DNA of 39,885 nucleotides from NCBI GenBank assembly GCA_021838785.1, contig JAKCCV010000026.1, positions 1 to 39,885 of the forward strand, in the 5' to 3' direction. This document shows, piece by piece, positions 1-39,885 of the stretch. Below the pieces are notes generated by a model, which was not told where the DNA came from, ran no database searches, and saw only the letters and a program-made list of their open reading frames with translations. This stretch comes from Acidobacteriota bacterium. Lineage in GTDB: Bacteria > Acidobacteriota > Terriglobia > UBA7540. How positions within the stretch are numbered: the first letter of the stretch is position 1; every line of letters begins with the position of its first letter. The position numbers and the translations under genes are program-made.

Positions 1-51
1 CGCACCCAATCTTGCAGCTGCGACTTTTGCATCGAATCGAGCATAATCTTA

Positions 52-73
52 GGGGCGACTCTTGGCATGCCCC
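52..73 (-). terminator. possible terminator hairpin downstream of the HEAT-repeat gene
   Basis: GGGGC (52-56) pairs with GCCCC (69-73) around a 12-nt loop. Read on the minus strand the stem is followed by a moderately T-rich stretch (TAAGATTAT). It lies about 50 bp past the stop codon of the HEAT-repeat gene. There is no clean U-tract, so this is only a candidate. Nothing else is recognisable in positions 1-122. Confidence 0.25.
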
Positions 74-122
74 GATTGTAACGTCAAATCACAATATTAT
101 AAATAACTATTCGTACGATGTA

Positions 123-1538
123 CTAGTCGGCCCGCGCGTGGATGGCGTTGAGTGCCCGCAAGGCGTCAGCGGCCACCGTGCTGTTGTGGTCGTGGGTGGC
201 CTTTTGCAACCACGGTAGGCTTGATGCGTTTCCCGAATACATGAGCACCAGGCAAAGTCGCGCGCGAATGGTGGCGTTGGGACTGCTGAGGAACGGATAA
301 AGTTTTGGCAAAAACGAAGGGTTCTGGGCGAGTTCGGCCAAGTACGCCTGGGCGGCATTTCCGCGCCAGCGTGACCCCAGCTCGTTGACCATCTCACTCA
401 AGTATTCATCGTTTCCTAACGCGGTAATGGCGAACTCCATTGCCAAACGAACATTGGGATCTTTTTCAACCACGGCGGCTTTCAGAAGACTCGGGAGCGC
501 CGAGCGATCGCCCGAGCGGCCCAATCCCTCGGCCGCGTAAGTTCGGACCTTCTTGTTGTGGCTCCACAGATCTTTTTCAAAGATGGGGTCGGAAACCGGA
601 TCGCCAACGTAGGAAAGCCCTTCGAGGGCTCGTAGGCGAGTCGTAGAATTTGGGGCATTCTGAGCCAATAACTGAAGCTCTGGAACCGCCTGTCGGGTAC
701 GCAGAATTCCCACCGTCACCGCCGCATCTTGTTGGATAGCGGCGTTGGAGGATTTGAGCAAGTCCGCAAGCTGGGGCCCCGCCGCGGTATCTCTGATTTT
801 GACCAGCGCGTTGAGGGCCTCGCGCGCCAGATTTTCATCGGGGGAGTGGGCGGTAATAATCAAATCCGGCACCGCGGATCTTGCATCCAGGGTGCCCAGA
901 CCGCGGGCAGCAGCGCGGGCGGCTTGCTCGAAGCGCGTGTCCATCATGGCGCGCTCCAGCGCGGAAATGACGCGAGGGTCAACAACCGTTCCGGGGTCCA
1001 CTTCGGTCTCGTCGGGAGCAAAACCCTGCTTCATGCTCCGATACTCCGTTTCAACAAAACCGAGGAAACCGGCTTTGGGAGTGTGCCCGGTGTAGTAGCC
1101 GGTGACGGCTTCCACCGCGAGCGTGCGCACGTTGGGATCGGGGTCTTGCGTGGCCTCAATCAAGCCGTCGAGCGACGCTGGGGTCGTGAAGGAAGCGAGC
1201 GCCAGCACCACTTGCCGCCGAACTTGTGGGGTGGGATCGTGGAGCGCGGCGACCAGCGCGGGAACGTCAGAAACGTTACCGCGCTTGCCAATGGCTTCGG
1301 CGGCCTTAGCACGCTCGCTTGCTTTGGAGCTTTTTAGCTCCAGCAAGAGTTCATTGTTGATGCCCACCTGAGTTGAATTTTGCGTTTTTCCCCATGCCCC
1401 GGTTGAGCAAACAGCGCCCAGGAGGGCCACGGCCAGAAGACGATGAACGTTGCTGCTTCTTGATTGCTCCGCCGTCGGAGAGTCATTCGTGGATTGTCTT
1501 GCAAGCTTCCATGGCGTCATCATTTGTTTAATATACAT
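123..1538 (-). CDS. secreted HEAT-repeat protein
   Basis: The product is about 471 residues. A hydrophobic signal-like segment (LLAVALLGAVCSTGAWG) lies near residues 35-50, followed by tandem helical repeats of the HEAT/PBS-lyase type from about residue 65 to the end. Each repeat has the shape 'P-x-L-x-x-A-L-x-D-x-x-x-x-V-R-x-x-A', for example VPALVAALHDPTPQVRRQV, LDGLIEATQDPDPNVRTLA and LPSLLKAAVVEKDPNVRLA. Such repeats form superhelical protein-binding scaffolds, so I infer a periplasmic or secreted binding role with no enzymatic activity. The frame opens with TTG at 1541, but ATG at 1538 follows directly; further ATGs lie at 1523 and 1520, and none has a clear ribosome binding site. It is probably a single-gene unit downstream of the OmpA-like gene, 270 bp away. 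Confidence 0.82.
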   Translation of the reverse strand: MYIKQMMTPWKLARQSTNDSPTAEQSRSSNVHRLLAVALLGAVCSTGAWGKTQNSTQVGINNELLLELKSSKASERAKAAEAIGKRGNVSDVPALVAALHDPTPQVRRQVVLALASFTTPASLDGLIEATQDPDPNVRTLAVEAVTGYYTGHTPKAGFLGFVETEYRSMKQGFAPDETEVDPGTVVDPRVISALERAMMDTRFEQAARAAARGLGTLDARSAVPDLIITAHSPDENLAREALNALVKIRDTAAGPQLADLLKSSNAAIQQDAAVTVGILRTRQAVPELQLLAQNAPNSTTRLRALEGLSYVGDPVSDPIFEKDLWSHNKKVRTYAAEGLGRSGDRSALPSLLKAAVVEKDPNVRLAMEFAITALGNDEYLSEMVNELGSRWRGNAAQAYLAELAQNPSFLPKLYPFLSSPNATIRARLCLVLMYSGNASSLPWLQKATHDHNSTVAADALRALNAIHARAD

Positions 1539-1668
1539 CAATCGGATTCGAGTATCGGATGGTTTGATTGTCCGTCACACAATTAAGGTTGTTCGGGCAG
1601 AACCGTCTTTGGAGAGATAGTGGTGCAGGCAGCCTGTGTCACCGCATGTCGCCCCATCGGTAAGGCCG

Positions 1669-1682
1669 ACGGCTTACGCCGT
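1669..1682. other. small perfect hairpin between the OmpA-like and HEAT genes
   Basis: ACGGC (1669-1673), loop TTAC, GCCGT (1678-1682). The flanking AAGGC and GCCTT (about 1662-1700) could extend it into a larger branched structure. It lies in the 273-bp gap upstream of the HEAT gene and may end or attenuate OmpA-gene transcription. No T-tract is seen. Confidence 0.25.
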
Positions 1683-1811
1683 ATCTTGCGCGGCTTGCCT
1701 TTCTTAACACGACCTGGCTAGAGGAGATGGAGCGCGAAAGAACTCCGATGACCGTTGGCTCTTGCGCTGTGTTGACTGAAGAGGCGATGGCGTTGCCAAC
1801 GGCGGGTGTGG

Positions 1812-2687
1812 TCATTTGGCGGGAAGCGGCTGGTTCTCAAAGCGGAGGGATGAATCCACCAACCCAATCTCCACCCGGCGATTGGCCGCGCGCGCCTGGG
1901 GGCTATTGCCAGGAACGAGCGGGTCGGCTTTGCCAAAGCCTTTCGTCGTGATAATGCTCGGACTGATGCCCGCCTTGACCAGGAAATCGCGCACCGCGTC
2001 GGCGCGGCGCTCCGAGAGCTTCAGGTTGTACGCCTGCGTGCCAATATCATCCGTATATCCGTAAACGTAAATCGAATAGCCTTTGAGGGTCATCAAAACA
2101 CCCGCAATACGGTTGAGAATGTCTCGGTACTGCGGCTTAATGTTGGCTTTATTGAAATCGAAGCGGATGTCTTTGCTGCCGAGCGTCATCACGAGTCCGA
2201 GCGCCGTGCGGCGGGTCTGAGCAATCTGACCGAGGACTTGCTGCAGGCGATCAAGCTCCGCCTCACGCTCCTGGCGGTATTTTTGGGCTTGCAGCTCGGC
2301 TTGAGTCGCCTGCTGCTGAGCCACGGCCGCTCGCTCAAGAGCGGATTGCGCCTGAGCCGCCGATTTAGCTTGAGCCTGAAGAGCCAAATCGCGTTCGTGG
2401 GCGGCCGCCAGGGCCTTGGCTGCCGCTTGGGAAGCAGCCTCAGAAAGCGCCTGAGATTGCCGCGCTTGCCGCGCGAGTTGGCGGCTTAATGTTTCCATCT
2501 GCCGATTCAGTCGCGCCACCTGCTCATTCAACCTTTGGTTGGACTGATAAAACACGATAGCCAGGACAATGAATAACACGAGGGCAATCAGCCCCAGGGC
2601 AAGTCCCAACCTGCCAGGGCGCGCGGCGGGCGTTGCGCCCGACCCCTGACGGCTCGGATTCGACGTGCCGTTAACAGAATCCATCAT
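1812..2687 (-). CDS. OmpA-family peptidoglycan-binding membrane protein with coiled coil
   Basis: The product is 291 residues. The order is: a short cytoplasmic N-terminus; one membrane segment at about residues 27-48 (LGLALGLIALVLFIVLAIVF); a long Ala/Gln/Glu-rich coiled coil at about 50-155; and an OmpA-like C-terminal domain at about 165-280. The last carries the family signature NKANIKPQYRDIL, YGYTDDIG, LSERRADAVRDFL, GFGKADPL and NRRVEI. The Asp of YTDDIG and the Arg of NRRVEI match the residues that hold meso-diaminopimelate in OmpA/Pal proteins. I infer an inner-membrane-anchored protein that reaches the cell wall, resembling MotB or YiaD in layout; it lacks the MotB plug region. It starts with tandem ATGs at 2687 and 2684 and only a weak ribosome binding site. 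Confidence 0.88.
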   Translation of the reverse strand: MMDSVNGTSNPSRQGSGATPAARPGRLGLALGLIALVLFIVLAIVFYQSNQRLNEQVARLNRQMETLSRQLARQARQSQALSEAASQAAAKALAAAHERDLALQAQAKSAAQAQSALERAAVAQQQATQAELQAQKYRQEREAELDRLQQVLGQIAQTRRTALGLVMTLGSKDIRFDFNKANIKPQYRDILNRIAGVLMTLKGYSIYVYGYTDDIGTQAYNLKLSERRADAVRDFLVKAGISPSIITTKGFGKADPLVPGNSPQARAANRRVEIGLVDSSLRFENQPLPAK

Positions 2688-2774
2688 TCACACTTTTTCA
2701 TTCTACTCCCGTGGCCGCTCTTCGGTGTAATCTTGCTACCAGGCGGAGGATAGGCGAAACCGAGAGGGTGAAGC

Positions 2775-3392
2775 ATGGTTAAGGTGACGGCTTTGTTCTG
2801 GGACGTCGGTGGGGTGATTCTTTCCAACGGCTGGGATCGGCAGCAACGGCGCGCGATGGTTGAGAGGTTTCAGCTTGACGAAGCGGAGTTTGAAGAACGT
2901 CACGAATTGGTCGCGAGCCGCTTTGAGACTGGACGAATGACCCTTGATCACTATCTAGAACGCGCCATCTTCTACAACCCACGCCCGTTTACCCCGCGCG
3001 ATGTGCGGGAGTTTATCTTTGCCCAGTCGCAGCCCTACCTTCAAACCCTGCGCTTCCTGGCGCGGCTCGCGGCCACGCGCCAATACCTCCTCGCTACGCT
3101 CAATAATGAATCACGCGAACTGAACCTCTACCGAATCGCAAAATTCGACCTGAGAAAATATTTCAGCATCTTTTTTAGCTCGTGTTTTCTGGGCGTCCAG
3201 AAACCCGACGAGGATATTTTCCGCCTTGCGCTCGAGATGACGCAACGCCGGGCCGACGAAGTTATCTTCATTGATGACCGCCAACTGAATGTTGAATGCG
3301 CGCGGAATTATGGCCTGCTGGCTATTCAGTTCCATCATGTCGAACAGTTAGAAAAAGACCTGCAAGCGCTCGGCGTGACCATCCCGTCTTAA
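2775..3392 (+). CDS. HAD-superfamily hydrolase (HAD-IA, YihX/epoxide-hydrolase-N-terminal-like)
   Basis: The product is 205 residues, a full-length small HAD enzyme. Motif I is FWDVGGVILSNGWD near the N-terminus with the nucleophilic Asp; the second acid of the usual DxD is Gly, as is common in the FDxGGV subgroup. Motif II is ATLNNES, motif III is GVQKPDEDIF with the conserved Lys, and motif IV is VIFIDDRQLNVECA with the paired Asp. A helical cap lies between motifs I and II. The family hydrolyses phosphate monoesters such as sugar phosphates; the substrate cannot be read from sequence. ATG 2775 is preceded by GAGAGGGTGAAGC, a good ribosome binding site. It is convergent with bioY. Confidence 0.88.
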   Translation: MVKVTALFWDVGGVILSNGWDRQQRRAMVERFQLDEAEFEERHELVASRFETGRMTLDHYLERAIFYNPRPFTPRDVREFIFAQSQPYLQTLRFLARLAATRQYLLATLNNESRELNLYRIAKFDLRKYFSIFFSSCFLGVQKPDEDIFRLALEMTQRRADEVIFIDDRQLNVECARNYGLLAIQFHHVEQLEKDLQALGVTIPS

Positions 3393-3441
3393 TCGCCGGC
3401 TCTTCGCAGCTTGCGCCGACTTTGGGGTCTAACTTGCCGAG

Positions 3442-3461
3442 CGCCGGAAGGTTAGCCGGCG
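3442..3461 (-). terminator. possible hairpin terminator at the bioY stop codon
   Basis: CGCCGG (3442-3447), an 8-nt loop, then CCGGCG (3456-3461). The stem is perfect and overlaps the bioY stop codon, between the convergent HAD and bioY genes. No U-tract follows on either strand, so intrinsic termination is uncertain. Confidence 0.3.
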
Positions 3462-4048
3462 TCCTGTCGGTGGCGCGAATATGTACCAAGCAAGCGAGGA
3501 ACGGTGACCCCCACGAGAACGATTTTTAGCAGGTCGCCAATTAGAAAGGGATAGAATCCCATCACCAGCGCCTGAAGCGGCGCGGCATGAAAGAAGGCCG
3601 AAAGCCATGCGGTGCCCGCGAGCAGGATGAAGGCATCACCGAGGACCAGCGCGCCGGCCATCTGCCAGACTTTCCGGCTGGCTCCCCGCTCGGCCAGCCA
3701 ACCGACCAGGCCGGCTGCCAAAGGATAGCTCCACAAATAACCCGCCGTCGGGCCCACAAGGTGAACAAAGGAAAACGTCCCGCCGGCGAAGACGGGTAAA
3801 CCCATGGCGCCTTCCGCTAGATAAAGCGCCTGACTCAGAAACCCTCGCCGGCTGCCGAGCACGGCACCCGCCAGCAGCACGCCGAACGTTTGACCGGTAA
3901 TCGGAACAGGAGTCCACGGCAGCGGGATGACAATCTGCGCCAGCAGCCCCGTGAGCAGGCTAAACCCAACAACCCAGCCAATATCCCGTCCGATGCTATC
4001 CGCTCCAGCAAGGCAATCAACCAGCACATTTGATTTTAAGTCCTGCAT
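3452..4048 (-). CDS. bioY: biotin transporter BioY (ECF S component)
   Basis: The product is 198 residues with about six hydrophobic segments. Family hallmarks are present: GQTFGVLLAGAVLGSRRGFLSQALYLAEGAMGLPVFAGG, here a single stretch at about residues 50-90, then GPTAGYLWSYPLAAGLVGWLAE. BioY binds biotin in the membrane and works with the shared energy-coupling AAT module (EcfA/EcfT), which is not in this window, or possibly alone. The frame is open to 4126, but ATG 4048 has a strong ribosome binding site (AAAGGAGAGCG), so I place the start there. A -10-like TATAAT lies about 40 bp upstream, with no clear -35 and no recognisable BirA or BioR palindrome. No biotin synthesis genes are adjacent. 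Confidence 0.9.
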   Translation of the reverse strand: MQDLKSNVLVDCLAGADSIGRDIGWVVGFSLLTGLLAQIVIPLPWTPVPITGQTFGVLLAGAVLGSRRGFLSQALYLAEGAMGLPVFAGGTFSFVHLVGPTAGYLWSYPLAAGLVGWLAERGASRKVWQMAGALVLGDAFILLAGTAWLSAFFHAAPLQALVMGFYPFLIGDLLKIVLVGVTVPRLLGTYSRHRQDAG

Positions 4049-4408
4049 CGCTCTCCTTTTCTGCGCCTTATGAAATTGCCAGACTATTATAACGGATGAA
4101 GCTCGCCGCGGGGCGCAAAGAAGCAATAGAACTCGACGTCGGCCAGATAAGGCAGCGCGCCGCCTAGAACGGGGCGGGTGAGGCTGGTATCGGCCCAGCG
4201 TTCGGGACCGTATGCGCTGCGGCGTGCAGGTCGCTCGGCCCGGCGGCGACTGGCGTTACAGCAAGCGGCTTCGTTCTGGGAGGAAGCCGGTGGACCCAGC
4301 TCGAAGCTCCCATCCGTGGCAGGAAAAGGATCGCAACCTTTTTCGAGGCCGAGGGGTCTATAAAGGTGTAAGATGGGGATGGCGGAACGAAGCCCAAGGA
4401 GGTGCGTT

Positions 4409-6379
4409 ATGACCGACCGGGCGACAATAAGCAGGGCCAGGGTAGCGAGGCATGGGATTTTAATCTTGCTCGCGGGGCTGGTGACGGCGCTGGCGCTGAA
4501 GGCGCAAGGTTATTCGCACGCACGAATCGTGCGGCTCAGCTTTGTGCAAGGGACGGTAAGCATCTCACGACCCGGCGTGGCCGAGTGGTCTCAGGCGCCG
4601 GTCAACACGCCCATTGAGCAAGGCTTCAAGGTGGCGACGGCGGCCAACAGCTTCGCAGAAATCGAGTTTGAGAATTCTTCCACGGCGCGGTTGGGCGAGC
4701 TGTCGGAACTTGACTTCACCGAGCTGGCGCTCGCTCCCGATGGCGGGAAGATTAACCGCATGAACATGGTGACGGGTTACGCCACCTTTGATGTGATTCC
4801 GGAAGCGGGTGACGTCTATACGGTGACGGCGGACGGTACGGTGCTGCGCCCTTCCGGGCGCACCATCTTCCGCGTGGACTTGAATTCCACAGCCCAGCGC
4901 GTGGAAGTGTTTCGCGGCATTGTGAATGTTTCAAGCCCTTACGGTTCCGGGCAGCTTACCAAAAACGACGTCCTGCACATCGACCCGACGACGCGCGCTT
5001 ACGTCGTGACGCACGGCATCACCATGGATGCCTGGGATCGGTGGGTGGAAAAACGTGATCAAGTGCTCTTGGCGGAACGAACGCAGTCCTCGCCCGCCCT
5101 TTCGAGCGCCTACTCGGCCGCGTATCCGAACCTCTATGGTTGGAATGAACTGAGCTATTACGGCGATTGGAGTGACATTCCGGGCTACGGCTTCGGTTGG
5201 AGTCCGTTTGCTTCGGCGGGCTGGATGCCTTATAGCTTTGGACAATGGGCTTGGTATCCGGGTTTTGGCTGGACGTGGATTGACTACGACCCGTGGGGTT
5301 GGTTGCCCTTCCATTACGGGAATTGGGCGTTTATATCGGGCTTTGGATGGACATGGTTTCCGGGGCCATTTGGTTATTGGTCGCCCGCCTGCGTGACCTG
5401 GTATCAAGGCGATGGTTGGGTGGGTTGGAGTCCGGGGACGAGCGGAGTGCTGGGCAATCCGGTGATCGCGGTGGGGACGGGAACGTTCCGAACCGGGCGG
5501 CCGATTGATCCGGCGCAAGTCATTCGAGAACAACCTCAGTCAGGCCAGCGGCTGGCCTCGCCGAACGTGGCGCCGACCGTTTCGGCTTATTTGCCCGGCC
5601 GACCCATCAGCGCGCCAAATCTGAGAATCATGGGGCGGCCCGCGGCTGGAATTCGCGGTCCCGGAACAAGTCCGATAACGGCTGGCGCCACCAGGGCGCG
5701 GGTGACCAGCGGCATGCACACGTTGGTGATGGGACGGCCCGCGGCGCCACGCACCGGCGTTCCCGCGCCTACCGTGGTGCTGCCGAGCGTGACGGCGTTC
5801 GCGGGCACCAAGGCCGCCAGCCATACGCCGTCGGGCATCGTGTTTGATTCGCGCACGGGCACGTTTGTCAACAGCCCCAACGCGGTCGCGCCGACAGCGC
5901 GTGGGCGAGAGAATATCACGCTCGAGCCAAGTCGTGCGCCAAATGGCGAGGCGCCCAAGGCCGGCACGCTCCTCGCGCCGCGAATGGGCACATCTCTTTC
6001 AACGGCTCCCCATACAGAAGCACCGGCTCAAACGACCGCGCCCAAAAAGCAAGGGTGGTTTTCCCGCTTGTTTGGCGGGCGGAGCGCGCCAAGAAGCGCC
6101 GGCGCGAGCGGGACGGCTGCACCTCGCGGTCGCCAAATGCAATTGGGCCAGCCCGCCCCGCGCGGCGGCATGGCGGCGCCGCGGCAGGAGTCTCGGCCCG
6201 TGTTCGGCCATGCGGCGAGCCCGCGCACGGGAGGCGGATTCGGCGGCGTGCATGAAAGCGCGCCTCACATGGGCGGCGGTGGATTCGGCGGCGGGATTCA
6301 CATGGAAAGCGGCGGTGGTGGATTCGGCGGCGGAGCCGTTCACAGCGCGCCCGCAGCATCCTCCGGACGACCCCATTAG
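4409..6379 (+). CDS. FecR-domain / DUF6600-type surface protein
   Basis: The product is about 656 residues. Order: a signal-peptide-like segment (ILILLAGLVTALALKAQG, about 17-34); a FecR-like beta domain (about 40-195, with RLSFVQGTVSISRPG, FAEIEFENSSTARLGELSELDF, and later TVTADGTVLRPSGRTIFRVD and VEVFRGIVNVSS); a Trp/Gly/Tyr/Pro-rich block (about 230-360) of repeated FGWSPF, GWMPYSFGQWAWYPGFGWTW and WGWLPFHYGNWAF units typical of DUF6600; then a low-complexity Pro/Ala/Arg/Gly-rich tail ending in GGGGFGGG runs. ATG 4409 has an excellent AAGGAGGTGCGTT site and replaces the upstream frame opening at 4373. No FecI sigma factor or TonB receptor is adjacent, so classical FecR signalling is unlikely; I infer an extracytoplasmic structural or envelope role. 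Confidence 0.85.
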   Translation: MTDRATISRARVARHGILILLAGLVTALALKAQGYSHARIVRLSFVQGTVSISRPGVAEWSQAPVNTPIEQGFKVATAANSFAEIEFENSSTARLGELSELDFTELALAPDGGKINRMNMVTGYATFDVIPEAGDVYTVTADGTVLRPSGRTIFRVDLNSTAQRVEVFRGIVNVSSPYGSGQLTKNDVLHIDPTTRAYVVTHGITMDAWDRWVEKRDQVLLAERTQSSPALSSAYSAAYPNLYGWNELSYYGDWSDIPGYGFGWSPFASAGWMPYSFGQWAWYPGFGWTWIDYDPWGWLPFHYGNWAFISGFGWTWFPGPFGYWSPACVTWYQGDGWVGWSPGTSGVLGNPVIAVGTGTFRTGRPIDPAQVIREQPQSGQRLASPNVAPTVSAYLPGRPISAPNLRIMGRPAAGIRGPGTSPITAGATRARVTSGMHTLVMGRPAAPRTGVPAPTVVLPSVTAFAGTKAASHTPSGIVFDSRTGTFVNSPNAVAPTARGRENITLEPSRAPNGEAPKAGTLLAPRMGTSLSTAPHTEAPAQTTAPKKQGWFSRLFGGRSAPRSAGASGTAAPRGRQMQLGQPAPRGGMAAPRQESRPVFGHAASPRTGGGFGGVHESAPHMGGGGFGGGIHMESGGGGFGGGAVHSAPAASSGRPH

Positions 6380-6541
6380 CCCGAAGGCCGGTGGCGTTTA
6401 ACACCACCCCATCAAGTCAGCCTCTTCAGCGGAGCCGATGGGCGACGCGGTGGGGCCCCACTCTCCCACTCAAACCCCGTCGCGCGGCAATGCCCCAGGG
6501 AGCAGAGCCAACTGCAGGCTGGCCGCGGCGGGCAACTTCCA

Positions 6542-7369
6542 TTATTCAATGATGATGCCGGCATAGCCGACGACGGCGCTGCGATCGCCGCTCGTGTCGG
6601 CGGAGGTGGTGTACTGGATGAGCGTGGCGCGGCGGGCGCCGAGTTCGCGCGCCGCGGTGAGCATGGCGACGACCGGCCCGTAGCCGCACATCGAAATATC
6701 GCGACGATGGATCACGTCATAAAGCTCCCGCGGGTCAAGCGCCAGGATTTGCTCAATTGCCTCGTGGTCCTTGACACGGGTGATGGCATCGGGCTCGTAG
6801 TGATTCATGTCGCTTGAGGCGACGATGAGCGGGCGCTCGTGCATGGCGGCGAGGGCCTGGGCGATGGCGTGGCCAAGCGCTTCGAGCGATGGGAAATCAC
6901 TCACCCCGATGGCGACCGGAACAAATGTGAATGGCGGCATCACCCGTTGCAGGAAAGGGACCTGAACCTCGAGAGAATGTTCGGCCGCGTGCGCGACGGC
7001 ATCGTCAGCTAGGGAGGGAAGATGTCGCTGAAGCGCGCGGGCGAAGGTTGCATCGAGCGGGGCCGGGCCGAGCGGCGTGAGCCATTGCCCCTCCGACATT
7101 AGGGCCAACGGCTCGCCGCGGCCAAAGTGGTTGGGACCAAGAATCAGGAAGCGCTGTCGCGCCGGCAGCCGGCGATACACCGCGCCCGCGACGTGGCCGG
7201 AATACATGTAGCCGGCGTGTGGAACAACGCAGCCCAGAGCATGGGGAAACCATGCGCTGGGCTGAATGGGCTCGCCGAGACAGCGATCCAGTTCATGCTC
7301 CAACGCTTGCCGCTCGCCAGGATAGAACCGACCCGCCACGGCGGGTGAGCGCAAAGCCGTAGCGCACAT
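6542..7369 (-). CDS. amrB: MEMO-family protein (AmmeMemoRadiSam system protein B)
   Basis: The product is 275 residues, full length for the family. It opens with the diagnostic LRSPAVAGRFYPG. Predicted metal-binding positions include the His in VVPHAGYMYSGHVAGAVYRRLP and the segment ASSDMNHYEPD; HSLEVQVPFLQ and SMCGYGPVVAMLTAA are also typical. MEMO proteins resemble extradiol dioxygenases and in bacteria are usually encoded next to an AMMECR1 protein and a radical SAM protein. Neither partner is in this window, so the gene stands alone here and its function is not inferable. It is transcribed divergently from the acyl-CoA synthetase gene. Confidence 0.85.
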   Translation of the reverse strand: MCATALRSPAVAGRFYPGERQALEHELDRCLGEPIQPSAWFPHALGCVVPHAGYMYSGHVAGAVYRRLPARQRFLILGPNHFGRGEPLALMSEGQWLTPLGPAPLDATFARALQRHLPSLADDAVAHAAEHSLEVQVPFLQRVMPPFTFVPVAIGVSDFPSLEALGHAIAQALAAMHERPLIVASSDMNHYEPDAITRVKDHEAIEQILALDPRELYDVIHRRDISMCGYGPVVAMLTAARELGARRATLIQYTTSADTSGDRSAVVGYAGIIIE

Positions 7370-7557
7370 AGGCTTATGCTAGCCGAAGTTTGCCGCGCCG
7401 CCAAGTGAGCCCCTCTGCCGGGGGCTCAACCGCGCGGAGTCGGGAGCAGCGGCGTGGATGGCCGGGTGGTGACCGGGCGCAGCGTGGACAGCCGAAACCG
7501 TTATAGAAGCCGTGCTAGAATGACCGAGATTCTTCGTTGTGGGGAACTGGGAAACGC

Positions 7558-9414
7558 ATGAAGGATTTCAAGACGCTCGCGGAGTTGTTTCTTCAGGCGA
7601 CGGAACGCGAAGACCGTCCGGCTTGTTTTCTTGCCAAGTCCTCCGGCCGTTATCAGAGCGTTTCCTCGCGGCAGACCTTGCAGCAGGTGGCGGTGCTGGC
7701 CGAGAATCTCCGCCAGTTGGGCGCGCGCTGTGGCAGCCGTGTGGCGCTTTTGAGTGAAAATCGTCTCGAGTGGGCGCTCGCCGATTACGCCATCCTGGGA
7801 CTGGGGGCCGTGACCGTGCCACTTTATCCCACGCTGCTCGAACCGGACATTGAATATATCCTGCGCGATTCGGGAGCGGAAGGTATTTTCGTTTCCACGC
7901 GGGCGCAATTGGAAAAGGTGATGAAGGTTCGCGCCTCACTGCCCGAACTCCGCTGGGTGGCGACGATGGAAGAAGGCGATTTCGGCGATGCGAGCGTCCG
8001 AGCGTGGAAAGAGTTGGTGAGCGCGCCGGCAGGAAGTGAGCGGAACGCCGAGGCGCTGTTGCGCGAGGCGGCCTTGCAGATACGTCCCGAGGATATGGCC
8101 AGCCTTCTTTACACCTCCGGCACCACAGGACAACCCAAGGGGGTAGTGTTGACGCATGGCAACATTGCCTCGAACGTGCTCGCCTGCCGTGGGCTTTTGC
8201 CGATGTCAGAGTCGGACCTCGGCATGTCATTTCTTCCGCTGGCGCACATTTACGAGCGGATGTTCGATTTCTATTATCTGGCGGCGGGCGTGACGATTGC
8301 CTATGCCGAGAGTCTGGAGAAGTTGCCGCAGAATCTATTGGAAGCGCGACCGACCGTGATGGCGGTGGTGCCTCGCGTGCTCGAGAAGGTTCACGCCAAA
8401 GTTTTGGAGAAAGTCGCGAACGCCTCGGCCCCGCAAAAGCGGCTGTTCGATTGGGCGATGGGCGTCGGTGAGGAGTACGTTCCTTACGCACTTGAGCGCC
8501 GAACGCCGCCGCTGCGTCTTCGCCTGGCCCGCGCGATTGCGGACCGCTTGGTCTTTTCCAAAATTCGCGGCCAGATGGGCGGTCGTTTGCGATTCTTGGT
8601 GTCCGGCTCGGCGCCTCTCGCTCCTGCCTTGGCCCGATTTTTCTTCGCCATTGGCTTGCCGGTTTATGAGGGCTACGGTTTGACGGAGACCTCACCCGTC
8701 ATCGCCGTGAATTGTCCGAGCGCGGTGCGCATTGGAACGGTGGGCCGTGTGATTCCGGGCGTCGAGGTTCGGCTGGGGGAGGAAGCGACGGGTGAGTCCG
8801 AGGGAGCGGGCCGCGAGATATTGGTGCGCGGCCCCAACGTCACCCCCGGCTATTACCATCTTGACGCCGAGAACCAGGAAGCCTTTTCCGACGGCTGGTT
8901 CCATACCGGGGACTTGGGCCTGCTCGATGCCGACGGGTTTTTGGCCATCACGGGACGCAAGAAAAATCTGTTTAAGACGTCGGGAGGTAAGTATGTGGCG
9001 CCGGAGCGGCTGGAAAATTTGTTTCAGAATCATCCCTACATGGCGCAGTTGTTGGTGATCGGAGAGGGGCGCAAATTTGTGGGGGCGCTGATTGTGCCTA
9101 AATTTCAGGCGCTGGAATCCTATGCCCGCCGCCAAGGGATTGCCTTCGGCTCGCGCCAGGAGTTGGTTCGCCATGCCGACATTCAAGCCTTTATGCAGTC
9201 CCAGGTGGATGAAGGTTGCCGCCAGTTCGCTCCGCACGAGCGCATTCGGCAGATTGTTCTGTTGCCGCGAGAATTCAGCATCGAGGCGGGCGAACTTTCC
9301 GCCACCCTAAAGGTTCGGCGCGCCGTGGTAGAGCGGCATTACCGAAACGAAATCGAAGAGATGTTCCAACGCCACGCTCCAGAACCGCAGCCCCGCCCCG
9401 CCCGCATCGGCTAA
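7558..9414 (+). CDS. long-chain fatty acid--CoA ligase (AMP-forming)
   Basis: The product is 618 residues of the ANL adenylating family, in the long-chain (FAA1/FadD15-like) subgroup. Visible motifs: the P-loop LLYTSGTTGQPKGVVLTHGN (about 184-202); the substrate-channel motif FLPLAHIYERMFDFY; GYGLTETSPVIAVN; GWFHTGDLG with the Asp that binds AMP ribose; and GRKKNLFKTSGGKYVAPERLEN at the hinge to the C-terminal lid. It activates fatty acids to acyl-CoA through an acyl-AMP. A TTG in frame lies at 7537, but ATG 7558 gives the normal family N-terminus (MKDFKTLAELF) and follows GGGGAACTGGGAAACGC. No other fatty-acid genes are adjacent. The end is convergent with the glycan locus. Confidence 0.93.
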   Translation: MKDFKTLAELFLQATEREDRPACFLAKSSGRYQSVSSRQTLQQVAVLAENLRQLGARCGSRVALLSENRLEWALADYAILGLGAVTVPLYPTLLEPDIEYILRDSGAEGIFVSTRAQLEKVMKVRASLPELRWVATMEEGDFGDASVRAWKELVSAPAGSERNAEALLREAALQIRPEDMASLLYTSGTTGQPKGVVLTHGNIASNVLACRGLLPMSESDLGMSFLPLAHIYERMFDFYYLAAGVTIAYAESLEKLPQNLLEARPTVMAVVPRVLEKVHAKVLEKVANASAPQKRLFDWAMGVGEEYVPYALERRTPPLRLRLARAIADRLVFSKIRGQMGGRLRFLVSGSAPLAPALARFFFAIGLPVYEGYGLTETSPVIAVNCPSAVRIGTVGRVIPGVEVRLGEEATGESEGAGREILVRGPNVTPGYYHLDAENQEAFSDGWFHTGDLGLLDADGFLAITGRKKNLFKTSGGKYVAPERLENLFQNHPYMAQLLVIGEGRKFVGALIVPKFQALESYARRQGIAFGSRQELVRHADIQAFMQSQVDEGCRQFAPHERIRQIVLLPREFSIEAGELSATLKVRRAVVERHYRNEIEEMFQRHAPEPQPRPARIG

Positions 9415-9674
9415 ATAGCCTTTTGCCGGTTGCCTGCCTCCATCCGAAACCCGATAGACACTTCGCCCCTGAATGCAGGCCGGTACCCGACTGACGGTTA
9501 CGTGATTCTTTTAGCGCTTAGGAAGTTACCAAGCGGGTATTCAAGCCACTGGCCCAAAGCCTAAGGACCCCGATATTCACACGCCGTTTCTTCCGGCATT
9601 CGACTCCAACCGCCTTGCATATTAGCGTCGCACGGTCATGGCGGCCGAATTTCGTGCTGCAAGTGCTCGACCGA

Positions 9675-11096
9675 TCAACAGGAGCGGCGGAGACCAATCA
9701 ATTGAAAAGCGCGGCGGGGCTCATCGTTGGCCATGAACCACCGCCAGAGGTTTCCCGTGCGGGCATTTTCGGCGCTCAGCAGCGTGATGCCCTGGTCAAT
9801 GCCGAGCACGTCGGTATCCACCCATCGCGTAAGCGGATTGAAGGCGTCCACAAAGCCGTAGCGTCCCCAGACGGGCCTCCCCCCAAGCGTTCCGCTGCCG
9901 AAACGTTTTTTAATGGCTTTGAGCACCGGCAAACAAACCTGCGGCGTGAACATCAGTGATCCGCCCGCGGCACATGGAACCACGGTGCCATCAATGTGAT
10001 CTGTGAGTGGAACTTGGCCCCAGGCCGTGTAGCCGTGCGCACTGTCCGAGGCGGTCACGCCCCACAGGTTCTCTGAATAATCGGGGAAGCGTCGGGAGAG
10101 GCTGAGGCAGAAGGCGCGGTTGGCCAACGTAGCCGCCATCGAGTTAATAAAATAGTTGACGTGAGGAGGGTTGGGTTCGAACCAGTTTCGGTAGTCCACG
10201 TAGGCGTGAGAATACTGATGGGTAAAAAGGGGGGCCGCGTTCAAAAAACGGAAACCCGCATAATTCGTCCATGTGCGTTTCCAGGCGAACCAGGAGGCGA
10301 CCGGCAAAGGGTGCGTGGGCGACCCGATGCCCAACAGGTAGAGCATTGTCTCCTCGGCATACATATTCCAGTAGGCTCGGATGAATCCGCTCTCGGGATA
10401 CCAGCCCATGGAGAGCAAGGTCGGACTTTCGTTGCGCATCCAGGAAAAATCCACGCGATGGTAGATTTGGCTGGCGAGCTTCCCGATTTCAGAATCTTCC
10501 CGGAACTTCTGCCGCGCCGTTAGCACGCCGCCGAGAAGCAGCGCGGTGTCAATGGAGGAAACCTCGCATTTCCATCGTCGTTCGCCGGTCACCGAGTCGA
10601 GAAAATGATAAAACCATCCGTGAACGTTCGTGGCCTGGTCGGCAAAAAAGCGCAGCGTGTTTCGGACGCGCTCACGGGCAAGCTCCGGTTGAATCCACCC
10701 ACGTTCGGCGGCGATAGAGAGCGCCGACAGGCCGAAACCTGTCGCCGCAATGCTGGCGACTTGAAAGCTGTGGCCGCGAACGGCCGACCCGTCGGCGTGG
10801 GCCCGATCCAGCACCAGTCCGGTTCGTGAGTCTCCCTGCTCCCAAAAATATCGGAAGGCACGCTGCTCCACATCTTCGAGAAAGGCCTCATCTTCCGGAG
10901 ACAATTGACTCGGAACTGCGGGCTGCGGCCCCTGGCAGAGGTTCTGCCACCAATGAACCAAAGCCGTGTATTCCGCGAGCGCTTCCGTCAACCGCTTGTC
11001 AGGTACGGGCGATTTAACGTCCGTCCGCCGCCCCTTGGAGAGCCAGTAGGCGAGCCCCGAAGCAGCAAGAAGACGGTGGCACTCGCGGCGGTTCAA
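9675..11096 (-). CDS. secreted glucoamylase-family (PF10091, GH144-like) glycoside hydrolase
   Basis: The product is 473 residues. The N-terminus (NRRECHRLLAASGLAYWL) looks like a twin-arginine or Sec signal. The catalytic (alpha/alpha)6-barrel domain runs from about residue 68 (LSPEDEAFLEDVEQRAFRYFWEQ) to the C-terminus. Family blocks: SIAATGFGLSALSIAAERGW, GWFYHFLD, CEVSSIDTALLLGGVL, YAEETMLYLLGIGSPTHPLP, LFTHQYSHAYVDYR, WGVTASDS and GRYGFVDAFNP. The family includes endo-beta-1,2-glucanases (GH144), but members with other or unknown specificity exist, so the substrate is open. The start codon is TTG (11096) preceded by GCGAGGTGAGGA. It is the last gene of the minus-strand glycan operon, 61 bp after the GH39 gene and related to the larger enzyme at 12842-15160. 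Confidence 0.88.
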   Translation of the reverse strand: MNRRECHRLLAASGLAYWLSKGRRTDVKSPVPDKRLTEALAEYTALVHWWQNLCQGPQPAVPSQLSPEDEAFLEDVEQRAFRYFWEQGDSRTGLVLDRAHADGSAVRGHSFQVASIAATGFGLSALSIAAERGWIQPELARERVRNTLRFFADQATNVHGWFYHFLDSVTGERRWKCEVSSIDTALLLGGVLTARQKFREDSEIGKLASQIYHRVDFSWMRNESPTLLSMGWYPESGFIRAYWNMYAEETMLYLLGIGSPTHPLPVASWFAWKRTWTNYAGFRFLNAAPLFTHQYSHAYVDYRNWFEPNPPHVNYFINSMAATLANRAFCLSLSRRFPDYSENLWGVTASDSAHGYTAWGQVPLTDHIDGTVVPCAAGGSLMFTPQVCLPVLKAIKKRFGSGTLGGRPVWGRYGFVDAFNPLTRWVDTDVLGIDQGITLLSAENARTGNLWRWFMANDEPRRAFQLIGLRRSC

Positions 11097-11157
11097 TCCT
11101 CACCTCGCAAGGGCGGCAGGGGGTTGGCCTTGTCGTGGACGAGCATAAGGGCAACCG

Positions 11158-12702
11158 TTAGTTTTCAATCTCGATTAAGGCCAGCGCATGGGGAATCAAG
11201 GTCAGGGTCAGTTGAGGATGCTCTGCTGCAAGCGGGACAATCTTCGGCGGCGGAAGTTGGCCGGCCTGTTGCAAAATCTTCCGCTCCGCGAAGCTGGGAA
11301 AGCTCGGCCGACCCATCGCCTCCCAGGTCGCGAGCGGCGAGCCGTGGTGCCGATCCACCACCCAGACCACCGCTCGTTTGGCTCCCGGGACATGTCGAAA
11401 GGAAAGCTCGAACGTCTTCACGTGGCCGCCCGGGCCCGGGGGCGCGTAGTTCCACACCGCAATGGCGAGCTCGCCATTCGCCCGGCGGGTGACCAGCACC
11501 GAGGGCGAGTTCTCCTCTAGCCGCTCGGTTCCCAGCTTGTGGAGCAAGCGAAAGTCATTGTAGGAAGCCTTGCGAATGTTCCCCACGGCAATCAGCCCGA
11601 AACCCCCATAGAAGGGAGTCTTGACCACCCCTTGCTCCTCGAACACATCGGAAAACGTCCAGTACGACATGATGTTCACCAATCCATCACAATGGCTGAT
11701 AGTGTGGGCAAGCCAAGGGCCCATATAGGAGGAATCCGTCACCTCGACCTCATTTGAGTAGCTCGCGTTGTATTCGCTGAAGATGATCGGCAAATCGGGC
11801 CGAGGCGAGGCCTTAACTTCCTCGTGGACTTTCTCGACCGCTCGAACCACCATGTCGCGTCGGGAGATAGTTTCGTTTTTGTGGAACACGTTCTCCGCGC
11901 TATCGTTGCCGTAAACGTGGGTTGAAATGAAATCGAGGGAAACGTGGTGGTTCACACAGTGCCGGATGAAACTTCCTACCCATGCTGCCTGCGCCGTGGC
12001 CGGCCCGCCCACCCTCAGCCGAGGACTCACCGCTTTGAGGGCCCGCGCCGTGACATCGTAGAGATGGAAATAAGTGGACTTCTTAGGCACGCCCGCCCAG
12101 AAGCCGATGTTCGGCTCGTTCCAAACCTCGAAATACCACCGCGACACTTCGGCCAGGCCGTAGCGGTTCACTAAGTGTCGCGCCAAGTGCTCGATCATCT
12201 GGCTCCAGGCGCTCCAACTCTTGGGCGGCGAGACGTAAGGGTGATACCAAAACCCCTGCCGCGTCGGCGTTGAAGCCATCGCTGGCGGCATGAAACTCAG
12301 CTCCACAAACGGGCGAATCCCTTGCTTGAGCAGGCCATCATAAATTTCGTCAACGTAACTGTAATTGTAAAAGGGCTTGCCCTGCGCGTTAACGTGGTAC
12401 AGGCCCACGCCTCGGTCCAAGATGCCGTGAAAGCGGAGGTAGTGAAAGCCGGTGGCGCGCTTCACCTCGCGCACGTCGCGACGATAATCTGCCCGCAGCG
12501 AAAGAATTGCCCGACCGGAACCGAACATCTGCTCCCAAAAGTGCGGAAAGGGATGCGCCGGCGCGTCGCCATCAATCACAACGTTCACGGACGCCGTCCC
12601 GGCGGCAGCTTGCGCCGCGCGGACGGTCGGCATCGCCCCCAGCCATAAACACATCCAGAGGAGAAGGAAGAATTTCGTTAATCGTCGCAAATTAGGATGC
12701 AT
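11158..12702 (-). CDS. secreted glycoside hydrolase family 39 (beta-xylosidase/iduronidase-like)
   Basis: The product is 514 residues. A signal peptide is clear (FFLLLWMCLWLGAMPTVRA, about 11-29). The (beta/alpha)8 catalytic domain has the GH39 acid/base Glu in YFEVWNEPNIGFW (about E196) and the nucleophile Glu in LPIIFSEYNASY (about E310), plus LRFHGILDRGVGLY near the start and ISTHVYGND. The C-terminal part (about 410-510) is beta-rich, as in the family's accessory domain. GH39 enzymes are retaining glycosidases acting on xylosides, iduronides or related linkages; the exact sugar cannot be read. ATG 12702 follows AAGGAGATTAGAGACC. It sits between two PF10091 enzymes in the same operon, so I infer combined attack on one complex glycan. 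Confidence 0.88.
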   Translation of the reverse strand: MHPNLRRLTKFFLLLWMCLWLGAMPTVRAAQAAAGTASVNVVIDGDAPAHPFPHFWEQMFGSGRAILSLRADYRRDVREVKRATGFHYLRFHGILDRGVGLYHVNAQGKPFYNYSYVDEIYDGLLKQGIRPFVELSFMPPAMASTPTRQGFWYHPYVSPPKSWSAWSQMIEHLARHLVNRYGLAEVSRWYFEVWNEPNIGFWAGVPKKSTYFHLYDVTARALKAVSPRLRVGGPATAQAAWVGSFIRHCVNHHVSLDFISTHVYGNDSAENVFHKNETISRRDMVVRAVEKVHEEVKASPRPDLPIIFSEYNASYSNEVEVTDSSYMGPWLAHTISHCDGLVNIMSYWTFSDVFEEQGVVKTPFYGGFGLIAVGNIRKASYNDFRLLHKLGTERLEENSPSVLVTRRANGELAIAVWNYAPPGPGGHVKTFELSFRHVPGAKRAVVWVVDRHHGSPLATWEAMGRPSFPSFAERKILQQAGQLPPPKIVPLAAEHPQLTLTLIPHALALIEIEN

Positions 12703-12841
12703 GGTCTCTAATCTCCTTGATTGTCTGCCTTGGAGGCATTGAGGGTCATCATTATAGCCCTGTCGAGCCCGCAGGCCGGCCGTTGTTAACTCCTGCGACC
12801 GGCATTGATTACGGTCGGCACCTTTATCGCATCACTGCCGG

Positions 12842-15160
12842 TTACCGTGGCGGTCTTGGGGCTGCCTGCCCTGAGCCGAAGCGGGCCGTTGCCGAGACCG
12901 CTTCAATTTGCTCCAACGCATGGCCGATCTCAGGATTAGCCATGAAGCATTTCCAAATCAGCCCGGAGCGGTAATTTTCAATCATGACGGCTATAGGCGC
13001 CTGATTCAGTCCCATGGCAATCCGCGCAAACCAATCTTCGGTCAAGTTGAACGCGTCGCGGAACCCGAAAATCCCCCACAAACGGTCGCCAAGCTCGCGG
13101 TAGAAATGAATCAGCGCCGTCAGTGAGGCATCCGGCAGATAGGGGAAGGAGGCAAGGGCGCCGGTCGGAGTCATGGTGCCATCGTCCATTTCCGGTGTTG
13201 GCTCGTGGGCCATGTAGCCGGAAGGTCCGTCGCTGGCCGTGAGGCCCCAACAACGCGCTCCATAGCCTTTGTAGCCCCGCGGGTTGGCCATACAATAAGC
13301 GCGATTGATAAGGGCCATGGCACGATTATTCTTATCATATTGAGTGTAGCGGTCGCGCACTTGCCGGGGATTGAGGCCCATGTAGGAGTAGTGGGTAAAA
13401 AATAGCGGCCCGCCCGGTCCAACGCCAACGTCCAACTTGATGCCATAGTAGCTGTTCTCATTGGCGTAATATTGACCTTGTTGAGTGTGACCCCAGCCGC
13501 GGCGATATCGAGCAGCTTCTGGCGACCGGCTAGCCCAACCGCTGTAATAGAGGCTGGCAGGAACGGCATGGGTCGGGGAAGCGATGGCCAGCACATAGGC
13601 CATCATGGTTTCATTAAAACCGATGATTTTGTAATTCATGTACCAGGAGTAATCCGGCGACCAGAGCCAATAAAGAAAAGGACCTTCCGGGGATCGGCGA
13701 TACCAATCCCATTCGACCGACTCCCAGAGCGCCGTGACCCTTTGAAAAAGCTTCCGTTCAAGCGGGCTCGGACCCCTAAAATATTGTCGCGCCGCCAAAA
13801 GACCTTGCATAAGAAACGACGTCTCCACCAAATCGCCGCCATTATCGTGCTTACCAAACACGGGCAACGCTTTGCCGGTGCGGCCATCCATGAAATGGGC
13901 CCAGGCGCCATGAAAGCGGTCCGCTCGCTCCAGAAAGCCCAGGATCTTGCCCAGGTGGCGGAGAGCATCCGGTCGCGGAATAAAACCGCGCTCAACCCCG
14001 ACCAGCACGGCCATGATACCGAATCCCGAAGCCCCCGTTGCTACCATGTTCGGATTGCCGGGAATGTTCTCGAGCGCCATCCCAGCCACAGGATGTGCGC
14101 CCTCCCAGTAATAGCGAATGGATGCCTCTTGCACCATGTTGAGGAGCTGGTCGTTATCGAACGGTGTTGTCGAAGCGGAAACGGCTTCTGAGAACGATGA
14201 TGGTTGATACTCGTTGTCACTGGCGGTGACTTTGTAAAATACTTTTTGGTTTGGTTTCCCGAGGAAATCGGCGTAGCGATCGAACCCCGGCGCCTGGATG
14301 CCCACGGGTTTGTAGTGAATGCCATCCAGGGAACGGTAAATCACATAGCGAGCAGCCGAATCGTCATCGCTCTCCCAGCTTATGTCAATGTGGCGGTCGT
14401 ATCCGCGCGCGCTGATGCGGCGGGGCGGGCGTGGCGGCACTCGCGGCAAAGCCGTGAACCGGGTAATCCCAATTTCATCAATCACCATCCGGTGTTCAGT
14501 TCCATCGGCTTTCCCTTGGACGAACGTCAGGCTCCGAACCTGGCGAGGATTGAAGGGTCGAAGCGATGCTGAAGAAAAGCGACGCAAAGGAATTTTGATC
14601 AGAGTCCATCGCGCGGCGGGAATATCTGGGGCGAAGCGATAAAGACTGAGAGGAGCGGTAAAGTGTCCATGGAGGTCATCCAATTGGACGAGCGGTAATT
14701 GTGAGCGTGCCAATGCATCCGGCGTATAGCACCAGAAGTAGAGGGTGTCCCCTTCAAACTGGAGTTCGCGGTTTCGCCAAGTTTCAACGAGCACGGTTGC
14801 CTCCCAACCGCCGTTGGGGGCCGATGTCCATTCGAGGCGAAGCGCATTTGGCGGGGTGAAGAAGATTTCGGTGTCAACGGGAAGTTTTCCCGCGTCCAAT
14901 CGCAGGAAGCTTGGAGGCGACACGGTGCCTCGGCTGTAAAAACAACGGTCCGGCGTAAGGCTGTTGTCAAAGAGGACGTGCCTATAATAAGTTGCGAGCT
15001 GCTCAGCCGGCGACGAACGTTGCGCGACGGCGGTGGCAGTTCCCCCGTGGTCGAGTTCCGTCATCTCCGATCGAACATCCCGAGCTGCACCTTGGCGGGC
15101 GGGCCACATCACGCCCAGCGCGCCCGCTAAAAGAGTCTCATGGCATTGTCGCCGATTCAG
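12842..15160 (-). CDS. large multidomain glucoamylase-family (PF10091, GH144-like) hydrolase, probable CTG start
   Basis: From the proposed start the product is 772 residues. Order: a Tat/Sec-like leader (NRRQCHETLLAGAL); a beta-sandwich, carbohydrate-binding-like N-terminal region to about residue 240; a fibronectin-III-like domain (about 245-330, ISARGYDRHIDISWES...YVIYRSLDG...FYKVTASD); then the PF10091 catalytic domain (about 335-760; FDNDQLLNMVQEASIRYYWEG, GASGFGIMAVLVGVERGFI, GGDLVETSFLMQGLLAARQYF, FNETMMAYVLAIASPTHAVP, CWGLTASDGPSGYM, GIFGFRDAFN). The frame is open to TTG 15235 without a usable ribosome site. CTG 15160 is 5 nt after a perfect GGAGG and gives an N-terminus matching that of the 473-residue paralogue in the same operon. 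Domain boundaries are approximate. Confidence 0.85.
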   Translation of the reverse strand: MNRRQCHETLLAGALGVMWPARQGAARDVRSEMTELDHGGTATAVAQRSSPAEQLATYYRHVLFDNSLTPDRCFYSRGTVSPPSFLRLDAGKLPVDTEIFFTPPNALRLEWTSAPNGGWEATVLVETWRNRELQFEGDTLYFWCYTPDALARSQLPLVQLDDLHGHFTAPLSLYRFAPDIPAARWTLIKIPLRRFSSASLRPFNPRQVRSLTFVQGKADGTEHRMVIDEIGITRFTALPRVPPRPPRRISARGYDRHIDISWESDDDSAARYVIYRSLDGIHYKPVGIQAPGFDRYADFLGKPNQKVFYKVTASDNEYQPSSFSEAVSASTTPFDNDQLLNMVQEASIRYYWEGAHPVAGMALENIPGNPNMVATGASGFGIMAVLVGVERGFIPRPDALRHLGKILGFLERADRFHGAWAHFMDGRTGKALPVFGKHDNGGDLVETSFLMQGLLAARQYFRGPSPLERKLFQRVTALWESVEWDWYRRSPEGPFLYWLWSPDYSWYMNYKIIGFNETMMAYVLAIASPTHAVPASLYYSGWASRSPEAARYRRGWGHTQQGQYYANENSYYGIKLDVGVGPGGPLFFTHYSYMGLNPRQVRDRYTQYDKNNRAMALINRAYCMANPRGYKGYGARCWGLTASDGPSGYMAHEPTPEMDDGTMTPTGALASFPYLPDASLTALIHFYRELGDRLWGIFGFRDAFNLTEDWFARIAMGLNQAPIAVMIENYRSGLIWKCFMANPEIGHALEQIEAVSATARFGSGQAAPRPPR

Positions 15161-15536
15161 ATCGTCCTCCGCAATACCACGGCGTTTACTGCCAATGCGT
15201 GAAAATCCTTCCAGTAGTTTTCGATAAATACCCAACCTTCAAAAATGTTTTTCATACTCCGCGCTATGGCATCGTGAAAGATAGCAGGCTCACCGCGAAG
15301 AATCCAATCCCGTGGGGGTTCTCACGGGCTGGTATTCTTGAGCGAGGGAAGCTGCCTCGCGCTGCCAGCGGCAGCCATCCGTCGCGCTGTGCGGCTAAGC
15401 GGGAGGCAATCAGCGCGCGCTTGAGTCTGAAGTACGCCAGGGCTTGTACCATGCAAAGCCGCTAATGCAAGGGTGGGCGTACCGAGCAGCCAATTTGTGG
15501 ATTTTCGCAACTTTTTAATCCTCCTTCAGCGCTGCG
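15161..15536. other. intergenic region between the TPR gene and the large PF10091 gene
   Basis: No credible gene is seen. It contains a perfect hairpin, CCCGTG (15309-15314), an 8-nt loop, CACGGG (15323-15328), which could end or attenuate TPR-gene transcription on the minus strand although no T-run follows. Nearer the enzyme gene, at 15166-15170, lies the GGAGG ribosome site. A separate promoter for the hydrolase genes could lie here, but I cannot identify -35/-10 elements with confidence. Confidence 0.4.
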
Positions 15537-16796
15537 TCAGGGCTTTGAATTTGCTTGACTGCGCATAGACTTCTGCACATCGTGGGGCGGCCCCGTATTG
15601 GGTCCCTTCTGACGCAATCGTCTGAACTTGGCCCAGGCGCGGGCTGCTTCTTGATTGCGACCGAGGTGAGAATAGGCAGTGCCCAACGCGAAATAAAGAT
15701 TGGGGACGCTTGAAAAGGCCGGCTCCGCGATTTCCAGTTGGCGCAGAGCCGCCTGATATTGGTGGGTGTCGAGGAGGAGCAAACCGAGCAAGTAATGTCC
15801 AAACGGAAGCTGAGGGTCGAGTTTGACACCTTCTTCGGCATAGCGAATGCCTCCAGCGGAATCCACGCGGTACCTTGCGGCGGCGATCTCGAGCCAGGCA
15901 AACGCCTGGCGGGGATTGTTCTTGATTTCAAGTTTGAACTGCTCGACCGCCAGCTTCGGTTGGAGCGCTTCGAGCAAGAGCGTGCCATAAGCGTAGTGGA
16001 TGTTGGGAAAATTCGGATATTGGCTCACCATCTGATTATCTATCCGCTCAGCTTCGCCAAATCTGTACTGAGCGGCTAACCACTCCGCCTTCCCCAGTTG
16101 AGCGACGACTTTGTTCCCCGGTGAGGTCTGTGTCTCGGCATTTTGCCGAGGAATCCTCAAGACAATCATCCCAAGTGTTCGGTTCAGGCTTCCGCTCTCT
16201 ACGCCTTGCTGGCACAAAGGAGCGAGCTTTTCGCGGGCGGTTTCGAATTCTCCTTCGCGCTTCAGCAGGACACCTTCGTGATAAAGGATGACCTGATCCA
16301 ATTGCGGGTCCTTGGCGACACCGAGATTCTGACCCTTCTCAAGGTGTGCGAGCGCGGCAGCATCCTTGCCCAGCGCGAATTCGGACAGCCCGAGCATCGC
16401 CCACGCTGTGCCGTCCTTGGGAGAGAGCGAGACTACTCTACGGAAGGAGCTTGCCGCTTCAGCATAAGAGTTCTGGTCATAAAGGATAGTACCCAACGAC
16501 CACCAGCCTTTGGCCCACCCGGGGCGGAGCCGGAGCGCCTTTTTATAAAGAATGACCGCTCGATCGAGCTGGTTGGCGTCGCGCGCGGCGTTTGCCTGGG
16601 AAGCGAGCGCGCGGAAATTGCTCACGGCGCGCTGTTCCAACCGTGCGCCGATTCCTTTCCCGCAGAATCCCAGGACGAATGTCAAGACGAGCGCGGCTAG
16701 AAGGGCCGGAGAACAGCACGCGCGATGGGGGTAAAGGATCACCGCTGATGCGATCGCCTGGGCTTTCTGGGCAAGCCAATCGCCCCGCCAATCCAC
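15537..16796 (-). CDS. membrane-anchored tetratricopeptide-repeat protein
   Basis: The product is 419 residues. A single N-terminal membrane segment (ALLAALVLTFVLGFCGKGIG, about 31-50) is followed by TPR units from about 60 to 400. Examples are ANAARDANQLDRAVILYKKALRL and GTILYDQNSYAEAASSFRRVVSL early on, and later GLLLLDTHQYQAALRQLEIAEP and GTAYSHLGRNQEAARAWAKFRRL. The repeats face the periplasm if the anchor is N-in. The start is GTG 16796 after GGAGGTTCCAATC. The gene lies 95 bp downstream of the TonB receptor and upstream of three hydrolases. TPR proteins are scaffolds; given the missing SusD, I infer it may organise the receptor and enzymes, though this is only positional inference. Confidence 0.85.
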   Translation of the reverse strand: MDWRGDWLAQKAQAIASAVILYPHRACCSPALLAALVLTFVLGFCGKGIGARLEQRAVSNFRALASQANAARDANQLDRAVILYKKALRLRPGWAKGWWSLGTILYDQNSYAEAASSFRRVVSLSPKDGTAWAMLGLSEFALGKDAAALAHLEKGQNLGVAKDPQLDQVILYHEGVLLKREGEFETAREKLAPLCQQGVESGSLNRTLGMIVLRIPRQNAETQTSPGNKVVAQLGKAEWLAAQYRFGEAERIDNQMVSQYPNFPNIHYAYGTLLLEALQPKLAVEQFKLEIKNNPRQAFAWLEIAAARYRVDSAGGIRYAEEGVKLDPQLPFGHYLLGLLLLDTHQYQAALRQLEIAEPAFSSVPNLYFALGTAYSHLGRNQEAARAWAKFRRLRQKGPNTGPPHDVQKSMRSQANSKP

Positions 16797-16891
16797 GATT
16801 GGAACCTCCGTCCCCCTCGCTCAAATGAAGGCGGGCTCTCGAAGGGGACGGACGCCCCGGCCCTCTCCTTCGGAGCGCCCATGGGCCAACA

Positions 16892-19800
16892 TCAGAAGCT
16901 GAATCTCCCTTCTATGTCAACGGTCCGAGAGCCGAGAGCGTTCATCGCCGTGCCAAAATACGGGTCGAGGATGTTGTTGTCCACGTTGGTAAGGTTCAGG
17001 GAGTTGAAGAGGTTGTAGAAATTGGCGCGGATTACGAATCTGGCGTTTTCACCCAAAGCCTTCGTATTCGGCAATCCAAAAGCCTTGCTCAGCGTTGCAT
17101 CCAAGTCGAAGTAGCGGGGGCCTCGCTCGGAATTCCTTGCAACGCCCGGTGCCGGCGGGATCGGGCCGGTCTGAGGAAAGTTCGGGCCGACGACGAATGA
17201 CGGCGGAGCAAAGTAAGCGAGCCCACCCTTGGGGAAATTGCCCCCTTTCGTCATAAACGTTTGGTTGCTGTAGTTACTCGTGGCCCCGCCCAAGTAGGCC
17301 GTGGGTCGCATCGTGCAAGTAAAACCTCCCGCATTGCCGTTAATAACGGCATTACAGGTGTTGCCGTTGTTGTAAATTGCGTTCCAGGGGAAACCCGAGT
17401 GCGCATTGAGGATCCCACCGAGAGTCCACCCTCCCGCAACCTTCTCAAGCCAGTTGTTGCTTCCGCGGAAAATCTTCGGAGACCAGATGCCCCAAGCTTT
17501 GAAGGCATGGGTCACGTCGTAATCGCACGGACCGTAGGCCGCAGTGGGGTTCCACTCATACTGACTCACAGAGTAAGGCTGCGAACCCTCGTCCAGGCAT
17601 CGGCTGTAACGGTAGGACGCGTCCACCTCGAAGGTGTTGGAAAAGCGGTGTTGAATTCCCGTCAGCAGGGCATTGAAATTCCCGTTGGCATTGTCGTCAT
17701 AGTAGTCAACAAAGTTCACCATCGGGTTCTGAGGTACTAATCCCGCCTCGAGAAGAACCAGGTTGTATTGCCGCACAAAATGGTGAGACGAACTGCCTTG
17801 ATAACCCACCGTGCCCACCCAGTTTCCTCCGAAATCATATTGAGCCTCCAGCGAGTAGTCCTCCGTATAAGGGGTCGAGAAATGGGCAGGGAATCCCGTC
17901 ACCGTAACCGGCGCGCCCGTGGTCGGGAGATTATTGGGGCCAAAAGTCGTGATGGCGCTCGGATTGGGGGGATAGTCAAAAGAGTGAATGTTGCTGGGGA
18001 CGGCATAGACGACTGCAAAACTGGTGATGTTGGACACGAAGGGCGGGTTAAAGCGTCCGTTCGTCGTGATGGCTTCCTCTTCTCCGTTGTAGCCGATCCC
18101 GTACCCGCCGCGAAGTACAAGCCGGTTCCCGAAGTTGTGGCCGGCGAAGGAACGCGGGCTCCATGCAAACCCGAATTGCGGGCCAAAATTGGCTTTGTCG
18201 GCCTGCCACAGGTTCCCTCCAAGCCGCAGACGCATCCCGGTCAGGATATCTGACCCGGAACCCAGAACGAGCGTGCTCTGGTTGCCAGCCTTTGCATGAA
18301 GTGGTCCGAAATAGTCCCAGCGCAATCCCATATTGAGGGTGAGGTTGGGCCTGAGCTTGTAATTGTCCTGAACAAAAAGCGCGTAGTTGGTGGCTCGGTC
18401 GTCCTTTTGATAATCCGTTGGACGGCCTGTCAGAGGATCAAAATTGGCACAGCACTCCTGGTAGGGGGCGTCGTTGAGGAAGTCCCATAGGTTGCGGAAG
18501 TTGTACTGTGGCCTTGCCGCCCACGGGGCGTCATCGAGGTAAAGCAATCGCGTGACGTTACCCCCAAATTTCAACATGTGCGCGCCTGCCACCTTGGTCA
18601 GCGTATCCTTCACCTCGTAAGTCCATTGGTCGAAAACGCTGGGCCCCGGAGCGCCAAAAGGTTGGAGGCCCGCGCTGCCGATATTGTCGATAGCATCCAC
18701 AGGCAGCCCCCACGGTTCCTGCGGATTCGAATTGATCTCGTTCCAGCGCCAGCCGGCCGCATTCGCCCTTGCCTCATTGAGGAGCGTTGGAGAGAACGTA
18801 TGGTTCCAGAGGATCGTCTCGGCCTGATTCATTTGTGTGTGGTGCCAAAAGTTGGCCGCACGATTAGGACCGTTGAAGAAAGTCTGTGTCACGGGTACCT
18901 TGTAGATCGAGAATGCGACAAGATCTCTCTGCGTGGCGTCGAAGTCCACCCGGCCGCTATATTGCGTGTCGGAAGCCGTGGAGGGGCTGACGGTGTTGAC
19001 GAACATGATGTCCGGAATGCCGTTCAGGCCATTGCCCACACCGGGCGATGTGGTGGTGCCGCCGTAGGTCGGGTCCGGGGTCCCGAGCGGTGTGGTCAGC
19101 GGCGAGCCGACGTTCAGCCCCTCGCCGGCTATGGTCATGCAGTTCACGCCCTCGATAAGGCCAATGGCCGCGCAGTTCACCTTATTCGGGCCTAAGCCGG
19201 TCGGCAAAATCGAGGCGTAGCTCGCGCCTTCTCCGGGGTAGGTAAGAAATCTTGAGGCAATACTTCCCGGAGGCGCCATTTTGTCGAGCTGCGGCGTTTC
19301 GTACCAGCCGGTTCCAAAATTCGTCGAGCTATTGCGCAGTGCTTCATACGAAAAGAAGCCGAACACCTTGTGTTTCCAAATTGGCCCGCCGAGACTTCCA
19401 CCGAACTGGTTGAAGCGTTGGGTGTCCTTCTGCAAGCCGTTATTGGGCCCGCCGGCACTGAAAGGTCCATTCCAGCTCTGGTAGGCATTCAGCCCCGGCC
19501 GATGCACATCAAAAAAGGCGTCGCCATGGTAATGGTCGGTGCCGCTTTTCGAAACCACCTCGATGTGCGCACCGCTGTACCGACCGTATTCAGCGTCGTA
19601 GGCGTTGGAAATGACCTTCACCGCTTGGACAGATTGCTCGCTGGGCGTTACCACGGCGGCGCCTCCCCAGGTTACACTGTCGATGCTCACTCCATTGAGG
19701 GAGATCCCATTCGTCTCATTCTGCGCGCCGTTGGCCACGATTTGAGGGGCATTCTCCGTCTTAAAAATCCCGTCGGCAGCGCCCGAGCCCGACATATTCG

Positions 19801-20350
19801 AACCCGGCAGGCTGTTGGTGCCGCCACCAGCCGATTGTGCGCCGTCGCCGAAAACGCCCGGCGCAAGCTGGGCCAGTTGGAACACGTCCCCGCCAAAGGA
19901 AGGCAAGTCCTGAACCATCCTACTGGTAATCGTTCCCGCGATGGTTCCGCTCTCGGTGTTGATGGTGGGAACGGCCGCGGTCACGGTGACCGATTGGGTC
20001 GGCGATCCCAGCGCGAGGGTCACATTCAGGGCTTGCACTTGTTCGCCCGTCACGTCCAAATCCGAGATGACCTTTTTCTTAAAGCCTGCCTTTTCAACCG
20101 TCATGGAATAATGCCCTGGCAGCAGGGCCACGATGGCGTACCTTCCAGCGGAATCTGTTTGGACCTGTTTCGTCCAAGTCGTCTCAAGGTTGGTCAGTGT
20201 CACGGTCGCGCCCGGGACTGCGCGCCCCTGCGGATCCAATACTGTCCCCTGAATTCCCGCCCGGTATTGCGCGTGCGCCAGCGGGGCAAAACAGACGCTC
20301 AACACCGCCAGAATAATCCAACGACGAACCCCCATCCTGCTGTTTGCCAT
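16892..20350 (-). CDS. TonB-dependent outer membrane receptor, Oar-like, with carboxypeptidase-regulatory domain
   Basis: The product is 1152 residues. Order: signal peptide (RRWIILAVLSVCFAPLAHAQ, ending about residue 28); a CarboxypepD-regulatory beta sandwich (about 30-115; GIQGTVLDPQGRAVPGATVTLTN, DSAGRYAIVALLPGHYSMTVEKAGF); a plug-like region (about 125-250; SGTIAGTITSRMVQDLPSFGGDVFQLAQLAPGV split over this stretch); and a long beta-barrel domain ending in Phe (EGRFSF), the outer-membrane assembly signal. This matches the Oar-like transporters typical of Acidobacteriota, which import oligosaccharides or other large substrates with TonB energy. ATG 20350 follows AGGAGGAAAGGAAC and is preferred over the upstream frame opening (20383). 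There is no SusD homologue nearby. The gene is divergent from the LacI regulator. Confidence 0.92.
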   Translation of the reverse strand: MANSRMGVRRWIILAVLSVCFAPLAHAQYRAGIQGTVLDPQGRAVPGATVTLTNLETTWTKQVQTDSAGRYAIVALLPGHYSMTVEKAGFKKKVISDLDVTGEQVQALNVTLALGSPTQSVTVTAAVPTINTESGTIAGTITSRMVQDLPSFGGDVFQLAQLAPGVFGDGAQSAGGGTNSLPGSNMSGSGAADGIFKTENAPQIVANGAQNETNGISLNGVSIDSVTWGGAAVVTPSEQSVQAVKVISNAYDAEYGRYSGAHIEVVSKSGTDHYHGDAFFDVHRPGLNAYQSWNGPFSAGGPNNGLQKDTQRFNQFGGSLGGPIWKHKVFGFFSYEALRNSSTNFGTGWYETPQLDKMAPPGSIASRFLTYPGEGASYASILPTGLGPNKVNCAAIGLIEGVNCMTIAGEGLNVGSPLTTPLGTPDPTYGGTTTSPGVGNGLNGIPDIMFVNTVSPSTASDTQYSGRVDFDATQRDLVAFSIYKVPVTQTFFNGPNRAANFWHHTQMNQAETILWNHTFSPTLLNEARANAAGWRWNEINSNPQEPWGLPVDAIDNIGSAGLQPFGAPGPSVFDQWTYEVKDTLTKVAGAHMLKFGGNVTRLLYLDDAPWAARPQYNFRNLWDFLNDAPYQECCANFDPLTGRPTDYQKDDRATNYALFVQDNYKLRPNLTLNMGLRWDYFGPLHAKAGNQSTLVLGSGSDILTGMRLRLGGNLWQADKANFGPQFGFAWSPRSFAGHNFGNRLVLRGGYGIGYNGEEEAITTNGRFNPPFVSNITSFAVVYAVPSNIHSFDYPPNPSAITTFGPNNLPTTGAPVTVTGFPAHFSTPYTEDYSLEAQYDFGGNWVGTVGYQGSSSHHFVRQYNLVLLEAGLVPQNPMVNFVDYYDDNANGNFNALLTGIQHRFSNTFEVDASYRYSRCLDEGSQPYSVSQYEWNPTAAYGPCDYDVTHAFKAWGIWSPKIFRGSNNWLEKVAGGWTLGGILNAHSGFPWNAIYNNGNTCNAVINGNAGGFTCTMRPTAYLGGATSNYSNQTFMTKGGNFPKGGLAYFAPPSFVVGPNFPQTGPIPPAPGVARNSERGPRYFDLDATLSKAFGLPNTKALGENARFVIRANFYNLFNSLNLTNVDNNILDPYFGTAMNALGSRTVDIEGRFSF

Positions 20351-20424
20351 GTTCCTTTCCTCCTGCCTTGCGGCATGACCCAAGCCCGACGCTAAAGTTC
20401 TGCTCAGAAGTTGTGATGAACCGT

Positions 20425-20449
20425 ATTACTAAATCGCATTACTAAATCG
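20425..20449. repeat. two direct copies of ATTACTAAATCG
   Basis: ATTACTAAATCG occurs at 20425-20436 and again at 20438-20449, a period of 13 bp. The second copy forms the left part of the LacI-type operator candidate. The first may be an extra half-site for the adjacent regulator. Confidence 0.7.
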
Positions 20450-20455
20450 TTTTCA
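20442..20455. promoter_or_regulatory. candidate LacI-family operator in the divergent gap
   Basis: The minus-strand sequence TGAAAACGATTTAG has the CG-centred pattern of LacI/GalR-family operators (compare TGNAANCGNTTNCA). It sits between the TonB receptor start (20350) and the LacI-family gene start (20616), and about where the receptor transcript would begin given the promoter at 20465-20493. Binding there would block receptor transcription. The palindrome is imperfect (the terminal two base pairs deviate), so the assignment is inferred from pattern and position. Confidence 0.55.
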
Positions 20456-20464
20456 TTCCCCTAG

Positions 20465-20493
20465 CTTGTAGCGTATAATTCTTCGGCTGTCAA
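20465..20493 (-). promoter_or_regulatory. candidate promoter of the TonB receptor operon
   Basis: On the minus strand a perfect -35 TTGACA (20493-20488) is followed by a 17-bp spacer and TACAAG (20470-20465), 4 of 6 to the -10 consensus. Transcription would begin near 20458, inside or just before the LacI-type operator, and run into the receptor gene. Confidence 0.5.
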
Positions 20494-20500
20494 GAATTAT
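20475..20500. promoter_or_regulatory. perfect 9-bp inverted repeat overlapping the divergent promoters
   Basis: ATAATTCTT (20475-20483) and AAGAATTAT (20492-20500) are exact reverse complements around an 8-nt centre. The element overlaps the minus-strand TTGACA and contains a plus-strand TATAAT (20474-20479) that could be the -10 of the LacI gene. It could be a second operator or an early-transcript hairpin. Confidence 0.5.
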
Positions 20501-20615
20501 TTTGGCAGACCCCCACAACCCGGCGGCAGCACCCCAAAATCGCTTTTCCCGGTGCCCGCCGCTTGCGTTGAACGGAGCCTTTAGGAGAAACTCTTTCGTG
20601 CCGGGGAAGAAGAAA

Positions 20616-21719
20616 ATGCGAACTCGTCGTGCCAAGCTCGATTCAACCCAGCCCACCACTGCGGTCAACTTAAAGGACTTGGCGGAGACGCTGGGCCTTT
20701 CTTCGACGACGGTTTCGCTGGTCCTCAATCACTCGCCCATCGCCAACTCGATTCCCGCGCGCACCAAGCGCCGAATTTTTTCTCTCGCCAAGAAGCTTCA
20801 CTACCATCCAAACTTTGTGGCTCGTTCCTTGCGTGCCAAGCGCAGCTACACCATTGGCGTTATGGTTCCCGAGGTAAGCGAAGGTTATGAAGCGATGGTC
20901 CTGAGCGGAATTGAGGATTTCCTGCTGCAGGAAGGCTACTTCTATTTTGTCGTCAGTCATCGTCATCGCCGTGACCTCATTGAAGAGTATCCGCATCTTC
21001 TTCTGGCGCGGTCTATCGAGGGCTTGATCGCCGTGGATACACCCTGCGGAAGGAATCTCCCCGTCCCCGTCGTCGCCGTCTCCGGGCATCGGGAAGTGGA
21101 GAGGGTTACAAACATCGTGTTGGATCATGACAAGGCAGCCGCTCTCGCGGTGGGTCACCTCTTCGACCTGGGGCACCGCAAGATTGCCCTCATCAAAGGA
21201 CAATCGTTCAGCTCCGACACGGAGGTGCGGTGGGCCTCCCTTCGGCTCGCGATGAGTGCGCGAGGCCTTCCATTGGAAACCCTCCTTACCGCCCAGCTTG
21301 AGGGTGACACGCCCTCACCTCAGCTCGGCTATCTGGCCACGAAAAAAATCCTTGCTGCCGGCCTGTCCTTCACGGCACTGATAGCCTTCAATGATGTTTC
21401 CGCGATTGGCGCCATCCGGGCTTTGCGCGAAGCAGGATTCCGGGTGCCCGAGGATGTTTCCGTCGTTGGCTTTGACGATATTCAAAGTGCCGCCTTTCAG
21501 AACCCGGCGCTGACCACAATCCGACAACCGCTTTGGGAGATGGGCCAACTGGCCGCAGAAACCGTGCTTCGGCGCATTGCCAAAGGCGCGAGCGCACCCT
21601 ATTCCCGAACGTTGATGGTCGAGCCTAAACTCGTGGTGCGGGAATCAACCGCGCCGGCTCCGCGGGAGTTACCAACCGTGAGCGAGCGGCCTTCGGCGGC
21701 CTTAGTTGGCAACGGCTAG
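20616..21719 (+). CDS. LacI-family transcriptional regulator
   Basis: The product is 367 residues. The N-terminal LacI helix-turn-helix is clear (VNLKDLAETLGLSSTTVSLVLN, about 16-37), followed by the hinge region (YHPNFVARSLRAKRSYTIGVMVP) and a periplasmic-binding-protein-like sensor domain to about residue 340, with DLGHRKIALIKG, FTALIAFNDVSAIGAIRAL, VPEDVSVVGFDDI and LTTIRQPLWEMGQLAAE. The family binds a sugar or derivative and then releases its operator. The start is ATG 20616 after GGGGAAGAAGAAA; GTG 20598 with TTAGGAG 10 nt upstream is an alternative. It is divergent from the TonB receptor, with an operator candidate between them, and leads into the MFS gene, so it is probably the locus-specific repressor. 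Confidence 0.93.
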   Translation: MRTRRAKLDSTQPTTAVNLKDLAETLGLSSTTVSLVLNHSPIANSIPARTKRRIFSLAKKLHYHPNFVARSLRAKRSYTIGVMVPEVSEGYEAMVLSGIEDFLLQEGYFYFVVSHRHRRDLIEEYPHLLLARSIEGLIAVDTPCGRNLPVPVVAVSGHREVERVTNIVLDHDKAAALAVGHLFDLGHRKIALIKGQSFSSDTEVRWASLRLAMSARGLPLETLLTAQLEGDTPSPQLGYLATKKILAAGLSFTALIAFNDVSAIGAIRALREAGFRVPEDVSVVGFDDIQSAAFQNPALTTIRQPLWEMGQLAAETVLRRIAKGASAPYSRTLMVEPKLVVRESTAPAPRELPTVSERPSAALVGNG

Positions 21720-21825
21720 GCTCGCCGCGACCAACTGACGGCCGGCGACGATTGGCGGAGCACGGAGAGCTACCGGGATCAGCGAACCTGCTGAGTCCCT
21801 TTTGAGCGCAACCTTCACGAAGCCC

Positions 21826-22992
21826 ATGCGCCGGGTTGATTCGATCCTCAATGCGAGCTTTGTCTTGGTGGGCATCGTGACCACGCTCCTTGGGCCCCTC
21901 GTCCCCCTCCTCACCTCGCGCTGGGCGATCACAAACCTTCTGGCAGGGTATTTGTTCACTGCCCAGTTCCTCGGGTCGCTAGCCGGCGTGAGCCTGTCGA
22001 GCCTGCTCACAAGACGATGGGGTTTTCAGAGGCTCTTGGTCGCAGGCACAGTTTTGATGGGCATGGGCGTTGGTACCGTTTGGTTCGCACCCTGGCCGGA
22101 ATCCATCGTCTGCGTCGTCTCCTATGGCATTGGACTGGGTTTGGTGATTCCAACCTCCAACATTCTGATAGCGCAAATTCATCGTTCTCGTCCCTCCGCG
22201 GCGCTCAATACTCTGAACTTTGCCTGGGGGCTCGGGGCCGTGGCGAGTTCTGTTTGGGTGGGCATCCTCACGGTCATGCACGGGGTCGGCATAGGTCTCG
22301 CCTGCTTGGGGGTGGCCATCGTCGCGTCGTCTTTTCTGATTGAGTTCAGCCTCGAGCCTCTCGAGCTGGAATCCGCTCTCGAGCCGCCTCGACCCGCGCC
22401 ACTGGAAGGGCGCAGGCGCAAAAACCTGTTTAGGGCGGTAGCAATTGGGTTGATGTTTTATCTGTATGTGGGAACTGAAAATTCAGTTGCCGGCTGGGTC
22501 GCGGCCTTTGCAAAGCAAGTCATCCACAGGGGACATGGACCCTGGGTCCTGGCGCCGGGCTTCTTTTGGGCGGCGCTGCTGGGCGGACGCGCCATCGCCC
22601 CTGGAATTTTGAAGCGTATTAGCGACCGCGCCCTGCTGATGATTGAATTGCCGGTGGCGGTCGTGGGCATCGCTCTGTTAACGGCCTCCCATTCTATCGG
22701 AATTGTTTTTGCCGCTACGGTAATTGCTGGGGCCGGCTTGGCGATGATCTTCCCAGGAGCCATTGCCATGCTCACCGAACATTTCGGCAAAGCGGCCAGT
22801 CAAGCTGGCGGATTTATGTTCGGCCTCGCGGCGCTCGGAGGTGCGACTCTTCCCTGGGGGGTCGGCTACTTGACGACCCGAACTGGGGACTTTCGCGCCG
22901 GCCTCGCCATACCCTTGGCCGGTGCTTTGGCAATGTGGGTCGTGTTCATTCTCATGGGCACCGCACCCCCTGCAAGGGTTGTCGGAGATTGA
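21826..22992 (+). CDS. major facilitator superfamily transporter
   Basis: About 388 residues and strongly hydrophobic, with roughly twelve membrane segments in two halves. An RRWGFQR-type loop after segment 2 resembles the MFS motif A, and a charged, Pro-rich cytoplasmic loop lies near residues 180-205 (LEPLELESALEPPRPAPLEGRRRK). I infer inner-membrane uptake of the mono- or oligosaccharide released by the locus, since it follows the LacI regulator by about 100 bp and no terminator is visible between them. The start is unsure: ATG 21826 or TTG 21802, neither with a good ribosome site. The substrate is unknown. Confidence 0.85.
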   Translation: MRRVDSILNASFVLVGIVTTLLGPLVPLLTSRWAITNLLAGYLFTAQFLGSLAGVSLSSLLTRRWGFQRLLVAGTVLMGMGVGTVWFAPWPESIVCVVSYGIGLGLVIPTSNILIAQIHRSRPSAALNTLNFAWGLGAVASSVWVGILTVMHGVGIGLACLGVAIVASSFLIEFSLEPLELESALEPPRPAPLEGRRRKNLFRAVAIGLMFYLYVGTENSVAGWVAAFAKQVIHRGHGPWVLAPGFFWAALLGGRAIAPGILKRISDRALLMIELPVAVVGIALLTASHSIGIVFAATVIAGAGLAMIFPGAIAMLTEHFGKAASQAGGFMFGLAALGGATLPWGVGYLTTRTGDFRAGLAIPLAGALAMWVVFILMGTAPPARVVGD

Positions 22993-23002
22993 AGTTCAAG
23001 AT

Positions 23003-23194
23003 ATGTCCATCACCCACCAACTCAGCCGCCGCAGATTCCTCAAGTCCATAAGTAAAACAGTCTTGGTGCCCTCCATCTTCGGCGCTGCCTCTTTCGACGT
23101 CTCCTGCGGGTCGGTCGGCAGAGCCCCTGCACCGCAGGCCACCCTGAGCGACGATCAGCTCATGGGCGCTCTCGAACGCGCCACGGGCCATTGA
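23003..23194 (+). pseudogene. truncated PF10091-type hydrolase gene (signal peptide plus first residues only)
   Basis: The reading frame encodes 63 residues. It has a strong Tat signal (SRRRFLKSISK, then a hydrophobic stretch to about residue 32), a short linker and the sequence LSDDQLMGALERATGH before a stop. The end aligns with the start of the catalytic domain in the two intact paralogues here (NDQLLNMVQEASIRYYWEG and LSPEDEAFLEDVEQRAFRYFWEQ). In those proteins hundreds of residues follow; here TGA comes at once and efp begins 112 bp later. I read it as the 5' remnant of a third PF10091 gene that once followed the MFS gene, 10 bp away. A functional small exported protein is the alternative. 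Confidence 0.65.
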
Positions 23195-23251
23195 CGTGCG
23201 CGCTTAACGGCACTAAAATAAGTTCTCAAGGCTCGTGCAGGAATTAACCCT

Positions 23252-23268
23252 CCAGGTTGCAAACCTGG
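23252..23268. other. perfect hairpin upstream of efp
   Basis: CCAGGTT (23252-23258), GCA, AACCTGG (23262-23268). It lies 38 bp upstream of the efp start, in the probable leader, and could affect efp expression. It resembles a tRNA-Cys anticodon arm, but no cloverleaf can be built around it. Confidence 0.4.
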
Positions 23269-23306
23269 TTCGAGACCTTAACCCCTTTGGAACGAGAGAG
23301 TTTGCG

Positions 23307-23864
23307 ATGAACGCGAATGATTTGCGTCCCGGAATGGTTATCAAACACCAAAACGACCTTTACGCCATCCATAAGGCCGAACACCGCACGCCCGGCAATT
23401 TGCGGGCTTTTGTGCAGGCGCGCATGCGCAATCTCCGAACCGGTGCCATGATTGACCACCGCTTCCGGTCGGAAGATGACGTGGAGCGAGCCGTCATTGA
23501 TGAAGTTGACATGCAATACCTCTACGCAGATGGCGACCAATATTACTTCATGAACACCCAGAATTATGAGCAGATTCACCTTCACAAGGATGTCGTGGGC
23601 GACCGTGTGAACTATCTGGTGCCGGACGTTGTGCTGAAGGTACAATTTTATGAAGGTCGTCCGATTGATATACAGCTTCCCGCGACGGTGGATCTGACGG
23701 TTGTAGAAACCGAGCCTGGCATCAAAGGCGCCTCCGCAACCAACGTCATGAAGCCGGCCAAACTTGAAACGGGCTTGGTGGTCGGCGTTCCCCCCTTTAT
23801 TGGTGAAGGCGAGAAAATTCGGGTGGACACTGCAACCGGCGGCTATCTCGAAAGGGCCAGCTAG
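23307..23864 (+). CDS. efp: translation elongation factor P
   Basis: The product is 185 residues, normal for EF-P. It has the three OB/KOW-like domains: MNANDLRPGMVIKHQNDLYAI with the loop region HRTPGNLRAFVQARMRNLRTG (domain I), DMQYLYADGDQYYFMNTQNYEQIHL (domain II) and VDLTVVETEPGIKGASATNVMKPAKLETGLVVGVPPFIGEGEKIRVDT (domain III, given across that region). EF-P relieves ribosome stalling at proline runs. The loop tip that is Lys34 in E. coli or Arg32 in Pseudomonas is Asn31 here, so the known lysine and arginine modifications cannot occur at this position. The frame is open upstream to 23235, but ATG 23307 gives the family N-terminus. Confidence 0.95.
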   Translation: MNANDLRPGMVIKHQNDLYAIHKAEHRTPGNLRAFVQARMRNLRTGAMIDHRFRSEDDVERAVIDEVDMQYLYADGDQYYFMNTQNYEQIHLHKDVVGDRVNYLVPDVVLKVQFYEGRPIDIQLPATVDLTVVETEPGIKGASATNVMKPAKLETGLVVGVPPFIGEGEKIRVDTATGGYLERAS

Positions 23865-23899
23865 CGCGGCGCGTCGAACACTCCTTTACCATGTCTGGC

Positions 23900-23920
23900 G
23901 GGGCAGGGACATCCCGCCCC
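23900..23920 (+). terminator. strong GC hairpin after efp
   Basis: GGGGC-A-GGG (23900-23908), loop ACAT, CCC-GCCCC (23913-23920), with one bulged A. It lies 36 bp past the efp stop codon in the convergent gap with the 24029-24904 gene. It lacks a T-tract. A second imperfect GC-rich dyad follows near 23925-23955, so the region may be a small interspersed palindromic repeat. Confidence 0.4.
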
Positions 23921-24028
23921 CGCGGCAGCACAGCCAAGACGGCCGCGCCACAAACTCTGCGCAATCTATTTCTGACGTACCGAACCAGCTCGGAAAGGCT
24001 GGCGTGCTTTTCCCCGCGGCTAAGACCC

Positions 24029-24904
24029 TCAGAAAGGAATGTCGCGTTCCGACTCGAACTTGAGACCTTGTGAGGTGAGTTCGTAAAAAGCTTCGTGCCG
24101 ATGCGGCATCGTGTTCTGTTGCACGGCATTGACGTAGGCGGCTTCGTTCACGGATGTCAGAATGACGCGATGGCCCTCGACGGCAAGTTTCCCATCATAG
24201 ACATCTTTTTTCTCCCACAATGGCTTCAAGTGCTGCCCGTCGAAGCCATAGAGAATGGCTGTAAGGCGCGGCTCGGCTTTTCCCGGGCGTGTGCCCCAAA
24301 TGAAAAAGCGAAAGTTCCCGGCGGCATCTGGCGACACCACGGTGTAATTCAGGTTGGTGCGCGGCACAAAATGCGTTACGGCGACGCGGCGAGTGTGGTG
24401 GTCCATGGTTTGATAGAGCGCCACGACATTCACCCGGTCGTATTCGCTCCATCCGATCGAGTAACCCGCGCCGAGAATCTGGCCGCCCTTCCAAGGAGCA
24501 GAAAACGCCGAGCAGTCGTCATAGAACGGGTAGCGCAAGGTTCCGAATTCTCGCTCCAGCTCTCGCCGAACCTCCACGAAGCTGGGCGCGCGGTTCTGAA
24601 TCCAAGTGTCCAAATGGCTGAGCACCAACGCTTGAATTTGGTCCGTGGTGGGTTTGGCCTCGTCGAGCGAAAGGCCGTAAGCTTTTAAGATCAGTTGATG
24701 GACGCGCGCGGGAAGGCCGGCCCGTTGCGGTTTCTTCCTCCGCGCTTCGCCCATGCTGCCGGTCAGCGCGAGCCCCACCACGATGGCCAGCACCCAGGTT
24801 CCGTAAGATGTTCGTGGCCGGGATGGGCCTCTTGCGTCCACGGGGTTACTGACCCTCTTTATCGGAAGTCGCCAACCGCTCAAAAGCTCGGGAAATTTCT
24901 TCAT
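24029..24904 (-). CDS. protein of unknown function with N-terminal membrane segment, overlapping selA
   Basis: I do not recognise the family. The product is 291 residues. A hydrophobic segment (TWVLAIVVGLALTGSMG, about 36-52) suggests a signal anchor or signal peptide. A soluble region follows with an acidic helical part (IQALVLSHLDTW, VEVRRELEREFG) and a beta-rich C-terminal half (FRFFIWGTRPGKAEPRLTAILYGFDG, LAVEGHRVILTSVN). The frame is open to 25081, but ATG 24904 has GAGGATCAGG immediately upstream, so I start it there. It then overlaps the 3' end of selA by 59 bp in another frame, which suggests translational coupling. Whether it has any role in selenium metabolism is unknown. Confidence 0.7.
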   Translation of the reverse strand: MKKFPELLSGWRLPIKRVSNPVDARGPSRPRTSYGTWVLAIVVGLALTGSMGEARRKKPQRAGLPARVHQLILKAYGLSLDEAKPTTDQIQALVLSHLDTWIQNRAPSFVEVRRELEREFGTLRYPFYDDCSAFSAPWKGGQILGAGYSIGWSEYDRVNVVALYQTMDHHTRRVAVTHFVPRTNLNYTVVSPDAAGNFRFFIWGTRPGKAEPRLTAILYGFDGQHLKPLWEKKDVYDGKLAVEGHRVILTSVNEAAYVNAVQQNTMPHRHEAFYELTSQGLKFESERDIPF

Positions 24905-26264
24905 CCTGATCCTCAAAGACCGTTCGCAAGTCGAGTTGCAACCGCTCGCGCTCGACGCGGGCGATGATGGGAACAGCGTTTTGGCGCAGCAATCGCTCCA
25001 ATTGCTCCGCGCTGCGCTGAGCGTGCCGGACGATGACCAGCCGCGTCGGCAACGATTGGGCCGGCGTTGAACCGCCTCCAATCACCGATTCCCCTGCTTC
25101 AATCGTTGCCGAGAACCCAGGTAAAGTTTCTATGCGCGCCGCCAGTTTGGCCGCTCGTGGCTCAATTTCGCCGGGGCGCATACGGATCATGCGTTGCGCT
25201 GGAATGGAGTCAATCTGATTATCCAGGTAAAGAGCGAGTGTCGCCGTGAGCGCGGCAATGGTGAGTTTGTCCACGCGGAGCGCGCGGAAGAGCGGGTTGG
25301 CACGGATGCGGTCCAGCAGTTCCCGCCGGCCCGCGATGACCCCGGCCTGCGGCCCGCCCAACAACTTGTCCCCGCTGAAGGTGATGACATCCACGCCGGC
25401 TCGAACGCTGCGCGCGGCTTCCGGCTCATCCGCCATGCCGTAGGGCGCGAGGTCCATCAGACACCCGCTTCCCAAATCCTCGATCAGCGGCACCCCATGG
25501 CGATGGGCCAGCTCAACCAAGTCGTCCAAGTGCGGGCGCTCTGTAAAGCCCACAATACGAAAATTGCTCGGATGCACCCGGAGAAGAGCGCGGGTCCGCT
25601 CATTCATGGCTCCCGCGTAATCGCTGAGTCGCGTGCGATTGGTGGTTCCCACTTCCGTCAGCAGGCATCCGCTCTTGGCGCAAATGTCGGGAATGCGGAA
25701 TGAGCCGCCAATCTCAATCAACTCACCCCTTGAAACTATCACTTCGCCTCTCTCGGCCAACGAATTCAGGGTCAGGAAAACCGCCGCCGCGTTGTTGTTC
25801 ACGACCAGAGCGCGTTCCACGCCCAAAAGCTCGTTGAAAAGGCGATCCGTGTGTTGGTCGCGCTTGCCGCGTTGTCCGCGCTCAAGGTCATATTCGAGAT
25901 TGGAGTAGCGGCCGGCCACCGTGGTCATCCGCTCCAGCGCGGCGGCCGCAAGCGGCGCGCGTCCCAGGTTGGTGTGCAGAACCACGCCGGTGGCATTGAT
26001 GACCGGCTGGAGCGAAGGCCGCGCCACGCGCTCCGCCTCCGCAAGAATCTGTTGCTCCAAATCGCCGAGCGAGACTTCTTCCCTCTGCCCCGAAATGATT
26101 TCAGCGCGTAGTTGCCGCAAAACAGCACGAGTCGCTTCGGTCAGGTTGCGATGGCCCCATCGCGGTTCAGCGGCCCGCAACAAAGGGCGGCCCAATAGTT
26201 CATCCACGGAGGGAATTTGCCTCAGCAGTGATGCGGCTCCGGCATTGAAGTCAGGCGACATCAT
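24846..26264 (-). CDS. selA: L-seryl-tRNA(Sec) selenium transferase
   Basis: About 472 residues, full length (E. coli SelA has 463). Hallmarks: the N-terminal LRQIPSVDELLGRP; VINATGVVLHTNLGRAPL; SNLEYDLERGQRGKRDQHTDRLFNELLG; LVVNNNAAAVFLTLNSLA; LIEIGGSFRIPDI; the PLP-lysine segment DVITFSGDKLLGGPQAG (about K300); and a C-terminal IARVERERLQLDLRTVFEDQDEEI. SelA converts Ser-tRNA(Sec) to Sec-tRNA(Sec) using selenophosphate, in a PLP-dependent decamer. Its presence implies the cell makes selenoproteins, so selB, selC and selD should exist elsewhere. The start is one of tandem ATGs (26264 or 26261) with a weak GGGATC ribosome site. The gene is divergent from the DUF488 gene. Confidence 0.95.
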   Translation of the reverse strand: MMSPDFNAGAASLLRQIPSVDELLGRPLLRAAEPRWGHRNLTEATRAVLRQLRAEIISGQREEVSLGDLEQQILAEAERVARPSLQPVINATGVVLHTNLGRAPLAAAALERMTTVAGRYSNLEYDLERGQRGKRDQHTDRLFNELLGVERALVVNNNAAAVFLTLNSLAERGEVIVSRGELIEIGGSFRIPDICAKSGCLLTEVGTTNRTRLSDYAGAMNERTRALLRVHPSNFRIVGFTERPHLDDLVELAHRHGVPLIEDLGSGCLMDLAPYGMADEPEAARSVRAGVDVITFSGDKLLGGPQAGVIAGRRELLDRIRANPLFRALRVDKLTIAALTATLALYLDNQIDSIPAQRMIRMRPGEIEPRAAKLAARIETLPGFSATIEAGESVIGGGSTPAQSLPTRLVIVRHAQRSAEQLERLLRQNAVPIIARVERERLQLDLRTVFEDQDEEISRAFERLATSDKEGQ

Positions 26265-26519
26265 CGAAGATCCCGGCGGCAAGAACTCCCGCGCTCCTGC
26301 ACTCACGCGCAGCAAAGCGGGCGAATTCGCTCGCTCGTGGACATTTCAACATAGATGCGTCGGAGGGTCAACGCGGCTACCCGCAGCAAACTCCGGGCCT
26401 TCGTGACGAATTCGCCCTAAAGTGAGGATAATAGGTCTCAGCGGTGCAAGAGAGTCAGCCGACGTCGCTGCGCGAAAGATGACGGTCCTTCGGGGCCGAA
26501 GGCGCCAGAAGCGGCCGGG

Positions 26520-27206
26520 ATGGGAACGATGACCGAGAAAGCTTCAATCCTGCGCAGGCATCGGGTGCCGGAGCTCAATGACACCAAAAAGAAACCTAGC
26601 GCCGGCACAACCGCGGCGAAGACCGAGGAGAACACCAAAAAGGAAAAGCCGCACCGGGCTGACCGGCCGGCCGCCTCTTTGTCGCCCGCGCCAATCATTC
26701 GAACCATCGGGCATTCGACGCGGCAGCTTGAGGCATTCATCGCGGCTCTCCGTGCCCACCACATCCAGTGCGTGGCTGACATTCGGACCATTCCCCGCTC
26801 ACGACGCAATCCGCAATTTAATCAGGATTCGCTGCCGGGCGCTCTGCAGGCTGCGGGCATCGGCTACGTTCATCTGCCGGAGCTGGGTGGTTTGCGCCAC
26901 GCGCGCCGCGATTCTCCCAACACGGCGTGGCGCAATGCGAGCTTTCGAGGCTTCGCCGATTATATGCAGACCCCTGAATTCGACCGAGGTATCGAGCGGC
27001 TGCTTCGCTTGGCTCGAAGGAAAAGAGTCGCCCTCATGTGCGCCGAGGCTGTTCCGTGGCGATGCCATCGGGGTCTGGTGGCCGACGCCCTCCTTGCCCG
27101 AGGCCTCCGTGTCGAGCATATCTTGAACGCCCGCCAATCTCGACCTCACGAAATCACGCCGTGGGCCAAAGTGCAAAACCATCGCGTGACGTATCCCGCA
27201 AAATAA
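26520..27206 (+). CDS. DUF488-family protein
   Basis: The product is 228 residues. The first 58 or so are Lys/Ala/Pro-rich and probably disordered. The DUF488 domain follows: IIRTIGHSTRQLEAFIAALRAHHI, CVADIRTIPRSRRNPQFN, GYVHLPELGGLRHAR, FADYMQTPEF, VALMCAEAVPWRCHRGLVADAL and the C-terminal HILNARQSRPHEITPW. The conserved Cys/Glu in CAEAVPWRCHR suggests an enzymatic or metal site, but the biochemical function of the family is poorly defined. The start is ATG 26520 or ATG 26529 (the latter preceded by GGGAACG). The last 26 codons are duplicated at 30002-30079. Confidence 0.88.
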   Translation: MGTMTEKASILRRHRVPELNDTKKKPSAGTTAAKTEENTKKEKPHRADRPAASLSPAPIIRTIGHSTRQLEAFIAALRAHHIQCVADIRTIPRSRRNPQFNQDSLPGALQAAGIGYVHLPELGGLRHARRDSPNTAWRNASFRGFADYMQTPEFDRGIERLLRLARRKRVALMCAEAVPWRCHRGLVADALLARGLRVEHILNARQSRPHEITPWAKVQNHRVTYPAK

Positions 27207-27340
27207 TCATCCCCACCGTCACCATCGAGGCGAGCACGATGAGGAGCCCTCCGGAAATAGGGAGTTCTTTCTTCGACCGCGTCGGCCTGCTCGCCGTCCA
27301 GCTTCGGTGTCGGATGCGCGTGTGACCCGCGTCATAAAAC
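27129..27340 (+). repeat. duplicated DUF488/lemA junction, copy A part 1
   Basis: This segment, from the last 26 codons of the DUF488 gene into its downstream spacer, is homologous to 30002-30202. The first 82 bp align without gaps (about 9 mismatches by eye); after that the match is patchier and gapped but continues to the shared GTGTGACCC/TGTGACCC and CGTCAT words. Confidence 0.8.
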
Positions 27341-27435
27341 GAGGTGATCCAGAGCACAGCGCAAGGACGAGAGAATGCCTAACCTAGAAAATGAAGGCTT
27401 GGCAGGCTGGCCATAGCGGCGGAGGCGGTCGGCGC

Positions 27436-27476
27436 GCGGCGGGAGCTAGTGAGCGTGGATTCATAGCGGCGGGAGC
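27436..27476 (+). repeat. direct repeats upstream of the cytochrome c gene
   Basis: GCGGCGGGAGC occurs at 27436-27446 and 27466-27476, and CATAGCGGCGG at 27412-27422 and 27462-27472. The last copy supplies the GGGAG ribosome site of the cytochrome gene. Confidence 0.6.
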
Positions 27477-27482
27477 CTGAAA

Positions 27483-27989
27483 ATGACAAGAACAGGAACG
27501 CCATTACTAATGCTGATGTTGGTCTCCGTGGTCGGCCTGGGTCAGCAGGCTCCGCCGAAAACCTCGGCCTCACCAGCGCAAGTAATTCCGGTTCCGCACG
27601 TCTTCAACATCACGCCCAAGCAAAAGGCGCGTAAAAATCCCATTCCGTTTACCGATGTTGCCGTCGAGCAAGGCAAGAAGCTTTACGAGAGTCAATGCGC
27701 CATGTGCCACGGAAGCAATGGGAAAGGGGATGGTGATTTGGCGCGCGCCCTCAAAATTGCGCCACCAGATTTCACCAAGCCGAGCGTCCTGGCCAAACGA
27801 ACGGACGGTGAGCTGTTCACCATCATCGGTGAAGGCACCACGCCGATGCCTGGGCAAAAACATCGCCTGAGCGACTTACAACGGTGGGAACTTGTGGATT
27901 TCCTCCGGTCCCTGCAAGGGAAAACCCCCAGGCCTGCAACACCTGCGGAGCGGCAACTCTTAAAACATGAGGTTGTCGTTCACCCTTGA
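27483..27989 (+). CDS. exported monohaem cytochrome c
   Basis: The product is 168 residues. A signal peptide (TPLLMLMLVSVVGLGQQ, about 6-22) precedes a Pro-rich linker and a class I cytochrome c domain. The haem site is CAMCH (residues 72-76), in the usual context GKKLYESQCAMCHGSNGKGDGDLA. The probable distal ligand is Met122 in EGTTPMPGQKHRLSD, and the closing helix is RWELVDFLRSL. I infer a periplasmic electron carrier or a detached subunit-type cytochrome; no oxidase or dehydrogenase is adjacent. ATG 27483 follows GGCGGGAGCCTGAAA. The last six codons and stop (from 27969) lie within the duplicated segment, so the 3' end was set by the rearrangement described in the findings. Confidence 0.92.
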   Translation: MTRTGTPLLMLMLVSVVGLGQQAPPKTSASPAQVIPVPHVFNITPKQKARKNPIPFTDVAVEQGKKLYESQCAMCHGSNGKGDGDLARALKIAPPDFTKPSVLAKRTDGELFTIIGEGTTPMPGQKHRLSDLQRWELVDFLRSLQGKTPRPATPAERQLLKHEVVVHP

Positions 27990-28136
27990 CCGCCTTTGCG
28001 ATCGAGCCCTTCTTGGGGCCGAGCCTGGCCGCTACCCAGAGCGCGGTGCGACCGGAAAACCCAGATTCAGTTTCTGACAGGCTTTTCATCGCCGGGAAGA
28101 ATGGGCCGCGGACGAAGGTGCCGCCAGGCAGCGACC
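27969..28136. repeat. duplicated DUF488/lemA junction, copy A part 2
   Basis: This 168-bp segment aligns without gaps to 30203-30370. I count about 14 mismatches, only two of which fall in the last 123 bp (28014-28136). It starts inside the 3' end of the cytochrome c gene and ends in the lemA 3' remnant. Confidence 0.9.
28067..28136 (-). pseudogene. lemA 3'-end remnant
   Basis: Read on the minus strand, this stretch encodes VAAWRHLRPRPILPGDEKPVRN and a stop, matching the C-terminus of the LemA-like protein at 30301-30849 except for one residue (Gly for Ser). Homology stops sharply at 28136; no upstream lemA sequence is present. Confidence 0.8.
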
Positions 28137-28172
28137 TCGGCCCAAGCCAACGGCCCGGGTTTCCTTCTACGG

Positions 28173-29384
28173 CTACCGCGCGACGTAGCGCACGACTGCA
28201 AGACGGTTGTCCTTGCTCGTTCCGAGGAACAGGAAGTCGCCGGGCGAATCGGCGCAGGCGGGGACGACGAGACCGGCCTTTGACTCCGGCATGCGGTAGA
28301 GGGCGGTCAGCCGGCCGGTCTCGGGGTTAAGCACTGTGATCATGCCGCGTTGGTGGACGTTTTCTCCGGGAGCTCCGGTCGCAATGTGGGCCCAGTAGAT
28401 GAAGAGATATCCCAGTCCGGCCGTTGCCAGTTGCAGGGGGCTCAGGCCGGGGGCAGGGGGCTTGAGTCGAAACGTTCGGACAACGTATCCTGCGGGGGAT
28501 ACTCCGTAGAGCGTGGGCGCCTGCCTCCCACGGATCAGGTACACGTTCCCGTCTGGGGAGCTGACGCTATAGGTGGAGCCTGCAAGGGTGACCGCCTCCG
28601 CCTCCTGGCTCTGCTCTCCGGCGCTGCCCGGGGCCTTTTTCGCGGCCTTGGTCACGGTGCCCGCAGCGCCGGGCGGCCCATCGGTATGCGGGAAGGCTTC
28701 GCCGAGCTTGAGCGGCGCCACGAAAGTACCCTGCCGGTCGAAGATGCCGGAGAAGCCCTTGCGGTTGCGCCCGATGGTAAGCCCTGAAAGGAGGAAGCTC
28801 CCATCTCCGAAGACGGCCATGCGCCACGGCTGAATTCGCGTTCCCGCCATGTCGCCGATCTTCACGTAAGAGTCCATGGTCCCGTCGTGGTTGTATTTTA
28901 CGATGAGGAATTCGCCCTTGGGCTTTGCGTCCGACTCCGAATGAGCAGCGTCAACGAGGGCGTAAACGTCACCGTCCCCGGTAACGTCGAAGCTGTACCG
29001 GATGAGGTTGCTGTAATCGGAAATGGTAGGCAACGGATACTGCACCACCTTCTTCGACCGCACCAAGATCTCCGAGAGAGGGGCGCGCCCTATGGAGGAA
29101 TATCCGGGCCTGCCGGGTACTACCGGCAGGTAGCCGGTGTAGTTCGCGTAAATATTGCCGTTCAAGTCGCACTTGATTCCTGCCAGGACGGCCACCGGCG
29201 GCGGGGCAGAAAAGTGAACGGTTTCCGCCTCGTAGAGGTCGAGTACGCCCTGGGCGGTCTCATGCGTCCGGCCTCCCTTGGTTTTGGGCTTGCGCTGGGA
29301 GAAAACGGGTAGGGAAGCCAGGACGACGCACGACCCCAGCGCGGCCAGGACGCCCAGCCTCGCTTTCCGTGCAGGACACAACAT
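28173..29384 (-). CDS. secreted protein of unknown function, probable beta-propeller
   Basis: The product is 403 residues. A signal peptide is likely (LGVLAALGSCVVLASLPVFSQ, about 10-30). The rest is beta-rich with blade-like repeats of the type 'D-x-x-G-x-x-Y', for example IKCDLNGNIYANYTGYLP, FDVTGDGDVYALVDA, VKYNHDGTMDSYVKI, FGDGSFLLSGL, SSPDGNVYLIRG and VLNPETGRLTALYRMP. This fits a six- or seven-bladed propeller (NHL/YncE-like). A disordered Ala/Lys/Glu insert lies near 240-265. ATG 29384 has AAGGAGGTTCGAAACC upstream and is preferred over the frame opening at 29441. It lies 88 bp downstream of the Cys-rich gene, probably one transcript, within the block bounded by the duplicated junction. 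Confidence 0.8.
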   Translation of the reverse strand: MLCPARKARLGVLAALGSCVVLASLPVFSQRKPKTKGGRTHETAQGVLDLYEAETVHFSAPPPVAVLAGIKCDLNGNIYANYTGYLPVVPGRPGYSSIGRAPLSEILVRSKKVVQYPLPTISDYSNLIRYSFDVTGDGDVYALVDAAHSESDAKPKGEFLIVKYNHDGTMDSYVKIGDMAGTRIQPWRMAVFGDGSFLLSGLTIGRNRKGFSGIFDRQGTFVAPLKLGEAFPHTDGPPGAAGTVTKAAKKAPGSAGEQSQEAEAVTLAGSTYSVSSPDGNVYLIRGRQAPTLYGVSPAGYVVRTFRLKPPAPGLSPLQLATAGLGYLFIYWAHIATGAPGENVHQRGMITVLNPETGRLTALYRMPESKAGLVVPACADSPGDFLFLGTSKDNRLAVVRYVAR

Positions 29385-29472
29385 GGTTTCGAACCTCCTT
29401 CCGTGAGGGCGCCGGAAGCTTCCGCGCGCACGTCGCCCCACCGCGCCCGAAAGCCAAGCTGCAGCGGTTGGG

Positions 29473-29886
29473 TCAGGCTGCGACAGGAAGCATAACCATC
29501 ATGTAAACCCCCGAGCAGTTTTTCACCCACACGGCCTCTATGAACTCGCCGGGTCGCGATGCCGCGAGGGCGGGAGTCTCGCCGATGTTGCATTCGCCCA
29601 ACGGCCCGCCTGCGATTGTTGTTTGGGCCGTGGAACAGCAATAAACAGTCGTGGTGTTGTAACACTGGCCGGTCCCGCTCGTGTCGCCGCCACTGCAGAT
29701 ATTGATGGTTATGCTGCCCGTGCAGCCTGTAGAACCGCATCCCACTGTCTGGGATTCGATTTGGCCTGGGCAGCAGATCTGCCCGGCGGAACACTGCCCC
29801 CTTACGCGAGGCGTGCCGAATATCAACGCCGCGATTCCAGCCACGACCGCTGAGGCCGCCCCCATCTTCCGCCTCTTGCCTATCAT
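29473..29886 (-). CDS. small cysteine-rich exported protein
   Basis: The product is 137 residues, family not recognised. A signal peptide (ASAVVAGIAALIFGTPRVRG, about 11-30) leads into a mature part of roughly 107 residues with 11 cysteines, in patterns QCSAGQICCPG, VGCGSTGCTGS, NICSGG, GQCYN, VYCCST, GECNIG and KNCSG. Rich Thr/Ser/Gly content and paired Cys suggest a disulfide-stabilised extracellular protein. The odd cysteine count leaves one residue free for an intermolecular bond or modification. ATG 29886 has AGGAGGTGAGTT upstream. It is followed by the propeller-like gene, so I infer a two-gene secreted unit. Confidence 0.8.
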   Translation of the reverse strand: MIGKRRKMGAASAVVAGIAALIFGTPRVRGQCSAGQICCPGQIESQTVGCGSTGCTGSITINICSGGDTSGTGQCYNTTTVYCCSTAQTTIAGGPLGECNIGETPALAASRPGEFIEAVWVKNCSGVYMMVMLPVAA

Positions 29887-29963
29887 AACTCACCTCCTCG
29901 CGGGGCCTGCCCACTTCGTTTTGGGTTGTTTACGGCCCCGTAGATAACCAGAGGCTAACTCTT

Positions 29964-29985
29964 GGGGGGGGATGTCAAGGGGGGG
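29964..29985 (-). promoter_or_regulatory. homopolymer tracts around a TTGACA upstream of the Cys-rich gene
   Basis: On the minus strand a run of 7 C (29985-29979) precedes TTGACA (29978-29973), which is followed by T and a run of 8 C (29971-29964). If TTGACA is the -35 of the secreted two-gene unit, the C8 run lies in the spacer. No convincing -10 is seen at 17 bp. Confidence 0.4.
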
Positions 29986-30001
29986 TGAAAAATTTTTCGT
30001 G

Positions 30002-30079
30002 GCCCGCCAAGCTCGCCCTCACGAAATCACGCCGTGGGCCAAAGTGCAGGACCTCCGTGTGACCCATCCCGCAAAATAA
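30002..30079 (+). pseudogene. DUF488 3'-end remnant
   Basis: The 78 bp encode ARQARPHEITPWAKVQ then DLRVTHPAK and a stop, matching the last 25 residues of the intact DUF488 protein (26520-27206) with four substitutions and no frame break. Homology starts abruptly at 30002; nothing of the gene lies upstream. Confidence 0.8.
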
Positions 30080-30370
30080 TCATGGCCATCGAGGCAAGCA
30101 CGTCATGGCCTGCGCAAAAGAGGCGGTCTTTTTTCGGCGCCGCCGCGCCTGCCAGTGACCGAGCTGCGGCATCGGATGTGCATGTGACCCACGTCATCAA
30201 CCGAGCTTGTGGCTCGCCCCTGACTGCCCTTGCGATGGAGTTTTTCCTGGGGCCGAGCCTGGCCGCTACCCAGAGCGTGGTGCGACCGGAAAACCCAGAT
30301 TCAGTTTCTGACAGGCTTTTCATCGCTGGGAAGAATGGGCCGCGGACGAAGGTGCCGCCAGGCAGCGACC
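30002..30370. repeat. duplicated DUF488/lemA junction, copy B (uninterrupted)
   Basis: Copy B holds the DUF488 3' remnant, the spacer and the 3' end of the functional lemA gene as one continuous 369-bp segment. Copy A has the same two parts at 27129-27340 and 27969-28136, separated by the cytochrome c gene. The region 29887-30300 contains no other gene. Confidence 0.85.
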
Positions 30371-30849
30371 ATCTTGGTGGGTCCATGGGTGATGCGAGAA
30401 TTATAAGCCGTCGCTTGCTGGTTGTAGGCGGCTCGCTGAGCGGCCAACCGCTCGTTGAGTGAGCTGAGCCGGCTGCGAAGCTGTTGGAAGCTCGCGTCAT
30501 TTTTGAGCTCGGGATTTTTGCCGGCGGCCGTGAAAAGTACTTGCAGGGTCTCGGCGAGGCGAGCCCCGAGTTGTGCCCGATCCGGTAATGTTGAGGCTCT
30601 CGCCCAGGCGCGACGCGCTTCCGTGAGCGCTTGCAGGGTCTGCGACTCGTCGCGCAAGTAAGGCCGGCAGGTTTCCACCAGTTTGGGCAGTTCGTCATGC
30701 CGCTCTTTAAGAGCCGACTCCAGGTTGGCCTTTGTTTTATCCAAGCTGTGTGCCAGACGCGAAAGCGAGCGGCTTACTCGCGTGAAATAAATGACCACGG
30801 CGATGGCCACCACCACGAATGCCGCGACAGTTACAATAGCCGTCGTCAT
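30301..30849 (-). CDS. LemA-family protein
   Basis: The product is 182 residues, typical for LemA. An N-terminal membrane segment (IVTVAAFVVVAIAVVIYFT, about 5-23) is followed by a long helical bundle with family features: HDELPKLVETCRPYLRDESQTLQALTEAR, LAETLQVLFTAAGKNPELKNDASFQQLRSRLSSLNERLAAQRAAYNQQATAYNSRI, described by region, and the C-terminal MVAAWRHLRPRPILPSDEKP. LemA proteins are membrane-anchored with a large outward helical domain; their function is not settled. ATG 30849 follows GAGGATGAGCA. It lies 132 bp downstream of the TolC-family gene, possibly cotranscribed. Its last 70 bp are duplicated at 28067-28136. Confidence 0.85.
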   Translation of the reverse strand: MTTAIVTVAAFVVVAIAVVIYFTRVSRSLSRLAHSLDKTKANLESALKERHDELPKLVETCRPYLRDESQTLQALTEARRAWARASTLPDRAQLGARLAETLQVLFTAAGKNPELKNDASFQQLRSRLSSLNERLAAQRAAYNQQATAYNSRITHGPTKMVAAWRHLRPRPILPSDEKPVRN

Positions 30850-30981
30850 TGCTCATCCTCGCGGTCACCTAAGCTCTGCGAACTCTTCATTCCAAGTGCC
30901 CGCTTCGCGCTTTGTCGAGAGCGGGGAAGCTTGGCAAACCTTACGGCCATGCTCCTCGGTTGATTTGCAGCTTTCTCAAGG

Positions 30982-32886
30982 CTAGGGTTGGGACGGAGCA
31001 CCAGGAATGTTCGGCACGCCGCTAATCTGGCCGGACTTGGCTTGTGAAAGCTGGATGTGGAACCATCGCAGTGTAGTGCCGGTGGCCTGCGCAAGCTGGA
31101 CCACCGCCTTGGCGTAATTATCGTAGGCCTGGGCTTGATTTCCCAAGGCCGTGTCGTATTGCTCCTCGGTCAGAATCACGTTCAAGGTGGTGGATTCTCC
31201 CAGCTCTAATTTTTTCCGTTCATCTTGGAGCGTGAGGAGAGCTAACCGGACGGCCTTCTGCGCGGCATTGATTTGGGCACGAGCCTGCGTGACGGCAATC
31301 TCAGCGGTGCGCACGTCCTGAGCGACTTGGTCTCGGGTTTCCTGTAATTGTTCATGAAGCTGACGCTGCTGGAGCAACGCGGTGGCCATATCGGCCTGGG
31401 CGGTTCGGTTGCGGATCGGGATTTGCAGCGTGACGCCAAACGAGTAATCGGGATATGCCGCGTGCAGGAGCTGTGTCAATGATGGCCCTAGCCCTCCTGG
31501 TGCGATTCCAATCACTTTGCCCGTCGAGCTTCGCAGCAGGCGATTACCGGAAAGCGCGGTGGGAGCGTAGGTTCCGAAGACATTGAATGCGGGCAGTAGG
31601 GCATTGCGCGTTTGTTGAATGGTGATGTCCTGGTTGCGGATGTTGATTTCGGCTTGCTCGATTTCGGGTCGGTACTTTTGGGCCTCCTGAAGGCCGACCT
31701 GCAAGGGCGGAATGTTAACGATTTGAGGGCTAGGAAAGGGCGTCATGGCCTCAATGTGGGCGGCGGCGAGGTCAGGATCCACGCGCTTCGAGAGCTCCGT
31801 CTTCAACACTTCCTGTTGCTGAAGGTAGTTAGTTTCAGCGACGATCAGGTTTTGCTGGTCGGTCGCAACCTGGGATTCGGCTTGAACGACCTCCAGAGGC
31901 GCCATCGTGCCAATCTGCACCTGCTTCTGATCGTCGGCAAGAAGATGTTCATCATAAGCGAGGGCTTGCTGGGCCACGCGCACGTTCTGCCGATAGTAGA
32001 GGAGCTGATAATAATCGTCGGCCACCTGAGCCACAACGCTCATCACCGTCTGTCGAAAAGTGCTGTTAGCTTCATGCACGTCGTTTTGAGCGATGCGGAT
32101 GTATTTGGCGTTTGCACGGTAGCCAAAGCCGCTCAACAGAGGCTGATTGAAGCCGATTTCAAACCGTGCAGGGACCTCAGGATTGAACAGGGTCCCGAGT
32201 GAGGTAGTGGATTGCCGGAAGCCGCTGACCGCTGCCACAATGCTCGTGCCGGTCAAAAAACCTTTTCCGAAGAAGGTGGTGAGGCTCGAAGTCTGGGTGG
32301 ATACCACCGGAACGCCCGTGACGGCGATCGTATTTAGAGGCGAACTGTTATGATCCCATCCGAAGCTGACGCCGGCAAAGGGATCGCAGCAAGGGATTGA
32401 ACCGATGTTGGTCGCCCCGCCGCCGCCCGCGATGCCGCCTGCATTGCCCGTTCCAGCGGCGGCTGTGGCGGTGCTGGTCACACCGAAAGCGGTGACGCTT
32501 CCAAAGAGGGCAGGGTTGATGCCGCGCGTCGTTCCGCCTGCCTTGGTGCGGAGAATGTCCGTCTGAGCGTAGGCCAATGAATAGCGCGCCACGTCAATCT
32601 GCAGATTGTTTTGCAGGGCCAGCGCAATCGCATCGCTGAGGGAGAGCTTGAGTCGGCCGTTGATGATGAGCGAATGGAGAAGCTCCGAGTTGCTCATTTT
32701 GGGTTCGGGGATGAAAGGCGCCGTGTAGGGGCTAAAGATGTGCGGAAACCAGTCCGTATGGGCAAAGTTCGCCGCGGTGGCAGGATTGAAGGCGGTCGAA
32801 CCCACTTGGGCTCGCGCTGGTGGGGCGCTCAGTAACAGGCTGAGCGCAGCAATCCCCATGACGGGCCAAATAGTCTTAAGTTTCAT
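30982..32886 (-). CDS. TolC-family outer membrane efflux protein
   Basis: The product is 634 residues. A signal peptide (IWPVMGIAALSLLLSAPPARAQ, about 6-27) precedes a two-repeat OEP structure. The repeats open with LSLSDAIALALQNNLQIDVARYSLAYAQ (about 85-112) and, in the second half, QEAQKYRPEIEQAEINIRNQD. Long amphipathic helices follow, e.g. LLQQRQLHEQLQETRDQVAQDVRTAEIAVTQARAQ, ending in LGNQAQAYDNYAKAVVQLAQATG. A Gly-rich insertion (about 145-200) is unusual. TolC-type proteins form the outer-membrane channel of RND, ABC or MFS efflux pumps. No pump or adaptor gene is adjacent. ATG 32886 follows GGAAGGAAAATCTAACG. A TetR-type operator and promoter lie about 300 bp upstream, so drug- or metabolite-induced expression is likely. 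Confidence 0.9.
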   Translation of the reverse strand: MKLKTIWPVMGIAALSLLLSAPPARAQVGSTAFNPATAANFAHTDWFPHIFSPYTAPFIPEPKMSNSELLHSLIINGRLKLSLSDAIALALQNNLQIDVARYSLAYAQTDILRTKAGGTTRGINPALFGSVTAFGVTSTATAAAGTGNAGGIAGGGGATNIGSIPCCDPFAGVSFGWDHNSSPLNTIAVTGVPVVSTQTSSLTTFFGKGFLTGTSIVAAVSGFRQSTTSLGTLFNPEVPARFEIGFNQPLLSGFGYRANAKYIRIAQNDVHEANSTFRQTVMSVVAQVADDYYQLLYYRQNVRVAQQALAYDEHLLADDQKQVQIGTMAPLEVVQAESQVATDQQNLIVAETNYLQQQEVLKTELSKRVDPDLAAAHIEAMTPFPSPQIVNIPPLQVGLQEAQKYRPEIEQAEINIRNQDITIQQTRNALLPAFNVFGTYAPTALSGNRLLRSSTGKVIGIAPGGLGPSLTQLLHAAYPDYSFGVTLQIPIRNRTAQADMATALLQQRQLHEQLQETRDQVAQDVRTAEIAVTQARAQINAAQKAVRLALLTLQDERKKLELGESTTLNVILTEEQYDTALGNQAQAYDNYAKAVVQLAQATGTTLRWFHIQLSQAKSGQISGVPNIPGAPSQP

Positions 32887-33045
32887 CGTTAGATTTTCCT
32901 TCCTCCATCCTTGAGGTGACCTTGTTCGGTTTCTCTGATAATTACGAAGTTGCGGGGGAGCCGGTTTCAATAAAGCGACGTCGCCCCTTCGATGCCGCCC
33001 GCAGAGCTTGTTGGTCGCAGAGCGCGGCCTCCCACCGGAGTTTGC

Positions 33046-33063
33046 GTGATCCTCTAGGATCAC
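33046..33063. promoter_or_regulatory. 18-bp palindrome in the TolC-gene leader
   Basis: GTGATCCT (33046-33053) and AGGATCAC (33056-33063) are exact reverse complements separated by CT. It lies about 125 nt downstream of the inferred transcription start, so it could be a second operator or an RNA hairpin in the leader. Confidence 0.5.
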
Positions 33064-33173
33064 TATAGTCTAACATCGTTCCATCCAGGCCGGGCATCCA
33101 GCGACCCCGCTCGAGAGCGTTACGATAGGTACGCTCTACGAGGCTCTCTCTGCAGCATCAATTGCTGCCAACC

Positions 33174-33195
33174 TTTAACTAACCGGATAGTTAAA
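33174..33195. promoter_or_regulatory. TetR-family-type operator
   Basis: Arm TTTAACTA (33174-33181) and arm TAGTTAAA (33188-33195) are perfect reverse complements around ACCGGA, giving a 22-bp dyad in which 10 of 11 base-pair positions match. The AACTAACCGG-type half-site is characteristic of operators of TetR-family efflux repressors. It overlaps the -10 end of the promoter at 33194-33222. No TetR gene is in the window, so the regulator acts from elsewhere. Confidence 0.7.
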
Positions 33196-33222
33196 CATAG
33201 CTTTCCCCAAGCGACATGTCAA
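33194..33222 (-). promoter_or_regulatory. candidate promoter of the TolC-family gene
   Basis: Minus strand: perfect -35 TTGACA (33222-33217), 17-bp spacer, -10 TATGTT (33199-33194, 4 of 6). The last two bases of the -10 are inside the TetR-type operator, a standard repression geometry. Confidence 0.6.
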
Positions 33223-33438
33223 GTCGGGACGCGCCGCAGATTCCGGCCGCGTCGTCATCGCAAATCCTCTGAGAATCGCTGCGACAGGGCGCGCGAACGC
33301 CGCTTCCATTTCCTCAAAACGGCTGTGGCCTTGCTACTGCAATGCTCCCGGTGTCCGTTGGGTCTTGAAAACAAGAGGTGACGGTGTGGGAGTCGTTGCG
33401 GCTTTCGTGCAGCATCCCTGATAGGTTTTGAGGGTCGT

Positions 33439-34941
33439 CTATTTGGCATAGATTTTTACCCATTGTCCGCGATCGCGAAAGACGGCCATGCGGTGCAAAT
33501 GGTAGTGTGCGGCAAGGCTTTTCCCAGAAACCGTGGGCACATAGTCGAAAAGCCTCTGGATTCTGCGACGGAGGAGGGGTGCATGAGTTAGCCAATTTCC
33601 GGGAGGATTCCACTGGCGAGAATAAAGGTACAGCAGGTCGAAGGAGTCGGGCGAAACAGATTGAAAGTCGGCCGGGGAAAAGCCCCGGATGCGAACGACT
33701 CGGAGCGGCTGATTTACGTAGCCGAGCATAGGATGGGACAGCTCGTCGGTGGCGGGCCATGCCGTCAGGATGCGCGGCCGACCCGATTGACGGGCCAAGA
33801 AGCGGGCGGCTTGTTGGTGTAGCCGGATGAATTCCGAATAGGCCAGATTATCCTCATAAGGGAAAGGATAAGGCGGGTTGATAAACCAGGCGGCGACGAA
33901 GAGGACCGCGACACCGGCCACGACGCTGCGGGCCGCGGCTCGCGGCAGCCGGTTAATCCAAATGACCAGGGCAAGGTACAATGCCGGAAAGACTGGAAGT
34001 AGATAGCGAGAGAGAACTGCTCCGCCGATGACACTGTGAAAAACGACCGAGGTTACTGCGAAGGAGAAGGTCAGGAAGAAAAAATCGCCTTGCTGGCGCC
34101 CACGCAAAAGATCGCTTTCGATATTGTCGCCATGCCAATGACCCCACTTCACTCCGGCGAAAGCGCCCAGCCAGAGAACCCAATTGAAGCCCGCAATGAG
34201 AATCTCATAGAGGCGGCGAAGAAGGCCGGTGAAGATATGTGCCGGGGTCAGTGTGGAATAGAGATTGTATTGAAGGTAGGATGCATTGCCTGTCCAAAAG
34301 CCGGTGTAATGGTGGTAATACGCGGTCCAGAGAAGCAGGGGCGCCAGCGGCGTCAGCAGGCTCACCCAAACTCGACGGCGTGAGATGTCATGTCGCCTCC
34401 AGGCGTGGAGTGCAGCCGGGAGCAGGAAAATGACGGCGGTTTCCTTCGTCATCACGGCCAGCGAAGCTGCCACCGCGAAGCCGGTCCAAGCTCCCACCAG
34501 CAGCTCGTAGATGGCAAGGGTGGTGAACAGGGTTGCGGGAAGGTCCAGTTGGGCCAAGGAACTCTGCGCGAAAAACAGCGGCGAAAGTGCGAGCAACAAT
34601 GCGGCTTCCATGGCGACTTCGCGACGGGTCACACGTTGCCCTAAAGCCAAGGTGGCAAAAACCGTTGCTGCCGCTACCAGAAGCATCCCGCTGCGAGTGA
34701 CGAGAGTTGAAAACCCGAACAGCTTCCAAAGAAGCGCCAGGTACACCATGAGCAGGGGAGTGTGGCCTGTGGGAAGCGTGCTCACGGGAATCAGCCGCCC
34801 GCGACGGTAAAAGTCGTACGCCGCTGGTATGTAATATCCCGCCTCGTCCCAAAAATAGAGGAGCCGCAGAACCGAAGCGTGCAACGCCAGGAGAGCGGCG
34901 AAGATTCCTACCAGCACAACGACGGCGGATCGGAGGCGCAT
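33439..34941 (-). CDS. membrane glycosyltransferase, GT39/ArnT-like (PMT_2)
   Basis: About 500 residues, with ten or more membrane segments in the first 330 or so and a soluble C-terminal region. The first luminal loop has the family acidic motif in LLYFWDEAGYYIPAAYDFYRRGR (Asp-Glu about residue 31), followed by PTGHTPLLMVYLALLWKLFG and the conserved VTRREVAMEAALLLALSPLFFAQSS. Enzymes of this fold transfer a sugar from a polyprenyl phosphate to a lipid, glycan or protein on the outer face of the inner membrane. The acceptor is unknown. The frame is open to 35124; ATG 34941 gives a signal-anchor-like start (MRLRSAVVVLVGIFAALLAL) but has only a weak ribosome site. The gene is divergent from the aldo/keto reductase gene. 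Confidence 0.82.
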   Translation of the reverse strand: MRLRSAVVVLVGIFAALLALHASVLRLLYFWDEAGYYIPAAYDFYRRGRLIPVSTLPTGHTPLLMVYLALLWKLFGFSTLVTRSGMLLVAAATVFATLALGQRVTRREVAMEAALLLALSPLFFAQSSLAQLDLPATLFTTLAIYELLVGAWTGFAVAASLAVMTKETAVIFLLPAALHAWRRHDISRRRVWVSLLTPLAPLLLWTAYYHHYTGFWTGNASYLQYNLYSTLTPAHIFTGLLRRLYEILIAGFNWVLWLGAFAGVKWGHWHGDNIESDLLRGRQQGDFFFLTFSFAVTSVVFHSVIGGAVLSRYLLPVFPALYLALVIWINRLPRAAARSVVAGVAVLFVAAWFINPPYPFPYEDNLAYSEFIRLHQQAARFLARQSGRPRILTAWPATDELSHPMLGYVNQPLRVVRIRGFSPADFQSVSPDSFDLLYLYSRQWNPPGNWLTHAPLLRRRIQRLFDYVPTVSGKSLAAHYHLHRMAVFRDRGQWVKIYAK

Positions 34942-35202
34942 AACTGGCTTTATCCCGCTGAGCTTTTGCCTGCGGACGAACGCACTATTGTCGGGGAATT
35001 CAACACAAATTGAAAGACTTGAGAATTTATGGCGGAGCCGGTTGCATTCACGGCTTGGGGAGATTAGGATGCTTTTTCGCCGCCTGAATTCTCTTGGGAA
35101 ATTGGCGAGAATTTTTGCCTTCACACCAGTTAAAGCGAAGGAAGGTTATGGCCGCATGGGGAGCGGGTCGGCGACATTGCCTTTCACACGAGGTTAATTG
35201 AA

Positions 35203-36174
35203 ATGAAATATCGCAGGTTTGGTCGAATGGGCTGGCAAGTGAGCGAGGTAGGTTATGGGATGTGGGGAATGGCCGGCTGGAAGGATTCGGACGATGCTGA
35301 GTCGGCGCGGGCTTTGCAGCGTGCGGTGGACTTAGGCTGCAATTTTTTCGACACCGCTTGGGCCTACGGTGACGGAAAAAGTGAAAGAATGCTAGGCGAC
35401 CTGGTGCGGGCTAATCCGTCGCGGCGGATTTATACGGCCACCAAGGTCCCTCCTAAGAATCTGCGTTGGCCAAGCCGGCGCGAGTTTGCGCTGGACGATT
35501 GCTTCCCTCCCGAACATCTTGAGAAGTATGTGGAGAGTAGTCTAAAAAATGCTGGTTTAGAAAGCTTTGACTTGATGCAGCTTCACGTGTGGGAGGATCG
35601 CTGGCTGGACGATGACCGCTGGTACCGAACGCTTGACCGTCTTCGACGGCGAGGTTGGTTTCAAGCCATCGGCATCAGCGTCAATCGCTGGGAATCTTGG
35701 AACGGAGTGAAAGCCGTCCGCTCAGGCTGGGTGGACGCGGTGCAGGTGATCTACAACATCTTCGACCAGACGGCAGAGGACGAGCTGTTTCCGGCATGTC
35801 GCGAGCATGATGTCGCCGTGATCGCGCGCGTCCCTTTTGACGAAGGCAGCCTTATCGGGAATTTGACCCTGGAATCCCGATGGCCGGAGGGCGATTGGCG
35901 CAATACCTATTTTGTGCCAGAAAATCTGAGAGCAACGGTCGAGCATGTGGAGCGACTCAAGACTGCGATCCCGCCGACCATGACCTTGCCGGAAGCGGCT
36001 TTACGGTTTATCTTGAGCAATCCTGCCGTCAGCACGGTCATCCCGGGGATGCGCAAACCTCGCCATGTCGAAATGAATATGGCGGCCAGCGACGCAGGCC
36101 CTCTTCCCCGTGGGCTTCTTGAAGAACTCCGCCGCCATCGTTGGGATCGCACGCCGACAGAATGGTCGCAATGA
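35203..36174 (+). CDS. aldo/keto reductase
   Basis: The product is 323 residues, full length. Family blocks: MKYRRFGRMGWQVSEVGYGMWG; the catalytic Asp and Tyr in CNFFDTAWAYGDGKSERMLGDL; TKVPPKN at the Lys position; LMQLHVWED near the His position; GWFQAIGISVNRWE; VQVIYNIFDQ; and VIARVPFDEGSLIGNLT for cofactor binding. The C-terminal AALRFILSNPAVSTVIPGMRKPRHVEMNMAA is typical of the YghZ/sugar-reductase-like subgroup. It probably reduces aldehydes or sugars with NAD(P)H; the substrate is unknown. ATG 35203 follows GAGGTTAATTGAA. The IclR regulator starts about 200 bp downstream on the same strand and may control it. Confidence 0.92.
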   Translation: MKYRRFGRMGWQVSEVGYGMWGMAGWKDSDDAESARALQRAVDLGCNFFDTAWAYGDGKSERMLGDLVRANPSRRIYTATKVPPKNLRWPSRREFALDDCFPPEHLEKYVESSLKNAGLESFDLMQLHVWEDRWLDDDRWYRTLDRLRRRGWFQAIGISVNRWESWNGVKAVRSGWVDAVQVIYNIFDQTAEDELFPACREHDVAVIARVPFDEGSLIGNLTLESRWPEGDWRNTYFVPENLRATVEHVERLKTAIPPTMTLPEAALRFILSNPAVSTVIPGMRKPRHVEMNMAASDAGPLPRGLLEELRRHRWDRTPTEWSQ

Positions 36175-36375
36175 ACTGCCCGCGAGCTTGCTCATCAAAT
36201 GGAGTCCCGGCTTGTCCCACAGGGACCGGGGAGTTGGACGGCAAATGTTTGGCGGTAGAATTCTGGCGAGACCTCGTGCATGTTACACGGATCATGAGAT
36301 TAGGAATTCGGACACATGGCAGCTTCGGGTGGGGTTTCCATAGCCCGAAGCGCGGCAATTCTCGGAGGGGAATCA

Positions 36376-37173
36376 TTGGATACTCACGCAAAGGCAAGAA
36401 AGGCTCGGCCCGTAGGAACGCTCACCAAGACGATACGCCTGCTGGAATTCGTCACCAGCCTACCGAAAGGCATGTGTCTTAAGGATATTAGCGAGCACAC
36501 CGGCTTGAACAAAAGTACGGCATACCGGCTGATGGCCCATTTGGAGCATGAAGGCTACCTGGCCCGCGACGGAGCGCGAAACTACGTCATGGGAACTAAA
36601 ATTCTTGAGTTGGCCCGTCGCGGAAATTGGGTGGAAGGGCTGCGCGCGCTGGCTGGGCCATTGTTGTTGGATCTTGGACGGGAGACGGGCGAGACCGTGA
36701 ACCTGGCCGTTTTGGATGGGGATGCGCTTCGATACCTTGAAGTGATAGAAAGCCCCCACAGTTTCCCCCAGATTTCGAGGCCCGGGATGCATCGCCCGCT
36801 GTATTGCACGGCTTTGGGAAAGGCGATAGTGGCCTTTTTGCCTACCGACGAGCGCGAGCGGTTGCTCAAGGGGCTTAAGTTCACGCGCCACACGTCCAAG
36901 ACGATGACTTCACTCGAGGCCTTTCGCCATGAGCTTACGAAGACACGGGAACGCGGCTTTGCGCTCGATGACGAGGAGACCATCAAGGGGGCGCGGTGCA
37001 TCGCCGCCCCAGTTCTCGATTCTCAGGAATATTCGATTGCGGCCGTGGGCGTCGCAGGCCCGGTTAGCCGCATCACCCAAACTCGCATAACGGCATTAGC
37101 CCAGGCGGTGCAGGCTACAACCGCCCTCATCTCGGGCAAGCTTCAACAGCCGCGTTTTTGGGGGGCTCGATGA
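36376..37173 (+). CDS. IclR-family transcriptional regulator
   Basis: From the proposed start the product is 265 residues. The N-terminal winged helix is clear (TIRLLEFVTSLPKGMCLKDISEHTGLNKSTAYRLMAHLEHEGYLARD, given as region about 19-65), followed by the IclR effector domain (ELARRGNWVEGLRALAGPLLLDLGRETGETVNLAVLDGDALRYLEVIES and later HRPLYCTALGKAIVAFLP, RGFALDDEETIKGARCIAAPVLD, AVGVAGPVSRIT). The start is uncertain: TTG 36376 has an excellent GGAGGGG site 5 nt upstream, while ATG 36316 in the same frame has only AGGA at long spacing. IclR proteins respond to small organic acids or sugar-derived ligands. The likely targets are its own gene and the aldo/keto reductase. Confidence 0.9.
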   Translation: MDTHAKARKARPVGTLTKTIRLLEFVTSLPKGMCLKDISEHTGLNKSTAYRLMAHLEHEGYLARDGARNYVMGTKILELARRGNWVEGLRALAGPLLLDLGRETGETVNLAVLDGDALRYLEVIESPHSFPQISRPGMHRPLYCTALGKAIVAFLPTDERERLLKGLKFTRHTSKTMTSLEAFRHELTKTRERGFALDDEETIKGARCIAAPVLDSQEYSIAAVGVAGPVSRITQTRITALAQAVQATTALISGKLQQPRFWGAR

Positions 37174-37416
37174 TCGTAGCGAGCGAACTCAGTGGCGTGG
37201 GTAGGGCACGAATTTGCTGCTGAGGCCATCACGGCCGTGGATCGGCGGCGGCCCAAGGTCAGTCCCGAGGCGCGGCCTTCGCTGGACGCAGCGGAGGCTC
37301 ACCGGCTCTTGAGGCTCCGCCTGCGGATCGCGCGCTGCGGAACCCATTGGTTGGAAGTCCTAGGCTATCGTTCCTGCCAACTGACAAATGTTTGACATCA
37401 CAGTCTCGAGGTGACC

Positions 37417-37445
37417 TTGCAATGCTGGGCGGCTGCTGTTAGAAT
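37417..37445 (+). promoter_or_regulatory. candidate promoter of the tRNA cluster
   Basis: TTGCAA (37417-37422), 17-bp spacer, TAGAAT (37440-37445). It would start transcription near 37452, nine bases before the first tRNA. A separate TTGACA at 37392-37397 has no matching -10 at 17 bp. The rest of 37174-37460 shows nothing gene-like. Confidence 0.6.
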
Positions 37446-37460
37446 GGGAAGTTTCTGGTG

Positions 37461-37536
37461 GCTGGCGTAGCTCAGCTGGTAGAGCATCTGATTTGTAATC
37501 AGAGGGTCGGGGGTTCGAATCCCTTCGCCAGCTCCA
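37461..37536 (+). tRNA. tRNA-Thr (anticodon UGU)
   Basis: A full cloverleaf is visible. The acceptor strands GCTGGCG/CGCCAGC pair, the D-arm has AGCTCAGCTGGTAGAGC, the anticodon arm CTGATTTGTAATCAG shows anticodon TGT, and the T-arm contains GGTTCGAATCC. CCA is encoded at 37534-37536. It is the first gene of the Thr-Tyr-Gly-Thr cluster. Confidence 0.97.
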
Positions 37537-37772
37537 GCTTGAGCTGCAAGGAGGGCGCTAATTTGCGGGAAGCGGGCGGCCAAAACGCAAAGGGTCGTCG
37601 GCACGGCGCTCAACTCAGCTAAGGGGACGAATCCAATTTTATTGAAGCAGATTGGAGCGGGAAGGGAACCCGAGCTCCACAAGGGGTTCGAGCTTATCGG
37701 CCTTTGCCCAGGTTCGATGGTTTGGAATGAGGCAAGGCGAAAACCTCGGAGGAATGTGCGGGAAGGAGATTG

Positions 37773-37861
37773 GGACAGGTGGCCGAGCGGTCAATGGCAG
37801 CAGGCTGTAAACCTGCCGCTCCTTGCGAGCTACGGGGGTTCGAATCCTCCCCTGTCCACCA
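37773..37861 (+). tRNA. tRNA-Tyr (anticodon GUA)
   Basis: The acceptor stem is GGACAGG/CCTGTCC. The anticodon arm GCAGGCTGTAAACCTGC shows GTA, and a long class II variable arm follows, as expected for bacterial tRNA-Tyr. The T-arm has GGTTCGAATCC. CCA is encoded at 37859-37861. Confidence 0.96.
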
Positions 37862-37867
37862 CGAGAC

Positions 37868-37985
37868 CAGTGGCAAGTGGTTGGTGGCGAGTGGCAAAAA
37901 TATAATACGGGGGATGGGTCTCGGTCATGGGCGGCACCTTTGCTCCACGCACGGGGCGTGGTCTTTGAGTTACCACTGGCCACTG
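37868..37985. repeat. imperfect inverted repeat in the Tyr-Gly tRNA spacer
   Basis: CAGTGGCAAGTGGT (37868-37881) pairs imperfectly with ACCACTGGCCACTG (37972-37985). The same sequence family occurs in the Gly-Thr spacer. The element fills nearly the whole spacer. Confidence 0.6.
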
Positions 37986-37995
37986 TTCTTGCGGG

Positions 37996-38070
37996 GCGGG
38001 AGTAACTCAGTGGTAGAGTCACAGCCTTCCAAGCTGTTGGTCGCGGGTTCGATCCCCGTCTCCCGCTCCA
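37996..38070 (+). tRNA. tRNA-Gly (anticodon UCC)
   Basis: The acceptor stem is GCGGGAG/CTCCCGC. The anticodon arm CAGCCTTCCAAGCTG shows TCC, and the T-arm has GGTTCGATCCC. CCA is encoded at 38068-38070. Confidence 0.97.
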
Positions 38071-38076
38071 GAAAGA

Positions 38077-38168
38077 CAGTGGTTAGCGGTAAGTGGCCAG
38101 TGACAAGCGTAAAGCGGGGAGACGGGGTGGAGTTACTTTCCACTTGCCACTAACCACTTACCACTGAC
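38077..38168. repeat. inverted repeat in the Gly-Thr tRNA spacer
   Basis: The arm at 38077-38104 (CAGTGGTTAGCGGTAAGTGG onward) is complementary, imperfectly, to the arm at 38140-38168 (CCACTTGCCACTAACCACTT onward). Units of AGTGG separated by two or three bases recur in both arms and in the preceding spacer. Confidence 0.65.
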
Positions 38169-38176
38169 TTCGAGGC

Positions 38177-38252
<76 letters not shown>

Positions 38253-38283
38253 GAGATTGCTCGGAGGGAGACGAATAATCGAG

Positions 38284-38685
38284 GTGGATGCTGCCGAGCG
38301 CGAAGCGCGGTTGACGCTGGCCCAACAACTCCGTGAGAGCGCCGACCATTCGTCAGAGCAGGCGCTTCGGGACTCGCTGTCGCGATCGTATTACTCGATT
38401 TTCCATGTCGGTTGTGCTCTTCTCGGCAAAGGCTTTGGCGATCATAAACAGTTCCTCCGCGATCTGAAAAGTAAAGTGGGGGACGCTCTCGGACGGAAGG
38501 TGGAGGAACTGCAGAATTTACGAATTCAAGCCGACTACGAGTTTGATGCTGTGCGAAACCGGTACGGTGGGGAGTTCGCCGAATTCAGGCGGAAGGCGCG
38601 AGATGTCCTGAAGCTGGGCGAGGAAGCGTACCTAGAATTGCGCAGCCTGCTCGACGAGGAGTCCCGACATGAGGGTAATGGCTGA
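38284..38685 (+). CDS. HEPN-domain protein
   Basis: About 133 residues. It is an all-helical HEPN fold of the PF05168-like type: LTLAQQLRESADHSSEQALRDSLSRSYYSIFHVGCALL, KQFLRDLKSKVGDALGRKVEELQNLRIQADYEFDAV and ARDVLKLGEEAYLELRSLL, by region. The RxxADY helix is the typical active-site helix variant of this group; the classical RX4-6H signature is not present there, though RESADH near the N-terminus has that spacing. HEPN proteins are often RNases or parts of toxin-antitoxin pairs. The start is unsure: GTG 38284 is the first conventional codon after GGAGGGAG (38263-38270); ATC 38278 would sit at better spacing. Its end overlaps the next gene by 17 bp. Confidence 0.82.
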   Translation: MDAAEREARLTLAQQLRESADHSSEQALRDSLSRSYYSIFHVGCALLGKGFGDHKQFLRDLKSKVGDALGRKVEELQNLRIQADYEFDAVRNRYGGEFAEFRRKARDVLKLGEEAYLELRSLLDEESRHEGNG

Positions 38686-39523
38686 GAAAGACATTAACCA
38701 GCTCCTGCGAGAGAGGCTGGAGCAGGCAGGTCTGTTGGGCTGTCTGGACGAAAAAAGGAGCAGCTTGTTCCCCACTCCGGAGGGCGTTCTTGCGGACATC
38801 GTGTTAAAGGACGCTTCGGCATTGGAGTCTGCTCAGAAAGTCGTCGAGCAGGCCGAGCGCGAGTTGGAACAGAAAGGGGTCTGGCTTTTGCCCACCGTGC
38901 GGGCGCTGTGGGGAGTAAAGAACGTGGAAGGGGTCGGAGGCATTTATCAATACGGCTTGCCGGAAGCGCTTGGAATCTTGTTCCGTGCTCTGTTGCAGTC
39001 CGGCGGCCGAACCCAAGAAGTTTGGGTCTCGGTGGCGCCCTCCGCGTTCCAGGTCTTGAAGCCGCTCTTGGCTGGTGGCGAGGACGCTTTGAGAAATATC
39101 GTGCGGGATTTCTTGGGCCACCAGCTCTCAATCGGGGGCGCTGGGTATTGGGATCCCATTCGGCACCCACATCAGGAGCTGGACGAAGGCGCCGCTCGGT
39201 ATATGCGCTGGCGGCCTTACGAACAACTAAAGCGGTCGGTTGATCACGCGTTAGGCTCGCTTGAAGACGCCCGGAGATTTTTAAAGTGTTTCAGCGGGAC
39301 AGGGGGGGCTCACGATTTCAACGCCGTACTGGGGAAGCTCGCTGGCCCAGGCGGGGCTATTGCGAGGGGGGAGCAATTTCAAACCAGCAACTACCAGCTC
39401 TATGAACTACTGCTTGATATCGAGAAGAAGGAGCTAGAGACCTACTATTTGCAGAGACTGGCGGAGGCTCGCAAGAAGTGGTCCGAGCTCGATCGCGACT
39501 TCGCGCAAGTCTTAGCCGCATGA
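38669..39523 (+). CDS. protein of unknown function, partner of the HEPN gene
   Basis: The product is 284 residues (281 if ATG 38678 is used). I do not recognise the family. It is soluble, without signal or membrane segment. The N-terminal part is helical and charged ([18 protein letters not shown]; a Glu/Gln-rich helix [18 protein letters not shown] near 54-71). The middle is mixed, with [18 protein letters not shown] and a Gly-rich piece. The C-terminal part is again helical ([37 protein letters not shown]). No nucleotidyltransferase GSX10D motif is visible, so it is not the usual MNT partner of HEPN. It follows GAGGAG, overlaps the HEPN stop by 17 bp and ends 10 bp before tuf, so all three are probably cotranscribed. 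Confidence 0.75.
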
Positions 39524-39533
39524 GGTGAGGCCA

Positions 39534-39885
<352 letters not shown>

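Follow-up and report, generated by a model that had tools for sequence, protein, structure and literature searches.

A duplicated gene junction around a secreted-protein operon in an uncultured acidobacterium, a probable scar of homologous import

Genes and features at the locus

The window analyzed here is the whole of one 39,885-bp contig from an uncultured member of the Acidobacteria (G000), whose 98%-complete genome comprises 38 contigs. It was compared with three other species of the same genus (G001, G002, and G003) and with a wider set of 61 genomes. All four genomes of the genus are drafts, and the sister of G000, G002, which is about 94% identical to it in nucleotide sequence, is 57% complete. 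The region of interest carries, in order, an intact DUF488 gene (26520-27206, plus strand), a cytochrome c gene (cytC; 27483-27989, plus strand), a two-gene block (28137-30001, minus strand), and an intact lemA gene (30301-30849, minus strand). The DUF488, cytochrome c, and LemA calls had been made in an earlier note on this DNA, and Pfam agrees with them (PF04343, E = 8.8e-37; PF00034, E = 2.5e-13; and PF04011, E = 2.3e-29, respectively). Elsewhere in the window, four tRNA genes are clustered at 37461-38249 (plus strand).

The same note had described the junction between the DUF488 gene and lemA as present twice, one copy being split by the cytochrome c gene, and both copies were recovered, copy A at 27129-28136 and copy B at 30002-30370. 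With blastn, the repeat gave scores of 241 and 136 bits; these values are far above the best score obtained in 100 shuffles of the window (33.7 bits), and therefore the repeat is not a chance match. No other clear match to either part of the junction was found elsewhere in the G000 genome. The alignments also agree with the description of the two parts given previously: between 27969-28136 and 30203-30370, the second parts form an ungapped 168-bp alignment of 92% identity, with exactly two mismatches (at 28044 and 28093) within the 123 bp of 28014-28136, and the first parts (27129-27340 and 30002-30202) diverge more, being 73-75% identical with small gaps.

In copy A, the first part (X_A, 27129-27340, plus strand) opens with the last 26 codons of the DUF488 gene and continues into a spacer, and the second part is made up of Y1_A (27969-28013, plus strand), which holds the last six codons and the stop of cytC, and Y2_A (28014-28136, plus strand), which ends 23 codons inside the lemA tail. 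Copy B comprises X_B (30002-30202, plus strand), again the DUF488 end and spacer, and Y_B (30203-30370, plus strand), which holds a stump of cytC, a spacer, and the 3′ end of lemA. The duplicated segment runs from codon -26 of the DUF488 gene to codon -23 of lemA, and both genes stay whole. Read in frame up to a stop codon, copy B gives ARQARPHEITPWAKVQDLRVTHPAK, and the lemA tail of copy A, likewise up to a stop, gives VAAWRHLRPRPILPGDEKPVRN. The duplicated pieces would be by-products, with no evident function for copy B.

Direct repeats in a metagenome assembly may also come from the misjoining of strains, and here the genus bins are drafts, related strains co-occur, and the repeats provide exact runs of 43-48 bp. 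However, copies A and B are 27% apart in X and Y1, and hence copy B is neither a collapsed nor a doubled copy; no run is shared at either join on the block borders (28136/28137 and 30001/30002), and only 38 contigs, this one included, make up the 98%-complete genome. An assembly artefact is accordingly very improbable.

Ancestral gene order and loss of the cytochrome gene from copy B

The sister genome G002 carries DUF488, X, cytC, Y, and lemA in this order on one contig, where Y directly joins lemA, without the block and without copy B. The surplus of G000 over G002 at this site amounts to 2,234 bp, which is the block plus the second, cytC-less copy of the junction. In G001, cytC is directly convergent with lemA, and in G003 the two are convergent with one membrane-protein-like gene between them; in both species, the DUF488 gene is absent from the site, its homologues lie on other contigs, and a gene for a TPR-like protein stands beyond cytC. 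Since cytC is convergent with lemA in G001, G002, and G003, the cytC-lemA neighborhood is the old state, and on this comparison of gene orders the cytochrome gene is ancestral at the junction. The history first proposed for the locus began with a bare convergent DUF488-lemA pair, and this starting point falls away: no such junction without cytC was found in the 61 genomes.

The second part of the junction starts inside cytC: in copy A, positions 27969-27989 form the end of the gene, with six codons (EVVVHP) and the stop, and the homologous end (ELVARP, also followed by a stop) is retained in copy B; therefore, copy B once contained the cytochrome gene. The 628 bp absent from copy B (27341-27968, plus strand) have a GAGGT repeat at either boundary (27341-27345 and 27969-27973), and copy B reads GAGCT at the deletion join. 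The retained 3′ stump and the GAGGT repeats flanking the deletion settle the matter: copy B lost cytC and is a deletion derivative, and there was no capture in copy A. The earlier proposal of "capture (or loss)" of a cytochrome cassette in one copy thus survives as loss from copy B, and its other half, capture in copy A, was rejected since it would need a copy B without any trace of cytC. This highlights that a reading of a single genome can invert the polarity of an event, a loss being taken for a capture.

The block is a separate two-gene unit

As had been reported, the duplicated junction brackets a block of about 1.9 kb with two secreted-protein genes (1,865 bp, 28137-30001, minus strand), arranged as an operon. 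The first is a gene for a small secreted Cys-rich peptide of 137 aa (29473-29886, minus strand), upstream of a gene for a secreted protein of about 400-420 aa (28173-29441, minus strand; likely start at 29375 or upstream) that is a predicted beta-propeller. The structural model of the latter has a mean pLDDT of 71 (moderate confidence), and its Foldseek matches are propellers. No Pfam family was found in the two block proteins, a PDB sequence search with the propeller returned chance matches only, and there was no Rfam match in or near the block.

The block is not at this site in G002 and lies elsewhere in G001 and G003. The G001 homologue is located between PadR and gltB genes, at a site that is empty in both G000 and G002. 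The G003 homologue lies near a KdpD-like gene in a copy split across two contigs; compared with contig C17 of G000, the KdpD gene is conserved and the adjoining gene is different, so there is no clean empty site. The three blocks are homologous from the propeller stop codon to a point some 115 bp ahead of the peptide start. Flanking duplications were sought around the G001 and G003 copies (the latter over two contigs), and none was found. Since the block occupies other sites in G001 and G003, it is a separate unit. Peptide and propeller genes stand side by side at further loci of the genus and family (G017:C60, G004:C12, G003:C135, and G002:C173, where the peptide copy has an in-frame stop), and, judged by these sequences, they are an uncharacterized gene pair conserved across the family. 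A lone remnant of the propeller 3′ end was also seen in G001 (C234:9534-9641), away from all full copies; it covers the last 36 codons at 61% identity, with one stop.

The different sites of the block in congeners, together with the occurrence of a gene 3′ end, as the direct repeat Y2, on either side of the extra DNA, would be in line with a site-specific mobile element whose integrase or transposase duplicated the lemA 3′ end. Yet no transposase or integrase gene is evident among the open reading frames of the 2.2 kb, X_B and Y1_B, which would fall within such an element, consist of ordinary junction DNA of the host, and the block of G001 is not at lemA and is without long flanking repeats, all of which makes such an element extremely improbable. 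A transposon or integrase island was likewise rejected: neither a transposase or integrase nor terminal inverted repeats could be found, the two block ends are not linked by an inverted repeat, and the duplication, at about 1 kb, is not short.

Promoter and leader of the block operon

The promoter and leader of the operon (29887-29985, minus strand) contain TTGACA, a C8 tract (29964-29971), and a GGGGCC/GGCCCC hairpin before the ribosome-binding site. The C8 tract directly follows TTGACAT and lies in the spacer between the -35 and -10 elements, the latter being a poor match. It is the sole run of at least eight C or G in the window, and only three such runs occur in 468 kb, versus 46 predicted by base shuffling. 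At the corresponding position, homologous operons carry tracts of 7-10 C or G, the length varying by locus and species. The peptide-gene leader is 80-83% identical between congeners (window 29888-29962; L022 8038-8115; L019 1177-1253), versus 38-50% for the peptide itself, and the leader hairpin has one compensatory pair in G003.

This promoter layout recurs: TTGAC followed, after up to 12 bases, by eight C or G has about 17 matches across the four genomes, versus 6 for a reversed control. Most of these matches precede genes with signal-peptide-like N-termini, many of them Cys-rich (judged by eye), and the loci concerned are L085, L087, L089, L093-L099, and L102 (G000-G003). In several of them, the promoter is conserved over a greater length (TTGACATYTACCCCCCCCTCA..GGTATC or GTTATC), and the proteins encoded behind it differ. 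From its sequence, the block promoter looks like one of phase-variable type and is a candidate for this class; among the papers searched, there was no dedicated acidobacterial study of phase-variable regulation. We suggest tentatively, and with some doubt, that the block may be one of a set of undescribed phase-variable units in this family of Acidobacteria, which would encode secreted, often Cys-rich proteins behind promoters with TTGACA and a C/G homopolymer, and that the peptide/propeller operon may relocate by recombination, sometimes duplicating the junction where it lands.

A diverged tract starting at a sharp breakpoint

The variable positions of Y change their grouping within a short distance: left of 28014, copy A groups with G002, and from 28033 on, it groups with copy B. 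The best split of these positions gave a Fisher p of 2.7e-7, and 0 of 2000 permutations reached it. The intervening 19 bp (28014-28032) show no difference among copy A, copy B, and G002 and would contain the left edge of an import. X_A is 92% identical to G002, and X_B is 73% identical to each of them; Y1_A is of resident type, being 93% identical to G002 and 73% to copy B. The two Y2 copies, in turn, are 98.4% identical to each other, and both are 81% identical to G002. The sharp breakpoint at 28013/28033 bears out the earlier suggestion that the lemA ends of both copies have a recent shared source.

Raised divergence continues into lemA, where the synonymous divergence (pS) from G002 is 0.281 (dS 0.35). 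Among 17 other genes, pS ranges from 0.069 to 0.182 (mean, 0.124; SD, 0.033), so lemA stands at 2.3 times the background mean (Fisher p = 2.8e-6), and its excess over its three left neighbors alone has p = 0.003. The OEP gene, next past lemA, is again at background level (pS 0.069), which, with the lemA start still diverged, would place the right edge of the import within 30669-30985. The locus therefore shows what homologous import leaves, a tract of raised divergence with its left edge in identical sequence (28014-28032) and, on the right, a raised lemA next to a background-level OEP gene. The exchanged tract probably reaches across the entire lemA, past the duplicated part, although lemA may alternatively just be evolving faster on its own.

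Origin of the arrangement

We consider, with a probability of roughly 0.58, that the locus is a recombination scar left by homologous import from a diverged congener (D), the tract already carrying the block and a junction duplicated by single-crossover insertion-duplication. In D, block-bearing DNA would have been inserted at this site, duplicating about 1 kb and leaving both flanking genes whole; the foreign fragment, with one homologous arm, would have been recircularized and integrated by a single crossover. In a later step, homologous recombination would have exchanged the resident Y2-lemA for the tract Y2-block-X_B-Y_B-lemA, with edges at 28014-28032 on the left and at about 30.7-31.0 kb on the right. 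The donor lineage would be farther from G000 than G002 is, and the two Y2 copies would agree here because both were already present in it. A single import would therefore account for the 27% divergence of X and Y1 between the copies together with the near-identity of Y2. A donor-like genome with the same arrangement was found neither among the 61 relatives, with few congeners to compare, nor in a contig scan, which added no further congener. The age of X_B is supported by only 18 synonymous sites. The duplication could also have begun as a tandem one, with a later insertion precisely at the junction, but this would call for a coincidence. A literature search on microhomology and tandem duplication gave papers on general mechanisms only.

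The sequences could also descend from an old in situ duplication around the block before the split from G002, after which copy B decayed and lost cytC, Y2 was homogenized by gene conversion, and G002 later lost the block and X_B through recombination between Y_A and Y_B. Such recombination would recreate exactly the G002 order, X_B is equally far from X_A and G002 as an old copy would be, and direct repeats readily undergo conversion. However, three extra events are needed (conversion in G000, excision in G002, and the raised divergence of lemA), the A/B and A/G002 breakpoints at 28013/28033 must coincide by chance, and the pS of 0.281 in lemA is left unexplained; we regard this history, the main alternative to import, as unlikely. 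The opposite polarity, in which G002 imported an empty lemA allele and G000 retained an old duplication, is possible, but the A/B and A/G002 breakpoints would again have to coincide.

Import from D in two steps is favored over a direct crossover by the distribution of hybrids. A recent single crossover in the G000 lineage, between the resident X-C-Y (C being cytC) and a circle carrying the block and a foreign X-Y, would yield the resident X_A/Y1_A and the foreign X_B/Y1_B in one step. It predicts, however, a foreign Y2_A with a resident Y2_B and lemA, and thus reciprocal resident/donor hybrids in both flanking copies. Y_A is indeed such a hybrid. Both Y2 copies, however, resemble the donor, being 98.4% identical to each other and 81% to G002, and lemA is diverged, so an added conversion would be needed. 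It is because the reciprocal pattern is absent that the two-step model is preferred, and the direct single crossover, as a rival only, is quite improbable.

Comparison with known systems

In Escherichia coli, insertion-duplication of a (re)circularized fragment has been seen alongside homology-facilitated illegitimate recombination, and single-crossover integration gave flanking duplications of 109-950 bp (PMC3240628). The present locus resembles these products in that one resident segment of 0.1-1 kb is directly repeated on each side of a foreign segment and the ends of the neighboring genes are restored: the block stands between X-C-Y and an X-Y copy from which C is deleted, and G002 has one junction. 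It differs in being natural and old enough for a 628-bp loss in one copy, in having mosaic sequence at both ends, and in that the circle is inferred. The block copy of G001, which has no long flanking duplication, counts against the insertion-duplication model. The second step is comparable to the import of a cassette from a congener via conserved flanks, which also leaves a diverged, sharp-edged tract around a cassette absent from the sister; here, by contrast, the tract includes a duplicated junction that the recipient was without, and the donor is a putative one. The loss of cytC follows the common pattern of spontaneous deletions at short direct repeats, with 628 bp gone between GAGGT copies and a join that reads from one into the other, and has no unusual feature. 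The recombination scar at this locus is real, well resolved, and of a familiar kind; it is a case of ordinary genome evolution and offers a sequence-level example, in an uncultured acidobacterium, of accessory genes entering between two neighbors with neither broken.

The wider value lies in the cassette, an uncharacterized secreted operon whose site differs by species and whose promoter is a candidate for the phase-variable type. In Neisseria, poly-C tracts in the promoter spacer of fetA mediate transcriptional phase variation (PMC5320596). Compared with fetA, the block promoter has a shorter tract (8 here versus 10-14 there) and belongs to another phylum. The likeness concerns this promoter only: in both, a TTGACA-like -35 element is followed by a homopolymeric C tract, and an exported protein is encoded downstream.
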